48,393 bases of DNA from Prochlorococcus sp. AG-402-K21 (GTDB lineage: Bacteria > Cyanobacteriota > Cyanobacteriia > PCC-6307 > Cyanobiaceae): NCBI GenBank assembly GCA_003216775.1, contig QCII01000012.1, positions 1 to 48,393 on the forward strand, in the 5' to 3' direction. Shown in pieces: positions 1 to 48,393 of the stretch. Positions within the stretch are counted from its first letter, which is position 1. Each line of letters begins with the position of its first letter. The notes under the pieces were generated by a model, which was given only the letters and a program-made list of their open reading frames with translations, made no database searches and had not been told where the DNA came from. Position numbers and translations under genes: made by a program.

Positions 1-175
1 GGACAACCACCATCGAATAAAAAGGTTAATTTATTTTTCATATTTTTATTCAAATATAGAAATTAAATAACTTTTTTGTGGAATAAAAAATTTTTTTTAG
101 AGTACAAGCTTTATAAAGCCTTAATAATTGCCAGTTCTAATTTAGTGAAATTATATTATCTTATTAATTAATAAG

Positions 176-201
176 CCATTGATTAAGGGATACATCAATG
201 G
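176..201. other. Inverted repeat / hairpin
   Basis: An 8-bp perfect inverted repeat, CCATTGAT at 176-183 and ATCAATGG at 194-201, with a 10-nt loop. It lies just past the stop of the small minus-strand gene at 219-422, so it could end that transcript. The following minus-strand bases are AT-rich but not a clean T run, so this is at best a weak terminator. The rest of 1-175 shows only AT-rich sequence and no gene I can support. Confidence 0.35.
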
Positions 202-218
202 TTTAAAACTATTTATGA

Positions 219-422
219 TCAGTCATCTAGAAGATGAACTCCTTCTCCTACGTCAGGAGTAAATTTACAATATTTTTCAAAAATAAGTCCAACACCTCGC
301 ATTTTTTCTCCTAATTCATCGTTAAATTTATTCCATTCTTCCGATTCACGATCAGGTAAATCCCACCCTTGTTTTTCTACCATACTTGTTATTACTGTAA
401 AGTCCCATTCTATGTATGCCAT
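219..422 (-). CDS. Small acidic hypothetical protein, 67 aa
   Basis: I do not recognise this protein. It starts at an ATG and encodes 67 residues rich in Glu and Asp, with several aromatic residues near the N-terminus (YIEWDF) and a C-terminal end reading GVHLLDD. There is no signal peptide, membrane segment or cysteine pair; the single Cys lies in KYCKF. It is likely cytosolic. It stands alone between the window edge and the divergent trmH-like gene, with a hairpin after its stop. The intact reading frame and normal composition support a real small gene of the lineage-specific kind common in Prochlorococcus. Function unknown. Confidence 0.55.
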   Translation of the reverse strand: MAYIEWDFTVITSMVEKQGWDLPDRESEEWNKFNDELGEKMRGVGLIFEKYCKFTPDVGEGVHLLDD

Positions 423-518
423 TGAGTTAATTTAAACTACCAAAATATTATAAACCAAGGGATTTAATAGGTAATCAATATTTTTTGAATATAATTTAAA
501 AGTGTGAAAAAATTATAA

Positions 519-1190
519 ATGTCAATTTTGCCAAGAAGATTTGAACGAATCAAAAATGTTTTAGATTGCAGAATGAAAAACTTGACTGTTTTAGTTGAGG
601 ATGTCAATAAACCACATAATTTATCTGCGATATTAAGGACATGTGATGCGGCAGGAGTTTTCGAAGCAAATTTTATTAGCAAAACGAATGCCGTTAAGAC
701 TTTTAATAGTACCGCTCAAGGAAGTCAAAAATGGGTAAAACTGAATAATCATGAAAACACTATCACTGCAATATCTGATTTAAAGAATAAGGGCTTTAAA
801 TTATATGGAACGACTCTTAATAGTGAATCAGTAGATTATAGAAATTTTGATTATTCTCAAAATACATGTTTTGTTTTAGGAGCAGAAAAATGGGGACTAA
901 GTAATGAACTTATATCAATGGTTGATCAATCAATTTTTATACCTATGAGAGGTATGGTTCAATCTCTGAATGTTTCAGTTGCTGCTTCTATATTATTATT
1001 TGAAGCTGTTCGCCAAAGAAAAAATAAAGGTATATTGCCCGCTAATGGAGAAGGGTTAAATATGGATGAATATCAAAAAACACTTTTTGAATGGTGTTAC
1101 CCAGAATTATCTGCGGTGTATAAAAAATCAGATAAAGAATATCCAAAGTTGAATGATCAAGGAGAACTTGATCCTGTTACAGATAACTAA
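519..1190 (+). CDS. trmH: tRNA (guanosine-2'-O-)-methyltransferase, TrmH/SpoU family
   Basis: This is a SPOUT-class methyltransferase that transfers a methyl group from SAM to the ribose 2'-hydroxyl of a tRNA guanosine (position 18 in characterised TrmH). All three SpoU motifs are visible: motif 1 around residues 30-40 (NKPHNLSAILR, with the catalytic Arg at 40), motif 2 GAEKWGLS at 121-128, and motif 3 at 142-160 (PMRGMVQSLNVSVAASILL), which forms the trefoil-knot SAM site. The length of 223 aa fits TrmH, which carries short N- and C-terminal extensions around the core. It converges with the ABC permease gene, with 2 bp between the stops. The family is certain; the exact tRNA position is inferred from the family. 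Confidence 0.85.
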   Translation: MSILPRRFERIKNVLDCRMKNLTVLVEDVNKPHNLSAILRTCDAAGVFEANFISKTNAVKTFNSTAQGSQKWVKLNNHENTITAISDLKNKGFKLYGTTLNSESVDYRNFDYSQNTCFVLGAEKWGLSNELISMVDQSIFIPMRGMVQSLNVSVAASILLFEAVRQRKNKGILPANGEGLNMDEYQKTLFEWCYPELSAVYKKSDKEYPKLNDQGELDPVTDN

Positions 1191-1192
1191 AT

Positions 1193-2038
1193 TTATTCAG
1201 AATTTTGACTATCAAAAATTTCTTCAAGGTCCTCTCCTATAAAAGAAAGACCTAAAACTAAAAAAAACATTGCCAAACCTGGGAACAAAGCCGTCCACCA
1301 GATACCTGTAGGTAAAGCGGCAAGAGCCAGATTTAAATCACTTCCCCACTCTGGGACATCTGCAGGAACGCCAAGGCCTAAAAATCCTAAACTTCCTAAT
1401 ACCAAAACAGCATCTGCAGCATTTAGGGTAAGCAGAATAGGCAATGGTGTTATTACATTTGGGAGAATATATTTAAAAATAATTTTTTTAACATCAGCTC
1501 CTGCAACTTGAGCTGCCTCCACATAAGTTTCGGATTTAACCAATATTGTCTGATTTCTGATTAATCTAAAATATTGAGGAGAGTAAACAATACACAATGC
1601 CAAAGCCGCGTTAAGGATACCCTTACCCAATACAAAAGCCACAACAACTGAAAGTAAAATTACAGGTATTGAAAAAATAGTATCCATTATTAGTGATAAG
1701 CATTTATCAAAAAAACCACCAAAATATCCACTTAATAATCCCAATGGCAAACCCAAACTTAATGAAAAAAGAATAGCTAAAAATACAACTTCTATCGCTA
1801 ATGATGATCCCTGCAAAGTTCTTAAGCAAACATCTCTTCCTAATCTATCTGTGCCACAAAAATGATTAAGAGAAGGAGGGGCAAAGATATCATTGCTTAA
1901 CATTGAAAATGAATAGCCAAAAAAATTATTGGCCTCTAAAAATTTCATTATTAAAACAACAAGAAGATAAAAAAGTACAATTAAAAATCCAGCTTTTCTG
2001 ATATTTGCGCCGACACGATTAAATGAGTTAATATCCAA
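1193..2038 (-). CDS. ABC transporter permease, DppC/OppC-type (peptide/nickel family)
   Basis: Inner-membrane permease subunit of a binding-protein-dependent importer of the dipeptide/oligopeptide/nickel class. An N-terminal transmembrane helix (about residues 15-34) precedes a periplasmic segment carrying the CGTDRLGRDV signature typical of DppC proteins, followed by about five hydrophobic helices. The cytoplasmic EAA loop that docks the ATPase is present (VEAAQVAGADVKKIIFKYI, about 173-191). The length of 281 aa is normal. No ATPase, DppB partner or binding protein lies beside it, so those subunits must be elsewhere. Such orphaned permeases are common in streamlined marine cyanobacteria. 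Substrate cannot be told from sequence. Confidence 0.8.
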   Translation of the reverse strand: MDINSFNRVGANIRKAGFLIVLFYLLVVLIMKFLEANNFFGYSFSMLSNDIFAPPSLNHFCGTDRLGRDVCLRTLQGSSLAIEVVFLAILFSLSLGLPLGLLSGYFGGFFDKCLSLIMDTIFSIPVILLSVVVAFVLGKGILNAALALCIVYSPQYFRLIRNQTILVKSETYVEAAQVAGADVKKIIFKYILPNVITPLPILLTLNAADAVLVLGSLGFLGLGVPADVPEWGSDLNLALAALPTGIWWTALFPGLAMFFLVLGLSFIGEDLEEIFDSQNSE

Positions 2039-2117
2039 AATCTTTTTTTAAAGATATAAATGAAATATACCCAATTCTTTTAAAAATAAATAGCTATAAA
2101 TTTTAAATTAAAAGAAA

Positions 2118-3926
2118 TTACTGGTTTAATTTCAAGACTGCCATAAAAGCTTCTTGAGGGACTTCAACTTTACCCATTGCCTTCATCCTCTTTTTACCTT
2201 TAGCTTGTTTCTTTAAAAGTTTCTTTTTCCTAGAAATATCCCCGCCATAACATTTAGATAAAACATCTTTTCGCAAAGCACTTATGCTTTCACTTGCAAT
2301 AATCCTGCTACCGATTGATGCTTGAATAGGTATTTTAAATTGTTGTTTTGGAATAAGTTCTTTTAATTTCTCAACTAAACTTCTGCCAATTCCATAAGCC
2401 TTATCTTTATGAACAATAGAAGTTAATGGATCTGCTCTTTCTGAATTTATTAGAACATCTAATCTAACAAGGTCATTTTTTCTATAGCCAATCAAATGAT
2501 ATTCCATTGATGCATACCCTTGGGTTCTACTTTTCATTTGATCAAAGAAATCTGTAACAACTTCTGCTAATGGAATTTCATAAATCAAGGTAACTCGATC
2601 TGTTGTTATGTATTTCATATCTATAAATACTCCCCTTCTTTCCTGACATAAACCCATTAATGTTCCATTAAATTCATTGGGAGCATAAATTTCCATTTTC
2701 ACATAAGGCTCTTCTATTGATTCTCTAAGTTGTGGATCAGGAATTGTAGAAGGATTATCTATAAAGATATGTTCCTGCTGATTTAAATTAACTTTATAAA
2801 TAACGGATGGTGCCGTTACTATTAGATCCAAGTCATATTCTCTTTCTAATCTTTCTTGAACAATCTCCATATGAAGAAGTCCTAGGAATCCGCACCTAAA
2901 TCCGAATCCCATTGCGCTACTGGTTTCGGGCTCATATTTTAAAGCCGCATCAGATAATTGTAATTTTTCAAGGGATACTCTTAAATCAGGAAATTGATCA
3001 GCATCAGTCGGGAATAAGCCGCAAAAAACCATAGGATTTGCTGTCTTATAACCTGGCAAAGGATCATTTGCGGGTGAATTTAAAAGAGTAATCGTATCTC
3101 CCACTCTGGCATCAGCAACTGATTTTATGGAAGCAGCTAAATAACCAACTTCTCCTGCATGTAATTCATCAACTTGCTGCTGATCAGGTGCCATTATTCC
3201 TATTTCATCCAGTTCATAGTTTTTTTTACTCGCCATTAATAATATCTTCTCTCTTTTATTAAGAGACCCAGATATCACTCTGAAATAAACAATAACTCCT
3301 CTATAGGGATCATAATAAGAATCAAAAATGAGTGCCTTTGTAGGTAGTTTTATTTCATCTTGAGGAGGAGGAACCCTTCTTACAATTGCCTCCAAAATAT
3401 CTTTAATACCAACTCCAGTTTTTGCTGAACAATTTATTGCATTAGATGTATCAAGTCCAATAATTTCCTCTATTTCTTGTTTTATTTTTTCAGCATCAGC
3501 ACCTGGCAAATCAACTTTATTTAAAACAGGAATTATTTCAAGATTATTTTCTAAAGCAAGATAAACATTAGCTAAGGTTTGAGCTTCTACACCTTGACTT
3601 GCATCAACAACAAGTAAGGCGCCTTCACAAGCCTGGAGAGATCTACTAACCTCATAAGAAAAATCAACATGCCCTGGAGTATCTATCAAGTTCAAAACAT
3701 ATTCTTGAGAATCGTCAGCTTTATATTTCATCCTAGCGGCCTGTAACTTGATAGTAATTCCTCTCTCTCTTTCGAGATCCATACTGTCCAAAAATTGTTC
3801 TTGCATATCCCTTTGCTGCACAGTTCCAGTATCTTGGAGCAACCTATCTGCAAGGGTAGATTTACCATGGTCAATATGAGCGATTATGCAGAAATTTCTT
3901 ATTTTTGAAACGGATATATCAGTCAT
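2118..3926 (-). CDS. lepA: Elongation factor 4 (LepA), translational GTPase
   Basis: Ribosome-binding GTPase of the LepA/EF4 family, implicated in back-translocation, ribosome biogenesis and growth under ionic or cold stress. The G domain is complete: G1 AHIDHGKST at 16-24, switch I RERGITIK ending near 60, G3 DTPGH at 82-86 and G4 NKVD at 136-139. Downstream are the EF-G-like domains II, III and V and the LepA-specific C-terminal domain rich in Lys ([18 protein letters not shown]). The length of 602 aa matches the family exactly. It lies between the ABC permease and mqo on the same strand, with gaps of 50-80 bp. Confidence 0.97.
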
Positions 3927-3980
3927 TTAGAAAGAAAAATCTCCTCTTATTACATCTTGATTAATATTAGCTAATTAGAA

Positions 3981-5477
3981 TTATGGATGGAAACCTAAAA
4001 TCGAATTATTTCTTTTTTTGATGTTTTTGATAAAGGTACTGTCATTTTTATAGGCCGATTGTTCTGGATAAATTAAGTGATTTATTTTTTTCTGAAGATT
4101 ATGCTTTTCGTTTAAAAATAAAACAGATCTTTCTAGAACATCAATCATAATTGAAACCGCAGTACTTGCTCCAGGAGAAGCACCTAGCAAAGCAGATAAT
4201 GATCCATCAGATGAACTCACAATCTCCGTTCCAAATTTCAAAGAACCACCAGCTTCAGTTTTTTTAATTATTTGAACTCTTTGACCCGCATTCTTTAAAT
4301 ACCAATCAGAGGGATTAGCTGATGGCATCATATTCTTTAAATTCTCAACTCTTGAATTATGGTTCTTTAATGATTGTGATATTAGGTAATTAATTAAATC
4401 GTTGTTCTTGAAACCAACATCTAACATAGAAAAAATATTATTCTTTTTAATTGAACTAAATAAGTCAAAGTATGAACTTTGCTTTAGAAATTTTGTTGTA
4501 AATCCAGCAAAAGGTCCATATAAAAGAAGTTTTTTATTATCAATCCATCTGGTATCTAAATGAGGCACAGACATTGGTGGTGATCCAATATCAGCCTTAC
4601 CATAAACTTTTGAGTTATGTTTTTCTGTTAGATCTTTTTCCTCGCAAATAAGCCATTTCCCACTAACAGGAAAACCTCCATAACTCTTTGCTTCTGGAAT
4701 TTTAGATTTTTGCAAATAATTAATTGTTTTTCCACCAGCACCAAGAAAAACATAGCCAGTTTTAATTGAAGTTTTTCTCCCTTCTGAGCTGATTTCTAGT
4801 TCCCATTTGTTTTTATCAATTTTCTTTAAATCTAATAATTCTGTTTTGTATCTAATTTCAGCATTTTTGTTTAAAGAAGCTAATGACAAATACTCTTTAG
4901 TAAGAGCTTCAAAATTAATATCGGTTCCTCTTACTATTCTGGTAGCAGCAATCTTGGTAAATGAATTCCTATCTTTTGTTATTAGAGGAGCCCATGATGA
5001 AATTTCATCAAAAGATGTAGAAAATTCCATATCGATAAATTCAGGATTTTCTGTCATTTTCTGAAATCTTTTTTTTAAAAAAGAAATATTATCCTGACCA
5101 GACACAAAGCTAATATGGGGAACAAATTTTAAAAACTTTTTAATATCAATTTTTCCTGCCTCATACAATGAGGCCCATAAAGACATGGATCTTTCAAAAG
5201 AACGATTTATTGAGAGCGCTTTATCTATTTTTATATTTCCTTTTTGATCTAGAGGGGTATAGTTTAATTCGCAATTAGCAGCATGTCCTGTACCTGCATT
5301 ATTAAAAGCGCCAGTACTTTCACTTCCTGGAGCATTTAATTTTTCTATAATAAGAAACTTTATATCTGGTAAAACTTCTGAAATTAGGAGGGCTAAAGTA
5401 CTGCTCATTATCCCTGCTCCAACTAAGACTGCATCAAAGTAGATATCATCATTAGTAGGTTTTTTAAATGGAGTCAC
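3981..5477 (-). CDS. mqo: Malate:quinone oxidoreductase (membrane-associated, FAD)
   Basis: FAD-dependent enzyme that oxidises malate to oxaloacetate and passes electrons to the quinone pool. The N-terminal Rossmann dinucleotide fold is clear ([24 protein letters not shown] at 20-25), followed by Mqo family blocks including [20 protein letters not shown], an internal [13 protein letters not shown] segment and a C-terminal FAD-binding stretch [15 protein letters not shown]. The length of 498 aa fits Mqo. It replaces or complements NAD malate dehydrogenase in the partial TCA cycle of picocyanobacteria. It is divergent from the Nfu gene, with 70 bp between them that must carry both promoters. 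Confidence 0.93.
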
Positions 5478-5547
5478 AACAGAAAATTATCTTTTTTGCA
5501 ATTAATCAAATTTCTTTCTAGGCTTATTATAAAGTTAATCCAAAATT

Positions 5548-5793
5548 ATGAGTACTGAAACACTCTCGTTGACAAATGAAAATGTAGAAAAAGTCCTTGA
5601 CGAGCTAAGACCTTTTTTAATATCTGATGGAGGTAATGTAGAAATTGCAGAAATAGATGGTCCAATTGTTAAAGTCAGACTTCAAGGGGCATGTGGTAGT
5701 TGCCCAAGTAGTACTATGACTCTAAAAATGGGTATTGAAAGAAAGTTAAAAGAAATGATTCCTGAAATAAGCGAAGTTGTCCAAGTTTTATAA
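5548..5793 (+). CDS. NifU-like (Nfu) iron-sulfur cluster scaffold protein
   Basis: Stand-alone Nfu domain of 81 aa that assembles a 4Fe-4S (or 2Fe-2S) cluster across a dimer and hands it to apo-proteins. In cyanobacteria this protein is the main scaffold for photosystem I clusters. The signature CxxC is present as GACGSCPSS, with Cys49 and Cys52, preceded by the [13 protein letters not shown] block. No N-terminal A-type or NifU domains are attached, as expected for cyanobacterial NfuA/NifU. It starts at an ATG and is divergent from mqo. The stop is 21 bp from the convergent small membrane protein gene. Confidence 0.92.
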
Positions 5794-5814
5794 AAATTCT
5801 AACTGAAGAATATA

Positions 5815-6072
5815 TTACTTAGTTTTTAATTCCTTCAACAAAGATGATTCCATATCAAGGCAGTCAATTGGTAGTCCTTGTCCAATAGCGATTAAAAGAG
5901 GTGCAAGAATTCCTAGAGTAAAAACTAAATTTGATTGGCTTACATCATATTTACTCAAAGTAAAAGTTATCAAATAAATAATTGAAAAATACGCATGTAG
6001 GGAAAGAAATTCTTTTGGCTTTAAGACTGGCCACCTTAAAGTATTTCCCAAGAAATATAAAAAACCTGTCAT
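5815..6072 (-). CDS. Small conserved membrane protein, 85 aa
   Basis: I do not recognise a named family. The protein has an amphipathic N-terminus (TGFLYFLGNTLRWPVLKPKE), then two hydrophobic segments at about residues 24-39 and 48-65 that look like transmembrane helices, and a charged C-terminus (DMESSLLKELKTK). Two short helices with a small polar tail suggest a thylakoid or plasma-membrane micro-protein. The frame is intact with an ATG start, and it converges with nfu. Functional assignment is not possible from sequence alone. Confidence 0.6.
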   Translation of the reverse strand: MTGFLYFLGNTLRWPVLKPKEFLSLHAYFSIIYLITFTLSKYDVSQSNLVFTLGILAPLLIAIGQGLPIDCLDMESSLLKELKTK

Positions 6073-6200
6073 AAAAAAAAATAGTTACATCAAAATTAAA
6101 CCAAATATAAACATAATCCTTTTTAGAGACTATTTATAAAAAAATTTACCTAAGATAATAATTAAAAAAATATTAAATCTTTATTTCCATTTGTAAAAGC

Positions 6201-6230
6201 TAGACATTCATTTAGAAATACGCTTATAAT
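6201..6230 (+). promoter_or_regulatory. Sigma70-type promoter for the riboswitch/DUF4278 transcript
   Basis: A perfect TATAAT -10 box lies at 6225-6230, with a TAGACA -35-like box at 6201-6206 and an 18-bp spacer. Transcription would start near 6237, about 20 nt before the glutamine aptamer, which is a sensible arrangement for a riboswitch leader. The boxes are seen directly; the start site is inferred. Confidence 0.55.
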
Positions 6231-6252
6231 AATTTAGTAGCAATTGCTACTT

Positions 6253-6312
6253 TTTCGTTCACCCTCTACAGAGGGCGCAGTTCGAGTCATACCATGGAAC
6301 GGGGGATGGCCG
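6253..6312 (+). promoter_or_regulatory. Glutamine riboswitch, 'downstream-peptide' class
   Basis: The leader matches the glutamine-binding aptamer family known as the downstream-peptide/glnA RNA motifs, found in Synechococcus and Prochlorococcus upstream of short-peptide genes. A P1 helix can form between CGTTC (6256-6260) and GAACG (6297-6301). An internal hairpin CCCTC/GAGGG (6262-6266 with 6271-6275) has loop TACA. The conserved junction GGGCGCAGTTCGAGTCATAC follows directly. It lies between a clear promoter and the DUF4278 gene. The last part of the aptamer contains an ATG at 6294 in frame with the downstream gene. The family match is from memory of the published motif; structure and position support it strongly. 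Confidence 0.8.
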
Positions 6313-6329
6313 TGTTGTCACATCGAAAC

Positions 6330-6503
6330 ATGACTACTTTAACTTACAGAGGTAAAAACTACGTTCAAAATAAAGAAGCTGCTAAAAAGCAACTTGTTGA
6401 ACTTACCTACAGAAGAAACGTATACACCAATAGAATGGATGACGCTTCTTCAAGTAATGAAAAAGCAGAATTAAATTACAGAGGTGTAAATTACACTAAA
6501 TAA
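6330..6503 (+). CDS. DUF4278 repeat micro-protein under glutamine riboswitch control
   Basis: A 57-aa protein starting MTTLTYRG, the usual start of DUF4278 proteins. It holds three copies of a YRG-type unit: LTYRGKNYV near the start, LTYRRNVYT in the middle and LNYRGVNYT at the end. DUF4278 proteins are small, basic and of unknown structure; some cyanobacterial members sit behind glutamine riboswitches and have been linked to control of nitrogen and arginine metabolism. I chose the ATG at 6330 because the in-frame ATG at 6294 lies inside the aptamer's closing helix. A strong intrinsic terminator follows 18 bp after the stop, so this is a monocistronic riboswitch-peptide unit. Expression should respond to glutamine, i.e. 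nitrogen sufficiency. Confidence 0.85.
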   Translation: MTTLTYRGKNYVQNKEAAKKQLVELTYRRNVYTNRMDDASSSNEKAELNYRGVNYTK

Positions 6504-6521
6504 TTTAGTTCAAAAAAATAT

Positions 6522-6547
6522 GCCCCTTTTTAAGGGGCTTTTTTTTT
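6522..6547 (+). terminator. Intrinsic terminator after the DUF4278 gene
   Basis: A GCCCCTT/AAGGGGC stem (6522-6528 with 6532-6538), a 3-nt loop and a run of nine T residues (6539-6547). This is the strongest rho-independent terminator in the window. It separates the riboswitch unit from the ArsM-like gene. Confidence 0.93.
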
Positions 6548-6578
6548 GGCTATATTTAACAAGAGTCTTTTAAAGAAT

Positions 6579-7373
6579 ATGTCTGAAAGTTGCTGTAATA
6601 CAAACAAATCAAATAAAGCACCAAATCAATTAGATCATAAAGATGCGATTCAAGAAAGATATGGGTCAGCCGCATTAGAAAAAGAAAGTTGTCTTTGTAC
6701 ACCTGTTGGGTTTAATCCCTTTTTACTTAAAGCAATTCCTCAAGAGGTTCTAGAAAGAGACTATGGATGTGGTGATCCAACAAAATATGTTCAAAAAAAT
6801 GATATTGTCTTAGATCTTGGAAGTGGTAGCGGGAAAAATGCTTTTATTTGTGCTCAAATTACTGGGAAAGAAGGGAAAGTTATTGGAGTTGATCAGAATC
6901 ATGACATGCTTTCTTTATCTAGATCAGCCTCTAAAGAAGTTGCAAAAAATATAGGTTTCAACAATACAGAATTTCTTGAGGGATCAATTGAAAAACTTGA
7001 TGAATTAGATAAAGATTTAAATCCATTAATCGCCGACAAATCAGTTGATATTATTTTAAGTAATTGCGTTTTAAACTTAGTAAGTCCAGAATCTAGAAAT
7101 AACCTTCTAAGAAATATAAAAAGAGTTTTAAAAGATAATGGAAGAATTGCAATTAGCGATATTGTCTCTAACAAAAAAGTTCCTTTAAGATTGCAAAATG
7201 ATCATGATCTATGGACTGGATGTATTAGTGGAGCATGGTATGAGCCAGATTTTATAAGTGATTTCAAAGAACTTGGTTTTAAAAATTTAGGATTTGCAGA
7301 ACGTAGTGAGGATCCTTGGAAAGTAATTGAGGATATTGAATTTAGAACAGTAACTTTAGTAGGCAATATTTAA
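6579..7373 (+). CDS. arsM: ArsM-like SAM-dependent arsenite methyltransferase
   Basis: A class I SAM methyltransferase with the Rossmann motif LDLGSGSGKN and acidic GVDQ downstream. Three cysteine contexts match those that bind As(III) in characterised ArsM enzymes: DYGCGDP ahead of the SAM motif, LSNCVLNL in the middle and TGCISGAWYEPDF in the C-terminal part. The N-terminus (MSESCC, then CLC) adds further thiols. ArsM methylates trivalent arsenic, turning arsenite into mono- and dimethylated forms in the cytosol. I start it at the ATG at 6579 (264 aa), because the frame-extending TTG at 6546 lies inside the preceding terminator's T run. It is followed 36 bp later by a class V aminotransferase on the same strand. 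Substrate assignment rests on the cysteines; another thiophilic acceptor is possible. Confidence 0.7.
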   Translation: MSESCCNTNKSNKAPNQLDHKDAIQERYGSAALEKESCLCTPVGFNPFLLKAIPQEVLERDYGCGDPTKYVQKNDIVLDLGSGSGKNAFICAQITGKEGKVIGVDQNHDMLSLSRSASKEVAKNIGFNNTEFLEGSIEKLDELDKDLNPLIADKSVDIILSNCVLNLVSPESRNNLLRNIKRVLKDNGRIAISDIVSNKKVPLRLQNDHDLWTGCISGAWYEPDFISDFKELGFKNLGFAERSEDPWKVIEDIEFRTVTLVGNI

Positions 7374-7409
7374 AAAATTCAAGAGTTTAAAAATATAATT
7401 TAAATTACC

Positions 7410-8585
7410 ATGAGAAATAATCTAAGAGATCAAATACCAGCATTAAAAAATAAGTATTATTTCAACTATGGTGGTCAAGGACCATTACCAAAATCTTCTT
7501 TAGAAGCAATAGTTAAAACTTGGGAAATTATTCAAGATTTAGGACCATTTACCAATGATATATGGCCTTTTATTTACAAAGAAATATTGAACACAAAAAG
7601 AATTATTGCACAAAAATTAGGTGTTACTTCAAAGAATATAGCTTTAACCGAAAATATCTCTTCCGGTATGATTTTGCCCTTTTGGGGAATAAAAGTAGAA
7701 GAGGGAGAAGAGTTGTTAATAAGTGACTGTGAACATCCTGGAGTAGTGGCTGCAAGTCGAGAATTTTGCAGAAGAAATAAATTAATATTGAAAATTTTGC
7801 CAATCCAAAAAATTAAAAATCTAAACGACGAAAATATAATTTTAGAAATTTTAAAAAATCTAAATAGTAAGACCAAGATCCTAATTATTTCTCATATTTT
7901 ATGGAACTTTGGATATAAAATTCCTTTAAAACAAATTTCCATCGAATTAAAAAATAATCGACAAAACTCTTATCTAATTGTTGATGGCGCTCAAACCTTT
8001 GGGCACATAAAAATTGAAGAAGAAGTTTTTTATTCTGATTTATATTCAATAACTTCTCATAAATGGGCATGTGGTCCAGAAGGACTTGGAGCCATTTATG
8101 TCTCAGATAGATTTATTTATGAAACAGATCCAACAATAATTGGGTGGAAATCATTAAAAAAAGAACAAGGTATATATGAGCCTTCACATAATCTTTTTCA
8201 TGATGATGCAAGGAAGTTTGAAGTAGCTACCTCTTGTATTCCTTTACTTGCAGGGCTGCGTAATTCTTTAGACCTTTTGGATAAAGACTGCAATGAAAAA
8301 GAAAAAAGAAAAAATATAAAAAGATTAAGTGAGAAACTTTGGGATGAATTAAATCAATTAAAAGAAATTGAATTAGTTTTAGAAAAAAAATACTTGAATG
8401 GAATAGTTAGTTTTAATGTTGAAAATATCGAAGATAAGGAAAAATTTGTAAGGAAACTTGGAGAAAAAAAAATTTGGATAAGAGTTTTAGAAGATCCAAA
8501 ATGGTTTAGAGCATGCATACATCAAATGACAACAGAAGCTGAAATTGATTTACTTTCTAGAGAAATAAAGAAAATATTAACTTAA
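7410..8585 (+). CDS. Class V aminotransferase (PLP, cysteine desulfurase-like fold)
   Basis: Fold-type I PLP enzyme of aminotransferase class V, 391 aa. The cofactor Asp/His region is visible (IVDGAQTFGHI) and the PLP lysine lies in SITSHKWACGPEGLG. The N-terminal YYFNYGGQGPLP block and C-terminal RACIHQMTTEAEID block resemble the isopenicillin-N-epimerase/SufS-like branch. The flexible-loop cysteine of true group II desulfurases (RxGHHCA context) is not recognisable, so a plain cysteine desulfurase is doubtful. It lies directly downstream of the ArsM-like gene, probably in one transcript, and its stop is 30 bp from the convergent SDR gene. Real substrate unknown. Confidence 0.75.
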   Translation: MRNNLRDQIPALKNKYYFNYGGQGPLPKSSLEAIVKTWEIIQDLGPFTNDIWPFIYKEILNTKRIIAQKLGVTSKNIALTENISSGMILPFWGIKVEEGEELLISDCEHPGVVAASREFCRRNKLILKILPIQKIKNLNDENIILEILKNLNSKTKILIISHILWNFGYKIPLKQISIELKNNRQNSYLIVDGAQTFGHIKIEEEVFYSDLYSITSHKWACGPEGLGAIYVSDRFIYETDPTIIGWKSLKKEQGIYEPSHNLFHDDARKFEVATSCIPLLAGLRNSLDLLDKDCNEKEKRKNIKRLSEKLWDELNQLKEIELVLEKKYLNGIVSFNVENIEDKEKFVRKLGEKKIWIRVLEDPKWFRACIHQMTTEAEIDLLSREIKKILT

Positions 8586-8615
8586 AGATCTATTGATATA
8601 AAGATAAATTTTAGT

Positions 8616-9320
8616 TTACCAAGGTATCTCCAAGCTATCCCATGCAATAAATTTCCCAGTAGATTCTGGAGTTTGATTTTTAATAATATTAATCAAAAAT
8701 TGGGATGATTTTTCTTTACTAAATAATTTATGTTCTGGAACAAATTTATGAAAAGGTCTAGATAAATCAGTATCTACTGTTCCTGGATGAAGCAATGTAA
8801 TAGTAGCCTTTGGGAAACGTCTAGCCCACTCAATACTTAAAGATTTAAAAAACTGATTTTGAGCAGATTTTGCAGCTCTATATGAATACCAACCTCCAGT
8901 TTGATTATCTCCAATGCTTCCCACTCTTGCACTTATACTTGCAAAATTAAAATCAACATCTTTTGGTATAAATTCTTCAATTGTTTTAGCTAATAAAATA
9001 GGAGAAAAGGCATTTATTGAAAAACTTTCCATCATATTTTTTTTATCAAGATGTTGTAATCTTTTTTCTGGTTGAAGAGAATCACTATGAAGTCTTCCTG
9101 TAGCATTAATAACTAACCTTAATTTTGAAGGATGATTTGCTATTTTATTTTTCAACTGCGAAAGTGATTGAGAATCCTCTATATCTAATTCCCAAAAAGA
9201 ATTAAATTTGCCTTTTCTTCCACATAAAACAACATCTAAGTCTTTTTCACTTTTACTCAAATCTTTAGCTATTTGCGTTCCAATTCCACCTGCGCCTACG
9301 ATTAAGGCTAACCCTTTCAT
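8616..9320 (-). CDS. Short-chain dehydrogenase/reductase (SDR)
   Basis: NAD(P)-dependent oxidoreductase of the classical SDR fold, 234 aa. The N-terminal nucleotide-binding glycine motif is GAGGIGTQIA (about residues 9-18), with an Arg after beta-2 (CGRKG) suggesting NADP. An NATG-type motif (INATGRLHSD) and the catalytic Ser with the YxxxK pair (YSYRAAKSA) are all present. The C-terminal PGTVDTDLSRPF block is typical of the C-factor/CsgA-like group. Substrate unknown. It is likely a single gene; murE starts its own minus-strand transcript upstream, with about 80 bp between them. Confidence 0.85.
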   Translation of the reverse strand: MKGLALIVGAGGIGTQIAKDLSKSEKDLDVVLCGRKGKFNSFWELDIEDSQSLSQLKNKIANHPSKLRLVINATGRLHSDSLQPEKRLQHLDKKNMMESFSINAFSPILLAKTIEEFIPKDVDFNFASISARVGSIGDNQTGGWYSYRAAKSAQNQFFKSLSIEWARRFPKATITLLHPGTVDTDLSRPFHKFVPEHKLFSKEKSSQFLINIIKNQTPESTGKFIAWDSLEIPW

Positions 9321-9401
9321 CTCATTAAAAATTACTTATTCTATTCTAAGAAACTTTTCTTATGAGTTGCGTAAAGATCTTTTTAATTTGATTAGCAAAT
9401 T

Positions 9402-10937
9402 TTATTTAGATTTACTTTTTTCTTGTAATAATTTTTGAGCTATTTTTCTATCATCAAAATCAATTACTTTATCATTGAGAATTTGATAGTCTTCATGTCC
9501 TTTCCCTGCAATTAAAATAATATCTTCTTTATTAGCAAATTTGATAGATTCATTTATTGCTTCAAATCTATCAATATCAATTGTTATTTTTTCTCTTTTT
9601 TCTATACCCATTAATATATCATTTACTATCTTTTGTGGTTCTTCTGATCTTGGATTATCTGAAGTTATAAACACGTGATCAGAAAACTCTTCAGCTATTG
9701 ATCCCATTAAAGGCCTTTTTCTACGATCTCGATCTCCTCCACAGCCAAAAACAGTAATGAGTTTCCCTTTACAAAGTTTTTTAATAGATTGCAAAACTTT
9801 TTTTAATCCATCAGGCGTATGGGCATAATCAATAATTACTGTTGGAAGTGACCTTAAAACTTCATCATTATCAATTTCTATTTTCTCCATTCTCCCAGGA
9901 GCACCAGGGAAAGATTGTATTAACTTTGATAAATCTTTTAAAGGGAAATTAAGTTTATACAAAATTGTTATCGCTTGAATCGCATTCATTAAATTAAATT
10001 CACCAACAAGTGGAACAAAAAGTTGAACATCCTCCTTAGGTGTATGAAAAATACAGGTGGAGCCACTTTCAGTAAATCTTTTATCTGTTACGAAAAAAAA
10101 ATCATCATTTTCAAATACATTGTCAGTAATCTTTGTCGAGACTAATGAAAATCCTTTTTCAAGATCTGATGATAATTTAGATATCCAAGGGTCATCATGA
10201 TTTAATACAGAAATTCCATCCTTTTTTATTAAATAAGGTGGGAAAAATAATTTTCTTTTTGTTTGAAAATAAGATTCCATATCTGAGTGATAATCAAGAT
10301 GATCTTGAGTTAAATTAGTAAAAATAGCCGCCTCAAATTCGCAGCCTGATATCCTGTTTTGAGCAATAGAATGAGAACTTACCTCCAATATTGCGAATTC
10401 AGATTCTGCCTCAACAGCAGCATTTAATTTCTTTTGAAGTTTATCAGCGAAATCAGTTGTATGAGAAGCCACTTCAGAGAAGCCAGGCCATCTATTGAAC
10501 AATGTCCCAAATAATGCAGTCTTTTTCCCTAATTTTTTTAAAAGATATTCCAATAAAAAAGTAATTGTCGTTTTTCCATTAGTACCCGTAACACCAATAA
10601 GTTTAAGTTTTCTTGAAGGCCTATTCCAAAACTCAGCGACTATTTGACCAAAAATATAATCCAAATTATCCTCTATAACCAAAATCCTTTCTAGATCAAT
10701 AGATCCAATTGTCTTTTTTGCAGAAGACCCAATAATGGCAGCCTCTGCGCCATTTTCAATTGCCTCAATACAATAATTTCCTCCATCAACATTTAAACCA
10801 GGCATACCTAAAAACAAAGTTCCTTTTTGTACTTCTTTAGAATTAAAAGAAATATTATTTATTTCACGATTGATTAAATCTAATGAAGGAATAATTCCTA
10901 CCAAATCTAAAAGTTTATGTAATTTTATAGATCTCAT
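9402..10937 (-). CDS. murE: UDP-MurNAc-L-Ala-D-Glu:meso-DAP ligase (MurE)
   Basis: Mur ligase that adds meso-diaminopimelate to UDP-MurNAc-dipeptide in cytosolic peptidoglycan precursor synthesis. The N-terminal UDP-binding domain ends near residue 110, followed by the ATP P-loop GTNGKTT at 118-124. The region carrying the carbamylated lysine is FQTKRKLF (Lys227). The DNPR motif at 427-430, the hallmark of meso-DAP-adding rather than lysine-adding enzymes, is intact. The length of 511 aa is normal. It lies directly downstream of the glutaredoxin-like gene, with a 9-bp gap, so these genes and yidD probably form one operon reading away from rpsD. Confidence 0.96.
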   Translation of the reverse strand: MRSIKLHKLLDLVGIIPSLDLINREINNISFNSKEVQKGTLFLGMPGLNVDGGNYCIEAIENGAEAAIIGSSAKKTIGSIDLERILVIEDNLDYIFGQIVAEFWNRPSRKLKLIGVTGTNGKTTITFLLEYLLKKLGKKTALFGTLFNRWPGFSEVASHTTDFADKLQKKLNAAVEAESEFAILEVSSHSIAQNRISGCEFEAAIFTNLTQDHLDYHSDMESYFQTKRKLFFPPYLIKKDGISVLNHDDPWISKLSSDLEKGFSLVSTKITDNVFENDDFFFVTDKRFTESGSTCIFHTPKEDVQLFVPLVGEFNLMNAIQAITILYKLNFPLKDLSKLIQSFPGAPGRMEKIEIDNDEVLRSLPTVIIDYAHTPDGLKKVLQSIKKLCKGKLITVFGCGGDRDRRKRPLMGSIAEEFSDHVFITSDNPRSEEPQKIVNDILMGIEKREKITIDIDRFEAINESIKFANKEDIILIAGKGHEDYQILNDKVIDFDDRKIAQKLLQEKSKSK

Positions 10938-10946
10938 ATAAAAAAA

Positions 10947-11249
10947 TTATTTCTTCAGAATGTTATTAATATTTTTTTGAAACCAATTCTTTAATTGATC
11001 ATCTTTTAATCTTGGAGAAATACGAGGCAATTCTATAATTTCCTTGGACCTAATTATTTCAACAGCAATAACTGGTACTTCATAATCATATTTTTTATAT
11101 TTATCTTTATATAAATCGACCCTATCAATATCAATTTCTTTAAGTTCCTCTAGATTGGAGAATAACTCATTAAAATTTATTTTTGCCAATTTGTTTTTTA
11201 ATGAATCACAAAGGCAACATCCCTGCCTAACAAAAATAAATATTTTCAT
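10947..11249 (-). CDS. Glutaredoxin-like thioredoxin-fold protein (DUF836 type)
   Basis: Small thioredoxin-fold protein of 100 aa. The N-terminal strand KIFIFVRQG runs into a CxxC active-site-like motif at Cys11-Cys14 (CCLC), followed by the helix DSLKNKL. The conserved cis-proline segment is YEVPVIAV. Such proteins are annotated as glutaredoxin-like/DUF836 and are often found near cell-envelope or redox genes; the reaction is not established. The ISPRLKDDQLKNWF ending is the usual C-terminal helix. It lies between yidD and murE, 4 bp after yidD, suggesting translational coupling. Confidence 0.8.
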   Translation of the reverse strand: MKIFIFVRQGCCLCDSLKNKLAKINFNELFSNLEELKEIDIDRVDLYKDKYKKYDYEVPVIAVEIIRSKEIIELPRISPRLKDDQLKNWFQKNINNILKK

Positions 11250-11253
11250 TCAT

Positions 11254-11490
11254 TTAATCAGGCACAGGGTCGCATCCACAGGGAGTCAACGGATGGCATC
11301 TGCTTAATCTTCTTAAGGTTAACCACCCTCCTTTCCAAGGTCCATGTCTAGTAATTGCCTCGTATCCATAAGAGCTGCAAGTTGGAATAAATCTACATCT
11401 TGGTCCGAAAAAAGGAGAAAACCACTTTTGATAGAACGAAATCAAAAAAAGAAGTATAGAGGTAATTGATTTATTAATAGTTTTGAACAC
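11254..11490 (-). CDS. yidD: YidD, membrane protein insertion efficiency factor
   Basis: A 78-aa protein with the conserved YidD core: [32 protein letters not shown], here cited as the [17 protein letters not shown] segment, followed by [19 protein letters not shown]. The cysteine pattern is complete. An N-terminal hydrophobic/amphipathic helix ([13 protein letters not shown]) would hold it at the cytoplasmic membrane face, where YidD assists insertion by YidC. It is the first gene of a minus-strand group with the glutaredoxin-like gene and murE, and is divergent from rpsD across a 96-bp AT-rich gap. Confidence 0.93.
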
Positions 11491-11586
11491 TTTTATGATG
11501 TAAAATAATATTTCAGTAGTAATTTAGTTTAATTGAATTTAATCAATTATCCAAATTTATTGCAATTTTCTATTTAATTTAAAATT

Positions 11587-12195
11587 ATGTCAAGATACCG
11601 CGGCCCCAGATTAAGGGTTACGCGTCGCTTGGGAGAACTACCAGGTCTCACCAGGAAAGCTTCAAAGAAGTCTAATCCTCCAGGTCAGCACGGCCAAGCC
11701 CGTCGCAAGCGATCAGAATATGCAATTCGTCTAGAAGAAAAGCAGAAACTTAGGTTTAATTATGGAGTTTCCGAAAAACAACTAGTACGTTATGTAAAAA
11801 AAGCCAGAGCTCAAGAAGGATCTACAGGAACTAACCTACTAAGACTTTTAGAAAACAGGCTAGATAATGTTTGTTTTAGATTAGGTTTTGGAGGTACCAT
11901 TCCAGGCTCAAGACAATTAGTAAATCATGGCCATGTAACTGTTAATGGAAAGGTTCTTGATATTGCTGGTTATCAATGCAAATCTGGCGATGTAATCGGA
12001 ATTAAAGAAAACAAAGCAAGCAAAAAAATAGTAGAAGGTAATATAGAATTCCCCGGATTAGCAAATGTCCCCCCACATCTTGATTTAGACAAACCCAAAT
12101 TAACGGGGAAAATAACTGGGAAATGCGATAGAGAGTGGGTGGCTCTAGAAATAAACGAACTACTAGTTGTTGAATATTATTCAAGAAAAGTTTAA
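11587..12195 (+). CDS. rpsD: 30S ribosomal protein S4
   Basis: Primary 16S rRNA-binding protein of the small subunit. The 202-aa protein begins with the usual [20 protein letters not shown] and contains the S4 RNA-binding domain ([20 protein letters not shown], then [11 protein letters not shown], about residues 93-126). Its C-terminal VEYYSRKV ending is typical of cyanobacterial and plastid S4. Its G+C is a little higher than its neighbours, as expected for a highly expressed gene. It is monocistronic here: a divergent promoter region upstream and a terminator-like hairpin 27 bp downstream. Confidence 0.98.
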
Positions 12196-12221
12196 TAAAA
12201 CTTTTCTTTGGATTATTAAAC

Positions 12222-12247
12222 TTCTCATTTAAAAAATGAGAAATTTT
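12222..12247 (+). terminator. Terminator after rpsD
   Basis: A perfect 9-bp stem TTCTCATTT (12222-12230) with AAATGAGAA (12234-12242), a 3-nt A loop, then a short T run (12244-12247). The AT-rich stem and short T tract make it moderate in strength. It sits between rpsD and the first trans-sulfuration-type gene. Confidence 0.65.
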
Positions 12248-12271
12248 ACTTAATTCTTATTTTTAAAAATA

Positions 12272-13435
12272 ATGGGAAATAAGAAAAATAATATTAAAAA
12301 GCCTGGTGTTAAGACCTTATCTATTCACCATGGAGAAACTTTTGCAGAAGACACTGGATGCGTTATGCCTCCTATTTTTTCTACATCTACTTTCAAACAT
12401 GGAAATAAAGATAATTTCGACTACACCAGATCAGGCAATCCAAACTTTAGAATTCTGGAAAACATACTCAAATCAATAGAAGATTCTAAATACTGTACAG
12501 TTTTTGGATCTGGAATTAGCGCAGTAACTGCAATTACATCAACACTAAAATCAGGCGACAAGATACTCTGCGAGTCAAATCTCTATGGTTGTACAATAAG
12601 GATGTTCGAAAAAATTTTCAAGAAATTTGGACTAGAAGTTTTATACACAGATTTTACAAACAAAAATAATATTAAAAAGATTTCAAACTTCGAGCCAACC
12701 TTGATATGGCTAGAAAGTCCAACTAATCCACTTTTGAAAATACTTGATATTAAGGCAATTTGTGATGAAGCGAATAAACTCCAAATACCAGTAGTTGTAG
12801 ACAATACCTTTTCCACAGCACTTATTCAGAAACCATTAGACCTTGGTGCAACATTATCGCTTGTAAGCACAACAAAATTCATTAATGGGCATAGTGATGC
12901 ACTTGGGGGAGCAGTACTTACAAATAATGAGGTATGGAAGAGTAAGATGCTTTTCTCTCAAAAAGCTCTTGGGCTTCAACCATCTCCTTTTGATAGTTGG
13001 CTCATTACGAGAGGAGTAAAAACACTTCCTTTAAGAATCGAACAACAAACTCAAAGTGCAGAATTTATTTCTGAAGAATTAGAGAATCATAAAATAATTA
13101 GTAAAGTAATTTACCCTTTTAATCAAGAACATCCGCAATTTAATTTGGCAAAATCGCAAATGAAATCTGGAGGTTCGATGATCACCCTAAAATTAAATTT
13201 AAATAAAGAGGATACTTTTAAATTTTGCAAATCTCTCAAATATTTCTCTCTAGCAGAAAGCCTTGGAGGAGTTGAAAGTTTAATTTGTCACCCCGCGACA
13301 ATGACTCATGCTTCTGTTGATGACAAAACAAAAAATCTACTCGGGATAGATGATACTCTTGTCAGAATATCAATCGGATGTGAAGATACAAACGATTTAA
13401 TCTCAGACATTTTATTTGCTTTAAATAATTTCTGA
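12272..13435 (+). CDS. Cys/Met metabolism PLP enzyme (cystathionine gamma-synthase/lyase family)
   Basis: Fold-type I PLP enzyme of the trans-sulfuration family, 387 aa. Family motifs are clear: the phosphate-binding YTRSGNPN (51-58), the cofactor block VVVDNTFSTALIQKPLDLGA, and the PLP lysine Lys202 in STTKFINGHSDALGG. The C-terminal LAESLGGVESLICHPA block is canonical. The family includes cystathionine gamma-synthase, beta-lyase, gamma-lyase and O-acylhomoserine sulfhydrylase, which cannot be separated with confidence by motif alone. It is followed 3 bp later by a paralogous enzyme and then by cysK, a cluster for cysteine/methionine interconversion. Confidence 0.85.
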   Translation: MGNKKNNIKKPGVKTLSIHHGETFAEDTGCVMPPIFSTSTFKHGNKDNFDYTRSGNPNFRILENILKSIEDSKYCTVFGSGISAVTAITSTLKSGDKILCESNLYGCTIRMFEKIFKKFGLEVLYTDFTNKNNIKKISNFEPTLIWLESPTNPLLKILDIKAICDEANKLQIPVVVDNTFSTALIQKPLDLGATLSLVSTTKFINGHSDALGGAVLTNNEVWKSKMLFSQKALGLQPSPFDSWLITRGVKTLPLRIEQQTQSAEFISEELENHKIISKVIYPFNQEHPQFNLAKSQMKSGGSMITLKLNLNKEDTFKFCKSLKYFSLAESLGGVESLICHPATMTHASVDDKTKNLLGIDDTLVRISIGCEDTNDLISDILFALNNF

Positions 13436-13438
13436 AAA

Positions 13439-14908
13439 TTGAGAGATTTACTTAAAAACCCTATATGGAAAAATTTAGAGTTGGGATATGCAATTCCTGA
13501 TAGTAATCATGCAGTTTCTGTAGCATTACCAACTTGGAATGATGTAATAAATTACGAGGAAAAAAATCAAGAATGCATGAAATTATTGAAGTCTATTTAC
13601 CCACGGTTTGGGCTAAACCCGATAGTGAAAAGATTATGCGAAAAAGTAAAAAAGGAAAATTACTACAACAATAAAAGTATCTGGCCATATCCGAATGAAT
13701 GCATAGCTTTTAAAGCTAAAAAATACATTGATAGAAATACTTCTGAACAATTCTCATTAATAGAAAAAAGAGATAATTTAGCTTTATTAATAACTGAAAA
13801 AGAAGGAAGTATTTATGCAAAATATTTTTGGCAACATACTGGTCTTGGTATATCTTCAAGAGCTGCTGCTATAGAAATAGGTCTTGAAGAATGCCCTCCA
13901 AAATCTTACGTAAATGAATGTTCTCATAGAATAAAAAATAGAATTTCTAAATCTACAAAAATCAACTCTAATGATATTCACTTAACTTCATCTGGAATGT
14001 CTGCATTGCATACATCATTAGAAATCATATATAAATTATTTCCAGCTAAACCAACACTCCAAATTGGTTTCCCATATGTAGATGTACTTAAATTACCAAT
14101 GAACATCTTTCATGGAGCCAAATTAATTACAGAAGAAAATTGCGCGGATATTGAATTAGAAATCAAAAGAATAAATCCATCAGCATTAATTATTGAACTA
14201 CCAAGTAATCCAATGCTCAAATGTGTAAACATTAAAAAAATTTCAAAAATAGCAAAAAAGTTAAATATTCCTTTGATTGTTGACGATACAATCGGTTCGA
14301 ATTTAAATATAAATTCCCTAGAACATGCAGATATAGTTTTCACTTCACTTACAAAAATTTTTTCAGGTAGTGGTGATATTCTTGCCGGATCATTAATCCT
14401 AAATCCAAAAAGCAAATGGATTGATCAGTTTAGAAATGCATTAAACGAGATTAATCTTCCAATACTTTCCGATGGAGATATAGTTTATCTAGAGAAAGTT
14501 AGTAGAGATGTAAATCAAAGAGTTTTTGAACAAAATAAAGCATGTTTAGAATTAAAAAAAAGATTAGAGACCCATACCGAGATTAAAAATATTTTCCATC
14601 CTGAAAATTGTCCAAATTTTAATTCTTTACTTACTTCTGATGGAGGATACGGCTGCCTATTATCGTTTGAATTAAATGGAGGATTGAACAAAGCTAAAAA
14701 ATTTTATGATTCTCTACGAGTATCTAAAGGACCTAGTTTAGGTACAAAATTTACCCTAGTTTGTCCTTATGTTTTACTTGCTCATTATGACGAGTTGGAT
14801 TGGGCTGAAAGTTTTGGTATACCATCGCACCTTATTAGAGTATCAGTTGGATTAGAAGACCAAGATCAATTATGGAAAACCTTTTCTGAAGCACTAAATA
14901 ATTTCTAA
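13439..14908 (+). CDS. metB: Cystathionine gamma-synthase-like PLP enzyme, long form
   Basis: A second, diverged trans-sulfuration-type PLP enzyme of 489 aa, about 100 residues longer than the usual members. The extra N-terminal part (residues 1-135 or so) has no family motif I recognise. The catalytic domain keeps SSGMSALHTSLE, the ELPSNPMLKCVNI and VDDTIGSN blocks and a PLP lysine at 306 (SLTKIFSGSGDILAG). The C-terminal IRVSVGLED block is typical. It starts at a TTG at 13439, 3 bp after the previous stop, which is consistent with translational coupling. Cyanobacterial relatives are usually called cystathionine gamma-synthase; substrate preference is inferred. Confidence 0.7.
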   Translation: MRDLLKNPIWKNLELGYAIPDSNHAVSVALPTWNDVINYEEKNQECMKLLKSIYPRFGLNPIVKRLCEKVKKENYYNNKSIWPYPNECIAFKAKKYIDRNTSEQFSLIEKRDNLALLITEKEGSIYAKYFWQHTGLGISSRAAAIEIGLEECPPKSYVNECSHRIKNRISKSTKINSNDIHLTSSGMSALHTSLEIIYKLFPAKPTLQIGFPYVDVLKLPMNIFHGAKLITEENCADIELEIKRINPSALIIELPSNPMLKCVNIKKISKIAKKLNIPLIVDDTIGSNLNINSLEHADIVFTSLTKIFSGSGDILAGSLILNPKSKWIDQFRNALNEINLPILSDGDIVYLEKVSRDVNQRVFEQNKACLELKKRLETHTEIKNIFHPENCPNFNSLLTSDGGYGCLLSFELNGGLNKAKKFYDSLRVSKGPSLGTKFTLVCPYVLLAHYDELDWAESFGIPSHLIRVSVGLEDQDQLWKTFSEALNNF

Positions 14909-14993
14909 ATTCCTAGTATTTACCGTATAGAAACTTATATACTCTTTTTCTGAATAATAGTTAGTATTAAAATATAATTTTCTCTATATATAA

Positions 14994-15980
14994 ATGGCAA
15001 AAATTTATGAGGACAACAGTTTTGCTATTGGAAACACTCCATTAGTAAAATTAAAATCAGTTACTAAAAACGCGAAAGCTACTGTACTTGCAAAAATTGA
15101 AGGTAGGAACCCTGCTTATAGTGTCAAATGTAGGATTGGCGCAAACATGATCTGGGATGCAGAGAAAAGTGGGAAGCTTACAAAAGACAAAACAATTGTT
15201 GAGCCAACTTCAGGAAATACAGGAATTGCTCTAGCTTTTACTGCTTCAGCAAGAGGTTATAAACTCATCCTTACAATGCCAGAATCAATGTCAATTGAAA
15301 GAAGAAGGGTTATGGCAGTGTTGGGTGCTGAAATTGTTTTAACAGAGGCATCTAAAGGTATGCCTGGAGCAATAGCTAAGGCTAAAGAAATTGCAGAAAG
15401 TAATCCTTCTCAATATTTCATGCCAGGTCAATTTGATAATCCAGCAAACCCTGAAATTCATTTCAAAACTACTGGACCAGAAATCTGGGATGATTGCGAT
15501 GGTGCAATCGATGTTTTAGTTGCAGGGGTTGGAACTGGCGGCACAATTACAGGAGTTTCAAGATACATTAAGCAAGAGAAAGGCAAAAATATCACTTCTG
15601 TAGCTGTAGAACCCTCACATAGTCCTGTTATTACACAGACAATGAATGGAGAAGAGGTTAAATCTGGACCACATAAAATTCAAGGAATTGGAGCAGGATT
15701 TATTCCTAAAAACCTTGACTTGTCAATTGTTGATAAGGTTGAACAGGTAACAAATGACGAGTCAATCGAGATGGCTCTTAGATTAGCAAAAGAAGAAGGT
15801 CTATTAGTTGGAATATCTTGTGGAGCTGCTGCGGCTGCGGCTATTAGATTAGCTGAACAAGATGAATATGAAGGGAAAACCATCGTAGTTGTTCTACCTG
15901 ATTTAGCAGAGAGATATTTATCATCAATTATGTTTACTGAAGTTCCAAGCGGAATCATTCAAGAACCAGTCAAAGCCTAA
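14994..15980 (+). CDS. cysK: Cysteine synthase (O-acetylserine sulfhydrylase)
   Basis: Fold-type II PLP enzyme that makes cysteine from O-acetyl-L-serine and sulfide in the cytosol. The PLP lysine is Lys45 in NPAYSVKCR, the substrate-binding loop is [10 protein letters not shown] (71-80), and the glycine loop holding the phosphate is [10 protein letters not shown]. The length of 328 aa fits CysK. A TATAAT sequence at 14973-14978 could be its own -10 box, with a very short leader. Its stop is 2 bp from that of the convergent queA. It follows two trans-sulfuration-type enzymes on the same strand, so sulfur amino acid genes cluster here. Confidence 0.95.
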
Positions 15981-15982
15981 AT

Positions 15983-17107
15983 TTATTTTTTTTCCAGTAA
16001 TGAATCTGGTGAAATATACATAGCATCGCCATAAGAGAAAAATCTAAATTCTTCTTTTATGGCTTTTTTATACAAATCTAGTAATCTTTCTCTACCAATC
16101 ATTGCACTTACTAATAGTAATAATGAACTTTTAGGAAGATGAAAATTAGTTAATAATCCATCAACCACCTTAAATTCATAACCTGGCTTAATTACTAAAT
16201 CCACATACTTAGCTATGGGAACAAAGTCATTAATTTCGTGAGAATAACAACTTTCAAGAGCTCTTACGCTAGTTGTCCCAATAGCAATTATTCTTCTATC
16301 TGTTTTCTTAATTCTTTTTATTTCCTCCACTACTTCCTTATTAACACTTACCCATTCTTTATGAAGTTTTAAGTTACTTAAATCTTCTTGATCAATTGGT
16401 TTGAATGTTCCATAACCCACGTGCAACGTTATCGGTAGGATTATTACTCCTTTCTTTTTTAGATTGGAAATAAGACTTTTGCTTAAGTGTAAACCAGCTG
16501 TTGGCGCAGCAACTGCCCCTGGATTAGTTGCATACTCAGTTTGATAACTGTTCTCATGAAAAGATTCTTCTTCGGAATTTTTTATATAAGGAGGGAGAGG
16601 GATTTCCCCGTATTTATCAAGAAGGTCATTCATTGAATTGAGATCAGTTATATTTTCCGGAAATTTAATAAATCTCCCTCCAGTTTCTTCATCAACCCCA
16701 TCAACCATTAAATTAATATCTTGTGCAGAAGGAGATTTTAATTTTAATTTTCTATTTATTTTCAACTTTTTCGCTGGCTTTGCCAAACATAACCAAACAC
16801 ATTCATGGGATCTTTCTAAGACTAATAATTCGACTAACGTCCTATTTTCTAATTCAACCTTTAACCTTGCCTTCATTACTTTAGTATTATTTACAACCAT
16901 AAGATCGCCTTTTCTAAATTCATCTAAAAGATTCTTGGTACATTTATTAGTTAAGCAGTTCTCTTCTAAAACACTATTTCTAACTATCATCAATCTTGAT
17001 TCATGCCTTATTGCAGAGGGTTTACTAGCAATTAATGAAGGATCAAGAAAGTAATTATAAGCTTCAAGCTTATAATCTCTTTCTTCATTATTAATTCGAG
17101 AAATCAA
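15983..17107 (-). CDS. queA: S-adenosylmethionine:tRNA ribosyltransferase-isomerase (QueA)
   Basis: Transfers and isomerises the ribosyl moiety of SAM onto 7-aminomethyl-7-deazaguanine in tRNA to give epoxyqueuosine. Family blocks are all present: YFLDPSLIASKPSAIRHESR at the start, DLMVVNNTKVMKARL, IPLPPYIK, the signature AAPTAGLHLS, ITLHVGYGTFKPI and the C-terminal LLTNFHLPKSSLLLLVSA. The 374-aa length is normal. It lies 6 bp downstream of pdhC on the same strand, but there is no obvious functional link, so this is probably only packing. Convergent with cysK. Confidence 0.96.
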   Translation of the reverse strand: MISRINNEERDYKLEAYNYFLDPSLIASKPSAIRHESRLMIVRNSVLEENCLTNKCTKNLLDEFRKGDLMVVNNTKVMKARLKVELENRTLVELLVLERSHECVWLCLAKPAKKLKINRKLKLKSPSAQDINLMVDGVDEETGGRFIKFPENITDLNSMNDLLDKYGEIPLPPYIKNSEEESFHENSYQTEYATNPGAVAAPTAGLHLSKSLISNLKKKGVIILPITLHVGYGTFKPIDQEDLSNLKLHKEWVSVNKEVVEEIKRIKKTDRRIIAIGTTSVRALESCYSHEINDFVPIAKYVDLVIKPGYEFKVVDGLLTNFHLPKSSLLLLVSAMIGRERLLDLYKKAIKEEFRFFSYGDAMYISPDSLLEKK

Positions 17108-17113
17108 TTAAAT

Positions 17114-18481
17114 TTAAGATACAAGTGTCCCTGGCTCATTTTCAATCAGGTAAGCCAAGTCTTTTAAGAATGAAGCACCATCAGCTCCATAGATCACTCT
17201 GTGATCAGCTGTTAGATTTACTTGCATTATTTTTTTAACAGATATTGAACCATCACTATTAGCTACAACAGTTGGTTTCGATGATGCTATCGCTAAGATC
17301 GCACCGGTCCCTGGGGGTAGTATTGCATCAAATCTATCCACACCAAACATACCCAGATTAGATAAGGTAAATGTTCCTGTTGAGTATTCATCAGGTTCTA
17401 ATTGTTTAGATCTTGATCTTTTTACAAGATCTTTCCATTCCCTAGATAATTCAAATAAATCAGTATTACATGGTTCTTTTAATACTGGAGTTATTAGTCC
17501 ACCATCTTCCATTGCGACAGCAACTGCAATATTTATATTTTCTGGATAAGAAATTCCATTTTCTGAAAAACTTGAGTTAACTTGAGGGTGTTTCTTTAGT
17601 GTCTTTGCAACTGCCTTTACAAGTAAAGCAGTCATAGTCACTCCGTTCTGTTTTACCTTTTTGTAGAAATTATCTAATTTATCTGTGCTGATAGAGTATC
17701 CCACCCTAAAACATGGAACATCTAAACTAGATTCCATATTTTTATTTACCGCTTTTTGAAGAGTATTAAATTGAACTGTTTCTCCAGGATTACCAAAACT
17801 ATTTCCTGAAGTTTCTTGTTTACTTTCAACTCCCAAATTTGAACCAGGAATACTTGCAGGAGAACCACCTTCTCCAATCCATGGTATAGAGACAGGTTGG
17901 CCTTTAGCTTTTAAAATATCATCGGCTTGAATCCTTCCATGAGGGCCAGATCCATGAACCTTTGCTAAATCAACACCCATTTGAGAGGCTAGTTTTTTTG
18001 CTCTTGGAGATGCAATTATCCTCGAAGAAACATTAATTGTAGCGGCATTAATTTGATCGCTATTAAAAGATGGTACTGGCTTTTCACTCTTTAAAACGAC
18101 TTCTTGTTCTTCTTTTTTGATATTTTCATTCTGGACTACTGGTTTTTCTTCAGTTTTATTGCTTACCAATTCAAGTTTGTCTGAAGTAGAGACTTCGGGT
18201 TGATTTCCTTTATTTTGTTCTTGAACAGAAGCTATCTCATCCTCATTTTCTACAATGAGGCCAATAGTTTCTCCAACAGGTGCAGTACTGCCAGCAGGCA
18301 TTAAAACTGCTGCGAGATATCCATCTTGAAAAGATTCAACATCCATATCTGCCTTGTCAGATTCAACAACCAAGACAGATTCCCCTCTTTCAACCTTATC
18401 TCCCGGATTTTTCAACCATTCCACAATCTTGCCTTCCGTCATAGTAGAACTCAAGGCAGGCATGAATATTTCGTGAGACAT
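17114..18481 (-). CDS. pdhC: Pyruvate dehydrogenase E2, dihydrolipoamide acetyltransferase
   Basis: Core subunit of pyruvate dehydrogenase, moving acetyl groups from the lipoyl arm to CoA. There is one N-terminal lipoyl domain with the modified lysine at Lys43 (ESDKADMDVES), then a Glu/Lys/Ser-rich linker. A peripheral-subunit-binding domain lies around residues 155-196 (SPRAKKLASQMGV...GPHGRIQADDIL). The C-terminal catalytic domain ends in LTADHRVIYGADGASFL, with the active-site His. One lipoyl domain and 455 aa are typical of cyanobacterial and plastid E2. The lipoate it needs would be supplied by the LipB encoded at 21150-21800. A 218-bp gap precedes it. Confidence 0.95.
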   Translation of the reverse strand: MSHEIFMPALSSTMTEGKIVEWLKNPGDKVERGESVLVVESDKADMDVESFQDGYLAAVLMPAGSTAPVGETIGLIVENEDEIASVQEQNKGNQPEVSTSDKLELVSNKTEEKPVVQNENIKKEEQEVVLKSEKPVPSFNSDQINAATINVSSRIIASPRAKKLASQMGVDLAKVHGSGPHGRIQADDILKAKGQPVSIPWIGEGGSPASIPGSNLGVESKQETSGNSFGNPGETVQFNTLQKAVNKNMESSLDVPCFRVGYSISTDKLDNFYKKVKQNGVTMTALLVKAVAKTLKKHPQVNSSFSENGISYPENINIAVAVAMEDGGLITPVLKEPCNTDLFELSREWKDLVKRSRSKQLEPDEYSTGTFTLSNLGMFGVDRFDAILPPGTGAILAIASSKPTVVANSDGSISVKKIMQVNLTADHRVIYGADGASFLKDLAYLIENEPGTLVS

Positions 18482-18699
18482 AAGAAAATTGTTATTGCAT
18501 AAGTTTCAAGGGATTTTTACCAAACTTTCAAAAGTTTTTATGATTAAGAACCCTTTTAACTCTTGATCTAATTATACGAAATCATGTTCACAGTGGGAAC
18601 TCTTAAAACTCAAGAAAGTAATAATTTAGATCGATTAAAATTTAAAATTTTTTACAATTAAGATTTAGTTATTTTTATAAAAAATGAAAAATCTTTTCT

Positions 18700-19143
18700 T
18701 TAATTATTATCTATAGATTGAATAACTCCATCTTTAACAGTAATCGAGACTTGCATTTTTTCAATAAGATTGTCCCCCACAGTGACATCACAGAAACTAT
18801 CCACTTGCCCTTGATCAACAACTTCATCCATCTTCAATTCGCGAACTTGACTTTGTTGTTGAAGTAGATTTCTTTTTTGTTCTTCAATTTCATTTCGTTT
18901 CGCTGCGACTTGTTGTTGCACCTGACTAACCTGTTCTTGAACCCTTGGATCTAGAGGATTAACCGATTGGGTTCTAATATTATTTACTATTTGCTGCCCC
19001 TCCTGTTCAAGTTGAGATAATTGCTGGTCAATGTTTGAAATTGCTTTACTTAATTCTTTCTCAGCATCTTCCTTCCAAGTTGGTGTAACTATAGCTTTAA
19101 TTGCTATTGAGCGCTTTATAGATATTGAGTTTTTTGTTTCCAT
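18700..19143 (-). CDS. YlqD-family coiled-coil protein
   Basis: A 147-aa protein with a long Gln/Glu-rich central helix, roughly residues 24-105 (for example ISNIDQQLSQLEQEGQQIVN and QVSQVQQQVAAKRNEIEEQK), predicted to form a coiled coil. A short beta-rich C-terminal domain follows (FCDVTVGDNLIEKMQVSITV). The arrangement fits the YlqD family, conserved in cyanobacteria and some Firmicutes, function unknown. No signal peptide or membrane helix is visible. It is on the same strand as pdhC downstream and the acyl-CoA synthetase upstream, with a 39-bp gap to the latter. The 218 bp on its other side (18482-18699) hold nothing I can support. Confidence 0.7.
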   Translation of the reverse strand: METKNSISIKRSIAIKAIVTPTWKEDAEKELSKAISNIDQQLSQLEQEGQQIVNNIRTQSVNPLDPRVQEQVSQVQQQVAAKRNEIEEQKRNLLQQQSQVRELKMDEVVDQGQVDSFCDVTVGDNLIEKMQVSITVKDGVIQSIDNN

Positions 19144-19182
19144 AAAAAATTAAATTACCATTTTTAATATAGATAGAACGAA

Positions 19183-21126
19183 TCAAATTTTCTTACTAAA
19201 TTTGTTTTCATACATATTTTCTATTTGTAAAGAATACTTTTTTTCTATTTCTTTTCTTTTTTGTTTAAGAGTTTGTGTTAACAAACCATTTTCTAAAGTA
19301 AAGGCATCAACAAAATAACAATCTAATATTTGTTCTTCTGATCTTGCTCCTAATCGACTTTTAAGCAAATTATTAATTTGTAATTTAAAAAATGTACCAA
19401 TATTTTTATTCAGGTTTAATTTTGAAAGGTCTTCTTCCAAAAACTTGTTTTTAACCAACTCCACATTAGGCACTACAAGGGCTGTTAAACATTTTTTATC
19501 TTGTCCTACTAGTTGAATCTGATTTATAAATTCAGAACCAAGGATTTCGGTCTCTAGCGGATTCGGTTCTATATTTTCACCACTTGATAGCACTATTGTA
19601 TCCTTGGCTCTTCCTGTTATGAAGAGAGAACCATTTGGTATTAGAAAACCTAAATCACCAGTATCAAACCAACCATCCTTGGATAACACATCTTTTGTAG
19701 CTAATTCATTATTAAGATAACCTTTCATTACTTGTGGTCCCCTAACAAAAATTTTTCCGACTTCTCTAAACTTCAGAATCTTTTTTTTATCATCATTCAC
19801 TATTTTGATTTCAGTAAATGCTAAAGGCTGCCCAGATGATCCTCTAACATTTAATTCTTTTCTCCTACAAGTTAATACTGGACTAGTTTCTGTGAGTCCA
19901 TATCCCACCAAAACATCTACACCTAAAGATTCAAAAAAAAGATCCACATGTTCTGGCAATGCACCTCCGCCGTTAATGGGAAATTTCAGTTTTTCTCCGC
20001 ATAGTTGTCTAAGAATATTCGGCCATAAAAAAATAGTAGACAATTTATGTAAAGGATAACGGCCAATAACAGAACCCAGTAAGGGGATTTTTGATTTAAA
20101 AGTTATTCGATTGATATCTAAATTTCTTATCTTTCTTAAACTTCTTTTAAAAACTGAACTATTACTTATCAAAAACTTAATAAGTTTTTGCTTCTTTGAA
20201 GGCATTTTTTTCAACGCCTGAAAAAAACCATCATGTATTGCCTCCCATAGCCTTGGTACAGTGGCCATTACAACAGGTTTTATTTGTGTAATATCATCTT
20301 TCAAAAATTTTGGAATTGTATAGTATTGAGAACAACCACATGAAAAAAAGAAGTATTCAGCACTTCTCTCATAAGAATGCCAAATAGGTAACACGCTTAA
20401 TACAGAAGTCCCTGGTTCTGGATCAGCGATGTAGGCTAAATTAATTATTTGATGTAAAAAATTTGCATGCGTCAAGGGCACCCCTTTAGGTTTTCCTGTT
20501 GTCCCAGAGGTGTAAAGAATAGTCGCTACGTCACCAATTTTTGGATTAAATTTTTCAATAAAATTATTTTGTGAATTTTCTTTTTCTGCTTCACTTATAA
20601 ATTGGCTCCAACTTATTAAATTTTCAAATTTTTCATCTTCTAGATTGATTATAAATTTCAGTCTTTTTTTTAATTCTTCTTTGTTGTTTAACTTTAGCCA
20701 AATCTCCTTAGATTGAACAATCAGTCCTACTGAATTAGAGTGCTCAATAATATATTCCAATTCTACTGCAGGAGAACTAATACCTCTAACTGCATTTATG
20801 GCTCCTAAGCGCATTAAGCCTTGATCTATTATTAGCCATCTTGGAGAATTTTCAGATATTACAGTAACTACATCCCCTTTTACTATCCCATAATTTTCAA
20901 AAGAAAAAGAAACTTTTGTTATTAAATCAGCTAGCTCAAAATAAGAGAATTTTTCTTTGTGTTTCCCTCTTAAATCGCAGACTGCTAAAGTTTTACCACA
21001 TTTAAATTTTAAATTTTCCCAAATTTGATCTATATGATTAAGGTTCTTAATGAAATCTCTATTTTTAGCAAATTTATTTTTTTTAGAAAGAGGTTTGGCT
21101 GAAGGCCAATACGCTAAATCACCCAT
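19183..21126 (-). CDS. Long-chain acyl-CoA/acyl-ACP synthetase (AMP-forming)
   Basis: ANL-superfamily adenylating enzyme, 647 aa, that activates fatty acids as acyl-AMP and then thioesterifies them. The P-loop-like motif ILYTSGTTGKPKGVPLTH is at about residues 206-223, the A5-type VGYGLTETSPVLTCR follows, then the hinge region GWFDTGDLGFL and the catalytic-lysine region near the end. In cyanobacteria the single such enzyme acts mainly as acyl-ACP synthetase (Aas), recycling free fatty acids released from membranes; that role is inferred by family. The lipB gene lies 23 bp upstream on the same strand, placing two acyl-metabolism genes together. Confidence 0.88.
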   Translation of the reverse strand: MGDLAYWPSAKPLSKKNKFAKNRDFIKNLNHIDQIWENLKFKCGKTLAVCDLRGKHKEKFSYFELADLITKVSFSFENYGIVKGDVVTVISENSPRWLIIDQGLMRLGAINAVRGISSPAVELEYIIEHSNSVGLIVQSKEIWLKLNNKEELKKRLKFIINLEDEKFENLISWSQFISEAEKENSQNNFIEKFNPKIGDVATILYTSGTTGKPKGVPLTHANFLHQIINLAYIADPEPGTSVLSVLPIWHSYERSAEYFFFSCGCSQYYTIPKFLKDDITQIKPVVMATVPRLWEAIHDGFFQALKKMPSKKQKLIKFLISNSSVFKRSLRKIRNLDINRITFKSKIPLLGSVIGRYPLHKLSTIFLWPNILRQLCGEKLKFPINGGGALPEHVDLFFESLGVDVLVGYGLTETSPVLTCRRKELNVRGSSGQPLAFTEIKIVNDDKKKILKFREVGKIFVRGPQVMKGYLNNELATKDVLSKDGWFDTGDLGFLIPNGSLFITGRAKDTIVLSSGENIEPNPLETEILGSEFINQIQLVGQDKKCLTALVVPNVELVKNKFLEEDLSKLNLNKNIGTFFKLQINNLLKSRLGARSEEQILDCYFVDAFTLENGLLTQTLKQKRKEIEKKYSLQIENMYENKFSKKI

Positions 21127-21149
21127 ATTTAATTTTGGAATTTTAATTT

Positions 21150-21800
21150 CTATTTTGATACAAAATCAAAATTAAATTCTTCCTGAATGATTTTTTTAAC
21201 AATTCTCTTAACTTCTTGAATATTTAAATTTTTGTTGTAATCAATCATATTTGCCATAAGACAATTCTCTATTCCACATGGAATAATCTTATTAAAATTT
21301 TCTAATTCGCAGTCAAAATTAATCGAAAATCCATTTATAGTGATCCATCTTTTACACCCAATTCCAATTGAAGCAATTTTCTTATTTTCTTTCCAAACAC
21401 CAGTAAGGCCTTTCCTAGAGTGACAATCTATGTCAAAAGTTCCAAGAATTTTTATAATCATATCTTCAATTTTTCTTAAATACCAATTCAAATCTTTATT
21501 AAAATTTTTCAAATCTAAAACCAAGTAAGTTACTAATTGTCCTGGCATATGACAAGTCACCTCACCTCCTCTATCAATCTTAAAAACATCATATTTATTA
21601 TCATTCAGAGAAAATAATAAATTATCGTAATTAGATCCTCTACCCAACGTATAACAAAGTTGATGCTCCCCTATCCAAATAAAACTAGGGTTAGATTTAT
21701 CTAAAATCAACCCATCTTGATATTCTTTTTGCAATTTATAAACATCATTGAAAAAAGAAATTTTATCAGGTTGTTTAATTATTGCTGTTCTATTAACCAT
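21150..21800 (-). CDS. lipB: Octanoyl-ACP:protein N-octanoyltransferase (LipB)
   Basis: Transfers octanoate from acyl carrier protein to the lipoyl lysine of E2 and H-protein subunits, the first step of lipoate synthesis. Conserved elements are the [16 protein letters not shown] block (77-92, with His84), the catalytic lysine region KKIASIGIG (Lys141), and the acyl-thioester cysteine Cys180 in CGIENC. The length of 216 aa is normal. The PDH E2 substrate is encoded nearby at 17114-18481, although the YlqD-protein and acyl-synthetase genes lie between. Divergent from hpf across 44 bp. Confidence 0.93.
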
Positions 21801-21844
21801 ATTTAAGTAGATTTAGAAAGTAAGTAAATATTTTTAGATTTGTT

Positions 21845-22429
21845 ATGAAAATTTTAATCCATGGTAAAAATCTTGAGCTCACTGGGGCATTAAAAAAATA
21901 TACTGAGGCAAAAATAGAAAAAGCAACTCATCACTATAAGGATATCGTTAAAGAAGCCGACATACACCTTTCAATTGAAAAGAATCCAAGAGTCTCGTTT
22001 CAAACTGCTGAAGTTACAATTTTTGCAAATGGTACTGTAATAAGAGCTGAAGAGAAAACTGAAAATCTATACTCAAGTATTGATTTGGTTTCAAATAAAC
22101 TTTGTAGAAAATTGCGCAAATACAAAGAAAGAATCAATAAAACAGTCCACAATAATCAATTTAAAAATAAAGAGTCTTTCCCAATTGAAAGTGCTGAATC
22201 AAGATTTTTAGACGGAGCTTTACTTAAAGAAGGAACAGAAGCAAGTCTACCTGAGCCATCTATAAAAAATAAATACTTTGAAATGATTCCCATTTCATCA
22301 GAAGAAGCAAGAAAACAATTAGATCTAATTGATCATGATTTTTATGTTTTTCGAAATAAGAAAAATAATGAACTTCAAGTTATATATAAAAGGAATCATG
22401 GTGGTTATGGACTTATTCAATCTAAATAA
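21845..22429 (+). CDS. hpf: Ribosome hibernation promoting factor, long form (LrtA-type)
   Basis: Ribosome-associated protein of 194 aa. The N-terminal RaiA/HPF domain (about residues 1-95) carries a beta-alpha-beta-beta-beta-alpha pattern, beginning MKILIHGKNLELTGALKKY and ending in KLCRKLRKYKERI. A linker leads to the C-terminal dimerisation domain (KYFEMIPISSEEARKQLDLI). Long-form HPF makes 100S ribosome dimers. The cyanobacterial homologue LrtA is light-repressed and dark-induced, which is relevant to a diel phototroph. It is the first gene of a tight plus-strand run: deoC follows after 7 bp and recO abuts deoC. Confidence 0.93.
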   Translation: MKILIHGKNLELTGALKKYTEAKIEKATHHYKDIVKEADIHLSIEKNPRVSFQTAEVTIFANGTVIRAEEKTENLYSSIDLVSNKLCRKLRKYKERINKTVHNNQFKNKESFPIESAESRFLDGALLKEGTEASLPEPSIKNKYFEMIPISSEEARKQLDLIDHDFYVFRNKKNNELQVIYKRNHGGYGLIQSK

Positions 22430-22436
22430 CTTTTAA

Positions 22437-23096
22437 ATGCCCAATATTCAATATGAATTGAACGAGAAAATTCATGCAATTATTATTAATCCCTATCTAA
22501 CATGGGAAGATTTCTGCGCAAATTGCGATTTAATAAAAAAATATAATATCAAGAATATTTCTACTTCACTGAATTATTTAGCTGATTTTAAAAATCGTTT
22601 GAGTGACTATAGCACAAAAATAAATGCTTTTATTTCTTACCCTTTAGCAGATTTACCAGTTTCATTTATTGAGGAATTAGTTTGTTTTGCAAAAGATAAA
22701 GGTGCAAACGGAATTGAATATATCCCAAACTTTATCAATTTATCGAAAAGAAATTTAGAAACTTTCGCTTCTGAAATTGAGCAAGTCAAGTCATCTGGAT
22801 TACCAGTCTCAATAATCATAAATAAATCAAAACTTAAAGAAGAAGTTTTACATAGTGCGATAGAAATATCTTTGGAGTTAGGAATAAAAAATTTTCAATT
22901 TGGAGACGGGTTTGGGCCTCCTATTAAATCAAATGATGTAGCAGAAATACTAAAAATAACAGGCTCCCAAAATCAAATCAAAGTTGTGGGGGGTATAAAA
23001 AAACTGACACAAGCTATTGATTTGTTTGACAATGGAATTAGTTGTGTGGGAACTTCTAATTTTTGTGAGATTTTTCAAGAAGTAAAAATTTTTTAA
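22437..23096 (+). CDS. deoC: DeoC-family aldolase homologue lacking the Schiff-base lysine
   Basis: TIM-barrel protein of the deoxyribose-phosphate aldolase family, 219 aa. Family landmarks are present: VxxNPxL-like IIINPYLTWED near the start, FISYPLADLP at about 65-74, and a C-terminal IKVVGGIKKLTQA (181-193). In true DeoC the Schiff-base lysine lies in a FIKTSTG motif; here the same place reads FQFGDGFG (153-160), so that lysine is Phe155. The acidic residue in the preceding strand is Glu94 (GIEYIP) instead of Asp. The second lysine, equivalent to Lys201 of E. coli, is kept as Lys182. Aldolase activity is therefore doubtful. The gene lies between hpf and recO, with the stop codon directly abutting recO's ATG. 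Confidence 0.8.
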   Translation: MPNIQYELNEKIHAIIINPYLTWEDFCANCDLIKKYNIKNISTSLNYLADFKNRLSDYSTKINAFISYPLADLPVSFIEELVCFAKDKGANGIEYIPNFINLSKRNLETFASEIEQVKSSGLPVSIIINKSKLKEEVLHSAIEISLELGIKNFQFGDGFGPPIKSNDVAEILKITGSQNQIKVVGGIKKLTQAIDLFDNGISCVGTSNFCEIFQEVKIF

Positions 23097-23882
23097 ATGT
23101 CCGGTTCTGGTGAGTGCAGACTAAAAGGTCTTTGTATTAAAGCTTCTCCATTAGGCGAGAATGATAGATTAATTACTATCCTTACCGATGAGCAAGGGAT
23201 TGTTAGGTTAGCAGTCCCTGGTGCTAGGCGTCCAAAAAGTAGTCTTGCCGCAGCCACTCCCTTAACATATTTAAGTTTGCAGATTTTTGGTAAAAGAAAT
23301 CTTAAGTCTGTTCGTCAGATTAAAATATTAAAAAGCTATTCTGGTCTAGGAAAAAATATTGAATGTCTTGCAGCCGCTCAAGCAATTACTGAATTAACAT
23401 TTTTATTAATAGGTAATTATGACAAGCAACAAAACTATTTATCATGTGTTCTTGCCCATTTAGATAGGATTTATTTATATGATGTTTCTAAAGAAGAGGA
23501 TATTAAAATACTCTCGATGAGTATTCAATCCTTAATCCATCTATTAGCAATTGGAGGGATTAATTTACCAATCCATCATTGCTGTAAAACAGGATTGCCT
23601 ATTATTCCTCCTTTAGGAAATCGGGAATGGAGTTGTTATTATTTGCCAAATGAGGGGTTTTCATCCATCGAAGATCCACAATGTAATCTAAGAATAAATG
23701 CATCTGAAGTTGCTTTATTACAGAGACTTCTTTTCCCCGAATTACCTATAAAATCTAATGGAGAACTATTAGGACCTAAAAATGTATGGCTTAAAATATT
23801 ATTTATTATTGAAACTTGGATCTCTACTCAATTAGAAAAAGATCTATCTTCACTAAAAATGATGAGAGAATTATATGGTTAG
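23097..23882 (+). CDS. recO: DNA repair protein RecO
   Basis: Recombination mediator of the RecFOR pathway that loads RecA on SSB-coated single strands and anneals complementary DNA. The 261-aa protein starts with the typical N-terminal OB fold (RLKGLCIKASPLGENDRLIT, then VRLAVPGARRPKS), followed by an alpha-helical domain. The C-terminal part keeps the cysteine-bearing region (HHCCKTGLPI, then WSCYYLPNEGF), where zinc binds in some RecO proteins; here the pattern looks partial. It abuts deoC with zero spacing, so the two are surely cotranscribed. The stop is followed by an 84-bp gap before the glycosyltransferase gene. Confidence 0.92.
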   Translation: MSGSGECRLKGLCIKASPLGENDRLITILTDEQGIVRLAVPGARRPKSSLAAATPLTYLSLQIFGKRNLKSVRQIKILKSYSGLGKNIECLAAAQAITELTFLLIGNYDKQQNYLSCVLAHLDRIYLYDVSKEEDIKILSMSIQSLIHLLAIGGINLPIHHCCKTGLPIIPPLGNREWSCYYLPNEGFSSIEDPQCNLRINASEVALLQRLLFPELPIKSNGELLGPKNVWLKILFIIETWISTQLEKDLSSLKMMRELYG

Positions 23883-23966
23883 CATTTTATGAACAATTAA
23901 CAAAATTTAAAATTATGATCTTGGGGGGTCTTACTGTTAACTTAATAAGTAGTTTATCAAATTAAT

Positions 23967-25133
23967 GTGGTGCATATTGCCTGGTTGGGTAAAAAATCTC
24001 CTTTTTGTGGAAATGTAACTTATGGTAATTCAACTACTGAAGAATTGAAGAAAAGAGGGCATAAAATTAGTTTTATTCATTTCGATAATCTTTCTAATTC
24101 GAATTCATCAAAACCATTATTTCTAGCAAATGATCCTGATGTGAGTCTCCCATATTTAATTAAATCGCAAGTTTATACAATCCCCTCCCCTAGAGCAGAA
24201 AAAGAGCTAAGGCTATCATTGGAAAGATTAAAACCCGATATAGTGCACGCCAGCCTAACTTTATCTCCTCTAGACTTTAGACTTCCTGAGCTTTGTAGTG
24301 AAATTAATGTTCCACTTATAGGAACATTTCACCCACCATTTGATGCTAAAAATAGGAATTTAGCTGCAAGCACTCAACAGTTAACGTATCAACTTTATGC
24401 CCCGTCTTTAGCAAAGTTCGATAAAATAATAATTTTTTCGGAACCTCAAAAAAATGTTCTTGAGAAATTAGGCGTAACTAAAGAGAAACAAATAATTATT
24501 CCAAACGGAGTTGATGAAAATATTTGGAAACCTTTTTTCAAAAAAAATAAAAAATATGATCAGGTAAAAAACAAACTCGGAAATGAAAGAATCTTCTTAT
24601 ATATGGGAAGGATTGCAAATGAAAAAAATATCGAAGCACTTTTGCGTTCTTGGCGACAATCAAAAAATAATAATTGCAAATTAGTCATAGTGGGTGATGG
24701 ACCAATGAAACCAACTCTTGAAAATAGTTTCTCGAGCCTTGGCAAAGAGAAATTAATTTGGTGGGGGGCAGAATTAGATTTAGAAACAAGAGTAGCGCTA
24801 ATGCAAATAGCAGAAGTGTTTTTCTTACCAAGCTTAGTAGAAGGTTTGTCTTTATCACTTTTAGAGGCAATGTCTACTGGTACTGCATGTATAGCTACAG
24901 ATGCCGGTGCTGATGGTGAAGTATTAGATAATGGAGCAGGAATAGTAATTTCAACTGATAATGTAGCTGCACAACTGAAAACTATAATCCCAATACTTGT
25001 AGAACACCCTTCATTCACTAAAGATCTTGGAGATAAAGCTAGAGAGCGAGTACTAGAGAGATATACAATAAATAAAAATATAAATTCGCTTGAAAAAGTT
25101 TATATGGACTTAAAAAATAATTTCAAGAATTAA
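23967..25133 (+). CDS. dgdA: Glycosyltransferase family 4, probably digalactosyldiacylglycerol synthase
   Basis: Retaining GT-B glycosyltransferase, 388 aa. The N-terminus reads HIAWLGKKSPFCGNVTYG, which I recall as characteristic of the cyanobacterial DGDG synthase DgdA (Synechocystis slr1508 type) rather than of sulfolipid synthase SqdX. The C-terminal nucleotide-sugar domain has the E-x7-E element (EGLSLSLLEAM) and GRIANEKN. DgdA would add galactose to MGDG at thylakoid membranes. The start is one of two adjacent GTG codons at 23967/23970; the latter gives the MHIAWLG form. It overlaps the convergent proC stop by 4 bp. Family is certain, specific substrate likely. Confidence 0.75.
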   Translation: MVHIAWLGKKSPFCGNVTYGNSTTEELKKRGHKISFIHFDNLSNSNSSKPLFLANDPDVSLPYLIKSQVYTIPSPRAEKELRLSLERLKPDIVHASLTLSPLDFRLPELCSEINVPLIGTFHPPFDAKNRNLAASTQQLTYQLYAPSLAKFDKIIIFSEPQKNVLEKLGVTKEKQIIIPNGVDENIWKPFFKKNKKYDQVKNKLGNERIFLYMGRIANEKNIEALLRSWRQSKNNNCKLVIVGDGPMKPTLENSFSSLGKEKLIWWGAELDLETRVALMQIAEVFFLPSLVEGLSLSLLEAMSTGTACIATDAGADGEVLDNGAGIVISTDNVAAQLKTIIPILVEHPSFTKDLGDKARERVLERYTINKNINSLEKVYMDLKNNFKN

Positions 25134-25942
25134 CGAAACTCTTTACTTCTATTACTAGCTGAAACTATTGATTCAATTAATGCTGACCTTACACTATTTT
25201 TTTCTAATGCTCTTAAAGCAGAAATAGTTGTTCCACCTGGTGAGGTTACTAAATTCCTGAGCTCAGAAGTAGTTAGTTTTTTTTCTTTTATTAAACTGAT
25301 AGTTCCAAGTACCATCTCCATAACAAGTTCTTCTGAAAGTATTTTTGGCAATCCACCGCTCAACCCTCCATCACTTAAAGCTTCAATAATTAAAGCAATA
25401 ATTGCAGGCCCTGATGAGGTTAATGCTAAAAATGTATCAAGGTAATCTTCAGAAAACTCGTATAACTTACTAGAATTTTCAAATAATTTTTTGGTAAATT
25501 GTTTCTGATCTTTTGTAATTTTTTCACCCCAAGCTATTCCTGTTAAGCCCTTTCCAACAGTTATTGGAATATTAGTAACAGCTCTAACACATTTATGGTT
25601 AGGAAATTTTTGAGAAATCCTATCTAATGACACTCCCGCAAGAATTGAAACTAATAAATTATCCTTGATTTTTATATTTTCAGGCTCAATTATATATTTA
25701 AGCTGCTGAGGTTTTACCGAAAGGAGTTTAACTTGACAATCCCATATTATGTTTGAGTCTTGAGAACTTGATTCATATACCTTTACATCGTATTTATAAT
25801 TATTTTTAATGTTTTCTAAACTTCTTTTCGAATTTACAACACAATAAACATTTTCTGGCTGAATTAATTTTTTATCTAAGAGAGGGGTTATTATAGCTTC
25901 TGCAATATTTCCAAAACCAATAATCGCTATTTTATCAGTCAC
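25130..25942 (-). CDS. proC: Pyrroline-5-carboxylate reductase
   Basis: NAD(P)H-dependent last step of proline synthesis. The N-terminal Rossmann motif is IIGFGNIAEAII; the family signature near the end is seen as ELRNLVTSPGGTTISALRALE, whose conserved SPGGTT is intact. The middle block CVRAVTNIPITVGKG and the SGPA motif (TSSGPAIIALIIEAL) are canonical. The length of 270 aa is normal. It is the last gene of a minus-strand run after sepF, 7 bp away; proC next to sepF is a familiar cyanobacterial arrangement. Convergent with dgdA, with overlapping stops. Confidence 0.95.
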   Translation of the reverse strand: MTDKIAIIGFGNIAEAIITPLLDKKLIQPENVYCVVNSKRSLENIKNNYKYDVKVYESSSQDSNIIWDCQVKLLSVKPQQLKYIIEPENIKIKDNLLVSILAGVSLDRISQKFPNHKCVRAVTNIPITVGKGLTGIAWGEKITKDQKQFTKKLFENSSKLYEFSEDYLDTFLALTSSGPAIIALIIEALSDGGLSGGLPKILSEELVMEMVLGTISLIKEKKLTTSELRNLVTSPGGTTISALRALEKNSVRSALIESIVSASNRSKEFR

Positions 25943-25949
25943 AGATTAA

Positions 25950-26525
25950 TCATGAATAAGCACTTAATTTAGAATTTCCCCAAGCTGGTTCAGGAGCCGT
26001 ATTGTTTCCAAAGTCATATTGTGGTTTATTTATCGAATTCACATTAGAAGGAGAAGCTTCTTCTGATAAAGAACTTGATACATTGACACAACTTGGAGCA
26101 AAAAGGAAAATACTTTCACCTACTCTCTCTTGATGTCCATCAATTGCATATGTCCCCCCAGCAACAAAATCAACAGCTCTTTGAGCCTGATCAGGATCCA
26201 TCATAGTTAAATTAAGAATTACAGTTTTTCTCTCTCTTAATGCTTGAATAGCTTGAGGCATCTCATCAAAACTTCTTGGTTCCATTAAACTTACTTCTGA
26301 GGATGAATTTGAGATCCCAGGCATTCCAACAACTTTTGATGATTTGTTGTTATTCATAAAATCAAATGGATTTGAATTGGCAAGGGTATTTGAGTTTCTT
26401 TGATTTTGTTTGGAATCATTAATATCATTAAATTCATCCTCGGAGGCATAATCCAAATCATCAAAATCATCGTCCAGATACTCATCACCTGCGACAACTG
26501 CCTTTAATCTAGAAATAATTGACAC
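25950..26525 (-). CDS. sepF: Cell division protein SepF (Cdv2)
   Basis: FtsZ-interacting division protein, 191 aa. The N-terminus ([20 protein letters not shown]) is the membrane-binding amphipathic helix followed by an acidic stretch. An Asn/Ser-rich linker leads to the C-terminal SepF domain ([20 protein letters not shown], then [24 protein letters not shown]), which ends around residue 150 with a low-complexity tail. It starts at a GTG preceded by AAAAGG. In cyanobacteria SepF (Cdv2) helps anchor and bundle the Z-ring. It lies upstream of proC and downstream of pipX-pipY, with about 150 bp to pipY that may hold a promoter. Confidence 0.93.
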
Positions 26526-26675
26526 CTTTTAAATCCTCTTGAATTTGATTACTAAGGGAAAAGAACCTTAAGTAATAGATTCATTAATTAAATGAATAAA
26601 CTACCTATACTTAAATAACGTTAGTTACACTTTACTGCAAGTTTATAAATAAAATTTTTATAAAAAAATAACTTA

Positions 26676-27311
26676 TTAAGTTCTATTTCCAAAAATCAAT
26701 GATCCTAACCTTAACCAAGTTGATCCTGCGTCTATAGCTTCCTGCCAGTCCCCTGACATTCCCATTGAACAATCTGGAAGTTGAAGAGAATCAGCTAGAG
26801 AACGACATTTTTTAAATAATTCAAAATTTTCATTAGGGCTTAGTCCTCTTGGATTAATAGTCATCAAACCAGATAATGTTATATTTTTCAATTCTCTAAT
26901 TTCTGTCCATTTCAATTTTAAAAGTTCAGGATTAAAACCTCCTTTATTACGGTCATCACTCAACTTAACTTGCAACATTATAAATGGATTTTTATTCTCT
27001 TCACACGCAATATTAGAAATCTTTTGCAACTTTTCAAACGAATCTACTGAATGAATATATTTGAAATTTTGCACTATCTTTCTAATTTTATTACTTTGTA
27101 TTCGTCCAATAAAGTGCCATTTTATTTGTTTAAAGTCTTTTAGGATTAATTGTTTCTCATAAGCCTCTTGAAACTTACTCTCACCAAAATCATTGTGGCC
27201 TATATTTTGGATGATTTTAATTTCTTGACTTTTAAAACCTTTACTAACTGCAAGAATATTTACATTTGATGGTATTTTATTTTTTATTTTTAAAAAATTG
27301 GAAGGGTTCAC
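26676..27311 (-). CDS. pipY: PipY/YggS-family PLP-binding protein (PLP homeostasis)
   Basis: Single-domain TIM-barrel PLP protein of the YggS/PROSC family, 211 aa. The PLP lysine is Lys24 in ILAVSKGFKS. The family signature is visible as IKWHFIGRIQSNKIRKI, followed by SVDSFEKLQKIS and the C-terminal CSMGMSGDWQEAIDAGSTWLRLGS phosphate-binding block, given here as SMGMSGDWQEAID. These proteins buffer PLP and amino-acid pools rather than catalyse a known reaction. The pipX gene lies 3 bp upstream, and in cyanobacteria the two are cotranscribed and functionally linked, so PipY is the fitting name. Confidence 0.93.
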   Translation of the reverse strand: MNPSNFLKIKNKIPSNVNILAVSKGFKSQEIKIIQNIGHNDFGESKFQEAYEKQLILKDFKQIKWHFIGRIQSNKIRKIVQNFKYIHSVDSFEKLQKISNIACEENKNPFIMLQVKLSDDRNKGGFNPELLKLKWTEIRELKNITLSGLMTINPRGLSPNENFELFKKCRSLADSLQLPDCSMGMSGDWQEAIDAGSTWLRLGSLIFGNRT

Positions 27312-27314
27312 CTT

Positions 27315-27581
27315 TTATAAGAAAGTTTGTGTGAATAAATTCTCCCATTTGGGTAACTCCTCAGATCCTTTTCTTCTTGCTTTTTGAAGGTTTAATTCTG
27401 CTTGATTACGAGCATCTAGATAAGGGATGACTTCAAAAAAAACTTCTCTCTGTCTAATTTCAACTAAAAAAAACATTTTTTGGGCATATAAAGTCGCATA
27501 AATATCTCTTCCATCATTTCCAGGAGAGACTTGGTACAACATACCGAATGTTGGATGATTTAAATAACGCTCGGAACTCAA
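27315..27581 (-). CDS. pipX: PipX, PII-interacting coactivator of NtcA
   Basis: Small cyanobacterial regulator of 88 aa. It swaps partners between the PII protein (GlnB) under nitrogen excess and NtcA under nitrogen limitation, acting as NtcA coactivator. The N-terminal Tudor-like beta domain is recognisable: YLNHPTFGMLYQV, then YATLYAQKMFFLV and FFEVIPYLDAR. Two C-terminal helices follow (NQAELNLQKARRKGS and PKWENLFTQTF). The length fits exactly. It precedes pipY by 3 bp, the conserved cyanobacterial pair. Together with the glutamine riboswitch at 6253 it makes two nitrogen-sensing devices in this window. Confidence 0.95.
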   Translation of the reverse strand: MSSERYLNHPTFGMLYQVSPGNDGRDIYATLYAQKMFFLVEIRQREVFFEVIPYLDARNQAELNLQKARRKGSEELPKWENLFTQTFL

Positions 27582-27599
27582 ACTACAATATTGTGTTAT

Positions 27600-28517
27600 T
27601 TATAATGCACCATACAGTTTCCTAAGGAAAATTGCTATGCAAATAAAACATATCGATAATGTATTAACAATTACAGATGATAATGTTGAAGAATAAAGAG
27701 TTCTAAATCTATTGGTCTTAATAATAATTTTTTTCTTGGTGAGCAATGATTCAGCTCCTTGATCAATTCTCACGAATATATTTTGAAATAACCTTTCCAC
27801 CAGAATTAGTAATATATTAAAGGACTTCTTAAACCCTAAATTTCTAAAATTTATTGATCTAACTGACACTGATCTAATTAAATTTTGAAATTCTTCCTGC
27901 ACTAAAGGAATAAAACGCAGTGCAATTAATAACTGAAAAAGCCACTTACTAATAGGCAATCCAATTTTTTTTAATGGATACAGAAACCAACTTAATCCCC
28001 ATACAATATCTTCTTGCAATGTGGTTAAAAGCATCAAATTGACACTATGAATAACAGTAAATATCAAAGTGGAGGTTTTTATCCCTATTTCAAAGGCTTT
28101 TCTTGATAAGTTATAAGAACCAAAATTTATAAACCATATCTTTTGCGAAGGAATTTGCAAAATATTCCATTTTTTATAATTTTCCATTACCACCTGTAAC
28201 TCATTAGGATTTCTTAAGGAACCATCAAGAGATTGAATATCAGACGAAGCAAGTATTGAAATACATCCAATTAATATCGATAAACATGAGAGGAAAAACA
28301 AAGATCGCCACCATACTCTTGATGGCAATAAACTTAAAAAAGTAATTAATAGTAAACAACCCACTAAACTCAATCTCCATATTGGGCCTGCCCAAATTGG
28401 AGTGATTAGAAATATCATTACTATAGTTATTTTTAATCTACTATCTATAATTCTTAGCCAACTTCTATTTCCATAAACGTATTGACCAACAGAAAATTTT
28501 GTAAGTAAATTCATCAA
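27600..28517 (-). CDS. ECF-type transporter transmembrane subunit (EcfT/CbiQ family)
   Basis: Polytopic membrane protein of 305 aa, the T component that links ATPases to a substrate-binding S component in energy-coupling-factor importers. About five to six hydrophobic helices can be seen. Near the N-terminus it has the LDSRLKI-like [19 protein letters not shown] typical of CbiQ. The two Ala-Arg-Gly-type coupling motifs appear in modified form around SVRSINF and RIDQGAESL. No S component or ATPase lies beside it, so the vitamin or metal carried is unknown. Its ATG overlaps the der stop by 4 bp (ATGA), indicating translational coupling. Confidence 0.8.
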
Positions 28518-29887
28518 TCTTTTTGAATTAACTCAATATTTTCTCTTTCGACTTCTTTATTTAAAGCTCTTTGCTGTTTTCCTCTCCAAAGTAAAATGAG
28601 GGGTGTGCCTTCAAAGCCTAAATTTACCCTAATTTGTTTTTCAATATATCTTCTATAAGTTATTCCGAATAATTTAGGGTCATTAACAAAAAGAGTAAAA
28701 GTGGGAGGTTTGTTTTTTACTTGAGTACCGTAATAAAGCCTACCTTGCTTGCCGCTTCTCTTCGTTGGAGGACTTTTCCAACTGATTGATTCTTTAAGTA
28801 CTTCATTAACTACAGATGTTGTAACTCTTCTTCTATGTTGATTTACAGCATTAAGAGCATGCTCAAAAATATTATCAACTCTTTGACCAGTTAGGGCAGA
28901 TATAAAAATCATTTTTGACCAGTGTAAAAAATAAAGTTTAGATCTAAGTTCTTTTTCTACTTGATAAATTGTTGAACTATTTTTTTCTACAAGATCCCAT
29001 TTATTAACAACAATTATACAAGCTCTGCCTTGTTCTTCTATACGCCCAGCCAGCTTCTGGTCTTGATCAGTTACTCCATCTATAGCATCTATAACTAAAA
29101 CACAAACATCACTTCTATCTATAGATTTAAAAGCCCTATTAATACCAAAGAATTCAGTGCCATATTTAACATTTTTCTTTCTTCTAATCCCTGCAGTATC
29201 AATAATTTTCCAATGATTATCACCTTTTTTAATAAGCGTATCTATTGAATCAGTTGTCGTACCACTAATATCACTAACTATTGCTCTTTTTTCTCCACAG
29301 ATTGAATTTAACAAACTAGATTTACCAACATTAGGCCTACCAATAATTGACATCATTATCTTTTCTTCATCATCTTGGATATTATTTTCAGGAAGTTCGC
29401 CAATAACGAGATCTAAAAGATCTCCAGTACCTGAACCATGAATAGCCGAAACAGGGTTAGGTTCGCCCAATCCTAGTTTCCAGAACTCTGAAGCTAAAGA
29501 TATTCCAAGAGTAGTCGATTCGCATTTATTAACAGCAACAATTGTTTTACAGCTTGAGTTTCTTAACCATTTTGCTATTGATAAATCACCATCAGTAACG
29601 CCTTGATTCCCATCTACCACCAGTAAAGCGAGTGAAGCCTCTTCTAGAGCCAAGAAAACTTGTGTCCTTATCTCTGGGAGAAATTCACTATCATCATCAA
29701 AAACTAAACCTCCAGTATCAACTACTTGAAATTCCTTACCTCCCCATGAAGCATTTTGATAAGTTCTATCTCTTGTAACACCAGGCTTATCAAATACTAT
29801 TGCATCATTACTTTGGCAAAGACGATTAACTAAGGTAGATTTCCCAACATTAGGTCTTCCGATAATTGCTATTGTAGGAAGAATCAA
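28514..29887 (-). CDS. der: Ribosome biogenesis GTPase Der (EngA)
   Basis: Tandem-GTPase ribosome assembly factor for the 50S subunit, 457 aa. The first G domain has GRPNVGKST at 10-18 and DTGG; the second has a repeat GRPNVGKSS near residues 183-191, DTAG and NKWD. The C-terminal KH-like domain is clear ([20 protein letters not shown]). Length and order match Der exactly. It is the first gene of the group der-ecfT-pipX-pipY. The 4-bp overlap with ecfT suggests coupled translation, although no functional link is known. About 75 bp separates it from the DUF1823 gene upstream. Confidence 0.97.
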
Positions 29888-29961
29888 TTCTTCTCTCCAA
29901 AGAAAGTAGTATCCATTACAACTATACCTTTAATAGAATCATTTACCTTATTCAAAAAAAC

Positions 29962-30447
29962 TTATTTAATTTCTGGATCGCCAAAATGTCCTTTAACTGG
30001 ATTAACAGGGGGTGTACTAGGACTTGGCATTAATCCATTATCTTTTTGAAAACAATCATTTTCAATAGCCCAATATATCAACCAATTTACTGCCGTCGCT
30101 CTTCTAGTTCTTCTTGGATAGAGTTCATTAATCTTATAACCTTTAAAATTAAGAAAATTTTTCAATCCCTGTTTATAGTCTTTTGGAATTGATCGAGTCA
30201 AATGTACTGAGGCTGGTCGCTCTGAAATAATTTGGGGAGCTTTTTCAAATTTTTCTGACCAATAAGAAGGAGTTAATGCGCTAAAGGCCCAATCATTTAT
30301 AAATAGTTCTTTAGTATAAAAAAGCCTTTCCCAAACTAATTCACAAACAAATACATCACTAACCTTATCTTCAAGAATAAAAAATAATAGTTTTTTACAT
30401 ATTGGCCATGTAAATTGACTTTCAATGAATTTTTCTTTTTTATGCAT
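29962..30447 (-). CDS. DUF1823 family protein
   Basis: A 161-aa soluble protein of a family found in cyanobacteria and plastids, without known function. Conserved-looking features are VCELVWERLFY near residue 35, the Trp/Tyr-rich FINDWAFSALTPSYWSEKF, and the C-terminal YPRRTRRATAVNWLIYWAI. No signal peptide or membrane helix. Its start codon overlaps the stop of cobI by one base (TAATG), so the two are translationally coupled. Association with cobI is tight here but may only reflect compaction. Family assignment is from memory of the motif, function unknown. Confidence 0.72.
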   Translation of the reverse strand: MHKKEKFIESQFTWPICKKLLFFILEDKVSDVFVCELVWERLFYTKELFINDWAFSALTPSYWSEKFEKAPQIISERPASVHLTRSIPKDYKQGLKNFLNFKGYKINELYPRRTRRATAVNWLIYWAIENDCFQKDNGLMPSPSTPPVNPVKGHFGDPEIK

Positions 30448-31202
30448 TAATCGAACCTTATCATAATCAAAGAAAAATAAGGCATAAAATCCTTTTTATA
30501 TTGGGATGCATATTGAATAATTTGATCGGGCATACCAACACTTAAAGCTATTAACGATGAATTAATAATATTCTCTTTTTTTAAAGTTTCTCTAACTAAA
30601 TTCCATCTTTTCCCAACTTTCATAATGACCAGGACCCTTTTTTTTTCGCTACTTTCCCTGATTAGGGATGTCAATTCTAAATTTGAAGAAGGGCATTCTT
30701 TGATGATCAAGGTCTCTCCTTTTTTAACTAAATCAAACTCATTCAAAGCTGCTGCTGCTGAAACAGAAGAAATACCAGGTATGGTTTTGGTAATGATTTC
30801 AGGATAATTATGCTTTATTATCCTCAAAATATTCGAAGAACTTGCGAATAGTGAAGTATCCCCAAGACAGAGTAAAACAACTGATTCACCATTTTTTATA
30901 AATTTCACAATTTTCTGTACAGCATTAGACCATATTTCATCAGGATCAAAATCCTGCCTCGCCATTGGGAAGATGATAGGTATATTTTTTTTAAATTTGG
31001 TATATTTCTTGACTATTTCTGCTGCAAAACTCTTTTTATTATCATCTGATATTGGGAAAACTATAACTTTCGCTTTTTTTATTGCATCTACAGCCGCAAT
31101 TGTTAAAAGCGATGGATCACCTGGACCAACACCAACGATGGTCAATGATGGAGAATCAATTTTATGACCTGCAAATACTGTTAAAAAATTTTTTATTAAC
31201 AT
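30447..31202 (-). CDS. cobI: Precorrin-2 C20-methyltransferase
   Basis: SAM-dependent tetrapyrrole methylase of the cobalamin (pseudocobalamin in picocyanobacteria) pathway, methylating C20 of (cobalt-)precorrin-2. The glycine-rich VGVGPGDPSLLT lies near residues 24-35, and the family block LCLGDTSLFASSSNIL (typically GDP, here GDT) follows. The SAM-site PGISSVSAAAALNEFDLVKKGE is complete, given here as TIPGISSVSAAAALN. The length of 251 aa is normal. It lies between miaE and the DUF1823 gene, overlapping the latter by one base. Confidence 0.9.
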   Translation of the reverse strand: MLIKNFLTVFAGHKIDSPSLTIVGVGPGDPSLLTIAAVDAIKKAKVIVFPISDDNKKSFAAEIVKKYTKFKKNIPIIFPMARQDFDPDEIWSNAVQKIVKFIKNGESVVLLCLGDTSLFASSSNILRIIKHNYPEIITKTIPGISSVSAAAALNEFDLVKKGETLIIKECPSSNLELTSLIRESSEKKRVLVIMKVGKRWNLVRETLKKENIINSSLIALSVGMPDQIIQYASQYKKDFMPYFSLIMIRFD

Positions 31203-31219
31203 TTTTAATTTAATTATTT

Positions 31220-31828
31220 CTAACTATGGACCCTGGGCATAAAATACGTCTCTTCAAGAATTTCTGACTCAATTTTAGATAATTGTTCTAACCTTGAAAA
31301 AGTAAAATTTTTAGGGAATTTAGTTTGGGCTAGTTTCCAATAAACCCCAAAATGTCTTGCCTCACTCTCAAGCAAAGACTCATAAAGTTTTTTAAAAGAT
31401 TTGTCTTCATTATTCAGAGCAAGTAAGCCTAGTCTTTCATGACTCCTTGCTTCAATTAATCCTGCTACTAAGAAACTATCGAGCATTCTATCAGGTTCTT
31501 CCTTTCTTATATTCTTAGCTAATTCAGCTCCATATGGAGGGGGTCTTAAAGCCTTGAGAGAATGTCCAAGATCCTTTAAGAAATTAAGAATCTTTTCAAA
31601 ATGTTCTAATTCCTCTCTCGCAATTGGACTTAAAACTTCAGCTAAATTTGGTTCAGAAGGATATCTAAACATTAATTGAATAGCAACGCCTGCAGCTTTT
31701 CGCTCGCAATGAGCATGATCAATAAGAATTTCTATTGGATTAGATAATGCAAGTTTGATCCACTTTTCTGAGGTTAATGAAGATAAGTATTTAATATGGG
31801 AACAAGGTCTTTTAAAGTCAACTAGCAT
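31220..31828 (-). CDS. miaE: tRNA-(ms2io6A) hydroxylase, MiaE-like di-iron protein
   Basis: Ferritin-like di-iron monooxygenase of 202 aa that hydroxylates the isopentenyl group of ms2i6A37 in tRNA, using oxygen. The iron ligands appear as EILIDHAHCERKAAG (Glu, then ExxH-type) and the second pair EELEHFEKIL, followed by EARSHERLGLL and ESEARHFGVYW. The four-helix bundle pattern is complete. It lies 1 bp after aroQ on the same strand and 17 bp before cobI, so a four-gene minus-strand transcript (aroQ-miaE-cobI-DUF1823) is likely. Confidence 0.9.
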   Translation of the reverse strand: MLVDFKRPCSHIKYLSSLTSEKWIKLALSNPIEILIDHAHCERKAAGVAIQLMFRYPSEPNLAEVLSPIAREELEHFEKILNFLKDLGHSLKALRPPPYGAELAKNIRKEEPDRMLDSFLVAGLIEARSHERLGLLALNNEDKSFKKLYESLLESEARHFGVYWKLAQTKFPKNFTFSRLEQLSKIESEILEETYFMPRVHS

Positions 31829-32269
31829 TTAATCTTTACTACCTAAATATTCAATTATTCCAGTCAAAGCAAGCGAATAACTGGATATACCGAATCCACT
31901 AATTATTCCTATAGCTTTATCAGTAAGAAATGATTCTTTCCGAAATTCCTCCCTACTAAAAATATTTGAAATATGTAATTCTACAAATGGAATTTTTGAT
32001 CCAATTAAAGCGTCTCGAATGGAAATCGAGGTATGAGTAAAAGCTCCAGCATTTATAAGAATTCCTTGAATTCTGTTAACAGATTCATGTATCTTATCAA
32101 CTATTTCTCCCTCATGATTACTTTGAAAGCATTCAAGGTAACTTTTTTTATTTTCTGCAATTTTAGTTAAGTCTTTTTCGATATCACTCAAGGTTTTATT
32201 ACCATATATTTCAGGTTCTCTAGTACCCAAAAGATTTAGATTTGGCCCATTTATCAATAAGATATTCAT
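31829..32269 (-). CDS. aroQ: 3-Dehydroquinate dehydratase, type II
   Basis: Dodecameric enzyme of the shikimate pathway, third step. I start it at the ATG at 32269 (146 aa), because the protein then begins [19 protein letters not shown], exactly as in the family; a further in-frame ATG at 32335 would add an unlikely Phe-rich tail. The catalytic Tyr22 lies in EIYGNKTL; the catalytic His is in GAFTHTSIS and a substrate His in VELHISN. It is the first gene of a minus-strand run with miaE. The two tRNA genes lie divergently about 100 bp away. Confidence 0.95.
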
Positions 32270-32371
32270 CATCAATAAAGTCTTTTCTTTATAAATGCTA
32301 TCTAGAAAGAAACAAAAAAACCAAAACATTTTCACACAAAGTGTCCATTAACTGATAAGTTCGAATAGTGG

Positions 32372-32453
32372 GGGTCGGTGCCCGAGTGGTTAAAGGGGGC
32401 GGACTGTAAATCCGCTGGCTCTGCCTACGTTGGTTCAAATCCAACCCGGCCCA
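32372..32453 (+). tRNA. tRNA-Tyr (anticodon GTA)
   Basis: An 82-nt class II tRNA. The acceptor stem is GGGTCGG with CCGGCCC (one G-U pair). The D arm contains CCCGAGTGGTTAAAGGGGG; the anticodon arm is GCGGACTGTAAATCCGC, with anticodon GTA. A long variable arm (TGGCTCTGCCTACG) and T arm GTTGGTTCAAATCCAAC follow. The long variable arm with GTA is diagnostic of bacterial tRNA-Tyr. The CCA end is not encoded. It is 10 bp upstream of tRNA-Thr. Confidence 0.97.
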
Positions 32454-32463
32454 CTTTAAAATT

Positions 32464-32535
<72 letters not shown>

Positions 32536-32657
32536 TACCTCAAACCCTGACTACAACAAACATTTAAGAGAATCGCGCAGCTAAAATTATGATTATTGAA
32601 AATATATCAAGAACTAATGAAAAGAAAATTCTCATTTAATGATTTATAAATCAATAT

Positions 32658-33590
32658 TTAGTATTCCTTTGAAAGTTGTAATGCCTCCATATCTACATCT
32701 AATTTGCCCCCTCTTAGCCATAAAGGAGGGGTATCTAATGGCAACTCGGGGAAATCAGGCTCATAAAATTTAATACTATTTATAGTCATTCCTTCATCGA
32801 AACAAGAATCAGTAAAATCTGTCAATTCAGAATAAGCCAAAAGAGCGCCTTTAATTTGAGCATAACCTGTTTCTGAAGAGGGCAATTCATTTAAAAATCT
32901 TTCACAAATTTCTTTACAGGAAATTCCGTTCTCTTTTTTATAAATAACAACTGAGGCTAGTAAAGATGATTTATTATTTTGAAAGTATCTAACTTGCTGG
33001 ATACTTAACTTATGAATTCTTTCATCAATTGATGTTGTAGATTTTACTTCTATGGCAGGATTAAATTCTGAAGGATAAATATCAATAGTAGAAGTTGCGG
33101 ATGAGGACCATTGATTAGCAATATTAGGAATAAATTTTAATAGTTTCTTTATTGTGCAAGCTTCGGCAAAAAAAGCAGGTCCATTGAAATTACTTTTAGA
33201 ATTTCTTGCCTTTTGAAGAATACAAAAAAATTGTGACAGTTTATCTACGTAATCATTTGATTCAAGAAGAAGATTTATTTGAGATAAGAAACCAAATTGG
33301 TCATCAATATTTTTTCTTTTAAAAACGAGGGGGAATCCCTCTAAATTAAGTTTTTTATTTTCAGAAAAGAATTTTGTATTTTCTTTTAGTGTTAGAAAGT
33401 CCTTGATTTGAAAGCTAGCCAAATCACACTTTAATGGAAGAATAATAATCAAAAAACTATTTTTATCTAAACCAAAAATAGAATCTTTAAATAATTTAAT
33501 ATCACAGGTGAAAACTCCCTCAGTTTTATTAAAAGAATAATCCTTAGCTATCTGATGATAATTTTTAAAATTTTCGAGATTTAACTTCAT
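32658..33590 (-). CDS. PD-(D/E)XK nuclease-fold protein (DUF4420 type), restriction component
   Basis: The last gene of the four-gene cassette. The endonuclease core can be read around residues 170-189 counted from an in-frame ATG at 33608: Asp176 in STIDIYPSEF and Glu187-Val-Lys189 in AIEVKST. This gives the D-(x)n-ExK pattern of restriction-type nucleases, with a preceding helix FFAEACTIKKLL carrying another conserved-looking acid. I prefer the ATG at 33590 (310 aa), because it overlaps the Z1 gene's stop as ATGA, the usual form of coupling. The family is DUF4420, described as PD-(D/E)XK, and found with Z1 and MORC-type ATPases. It is the likely DNA-cutting subunit. Active-site alignment is by eye. 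Confidence 0.8.
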   Translation of the reverse strand: MKLNLENFKNYHQIAKDYSFNKTEGVFTCDIKLFKDSIFGLDKNSFLIIILPLKCDLASFQIKDFLTLKENTKFFSENKKLNLEGFPLVFKRKNIDDQFGFLSQINLLLESNDYVDKLSQFFCILQKARNSKSNFNGPAFFAEACTIKKLLKFIPNIANQWSSSATSTIDIYPSEFNPAIEVKSTTSIDERIHKLSIQQVRYFQNNKSSLLASVVIYKKENGISCKEICERFLNELPSSETGYAQIKGALLAYSELTDFTDSCFDEGMTINSIKFYEPDFPELPLDTPPLWLRGGKLDVDMEALQLSKEY

Positions 33591-35935
33591 TTTGAAAAAA
33601 TTCTCCAACGTCCTAGCCTAGGGAATCTCATACTTATTGCTGACGTTGGGCCAGAATTAAAGAGACTATTAACTTTTCTATGAATTTCTATACTCTCATT
33701 AAATTGACGTTTGTTATTAATTCTAAAATTTACTAAAGAGATTTGAAGTGTAATTGTATCTTTTGAACAAACATCAATATCTGCAGACCATTTTGCTGGT
33801 TTTTTTGATGAACTTACACCCCTTTGTAGATTAGTTTCAGGGATATTTGTTTGAACATCATTAGGGAAGGAGAAACCTCTTTGCATAAATAATTTATCAA
33901 AATTATCTTTTTCTGCACTGATGAATTTCTCTAAAGTTGGATATTCTAAAATCTCTGCATCAACCATTAAACAAGTAAGTATATTTTTTTCACTTGGATA
34001 TTCATCTGGGAAAGTATCGATTATACCTTGATAGATATTCATGATCTTTTCATCCTTGCCGTAAGCATGGAATTTAGACATTATTTTTACTAAATCTAAA
34101 ATATTTAATTGATTAGATTCAAAGCACCTCCAGGTCTCAATTCGAGATCTTTTGAATGTTGGTAAAAATTCTTTAAACAATTCTAAAAATAATGAATAAT
34201 TAGATTCTTGTTCTTTTTTATTCAGAAATTGGCAAAATTTTGGCTTAAACCATTCTTCTGCACTCCCAATATTTAATTCTGGATGTACATTTTTTCTTGT
34301 AGGTTGGAAAGGTTTAACAAGAGGCATTACAAAACCAGCCTTTTCTTGAGGCTTATATTCATTTATATTTTTTCTAAGACCTTTTCTTGTAACTTCTTCT
34401 AATACAATATATTTATGAAAAAAATCTTTGTTTTCAGCATCTAAAAATAATCTAGACAAATTAAAATGATCTTCTTGCTTGTAACCACAAAATCTAGCTC
34501 TTTGTTGAATTGAATCTGAATTTTTTCCAGGTTTTCTTGATAAGTAAGTAACTAAAATTCCTTCAACTGTAAAACCTCTATCAATGCAATTACCTCCTAT
34601 TATGATGTGATAATTGGACTTGTTCCAGAAATCTTTTAAATTTCCTTGTATTGGATTACTGTCATTAATTATAGATTGTGAAATTCCTCCTTCAATTATT
34701 TCTCCAATCGAACTCTTAAAGTTTTCAAATTTTAAATTTGTAGTCTTAAAATTTTTAATGGCATTTTCGAAGGAAAATTTTAAATCTTCGAACACTTCAT
34801 TCTCAAATTCAGAATCTAATAAATTATTTTTCATCGTATTTAAATAATTTCTAATCCAAGAAGAATACCTTTTATGCTCTTCTTTACCCCAATGAGGGTG
34901 GCAAAGCATTGTGAAAGGAGGCTTTAAAGGTTTATCTAAATATATACTTTCTGCAATTGCAGATGAAACAATAAAATGGTGTATTGCTTGTTGCAATGTT
35001 TTTGGCATTTCTGCCTCGGAATCGGAGGGATCTGGTATGTCTTCTGAATCAATATCGAATATAAACTTTTTCATAAGAGACTCAGTAAGAAAATAGTTTT
35101 TTACTCCAATATAGTTTTTTGAACTACTCGAAATCCAAATATAATCTGGGGATAAGGGATCGTCTTTTTCCGTAAGCAAAAGGGCCTGAGCAGTAGCAGT
35201 TACTTGAATATATGTACAAAATTTAGAATGATTTTGCTTTAAATTTACAATACTCAAATTTGTTGAACTTCTCTTATTGGTATTTTTTCTTGCTTGCGTA
35301 TTTAGGCTTGCTTGATCAGCCTCATCGTCAAGAATTAATGATTGTATGGGAAAATTTCTAACATTTAATTCTTTTTCAGAAAAAAGCTCAGAAATATCAT
35401 TAATATATTTTTCATGTTTCAGCATACATAAAACTATCATTTTATTTTTTTTAATAAATTTTTTTCTTTCTATAAGACTTTTTACTTGATCCTTTAATTG
35501 CTCATCATCTTTTGGTTCAGAAGAATTTGGATCAAAAGAATAATAACTAAATTTTTTATTTCCAGGATCAATAGCATTTAGCACTTCTTTAATACGATCT
35601 TGATTCTGAGCTTTAAGGATATTTTTGGTTCCAGTAAGTATTGTTGAAATAAAAAAGTTATTGTCATAAGCAAGAGCTATCACGGAACACATCGCTAAAG
35701 TTTTTCCACTTTGCACTTCACCAATATGTAAAACTGTTCTTTGAGATTTATGAGTATTATCTGTATCTTTAAATAAGCAACGTTTTATAATTTCTAATGC
35801 ATTTTTTCGAATAATATCTAAAGAATTTTTATCAGTTATACCTCTTTCATTTTTTACAAATTCTTCAAAAGCATCATAAGTTTGTCCCATTATTGGCTCA
35901 TGAAATTGTGACTTTGCAGGATAGACTTCTGTCAT
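33587..35935 (-). CDS. Z1-domain superfamily II helicase-like ATPase
   Basis: A 782-aa protein with a P-loop at about 72-79 (GEVQSGKT) and the DEAD-like Walker B ILDDEADQAS at 201-210. The Z1 signature lies far downstream, around residues 446-488: IIIGGNCIDRGFTVEGI, followed by SIQQRARFCGYK (helicase motif V/VI, with arginine finger). The long insert between is typical of Z1 proteins. These act in restriction-like systems, presumably translocating or remodelling DNA with ATP. It is third in the operon, 2 bp after the ATPase gene and overlapping the nuclease gene. All motor motifs are intact. Role in this cassette is inferred from the family's known gene neighbourhoods. Confidence 0.88.
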   Translation of the reverse strand: MTEVYPAKSQFHEPIMGQTYDAFEEFVKNERGITDKNSLDIIRKNALEIIKRCLFKDTDNTHKSQRTVLHIGEVQSGKTLAMCSVIALAYDNNFFISTILTGTKNILKAQNQDRIKEVLNAIDPGNKKFSYYSFDPNSSEPKDDEQLKDQVKSLIERKKFIKKNKMIVLCMLKHEKYINDISELFSEKELNVRNFPIQSLILDDEADQASLNTQARKNTNKRSSTNLSIVNLKQNHSKFCTYIQVTATAQALLLTEKDDPLSPDYIWISSSSKNYIGVKNYFLTESLMKKFIFDIDSEDIPDPSDSEAEMPKTLQQAIHHFIVSSAIAESIYLDKPLKPPFTMLCHPHWGKEEHKRYSSWIRNYLNTMKNNLLDSEFENEVFEDLKFSFENAIKNFKTTNLKFENFKSSIGEIIEGGISQSIINDSNPIQGNLKDFWNKSNYHIIIGGNCIDRGFTVEGILVTYLSRKPGKNSDSIQQRARFCGYKQEDHFNLSRLFLDAENKDFFHKYIVLEEVTRKGLRKNINEYKPQEKAGFVMPLVKPFQPTRKNVHPELNIGSAEEWFKPKFCQFLNKKEQESNYSLFLELFKEFLPTFKRSRIETWRCFESNQLNILDLVKIMSKFHAYGKDEKIMNIYQGIIDTFPDEYPSEKNILTCLMVDAEILEYPTLEKFISAEKDNFDKLFMQRGFSFPNDVQTNIPETNLQRGVSSSKKPAKWSADIDVCSKDTITLQISLVNFRINNKRQFNESIEIHRKVNSLFNSGPTSAISMRFPRLGRWRIFSK

Positions 35936-35937
35936 CT

Positions 35938-37539
35938 TTAATCCCTCATTGTTTTATCAATTGTTTCAATTATTTCATTGAAACATTTTTTATATAAGCC
36001 AACATATCTCTGCCCATTACTTCTCAATAAAATTTCAGTAATAGATTGTGTGACTATTATAGAAGTCAAAACATGTAAAGCTTCTTTGTTCGTATTACAA
36101 AACTGAGATATCAAAGGATGATTTTCTCTAATATTAATAATAAGATTAACTATCTTTGCTTCAGGTCTTTTAGAGAGTTCATCTTGAAACTCAATCTTAT
36201 AGAGATCACTGCTTTCGAATGAATTTAAATTATAAGAAATATTAAATGTAGTTCCAGCTATCTTGATGGAATTTTGATTAACTTCTTTGCTTACGTTCAA
36301 ATAATCTTTTTTTATCTCAATTCCCTCAAATTTATCAATTTTATTTTTACCCAAGTTGGGGAAAATTTTTTCAATACCACCTTGAAGGTTTGTTTGTTCG
36401 GCTACGGTTATATTTAACTCTTCAATTTTCTGAGTAAGTTTTATATCTTCAAAAGCTTTATTAGTTAATTTTTGAAAATTACTTTTAGTCTCTTTATTAA
36501 CTTTTTCCCTATACTTATCTGCCTGCAAAAGTATTGGAAGAGGATAAGAATTCATTTCTTCTTTAAGTTTATCTAAGAACTCTTCCTCTTCATCATCTCT
36601 AAAATCAAAATTATCTTTTGAAAAAGTTACTTGATACCCTTCTAAATGAAGTTCACCAAAAACCCTTAGAGATCTAAAGGAGTTAGATCCAGCGAAAATT
36701 GATTTTGGTTTATATTTTTCTTCATCTGAACCCATAATCAATCTGTTTCTTCGGAAAAGACTAAGTCCTGCTTGAGGGTAAGAACCGTTTCTTCTTATCC
36801 CAACAAATCCAGTAACTTTGCCTCCATTGCTAGTTGAAAATGATATATTCTTTTTCCATTTAATTTCTGTTTTAGAATCTCCATCAGCGTAAGCTGCAGG
36901 AGCAATTAAAATTTCGGGACTATTAAATTTAAGCTTTTCATCATTAAAAAAAATTTCAAGCTGATTAGTATTTAAATAACATCTGTAAATAGAACTAAGA
37001 TGTTTTTTGATCTTTGTTTGTGTACTTGGACCTAATTTTCTGAAAGTATTAAATAATTCAATTTTTGTATATCCTTTTTTTGTTTGACTTTTATTAACCA
37101 GGGAAGATATTAAACCTTCATTTTTTATAACATCTTTAACATCAATTTTATATTGATAATCCAAATCTGAATCTATAGGTTGAGTTACAACTTTCCATGT
37201 AGGACAAAACCAAAATGAAGCAGATTTCATTCCCATTCCAAACTCAGATAAGCCTGCACTATTAGAGGGGGGAATACCTGCTGTAAATGCTCTTGCATGT
37301 TCTGATTCAGATATCCCAAAAGCATTATCCTCAATAGATAAATATCCTCTTTGAGAATCATAATTAATTTGAATGCTACAGATATTTCTTATTTCTCCGT
37401 ACTTGCCATTTTTAGTCAAAAAGCTTTGAAGACTATTGTCAATATATTCTGCTAAGGCATACCAAGATTTATAGTTAAAATTCTTAAAAGCATTTAGGAC
37501 TCCAATATCAGGAGTAATTTTGAAATTCGTATCAATCAT
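35938..37539 (-). CDS. MutL/MORC-type GHKL ATPase
   Basis: ATP-dependent clamp-like protein of the GHKL fold, 533 aa. Bergerat-fold motifs are intact: N box AEYIDNSLQS with Glu31, Asp34 and Asn35; G1 IEDNAFGIS with Asp71 and Gly75; G2 GLSEFGMGMKSAS with Gly96, Gly101 and Lys105. A transducer-like domain follows, with KTEIKWKK and the GRKxxxR-like FRRNRLIMG block. A coiled-coil-prone region (about 340-400) and a C-terminal helical domain complete it. This is the MORC-like family found in prokaryotic restriction-modification loci. Its start overlaps the methyltransferase stop by 4 bp (ATGA). Confidence 0.88.
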   Translation of the reverse strand: MIDTNFKITPDIGVLNAFKNFNYKSWYALAEYIDNSLQSFLTKNGKYGEIRNICSIQINYDSQRGYLSIEDNAFGISESEHARAFTAGIPPSNSAGLSEFGMGMKSASFWFCPTWKVVTQPIDSDLDYQYKIDVKDVIKNEGLISSLVNKSQTKKGYTKIELFNTFRKLGPSTQTKIKKHLSSIYRCYLNTNQLEIFFNDEKLKFNSPEILIAPAAYADGDSKTEIKWKKNISFSTSNGGKVTGFVGIRRNGSYPQAGLSLFRRNRLIMGSDEEKYKPKSIFAGSNSFRSLRVFGELHLEGYQVTFSKDNFDFRDDEEEEFLDKLKEEMNSYPLPILLQADKYREKVNKETKSNFQKLTNKAFEDIKLTQKIEELNITVAEQTNLQGGIEKIFPNLGKNKIDKFEGIEIKKDYLNVSKEVNQNSIKIAGTTFNISYNLNSFESSDLYKIEFQDELSKRPEAKIVNLIINIRENHPLISQFCNTNKEALHVLTSIIVTQSITEILLRSNGQRYVGLYKKCFNEIIETIDKTMRD

Positions 37540-38927
37540 GCAGATAATTTAATACTTTCTTGATTTTGAATAGGTATTAAATTTACTACTTCTTCGATTC
37601 TTTTTTCATATGAAAATAAATTCCTTGCAACCATTTTTGCAACTTCAACATGCACTGCATTTCCTAAAGCAGAAAACCCAGCATTAGAATTTTCTAATAA
37701 TTTCATTTTATCTGGAAAGCCAAAGGCCCTTGCTAGTTCTCTCTTTGTAAGATGCCTTCCCATAGGACCATAAATAGGAGTTTGATTAGCGTTAATAGAA
37801 ACTACTGTAGGAATATAACTTGGATTACTTACCCTAATACCACTAGGTCTTACTTGTATTGTGTGATCCCAAATATTACTGCTTGGTGAAGACTTCCAGT
37901 TCCACTCAAATTTTCTATAGGTATAGTCAAGTTTTCTTATATCTTGAATAATATCTGGGTCAATAAATTTTTTAATTTGTGAAAACCATTCCCTATTACT
38001 ATCGATAAACTTTATTTTCCATAAAGGAAAGCTTGAAACTTTTTCTCTTGCATAAGGTGGCAAAGAATTTAATTCTTTTTCTATTTCTGCAGGAGTCAAT
38101 CCCCTCTCCAAAAAGTTTTGGTATGGTGTTTGAGATACATAAGGATATTGAGCATCAATTTCCTCCAACCACATTGGAGTAGTTGTCATTAAGTCCTTAT
38201 GTTTATTGGGCAAACAATCTACAAATTTATTCCATAAATTTATAGCTTTTACTCCTTGCTCACTGATTATGCAATGTTCTAAGTCGATTAATTTATCTCT
38301 TTTTTTCTTTTTGTCTTTATTAGTCAATAAAATTTTTTTAAGTTTTGGACTTATATTATTGGATATAGGAAATGGATCTTTTGGCAAAAAATCTTGAGAA
38401 CCAATTGCAAAAAACCTATCTCTTTTTTGAGGGAATCCATATTGACTAGGAGATAAATGTTTGGCTGACTTACCATCATCAACGGAATCTGAGGTTGATC
38501 TAACGCAATATCCCAATTCAGTTAAAGCACTCTTAACTTTTCTCCAACTCTCTCCTTTATTGTGTTTAGCAAAATTAGGGACATTTTCAAAAATAAAATA
38601 TTTCGGACGAACTCTTTTTAAAATATTGAGCACATAAAAAATACAATCACCTCTTTTTTTATCATCAAACCCTAATTGTTTTCCACTTTTAGAAAATGGC
38701 TGACATGGGAATCCCGCCACTAAAACATCATGATCTGGAACTTTAGTCCAACATTCTGAAATATCGCCAAAAATAATAGATTTAGAAACTTTATGATTAT
38801 TTTGATATAAATCTCTTAAGTTTTTATCTATTTCGCTCACAAATACGCACTCACCACCAATTGACTCAAGAGCGTAATGAAAACCTCCTAGTCCAGCGAA
38901 CAAATCTACAAATTTAAATGAATTCAT
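37536..38927 (-). CDS. dcm: C5-cytosine DNA methyltransferase
   Basis: Modification enzyme of 463 aa that methylates cytosine C5 in DNA from SAM. Motif order is canonical: I FVDLFAGLGGFH at about 6-17, IV GFPCQPFSKSG with nucleophile Cys75, VI ENV at 114-116, VIII QKRDR at 167-171, then a target-recognition region of roughly 200 residues, and the C-terminal IX-X block (RELARAFGFPD, then LGNAVHVEVAKMVA). It is the first gene of the cassette, so its promoter should lie in 38928-39100. The recognised sequence cannot be read from the protein. Its first position in the operon could let modification precede cutting when the cassette enters a new cell. Confidence 0.95.
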   Translation of the reverse strand: MNSFKFVDLFAGLGGFHYALESIGGECVFVSEIDKNLRDLYQNNHKVSKSIIFGDISECWTKVPDHDVLVAGFPCQPFSKSGKQLGFDDKKRGDCIFYVLNILKRVRPKYFIFENVPNFAKHNKGESWRKVKSALTELGYCVRSTSDSVDDGKSAKHLSPSQYGFPQKRDRFFAIGSQDFLPKDPFPISNNISPKLKKILLTNKDKKKKRDKLIDLEHCIISEQGVKAINLWNKFVDCLPNKHKDLMTTTPMWLEEIDAQYPYVSQTPYQNFLERGLTPAEIEKELNSLPPYAREKVSSFPLWKIKFIDSNREWFSQIKKFIDPDIIQDIRKLDYTYRKFEWNWKSSPSSNIWDHTIQVRPSGIRVSNPSYIPTVVSINANQTPIYGPMGRHLTKRELARAFGFPDKMKLLENSNAGFSALGNAVHVEVAKMVARNLFSYEKRIEEVVNLIPIQNQESIKLSA

Positions 38928-39109
38928 AAAACCATGAACTCTTCAAAATTTACAAGTATTTAATTTTTTTTCAATCTAATATCAAGCTTTTTTAATAAAC
39001 CATTTCTGAATCTAATTCTCAAAATCAATATATATATTCCTATAAATAGTACTTGCATTATGTAATTAATCCACATACCCCACGTAAAGAAATAGGAATT
39101 TAGATTTGG

Positions 39110-39165
39110 TTGAGAGTGGTTTATTTTCAGTACTTACAATGATGATGTACAAACATCCAGTAAGT
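39110..39165 (+). repeat. Dispersed structured repeat, copy 1
   Basis: A 56-bp element that recurs at 43050-43107. It includes the shared strings TTGAGAGTG, TTTATTTTCAGT, GATGATGTA and CATCCAGTAAGT. A small hairpin GATG/CATC can form around 39144-39158, and ACTTAC at the front pairs with GTAAGT at the end. A separate 7-bp hairpin CCTCTTC/GAAGAGG follows at 39197-39221. It lies in the gap between the methyltransferase gene and the 63-aa ORF at 39309 and is not coding in a shared frame. It may be a small RNA or leader. Apart from this element and hairpin, I see no gene in the 381 bp at 38928-39308. Confidence 0.6.
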
Positions 39166-39308
39166 AGTCATATCTAAATTACTTGTATTTTTACCCCCTC
39201 TTCCCATGTATTATGAAGAGGTTTCGTAATTGACTGCTATAAATGGATTCTCGAAGGTCAGCACTTTGACTTAAATTCAGATATGTTTAATATAGACTGT
39301 CTCAAGAA

Positions 39309-39500
39309 ATGCCACTATCGTCATACCGGATGCACAGAATTTATCTTGCAGCGACCATGAATTACGGTCTGGGTTCTAATGATCCAGAAGAGCATGCCTA
39401 CTACAACAAAATCAAAAAAGAGATGGATGAAATGAAAAAAGAACCAGTTAAAAAAGGGATACCCCTAAATTGGGATACCCCCGACAGAATGGATAAATGA
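39309..39500 (+). CDS. Small hypothetical protein, 63 aa
   Basis: I do not recognise this protein. It begins MPLSSYRMHRIYLAATMNYG and continues with a charged helical region (YYNKIKKEMDEMKKE), ending IPLNWDTPDRMDK. There is no clear membrane helix. AAGAA before the ATG is a weak ribosome binding site. It lies about 140 bp downstream of a structured repeat that also precedes a tiny ORF at 43214. A 31-aa membrane ORF overlaps its stop codon as ATGA. Coding potential is supported by the Glu/Lys helix and the coupled downstream ORF. The region has higher G+C than most of the window. Confidence 0.5.
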   Translation: MPLSSYRMHRIYLAATMNYGLGSNDPEEHAYYNKIKKEMDEMKKEPVKKGIPLNWDTPDRMDK

Positions 39501-39592
39501 ATCTGAATACTTTTTTATTATTTGATGGGAGTCTGATGCTTATTGGCCTGCCTTTACTTATGATTTTTAAAGGTAAAAAACAGACTCCCTGA
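39497..39592 (+). CDS. Tiny membrane ORF, 31 aa, coupled to the 63-aa ORF
   Basis: Starts at an ATG overlapping the preceding stop as ATGA and encodes 31 residues. The middle is one hydrophobic helix (SLMLIGLPLLMIF), followed by a short basic tail (KGKKQTP), the classic single-pass micro-protein layout with the tail inside. No family recognised. Its stop is 4 bp from the convergent SIMPL gene. The overlap and helix support it, but a gene this short cannot be proved from sequence. Confidence 0.45.
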   Translation: MNLNTFLLFDGSLMLIGLPLLMIFKGKKQTP

Positions 39593-39596
39593 GTAT

Positions 39597-40379
39597 CTAC
39601 TTAACTGCGAAAGTAACTCCCATAACCGCAGTGATGTCTTTCTTGATAGTGGAGGTGTCATAAGAACCCCAACTACTTACCTTCGTGGAATTCGGAACAG
39701 TTATCTGAAAAACTCCAGTATTCACTCTCTTTAAACCACCTACTTCAGAGCCTGCCTGAAGAGCGATAGCTTCAGCCCTAACTCTTGCATCCTTTGCTGC
39801 CTTAGCAAGCATGTCAACTCGTTTATCAGCCAGCTTTGAATAGGTGAATTCAGGACGGCTTGGTTTCACCCTTACCCCTTTCCCAAGTAATTCTGTTATC
39901 TGACTATGAGTCTTCTGGATGTTATAAACATCCCTACTTTCAATCTCAATATTCTGATAAGTAATCCATTCAGTTCTAATGATTTCATTAGTCTTAGGAT
40001 GCTTGGTTTTATATTCACTTATACTCGCAGGTCCAAGATAAACATCCTGCTTTACACTGTCCTCAATTCCATTGGCTTTAAGGAATTCCATTGTCTTATT
40101 AATGGACTGCTTATGCTTGGTAAAAGAGTCAATCTGAGTTTTACCTGAGGTCTTTACCTGGACTGACCATTTTGCAATATCACTCTCAAAACTCTCTGTA
40201 CTTGCACCAGTAACAGTGATGGTATTTTCAACCGTTCTGAACCCTCTCACAAGGACCGTGGAGGCACCTATAAATCCTCCGAGAGATAAGACGGCCATTG
40301 CGAAAACAAGTGGCGGAGTGCGGCGTATAACACCCAGAGAGTCACTTGGCAGCGACCTGAGTCTTTTAATAATTTTCAT
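39597..40379 (-). CDS. SIMPL-domain (DUF541) periplasmic/membrane-anchored protein
   Basis: A 260-aa protein with an N-terminal cytoplasmic stretch, one membrane helix (LVFAMAVLSLGGFIGASTVLV, about residues 24-43) and a SIMPL domain outside. The domain shows the usual features: ENTITVTGASTESF at its start, the alternating NGIEDSVKQDVYLG region, and the closing helix-strand DARVRAEAIALQAGSEVGGL. SIMPL proteins have been linked to oxidative stress and membrane damage, but the biochemistry is open. Its G+C is well above its neighbours (about 40-52% in two 60-nt lines counted by hand), suggesting acquisition by transfer. It converges with the tiny ORF at 39497. Confidence 0.82.
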   Translation of the reverse strand: MKIIKRLRSLPSDSLGVIRRTPPLVFAMAVLSLGGFIGASTVLVRGFRTVENTITVTGASTESFESDIAKWSVQVKTSGKTQIDSFTKHKQSINKTMEFLKANGIEDSVKQDVYLGPASISEYKTKHPKTNEIIRTEWITYQNIEIESRDVYNIQKTHSQITELLGKGVRVKPSRPEFTYSKLADKRVDMLAKAAKDARVRAEAIALQAGSEVGGLKRVNTGVFQITVPNSTKVSSWGSYDTSTIKKDITAVMGVTFAVK

Positions 40380-40573
40380 TGTCTATAAGTATGTGTGTAG
40401 GAGCTTTTTAACAGCTGAACCGAAAGAAAAATATTAGAAAAATCCCTGACTTTTATTCCTTCAGTTCTATCTGGCCATTAAGGGAAACATCTAAGTTAGA
40501 TGTGCCAATTTTGGAGTCGGTTACTAATATTGCCAAACTAAATAAGGTTCCGCAAGAAGTATTTTTGTATTAT

Positions 40574-40996
40574 TCAATTCGACTGAAGTCCAGGATAAAT
40601 TCCACTCCGCTCAGCTGAATCAGTAGTGGGCACAATACACAAGGAAAGACTAGATATTTTCCCTTCATCTACAGAAGCATAAGCAACTCCAAGAAGATTA
40701 GACTTATCGCCTTGAGCCATGATGAGGCAATCGGTATGACCATAAGCTGGGCAGACACCTAATTCGGCATAAACAGGACTCTTGGATTTTTTGATTGTTT
40801 CAAGTTTTGGTCTGATATATTCAATGAATTCATCTTTTGAGTTCATATCAGTTAGGACTTTTTGTGAGGAGTATGAAAAGTCTTCTGACAAAAACGATTC
40901 AAACTCAGATGAATCAAGAGTGTGAAGCATTCTCGCATAGATAATCAAAGCTTCCTTTTCTGTAAGTTGATAAGTTTTTTCTTCCAAGGGTTTCAT
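40574..40996 (-). CDS. NTF2/SnoaL-like small protein, 140 aa
   Basis: Soluble protein with a likely alpha+beta cone fold of the NTF2-like kind: an N-terminal helix with ALIIYARMLHTLDSSEFESF, then LSEDFSYSSQKV, and strands through PVYAELGVCPAYGHTDCLIM and GVAYASVDEGKISSLSLCIV. This is a shape-based guess, not a recognised family. The start overlaps the stop of the signal-peptide protein upstream by 4 bp (ATGA), so it is translationally coupled and probably third gene of a unit beginning with DUF3764. The 194 bp between it and the SIMPL gene hold nothing I can name. Confidence 0.55.
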   Translation of the reverse strand: MKPLEEKTYQLTEKEALIIYARMLHTLDSSEFESFLSEDFSYSSQKVLTDMNSKDEFIEYIRPKLETIKKSKSPVYAELGVCPAYGHTDCLIMAQGDKSNLLGVAYASVDEGKISSLSLCIVPTTDSAERSGIYPGLQSN

Positions 40997-41496
40997 TTTT
41001 TGTACTTACTCATTTGCTCGAACATACTTAAATATTGAAGAGGAAATACTCTGGTTAAATCCTCTATTCTCTCTTCATCTAATACAACACCCTCCGGCAA
41101 TTTCTTGATTAACTTTGGGATAGCTTTTTTTGTCTCTTCTCTGCAGAAGTTAATTCTATAAGTGGCCTCTTTTTTTATCTTATTTTTAATTAATCCATCT
41201 TTTTCAAGCATTGATTTTAAATCAAGATTATTTCCTTTCAGAAGCGCAATTAAAACAGTGTCTGCAATTTTTAAAGCTTCGCCAGTTTCTTTATCTTTAT
41301 TTATCTCAAATATCCAGGTACAGGCTCCGACCCCTAGTGCTCTTGCAATACAATCATCATTTCCAATTTCATCACAAGGTAATCTAAAAGACTCTTCAAT
41401 TTTTTTCAGATCATATCCATTCTCACCTTCTGGGAAGCCAGCTTGAGCGTAAAAAGGAAATAAAAATAATATTGCAGCAAGAATTAGGCGTTTCAA
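40993..41496 (-). CDS. Secreted/periplasmic hypothetical protein, 167 aa
   Basis: An N-terminal signal peptide is clear: MKRLILAAILFLFPFYAQA, with cleavage likely after the AQA. The mature part is charged and helical, with four cysteines: Cys in RLPCDEIGNDDCIAR, then GACTWIFE and FCREETKK, which could form disulfides outside the cytoplasm. No known domain is recognised. The gene lies 2 bp after the DUF3764 gene and overlaps the NTF2-like gene by 4 bp, suggesting a three-gene operon with an exported middle product. Confidence 0.6.
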   Translation of the reverse strand: MKRLILAAILFLFPFYAQAGFPEGENGYDLKKIEESFRLPCDEIGNDDCIARALGVGACTWIFEINKDKETGEALKIADTVLIALLKGNNLDLKSMLEKDGLIKNKIKKEATYRINFCREETKKAIPKLIKKLPEGVVLDEERIEDLTRVFPLQYLSMFEQMSKYKK

Positions 41497-41498
41497 AA

Positions 41499-41783
41499 TT
41501 ATTCAGAAATCCAGCGGTTAATTATTGTCCCTTCATAAATATGACCGGACGCCTCAACTATTGGTTTGGTTTCTGGGTTAACAAAGATGTCGTAACAAGT
41601 ATTTACTGGTCCCTGAAACATAACGGTTGCTCTTTTTGGATCTTCCAATGATTTGCCAATATAAAAAGTTTTTACTCCCATCTCTTTAAACATGGCCTGT
41701 TGTTCAGGAGCATTCATATGAGCCTCATATTCCTCAAAAGTATTGCTTAATTTGAAATCTAAAACAGTTGTTTCAATTGACAT
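41499..41783 (-). CDS. DUF3764 family protein, copy A
   Basis: A 94-aa protein with the DUF3764 look: MSIETTVLDFKLSNTFEEYE at the start and KPIVEASGHIYEGTIINRW at the end, with a middle that reads as a small alpha+beta, possibly ABM-like barrel. It is paralogous to the gene at 44187, sharing the opening MSIETTV, the 'SGHIY' ending and a near-identical upstream leader. Function unknown. It is the first gene of a minus-strand unit with the signal-peptide and NTF2-like proteins. A terminator-like hairpin lies immediately before its ATG, so expression may be attenuated. Confidence 0.75.
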   Translation of the reverse strand: MSIETTVLDFKLSNTFEEYEAHMNAPEQQAMFKEMGVKTFYIGKSLEDPKRATVMFQGPVNTCYDIFVNPETKPIVEASGHIYEGTIINRWISE

Positions 41784-41845
41784 AAAAAAGGAGCTAATTG
41801 CTCCTTATTGTAGATCGACTGTCAATCAATATAATTATCCCACAG
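41784..41845 (-). promoter_or_regulatory. Leader of DUF3764 copy A with terminator-like hairpin
   Basis: Reading the minus strand, AAGGAGC-AATTA-GCTCCTT forms a perfect 7-bp stem, followed by a T run that leads straight into the ATG. This is terminator-shaped, and the AAGGAG arm is also ribosome-binding-site-like. The roughly 55-bp block is repeated, about 85% identical, before the second DUF3764 gene at 44187. It may be an attenuator or translational switch. Confidence 0.5.
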
Positions 41846-41881
41846 CAGTAATATCATCTACAAAAAGTGGACTGAAGATAA

Positions 41882-42301
41882 GTTACAGCACTCCCTAGAA
41901 ATTATTTGACAGCCAATTACGTAGGAGAAAAAGGAACCAGTGTAATAATTCAAACTCCAACTCCAGAATGGGAAAAGGAATATTGGTCAATGATATGTAG
42001 TACTGGACCTCAGTGGTTCAATTCTCTTCAGGATTCAAACTGTAGAATTGAATCTAGTTTCTTTAGAGACAATTTGAAAGGAAAATACAAGCATATTTTC
42101 AGTGAAATTAAAAAATTAACAGATTTAAATTCTAATGTATATTTATTAGACACATACGATATTTTATGTCCAGGTGAAATATGTAAATACAGAAATTATA
42201 ATTTCCAATTGTATGGAGATGATAATCACCTTTCTCAGAAAGCAGTTGAAAGACTTGTATATCCTAAATTATTAGAACTATTTGAATCAGAATTAAGATA
42301 A
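41882..42301 (+). pseudogene. Truncated SGNH-type acyltransferase remnant (OafA-like C-terminus)
   Basis: The open frame encodes about 140 residues that match only the C-terminal SGNH hydrolase-like part of OafA/YrhL-type O-acyltransferases: SVIIQTPTPEWEKEYW, VYLLDTYDILCPGEICK and the terminal Asp-His element YGDDNHLSQKAVERL. The N-terminal membrane acyltransferase domain and the GDS block that should precede it are missing. An in-frame stop sits at 41879, and the only starts are a TTG at 41906 or nothing. It therefore looks like the 3' end of a lost gene that modified surface glycans, consistent with an eroding island. Confidence 0.6.
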
Positions 42302-42451
42302 ATTTATTTTTTTGCAAAACACTAAAGGTTTTATTATCGAAATAAATTTATTTAGGTAATTTTTTCAAAAACAACTTTAGTCATACTTTCTACTCTAATT
42401 GGTTAATATTTTGTAAAAATAAACTTGTGAAACATATAAATTAAGGAGCAA

Positions 42452-42496
42452 ATGAAAAAATATTCGGTAAAAATATTCTTAAGATATCTATTATGA
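42452..42496 (+). CDS. 14-aa leader peptide coupled to the nuclease gene
   Basis: A short ORF, MKKYSVKIFLRYLL, begins 4 nt after a strong AAGGAG site, the best ribosome binding site in this region. It ends in a TGA that overlaps the nuclease ATG as ATGA. The nuclease start itself has no Shine-Dalgarno sequence, so ribosomes probably reach it by coupling from this leader. The arrangement is seen directly; the regulatory meaning is inferred. Confidence 0.5.
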   Translation: MKKYSVKIFLRYLL

Positions 42497-42906
42497 ATTT
42501 TAAAAACCTTTTTTTGATTTTTTGTTTCTCAATCTCATGTAATTTATCATATGCAAAAAGCGAAAAAATAATAATTGAAAACTGTTATGACGGTGATACA
42601 TGCACAACAATAAATAAAGAAAAAATTAGACTTGCTTGTATTGATACTCCTGAGATTAGGGGTAAAAGAGCTGATCCCGAAAAAGCTAGATATGTTAGAG
42701 ATTATTTAAATAGTCTTATTAAAGGAAAGGAAATTACAATAAAGCGAATTACTTATGATAAGTACGGCAGAACTGTAGCAGAGCTCTATCAAAATAAAAA
42801 AAATCTACAGAGGCATTTATATGAAATAGGGTTGGCTAAAGTTTATAAAAAATATGCATATCAATGTGATTGGTCAAAAAAATTACTTGAACACAATAAA
42901 CAATGA
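42493..42906 (+). CDS. Secreted thermonuclease-like protein (SNase domain)
   Basis: Staphylococcal-nuclease-fold enzyme of 137 aa that would hydrolyse DNA or RNA with calcium. A signal peptide is visible (FLIFCFSISCNLSYA, cleavage near residue 21). The SNase domain shows YDGDTCTTI at 32-40, the catalytic-site strand IRLACIDTPEIRG (Asp51) and YDKYGRTVAELY, with the C-terminal GLAKVYKKYAYQCDW. Two Cys (31, 37) near the DGDT loop may be oxidised outside the cytosol. The protein would act in the periplasm or outside, for nucleic acid scavenging or defence. Translation seems coupled to the 14-aa leader upstream. Confidence 0.85.
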   Translation: MNFKNLFLIFCFSISCNLSYAKSEKIIIENCYDGDTCTTINKEKIRLACIDTPEIRGKRADPEKARYVRDYLNSLIKGKEITIKRITYDKYGRTVAELYQNKKNLQRHLYEIGLAKVYKKYAYQCDWSKKLLEHNKQ

Positions 42907-43049
42907 TGAGATGATTTTTTTATTAGATATTTACCCAAAATATTCTTTATATTAATGCTCTTATTGAAGGAGAGGGTCTAATATTGAAGTAAGACAATTA
43001 TGTGCCTAAAGGTATTACCACTTATCAGATATAAGTAATTTGGTTTTAG

Positions 43050-43107
43050 TTGAGAGTGATTTATTTTCAGTCCTTTTATATTGATGATGTAAACACATCC
43101 AGTAAGT
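43050..43107 (+). repeat. Dispersed structured repeat, copy 2
   Basis: Second copy of the element at 39110-39165, 58 bp long, with the same TTGAGAGTG, TTTATTTTCAGT, GATGATGTA and CATCCAGTAAGT strings. Here the inner hairpin is one pair longer (GATGT-AAAC-ACATC), which is consistent with a kept structure. A 7-bp hairpin TTTCTTG/CAAGAAA follows at 43121-43143. It precedes the 29-aa ORF at 43214 by about 105 bp. No gene is visible in 42907-43213 besides this element. Confidence 0.6.
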
Positions 43108-43213
43108 TGTTCCCTTTTGATTTCTTGTTATTAAGCCAAGAAAAATTGGTAATCCTTTCTTGATTCGCAGATCAAAAATATTGCTATTAATTAAATAGAG
43201 AGTTTTTCATTAA

Positions 43214-43303
43214 ATGCCATTAGACGTATTTCTAATAAACATGTGTGTTGTAGTTATAGCTTTGCTTATCAGAAGAGAAATCAAACTTAAGAAAGCAAAA
43301 TAG
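43214..43303 (+). CDS. Tiny membrane ORF, 29 aa
   Basis: ATG at 43214, encoding MPLDVFLINMCVVVIALLIR and a Lys-rich tail (EIKLKKAK). This is a single transmembrane helix with a positive inside tail, the same layout as the 31-aa ORF at 39497. No Shine-Dalgarno sequence is obvious. It follows a structured repeat. Gene status is supported by its layout and context only. Confidence 0.4.
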   Translation: MPLDVFLINMCVVVIALLIRREIKLKKAK

Positions 43304-43306
43304 ATT

Positions 43307-43426
43307 ATGAAGACGCAAATTTTTAAAGAGCAATACATTCCAAATTTTCATGCTATTACTCTTTTACTAATGCTTCTTCTATGTCTGTGGTTACCGCTGG
43401 GACTCAGATTCTTATTAATAATTTAG
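43307..43426 (+). CDS. Tiny membrane ORF, 39 aa
   Basis: ATG three bases after the preceding ORF's stop. It encodes a polar N-terminus (MKTQIFKEQYIPNFH) and one long hydrophobic helix (AITLLLMLLLCLWLPLGL) with a final RFLLII. The tight spacing to the 29-aa ORF suggests a two-gene unit of micro-proteins. No family recognised. The 152 bp after it up to 43578 hold a weak inverted repeat only. Confidence 0.4.
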   Translation: MKTQIFKEQYIPNFHAITLLLMLLLCLWLPLGLRFLLII

Positions 43427-43578
43427 TCGAACTACTTAGTTAATACTTATATTCTTAAACTCTGGTATCTCTTAGTTTTGTTTAAAAGTTCTTATATAGA
43501 ACTCCTGTTCCATTAATGGATTAAATAACTTTATCTCCCACAGTTCTGCAAAATTCAACAGAATTCTGGAGCAGAGGC

Positions 43579-43836
43579 CTAACTCTCTTTTTTTGGCCAA
43601 ACCTCCTCAGTTTTTCTCCAACCCTGAGAGATTAATCTTTCATAAATTTCTCTAGCTAAATCTATATCTACGGAAATTGTATTTTTCATTATGGGAGGTT
43701 CTTTTCCTAACACACCAATTATTTTTCCAGTATCCACAAACATATATTCAAAAACTCCATCTACACTCTTATCGTTTTTTACAAACCTTTTTACTTCTGT
43801 TCTTTTTGAGTTAATCAACCAATGAGATTTAGCCAT
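43579..43836 (-). CDS. Small protein, probably DUF1651 family
   Basis: An 85-aa protein starting MAKSHWLINSKRTEVKRFVK, with GVFEYMFVDTGKIIGVLGKE and a C-terminal AREIYERLISQGWRKTEEVW. This order (WLIN, a VDTG-type loop, then a basic helix with a closing Trp) fits DUF1651, a Prochlorococcus/Synechococcus-specific family of unknown function, as far as I recall. No signal peptide. It lies downstream of the DUF3303 gene on the same strand, with 28 bp between them. Confidence 0.6.
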   Translation of the reverse strand: MAKSHWLINSKRTEVKRFVKNDKSVDGVFEYMFVDTGKIIGVLGKEPPIMKNTISVDIDLAREIYERLISQGWRKTEEVWPKKES

Positions 43837-43864
43837 TAATTAAACAGTAAAAGTAGGAAGCGTT

Positions 43865-44149
43865 TCATCCACGATATAGGGCTACTGTTTCATCTAAATC
43901 CGCACAAGGTTCAATACTAATCTCCATTAGTTCCCTCCAAGGTCTCCACTGTCGCCAAATAGTTTCTAAAGAATCAGCATTCACTACAGTGTAACCATTG
44001 CCATGTTGAGGTAAGAAAATCCAAGATTTAACGTTATAACCCTGTGGTCTATTTTGTGGTCCTCCTTTGTCATACCATTCTGTGAGCATTTTGGCTCCCT
44101 TATCTTGTGCGGCCGCATCAGAGAACTTATAAGAAATTAAAAACAGCAT
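43865..44149 (-). CDS. DUF3303 family protein
   Basis: A 94-aa protein, MLFLISYKFSDAAAQDKGAK at the start, then VKSWIFLPQHGNGYTVVNAD and WRQWRPWRELMEISIEPCAD at the end. The pattern of a short beta strand, helix, strand with a gly-rich turn, strand, helix, and final strand fits DUF3303 dimeric alpha-beta barrel proteins. Function unknown. It lies between a DUF3764 gene (38 bp upstream) and the DUF1651-like gene, all on the minus strand. A decayed relative lies upstream at 44520-44836. Confidence 0.72.
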   Translation of the reverse strand: MLFLISYKFSDAAAQDKGAKMLTEWYDKGGPQNRPQGYNVKSWIFLPQHGNGYTVVNADSLETIWRQWRPWRELMEISIEPCADLDETVALYRG

Positions 44150-44186
44150 AAAAAAATTAATTAAAACTTATTTTAGAACTCTTTAT

Positions 44187-44465
44187 TTAAAAGTAACTTG
44201 ATATGTCAGTCGAATCATAAATATGTCCTGCACTCTCAATTAATGGTTTCACTTCTGGATCTTCAAACATAGCAATTGATTTACCTTCTTCACCCTGTTC
44301 GATAAGAATGACACTGGTTGGATCATCTTTCTTAATTCCTTTATATATACATATAATTCCACGTTCTTTATTCATCTGTATATTTTCTTTACTTTCATAA
44401 ACTGCAGCCCATTCTTCAAAAGGGACGCTTATTTTGAATGTAAAAACTGTGGTTTCAATAGACAT
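44187..44465 (-). CDS. DUF3764 family protein, copy B
   Basis: A 92-aa paralogue of the protein at 41499. It shares the opening MSIETTV, a Phe-Lys-Ile/Leu strand (FTFKISVPFEEWAAVY), and the end KPLIESAGHIYDSTDISSYF. The middle is more diverged (IICIYKGIKKDDPTSVILIE). The leader before its ATG is a close copy of copy A's leader, showing that gene and leader were duplicated together. Function unknown. It is the probable first gene of a unit with DUF3303 and DUF1651-like proteins. Confidence 0.75.
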   Translation of the reverse strand: MSIETTVFTFKISVPFEEWAAVYESKENIQMNKERGIICIYKGIKKDDPTSVILIEQGEEGKSIAMFEDPEVKPLIESAGHIYDSTDISSYF

Positions 44466-44527
44466 AAAAAAGGAGCTAGTTGCTACTTATTCTAGATCAA
44501 ATATCAATCAATAGAATCATCACATTG
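44466..44527 (-). promoter_or_regulatory. Leader of DUF3764 copy B with imperfect hairpin
   Basis: Reading the minus strand, AAGTAGC-AACTA-GCTCCTT pairs with one mismatch (T opposite C), then a T run leads into the ATG. It corresponds to the perfect 7-bp stem of copy A. About 85% of 56 aligned bases are identical between the two leaders. The weakened stem suggests a difference in control between the paralogues or early decay. Confidence 0.45.
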
Positions 44528-44836
44528 CGGCAAAAGCATCAGCAACTTGTTTGTTCCTTTGGATAACCTCATCATCATTTAAAACAGCAGTGATATTCCA
44601 ATCAATGCCAATTTTGCTATACACACTCCAAAATGTTGAGATATAGCTAAATGATTATCAGCCTAGAAAGTAACAAAAGCCGCCCCTGTTTCAGGGGCAT
44701 GGAATCTACTTAACAATTCAAATCCATCAAAATTATCCATAGGTAAACCAGAAACAATATACTGCTCAAACATCTTGTAACCTTCGGACTGAGAAATTCC
44801 ATCTGAGATCAGTCATTGTACGTGATAGTAGGCCAT
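44520..44836 (-). pseudogene. Decayed DUF3303-type gene (two stops and a frameshift)
   Basis: Reading from an ATG at 44836, the frame gives MAYYHVQ, then TGA where a Trp is expected, then LISDGISQSEGYKMFEQYI and a long DUF3303-like stretch through FHAPETGAAFVTF. A TAG follows where a Lys is expected, before ADNHLAISQHFGV. A +1 shift is needed to continue as YSKIGIDWNITAVLNDDEV and reach VADAFAAM with the stop at 44520. Apart from these three lesions the protein is continuous and well conserved in character, so the loss looks recent. It lies directly upstream of DUF3764 copy B. Confidence 0.75.
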
Positions 44837-44929
44837 AAATAAAAATCATAAATATAGTTGAATCTAAAAAACATATTTTAAAAAGCATTTAAATTATCTT
44901 TAAATTTAGATTTTTAAGCCTTAATCAAT

Positions 44930-45190
44930 ATGAAATCATTAATAAAAAAAAATCTTAAATTTTGTATCGCATGTACCGTTTTAAAATTTACTGGTGGCTA
45001 TCAATTAGTTATGAGTTATTTTTCTGAGCCTAACCATATTGAATATGATGCATGGTTTGATGAAAATATCGACCCACTAGACCTAGTGAATTACTCAGAT
45101 GAAAAGGACTTTAGTAATTCGGTTCACGAAAAGTTCCATAAGATTTCGACTAGAAATTTAACAATTGGTTCTTCTGATAATTTTCACTAG
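44930..45190 (+). CDS. Small hypothetical protein, 86 aa
   Basis: I do not recognise this protein. The N-terminus is basic and weakly hydrophobic (MKSLIKKNLKFCIACTVLKF), with a Cys pair (CIAC) and no convincing cleavage site. The rest is acidic (AWFDENIDPLDLVNYSDEKD), ending ISTRNLTIGSSDNFH. The ATG follows an AT-rich gap with no clear ribosome binding site. It lies alone on the plus strand between the decayed DUF3303 gene and a minus-strand unknown. The frame is intact but coding evidence is modest. Confidence 0.45.
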   Translation: MKSLIKKNLKFCIACTVLKFTGGYQLVMSYFSEPNHIEYDAWFDENIDPLDLVNYSDEKDFSNSVHEKFHKISTRNLTIGSSDNFH

Positions 45191-45229
45191 TAAGTTAAAG
45201 ATTTTTCATTTTACAGATATTAATGAATC

Positions 45230-45607
45230 TTATGCAGAATATGTTCCATCACTTTCTCTTCTTGCATTAGCCAATACAATTTCACTTACAACTTTTTTAA
45301 TCATATAAGCACTTTTTTTACCAATGCATTTTTGTTTTTTAATGTTTTCAAAATCATTTGGAACAAAATCAATTCGTTCGCAACAATCGCATTTTATATC
45401 AATTAACATCCCTTTATAAACCTCCAAAGCCCTAGAAAAAACCCATTGCTGAGCTGAAATACTTTCCCAACTATCGAAATTTGACCACTCATCAAAATCC
45501 TTTTTTAGGATTCCTTTTAATCCATCTGCCTGATTTACATTTAACAAGTATGCATCTTTTCTTGACTCATCCTTAATACCAATTGTTTTAACAGAATTTC
45601 TATTCAT
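45230..45607 (-). CDS. Hypothetical protein with CDCC motif, 125 aa
   Basis: I do not recognise this protein. It is soluble and begins MNRNSVKTIGIKDESRKDAY. A Trp-rich middle follows (DEWSNFDSWESISAQQWVF), then a cysteine cluster IDIKCDCCERIDFV and a further Cys in KQKCIGKK. The CxCC group could bind a metal or be a redox site. The C-terminus is helical (AYMIKKVVSEIVLANARRE). It lies downstream of the DUF985 cupin gene on the same strand, about 60 bp away; a shared transcript is possible. Confidence 0.55.
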   Translation of the reverse strand: MNRNSVKTIGIKDESRKDAYLLNVNQADGLKGILKKDFDEWSNFDSWESISAQQWVFSRALEVYKGMLIDIKCDCCERIDFVPNDFENIKKQKCIGKKSAYMIKKVVSEIVLANARRESDGTYSA

Positions 45608-45668
45608 TTTTAATAAATCAATAAAGTAATTCTATAAATCTAAAGCAATAACATAGACTAAAAACTTC

Positions 45669-46136
45669 TTAAATAAATTCATTAATTGCTTTATCTAGTC
45701 TAGAGATGTGATTTGTATTTCTGAGTAATTCAAAATCTTTATAATCAAATCCAGGGCCCACACAACAACTCACCAAAGTAAATTCTCCTTTACTTTTTGC
45801 GGCTTGCCAATATCCAGATGGGACCATTTCTATTGGATTATTGGAATCTAAAATTAAATTTCTTATTAAATTATTATCATCATCTAGGCACAATAAATTC
45901 AGAGGATCACCCCTAAGATAAATCCAAATTTCATCTGCATTTTTTACTCTATGCCATGCACTTTTTGCATCTCTTTCCAAAAGATAATAAATCCCCGTAA
46001 TGAAGTTTCTTCTTTGACCATCTTCCCTAGTTATAAAACTCTTACTCCTTACAATCTCCCTAAACCATCCCCCTTCAGGATGAGGCAATAAATTAAATTG
46101 TTTAATTATTTCTATATTTTTTTGATTAGTATTCAC
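45669..46136 (-). CDS. DUF985 cupin-fold protein
   Basis: A 155-aa cupin of the DUF985 family. The N-terminal signature LLPHPEGGWFREI is present, followed by the GIYYLLERDAKSAWHRV strand with the His/Trp pocket residues and a DEIWIYLRGDPL strand. A PSGYWQAAKSKGEFTLVSCC strand and a GPGFDYKDFELL closing element complete the barrel. Structures in this family show a small-molecule pocket, possibly nucleotide-sugar binding, but no firm reaction. Cytosolic. It lies between small unknown genes in the accessory region and seems monocistronic or leads into the 125-aa gene. Confidence 0.85.
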   Translation of the reverse strand: MNTNQKNIEIIKQFNLLPHPEGGWFREIVRSKSFITREDGQRRNFITGIYYLLERDAKSAWHRVKNADEIWIYLRGDPLNLLCLDDDNNLIRNLILDSNNPIEMVPSGYWQAAKSKGEFTLVSCCVGPGFDYKDFELLRNTNHISRLDKAINEFI

Positions 46137-46217
46137 TTTACAAAAATATCTTTAAAATCCCTATTACAAGCAGAAGGAGGTTGGAAATAACTCAAAACAA
46201 AATTAAATTTTAAAAAC

Positions 46218-46361
46218 TTAAGCGCAAATAACTGATAAATCTACAAAATTCTTATTGTCATCTGCTAGCTCAGTAATAATTCTATTGAGCCATTCAGAGG
46301 TGGTTTCACAATAGCCCACGTTTAAAATAGTTTTTTGGTTTGTTTTTTCTTCTTTATTCAT
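46218..46361 (-). CDS. Small hypothetical protein, 47 aa
   Basis: A 47-aa frame from an ATG at 46361: MNKEEKTNQKTILNVGYCET, then TSEWLNRIITELADDNKNFV and DLSVICA. The N-terminus is charged and the rest is amphipathic helical. No ribosome binding site stands out. It is in an otherwise empty 400-bp gap between the cupin and the 61-aa gene. Supported only by frame and composition; no family recognised. Confidence 0.4.
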   Translation of the reverse strand: MNKEEKTNQKTILNVGYCETTSEWLNRIITELADDNKNFVDLSVICA

Positions 46362-46543
46362 ATCTAATGTATTTTTATACAAATTAGTCTTAAATTAAAT
46401 CTATGTGAATAAGTCTTAATTACTATCTATTTTAAAAAGTTGTATTTTATACATATTTAAGAACTGCTCATAAACAAATAAAATTAAATACTTGACAAGA
46501 AAATCTAAACAAGTTTGAGTAGAAAAAATTTACTGTTTGACCA

Positions 46544-46729
46544 ATGAATAACGTCAAGATTGAAGAATTGATGAAAGTAAGGTTCGATGGTATTGCAAGT
46601 AGGCTTAGCCAATTAAGCAAAAGGGAAAGTGAGTCTTTATTGCTCGAACATCTTGAATGGTTGGAAGGGGGGTGGGAGACAGAAGAAATCTTATTTTTAA
46701 AAAAGCCCTACAGAAAATGGTGGTTCTAA
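46544..46729 (+). CDS. Small hypothetical protein, 61 aa
   Basis: Helical 61-aa protein: MNNVKIEELMKVRFDGIASR, then LSQLSKRESESLLLEHLEWL and a Trp/Lys-rich end (KKPYRKWWF). The alternation of Leu and Glu in the middle suggests one or two amphipathic helices. No known family recognised, though it has the look of conserved Prochlorococcus small proteins. ATG start, convergent with thiD; the gap of 22 bp to thiD leaves no room for a strong terminator. Confidence 0.5.
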   Translation: MNNVKIEELMKVRFDGIASRLSQLSKRESESLLLEHLEWLEGGWETEEILFLKKPYRKWWF

Positions 46730-46751
46730 TTCCACTTCTATAAATAATTAA

Positions 46752-47531
46752 TTAATGATGACCTAAAGGACCAGGGCCAGATCCTATTTTGTATGAATTT
46801 TTTAAAGATTTTTCAACAAATATTTTTGCTTTTCGTATGGAATCAAGTAATTCAAAACCTAAAGCTTTGTAACCACAAATAGCAGCGCTTAAAGTACATC
46901 CAGTTCCGTGGGTATTTTTTGTATTTATAAAATTATTATTCAACCACTCTTTTCTTCCATTTAAATCAAGAAAAAAATCTTTCCCTTTCATATCTTTTAA
47001 ACCACCGCCTTTTATAAGTACTGCTTTAGCTCCAAGACCAATAATATTTCTTGCAGAATTTTCGATATCTTTTTTATTCCTTATTTCTAATCCAGAAAGT
47101 AAATTTGCTTCATAAATATTTGGAGTTACCAAATCAGCAATTGGTAATAAGAGTTTTTTATAAGCATTAATTGCTGAATCTTCCAGTAATTTAGAACCAG
47201 TTCTTGTAACCATTACTGGGTCAATAATTTTGGTTATTTTATAGGTATTTAATTTTGATGCAGTATCATTAATTATTTTTTCATTTAATAACATTCCAGT
47301 TTTTAAAGCATCGATATTGAAATCAGAAAATAAAGTATCTAACTGACTTAATAAAGTATTCTTCTCTACGGCTTCAACGCATTTAACCTCAATACTATTT
47401 TGCGCTGTAATACATGTAATAACAGAGCATCCATGTACTTTAAGAGCCATAAAAGTTCTAAGATCAGCCTGAATTCCTGCTCCTCCTCCGGAGTCACTAC
47501 CCCCTATTGAAAGTGCTATTTTTTCATACAT
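46752..47531 (-). CDS. thiD: Hydroxymethylpyrimidine/phosphomethylpyrimidine kinase
   Basis: Ribokinase-fold kinase that phosphorylates HMP twice to HMP-PP in thiamine synthesis. N-terminal GGSDSGGGAGIQADLRTF (about 9-26) is the substrate loop, and the C-terminal signature THGTGCTLSAAICGY carries the ATP anion hole and catalytic Asp/Cys region. The length of 259 aa is normal. The tenA gene lies 50 bp upstream on the same strand, the typical salvage pair. No TPP riboswitch is visible before either gene. Confidence 0.95.
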   Translation of the reverse strand: MYEKIALSIGGSDSGGGAGIQADLRTFMALKVHGCSVITCITAQNSIEVKCVEAVEKNTLLSQLDTLFSDFNIDALKTGMLLNEKIINDTASKLNTYKITKIIDPVMVTRTGSKLLEDSAINAYKKLLLPIADLVTPNIYEANLLSGLEIRNKKDIENSARNIIGLGAKAVLIKGGGLKDMKGKDFFLDLNGRKEWLNNNFINTKNTHGTGCTLSAAICGYKALGFELLDSIRKAKIFVEKSLKNSYKIGSGPGPLGHH

Positions 47532-47581
47532 AATCTGATTTACTCGTTTTTGAAAGTACTATAAATAAATTTTAATTTAAA

Positions 47582-48205
47582 TTAGAATTCTGAATATGCA
47601 TTAAAAAAATCTAACTCCAATTCCATAGCTCTCCTGTATAAATATTTGGCCTGATTAATATTATATGTTTCTTTATTGATCTCAATAAGATTTTCAAGTG
47701 AATTTGCTAGCTTTTCAAAGCTCTCATCAGAGTAAGTAATTATCCATTCTTTATATTTAATGTCAAAATCCTCCTTATACAAACTTTTACCTATCCAAGA
47801 ATAAAGTCGCATACATGGAGTCATTGCAAACATTATTTCAACGGCGCTTAGTCTTTTGGAAGTATCATCAAGGAAATCTGTATAATTTTTAGTAGCTTTT
47901 TTTATATAATTATTAGATATATCAATATCCCATTCTTTTGCATAAGATTCATGAAGTATTAACTCCTCTGAAACGCCCATTAGAAGTTCACTCAACTTCC
48001 TTATTGAGTACTTGTCTTTTGATTTAGAAACTGCAAGACCATATGCCCTAGCAAAAGTTTCTAAAAAGAAATAATCTTGAGCTAAATATTCTTGAAATAT
48101 ATTTTTAGGGAGACTTCCACTCTTTAAACCTTGAACAAATTTTGTATTTAAACTTAGTAAAGCGATCTCATAATTATCCTCCCAAAGTTTTTTTGTGATT
48201 GACAT
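47582..48205 (-). CDS. tenA: TenA/thiaminase II family protein
   Basis: Alpha-helical enzyme of 207 aa that releases HMP from thiamine breakdown products such as aminopyrimidines, feeding ThiD. The nucleophilic cysteine is present (Cys131 in MTPCMRLYSWIG) and the aromatic/acidic pocket residues are seen in YLAQDYFFLETFARAYGLA. A C-terminal Glu lies in RRAMELELDFF. It is upstream of thiD, so the pair would supply HMP-phosphate from environmental pyrimidines, which suits thiamine-precursor salvage in open-ocean cyanobacteria. The 188 bp before it (48206-48393) carry an inverted repeat but no riboswitch I can recognise. Confidence 0.9.
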   Translation of the reverse strand: MSITKKLWEDNYEIALLSLNTKFVQGLKSGSLPKNIFQEYLAQDYFFLETFARAYGLAVSKSKDKYSIRKLSELLMGVSEELILHESYAKEWDIDISNNYIKKATKNYTDFLDDTSKRLSAVEIMFAMTPCMRLYSWIGKSLYKEDFDIKYKEWIITYSDESFEKLANSLENLIEINKETYNINQAKYLYRRAMELELDFFNAYSEF

Positions 48206-48304
48206 AGATACTTCTTGAAAAGTTAAAATTTTTTTCTTTCTTAAATTTTAATACCTAAGAAATTATTTATTTTAAAATTAGTCAAATAAAGAGTTTTTTA
48301 TAAA

Positions 48305-48391
48305 AATTTCCATTTCAATTTGCAATAAGATTTCTTTAGAATCATAGAAAATATATCTAATATTTATCCTTAAAACTTGAAAATGGAAATT
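48305..48391. repeat. Long-loop inverted repeat at the window edge
   Basis: AATTTCCATTTCAA at 48305-48318 and TTGAAAATGGAAATT at 48377-48391 are inverted copies with a single-base insertion. The loop is about 58 nt. It lies upstream of tenA. It could be a protein-binding site or a stem in an RNA leaving the window; the window edge prevents a decision. Confidence 0.4.
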
Positions 48392-48393
48392 CT

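What the first reader, a model, noticed from the sequence alone, without database searches (positions are those of the whole stretch)
32658..38927. Complete MORC/Z1-type restriction-like cassette: Dcm + GHKL ATPase + Z1 ATPase + PD-(D/E)XK
Four genes on one strand, joined by ATGA overlaps or a 2-bp gap, encode a cytosine methyltransferase with Cys75 intact, a MutL/MORC-type GHKL ATPase with N, G1 and G2 motifs intact, a Z1 helicase-like protein with Walker A/B and the arginine-finger block intact, and a DUF4420 nuclease with Asp176 and Glu187-x-Lys189. This matches the gene set proposed by Iyer, Abhiman and Aravind as an origin of eukaryotic MORC ATPases. To my knowledge its mechanism is little tested, and finding it in a streamlined Prochlorococcus is notable. 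The presence of both a DNA clamp-like ATPase and a helicase-like motor suggests ATP-driven target search before cutting rather than a plain type II enzyme.
Basis: partly seen in the sequence, partly recalled or inferred. Interest (0 to 1): 0.85.

Follow-up and report, generated by a model that had tools for sequence, protein, structure and literature searches.

The report
MORC–Z1 restriction-modification cassette at tRNA-Thr
Four co-directional genes in an ocean cyanobacterium encode a DNA-methylating enzyme, a MORC-like ATPase, a DNA-translocase motor and a DNA-cutting enzyme; together they look like an ATP-driven anti-virus restriction system of a kind predicted in 2008, sitting beside one transfer-RNA gene.

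Summary
Window 32658-38927 (minus strand) carries four intact, tightly packed genes: Dcm-type 5mC methylase, GHKL ATPase with the MORC-specific motif, Z1-domain SF2 motor, DUF4420-type PD-(D/E)XK nuclease. The nuclease is the weakest call (Pfam below cut-off), but relatives score up to 4.5e-30, E-D-ExK is invariant, and its model lists restriction-like nucleases first. The same order occurs in four other Prochlorococcus loci, Butyricimonas and a Rathayibacter plasmid; a broken version lies on a Hymenobacter plasmid. Their Z1 proteins group together (93/88), apart from AIPR-type and NgoAVII-type Z1s. Empty sites put the cassette between the 3' end of tRNA-Thr and a SIMPL gene, where other Prochlorococcus carry two other Z1 architectures or next to nothing. 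It fits the third MORC operon type of Iyer 2008 and overlaps the Z1/DUF4420/Dcm system of Miller 2022. Best mechanism: ATP-dependent restriction as in CglI/NgoAVII, whose Z1 subunit is homologous: the motor works after an unmethylated site is recognised, then the nuclease cuts; MORC probably clamps or loops DNA. New member of a known kind; activity untested.

The parts
37536..38927 (-). C5-cytosine DNA methyltransferase (Dcm type), first gene of the cassette
   Evidence: Pfam DNA_methylase 6.6e-65; Cys75 in PCQ and the ENV block invariant in 5 aligned rows; M.HhaI is the best solved relative, 1.3e-42
35938..37539 (-). MORC-type GHKL ATPase
   Evidence: HATPase_c_3 6.3e-16; Glu31, Asn35, Asp71, Gly101/103 invariant; MORC S5 motif GLSLFRRNRLI at residue 258; the motif occurs in 17 of 1185 ORFs of the loci, and all 17 match GHKL profiles
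33587..35935 (-). Z1-domain SF2 ATPase, probable dsDNA translocase
   Evidence: Pfam Z1 4.9e-26; PADLOC Helicase_II 2.5e-47; 28% identity over 500 aligned positions to the Z1 protein of a gonococcal NgoAVII-type locus; low-confidence model, whose 50 listed VIA-align rows are by their titles SF2 ATPases or complexes that hold one, Z 9.1-10.8
32658..33590 (-). DUF4420 PD-(D/E)XK nuclease, last gene (ATG start, 310 aa; the TTG at 33608 gives 316 aa)
   Evidence: DUF4420 1.1e-3, below cut-off; relatives 4.5e-30 and 1.3e-20; E149-D176-E187xK189 invariant in 5 rows; model pLDDT 86.3; first 12 VIA-align rows are SPARDA nuclease, DpnI, Hjc and PvuII chains, Z 5.0-6.4
32463..32536 (+). tRNA-Thr(GGT), insertion point of the cassette; similarity to empty sites stops at its 3' end
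32372..32454 (+). tRNA-Tyr(GTA), conserved flank
32537..39303 (.). Inserted segment relative to six near-empty sites; the right edge varies between 39057 and 39304 by relative
39597..40379 (-). SIMPL (DUF541) gene, chromosomal flank on the far side; not part of the system
   Evidence: Pfam SIMPL 1.6e-23; 95% identical in L041, 87% in L043
39455..39482 (-). Terminator-like hairpin between SIMPL and the methylase gene, so the cassette is probably its own transcription unit (inference)
   Evidence: 2 overlapping sites, both on the minus strand; 0.2 expected in shuffles

Best explanation
A four-subunit, ATP-dependent restriction-modification system. The methylase (first gene) protects host sites with 5mC. 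The nuclease (last gene) with the Z1 motor forms the restriction complex; an unmethylated site on incoming DNA licenses ATP hydrolysis by Z1, which moves along double-stranded DNA, and cleavage by the PD-(D/E)XK subunit follows when complexes meet or stall. The MORC dimer acts as an ATP-gated clamp or looping factor that holds the DNA and couples recognition to cutting. Shown here: gene content, intact catalytic residues, conserved order, homology of the motor to the Z1 protein of an NgoAVII-type locus, the tRNA-Thr insertion. Inferred: complex formation, translocation, cutting, the MORC role, and anti-phage action.
For: Profiles and invariant catalytic residues. The order Dcm-MORC-Z1-nuclease is kept in L040-L044 and in Rathayibacter, there with 4-bp overlaps at the first and third joints. 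Z1 is homologous to the Z1 protein of a gonococcal 5mC methylase / PLD-B3 nuclease / Z1 locus (28% over 500 positions), the gene set of NgoAVII, whose cleavage needs ATP hydrolysis and whose ATPase needs an unmethylated site (PMC4267653 passages); CglI is proposed to translocate before cutting (PMC5737866 abstract). Foldseek's best match for the Z1 model is the type I motor HsdR of EcoR124I, 7.5e-6. The nuclease model lists restriction-like nucleases first. In a 30-row Z1 tree the seven cassette proteins stand together, 93/88.
Against: No activity, motif or phage test of this cassette was found in what I read. The nuclease is sub-threshold in Pfam; Foldseek found no significant fold match for it, and the VIA-align Z values (up to 6.4) are modest. 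The Z1 model is poor (pLDDT 59), so its fold matches are only suggestive. The nuclease of CglI/NgoAVII is PLD-type with a B3 domain and those systems, as described, have no MORC, so the analogy covers the motor, not the whole machine. The target-recognition part was not identified. No solved MORC protein matched the profile. Single-gene trees place the window differently among the Prochlorococcus cassettes, so the four genes may not always travel together.
Confidence: 0.72

Rival explanations
1. Abortive-infection or sensor system: MORC and Z1 sense phage DNA or replication intermediates and license a toxic nuclease that harms the host too, with the methylase marking self only in part.
For: A related Vsr/Dcm/GHKL/Z1/DUF4420 locus in the genus carries AIPR, an abortive-infection family (Pfam AIPR 4.5e-87 in L022). 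Miller 2022 calls a Z1/AIPR form reminiscent of MZA.
Against: The window insertion has no fifth ORF of 80 aa or more, and the methylase is the first gene of the seven related loci too.
Confidence: 0.12
2. Repair-like nicking: MORC, Z1 and the nuclease act like MutL-UvrD-MutH/Vsr on hemimethylated or mismatched DNA, and the methylase supplies the strand mark.
For: Iyer 2008 notes the MutL parallel and possible recruitment of some members to mismatch repair. Vsr genes lie in other Prochlorococcus Z1 loci and beside the Hymenobacter cassette.
Against: No Vsr match in L040-L044 or L144 nor in the window insertion; patchy presence (4 of 266 genus genomes) is unlike a housekeeping repair function.
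Confidence: 0.06
3. Selfish addiction module: the cassette kills cells that lose it and mainly serves its own upkeep at the tRNA-Thr site; anti-phage action is incidental.
For: It is the only gene content (ORFs of 80 aa or more) of the insertion, and relatives sit on plasmids.
Against: Not exclusive of restriction; selfish RM still restricts. The site also holds other Z1 loci in larger islands, 6 of 7 with an integrase gene.
Confidence: 0.07
4. A plain type II enzyme in which MORC and Z1 are unrelated passengers.
For: Many type II systems are just a methylase and a nuclease (general knowledge).
Against: MORC and Z1 keep intact ATPase motifs and fixed positions in three phyla, with overlapping or closely spaced reading frames.
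Confidence: 0.03

Closest known systems
MORC operons with a Z1-type SFII helicase and RE-fold nuclease, third type (Iyer, Abhiman, Aravind 2008, PMC2292703)
   Same: MORC GHKL with GhXhhpXXRhl, SFII helicase with a DThhQXuRhFG-like motif (here DSIQQRARFCG), RE-fold E-D-ExK protein, cytosine methylase
   Different: No difference in kind seen; sequences and location are new. Figures were not viewable, so the operons drawn there were not compared.
Putative Z1 / PD-(D/E)XK / cytosine methylase system, types I and II (Miller et al. 2022, PMC9523054)
   Same: All three core genes
   Different: Miller's Z1 is a 925-aa protein, with AIPR (type II, associated with MORC) or three extra genes (type I); here Z1 is 782 aa, with MORC and neither AIPR nor other genes
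MzaABCDE (Gao et al. 2020, recalled; not held)
   Same: Remote matches to MzaB (ATPase) and MzaC (Z1 protein)
   Different: Scores far below NCBIfam cut-offs (64 of 1500, 24.4 of 850 bits); no AIPR
CglI and NgoAVII restriction-modification systems (PMC4267653, PMC5737866)
   Same: 5mC methylase plus homologous Z1 motor plus separate nuclease
   Different: Nuclease is PLD with B3 domain there and DUF4420 here; no MORC there
Type I HsdR motor (EcoR124I)
   Same: Best Foldseek match of the Z1 model
   Different: HsdR fuses motor and nuclease and works with HsdM/HsdS (general knowledge)

Membership tests
Iyer 2008 third-type MORC restriction operon | GHKL ATPase with MORC-specific GhXhhpXXRhl motif in the S5 domain | tested here: met
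   GLSLFRRNRLI at 258; present in 5 of 5 aligned cassettes; in 17 of 1185 ORFs, all 17 GHKL
Iyer 2008 third-type MORC restriction operon | SFII helicase with C-terminal DThhQXuRhFG motif | tested here: met
   Near match DSIQQRARFCG at 474: S for T, Q for one h, C for F; Butyricimonas has DTIQQRCRFFG; Z1 4.9e-26
Iyer 2008 third-type MORC restriction operon | Separate RE-fold protein with E-D-ExK | tested here: met
   E149, D176, E187, K189 invariant; model
Iyer 2008 third-type MORC restriction operon | Cytosine methylase in the operon (frequent, not obligatory) | tested here: met
Iyer 2008 third-type MORC restriction operon | Restriction and modification activity | not testable with these tools
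   no experiment possible; the family itself was a prediction
MZA anti-phage system | MzaB and MzaC at equivalog level | tested here: not met
   24.4 bits of 850 and 64 bits of 1500
MZA anti-phage system | AIPR-family protein in the operon | tested here: not met
   no fifth ORF of 80 aa or more between tRNA-Thr and SIMPL
CglI/NgoAVII | Z1-containing SF2 ATPase | tested here: met
   28% over 500 positions, 3e-31 pairwise; 2e-18 in the plasmid collection search
CglI/NgoAVII | PLD nuclease with B3 DNA-binding domain | tested here: not met
   window nuclease matches DUF4420 only; the gonococcal one matches RE_NgoFVII PLD and B3
Miller 2022 Z1 system | Z1 + PD-(D/E)XK + cytosine methylase core | tested here: met
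   definition read
Miller 2022 Z1 system | AIPR (type II) or three further genes (type I) | tested here: not met
   only four ORFs of 80 aa or more in the insertion
Eukaryotic MORC family | Sequence similarity beyond the shared motif | tested here: inconclusive
   profile A7 found no PDB chain at E up to 1; the S5 motif is present

The most novel reading that the evidence does not exclude
The four-gene form is its own lineage of ATP-dependent restriction, found in Cyanobacteriota, Bacteroidota and Actinomycetota, in which a MORC clamp is an obligate part of the cutting machine: it closes on DNA after recognition by the Z1-nuclease complex and sets where translocating complexes stop and cut. 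In Prochlorococcus one tRNA-Thr site exchanges at least three Z1 architectures, so it works as a swap slot for this family.
Probability: 0.3. Interest if true: 0.65.

Novelty: new member of a known kind. Interest (0 to 1): 0.42.

Why it matters
MORC proteins silence transposons in plants and animals, and their proposed bacterial origin in restriction systems rests on gene neighbourhoods. A compact four-gene unit without AIPR or Vsr is a simple form in which to test what a bacterial MORC does. A relative of the cassette sits in the genome of the strain Prochlorococcus marinus MIT 9401 (L041), so its methylome could be read directly if that strain is in culture.

Tried and rejected
Membership in MZA: rejected on scores and missing AIPR. 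Membership in CglI/NgoAVII: rejected, because the nuclease differs. paraMORC2: its ExxxH motif is absent in about residues 242-340 of the five GHKL proteins, while the MORC motif is present.

Vertical divergence of the cassette in place: rejected. Five flank proteins are 84-99% identical between window and L041 or L043, cassette proteins 35-63%, so different versions were acquired or swapped at the same place.

Evidence of mobility inside the window: no second copy of the tRNA-Thr end, and no integrase match among the ORFs of at least 80 aa between tRNA-Thr and SIMPL. MIT 9401 has a 209-aa ORF matching Phage_integrase there. A consensus-like T-arm pattern found nothing in the window.

Sequence-only searches in PDB for Z1, MORC and nuclease gave nothing useful. 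Foldseek alone gave no significant match for the nuclease; only the VIA-align second look put PD-(D/E)XK nucleases at the top. Viral contigs gave two distant Z1 relatives. Five phage records gave partial Z1 matches at 21-26% identity. Of 15 plasmid-collection records with a Z1 match I opened five.

Phylum search: 17 of 386 genomes matched. Of the 12 matching genomes outside the genus I fetched nine loci (L091-L099); they showed lone Z1 genes, a Z1 gene behind a gene with a weak methylase match (L095, L096), or longer sets like the AIPR type (L097, L098, judged by order and size only), and no class A cassette (whose output was cut in the middle). Three weak matches (G619, G522, G295) were not examined. 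The 40 hotspot stretches were chosen for contig reach from 87 genomes and included known Z1 carriers, so 7 of 40 is not a frequency; 24 of the 40 did not reach a SIMPL gene.

Papers: Iyer 2008, abstract and sections 4-6; Miller 2022, section 11 and passages; PMC4267653, passages; PMC5737866, abstract; PMC5379612, PMC8011034 and PMC12137116, passages; PMC8277788, start of abstract in a listing. Gao 2020 is not held, and tycheposon work on Prochlorococcus is recalled only. The listings (each cut to its top rows) showed no paper with a tested MORC/Z1/DUF4420/Dcm cassette.
Full report
What is there. The window (a whole 48,393-base contig of a 1.64 Mb, 20-contig genome) has four minus-strand genes between 32658 and 38927. 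In order of transcription: a C5-cytosine methylase, a GHKL ATPase, a Z1-domain protein and a DUF4420-type nuclease. Pfam places the first three well above cut-off and the fourth below it. PADLOC adds Helicase_II, 2.5e-47, for the Z1 protein. The genes overlap by ATGA at the first and third joints and stand 2 bp apart at the second; the third overlap requires the ATG at 33590 as the nuclease start.

The nuclease. On its own the match is weak (18.6 bits against 27). Relatives at the same position match DUF4420 at 4.5e-30 in Butyricimonas and 1.3e-20 in Rathayibacter. Glu149, Trp167, Asp176, Glu187, Lys189 and Gln205 are invariant in five rows, and an E-W-D-ExK-Q series is invariant in nine proteins at that position of other Prochlorococcus Z1 loci, two of which were checked as DUF4420; the two profiles match at 96.1%, E 3.3e-9. 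AlphaFold2 gives pLDDT 86.3. Foldseek alone found nothing significant. In the VIA-align second look the first 19 of 50 rows are nucleases (SPARDA nuclease, DpnI, Hjc, PvuII, D212, EcoRV, HincII, MutH), Z 3.2-6.4, over residues about 139-316 in most. These are middling Z values. The N-terminal part (28-115) has no convincing match.

The motor. The Z1 protein has GEVQSGKT at 72, DDEAD at 203, TATA at 246 and DSIQQRARFCG at 474. Its model is poor (pLDDT 59.1), yet the 50 listed VIA-align rows, Z 9.1-10.8, are by their titles SF2 ATPases or complexes that hold one, among them CSB, Chd1, RIG-I, FANCM, Mfd, RadD and EcoR124I; Foldseek ranks EcoR124I HsdR first at 7.5e-6. A gonococcal Z1 protein is 28% identical over 500 aligned positions; its neighbours are a C5 methylase and a PLD plus B3 nuclease, the gene set that PMC4267653 describes for NgoAVII. 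The record is another strain, so that this is NgoAVII itself is inference.

The GHKL protein. It carries the MORC motif of Iyer 2008 (GLSLFRRNRLI). Among 1185 distinct ORFs of the loci the motif occurs in 17; all 17 match GHKL profiles, built partly from them, and the one GHKL-matching ORF without it is an 89-aa piece. The profile matches seven GHKL proteins of other Z1 loci (98.8%, E 4.7e-17). No solved eukaryotic MORC was matched, so kinship to MORC rests on the motif and the shared superfamily.

Relatives. Genus search: 25 of 266 genomes have a Z1 relative, 4 of them this type (G000, G113, G222, G028). The genome collection gave five loci from 164 pattern matches: Prochlorococcus AG-410-A05, MIT 9401, AG-442-N17, AG-347-J22 and Butyricimonas synergistica (three of them are the same genomes as G113, G222, G028 by their contigs). 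All five show the order methylase, GHKL, Z1, nuclease (the Butyricimonas nuclease was identified afterwards). A Rathayibacter festucae plasmid has the same four genes, with 4-bp overlaps at joints one and three and a 2-bp gap at joint two, like the window. A Hymenobacter plasmid has Vsr, methylase, GHKL and Z1, with GHKL and Z1 in pieces and no nuclease match. A 30-row Z1 tree puts the seven class A proteins on one side of a branch (93/88, not starred; 92% of bootstrap trees), next to AIPR-type and type-C loci (99/99 for the three together), with the NgoAVII type outside (midpoint root). Single-gene trees of the four genes agree that MIT 9401 and AG-347-J22 are sisters but place the window differently or leave it open, so limited reassortment is not excluded.

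The place. In the window, MIT 9401 and AG-347-J22 the cassette lies between tRNA-Thr(GGT) and a SIMPL gene. Six of 40 surveyed stretches have SIMPL within 1.3 kb of the tRNA; five of these have no ORF of 80 aa or more between, the sixth (L140) one. Against these six, window similarity stops at 32535-32539, the end of tRNA-Thr, and resumes between 39057 and 39304; the 20 bases after the tRNA differ at 13-18 positions. The insertion is thus about 6.5-6.8 kb and holds no other ORF of 80 aa or more. Seven of the 40 hold other Z1 loci: four with GHKL, Z1, DUF4420 and AIPR plus a methylase (as in L022), three with Z1, DUF4420 and three further genes (as in L100); 6 of these 7 have an integrase beside the tRNA. 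In four genomes (G109, G171, G024, G041) a second copy of the tRNA-Thr end lies beyond the Z1 gene, 17-36 kb from the tRNA, as integration at tRNA-Thr would leave. Extra copies also occur in genomes without Z1. The window has none.

Mechanism. In CglI/NgoAVII the R and Z1 proteins act together, ATP hydrolysis needs unmethylated sites and R, and cutting needs ATP hydrolysis (PMC4267653); CglI is proposed to translocate and communicate along DNA before cleavage (PMC5737866 abstract). By homology the window's Z1 should do the same for a DUF4420 nuclease. Iyer 2008 proposed that MORC loops DNA between recognition and cleavage sites; the start of the PMC8277788 abstract, seen in a search listing, says that C. 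[quoted passage not shown] MORC as clamp is inference. The methylase recognition region (178-355, bounds set by me) is 56-61% identical between the window and three other Prochlorococcus cassettes, against 66-68% for the N-terminal catalytic part, so the same target is possible but not shown.

Novelty. The kind was predicted in 2008 and re-found in 2022 with other partner genes. The new parts are this member, the grouping of the AIPR-less four-gene form as one Z1 lineage across three phyla, and the tRNA-Thr slot. The listings of eight paper searches showed no experimental work on this four-gene form; subscription journals are mostly not in that library.

Noticed in passing
L104, L106, L107, L109, L110, L114, L115 (Prochlorococcus stretches downstream of tRNA-Thr); window 32463-32536: The tRNA-Thr(GGT) slot, SIMPL on its far side in six of these seven, holds two further Z1 architectures besides this cassette; six of these seven Z1 islands have an integrase beside the tRNA.
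   Followed up: partly
G109 C1:356528, G171 C1:344639, G024 C1:339371, G041 C1:370617: Second copies of the tRNA-Thr 3' end lie 17-36 kb from the tRNA, with the Z1 gene between, as att sites would.
   Followed up: partly
L103:8601-9146, L099:7269-7829, L038:11282-11866, L091:6982-7437, L093:6411-6878, L094:9407-9898: A conserved protein of about 150-195 aa (LHGA-like start, invariant ISVSR; 23-45% identity to the first row) sits next to a lone Z1 motor in Prochlorococcus-family and larger cyanobacteria, with no methylase, MORC or DUF4420 match seen beside it; no Pfam match for the two copies scanned. It may be an undescribed two-gene Z1 system.
   Followed up: partly
L075:6887-10807 (viral contig IMGVR_UViG_3300040801_002478): A viral contig carries a methylase-like, a GHKL-like and a Z1 gene in that order; the first two matches are weak (E 0.001-0.002), Z1 7e-13. 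The Z1 gene runs to the end of the locus.
   Followed up: no
L076:7269-12159 (viral contig IMGVR_UViG_3300043781_000069): A viral contig with a methylase, a Z1 gene and a Vsr match right behind it.
   Followed up: no
L041:10503-11132: MIT 9401 keeps a 209-aa ORF matching Phage_integrase between its cassette and tRNA-Thr, a likely trace of the element that brought it.
   Followed up: no
L040:8098-15615: In AG-410-A05 the cassette is elsewhere, before a SIMPL homologue and about 7.8 kb from tRNA-Pro, with a fragment at 12262-12876 that looks like a phage capsid protein (by eye, no profile run).
   Followed up: no
L100:11756-15450: Three genes downstream of DUF4420 in a type-C locus (640, 297, 289 aa) have no Pfam family apart from a sub-threshold DUF6339 match in the last.
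   Followed up: no
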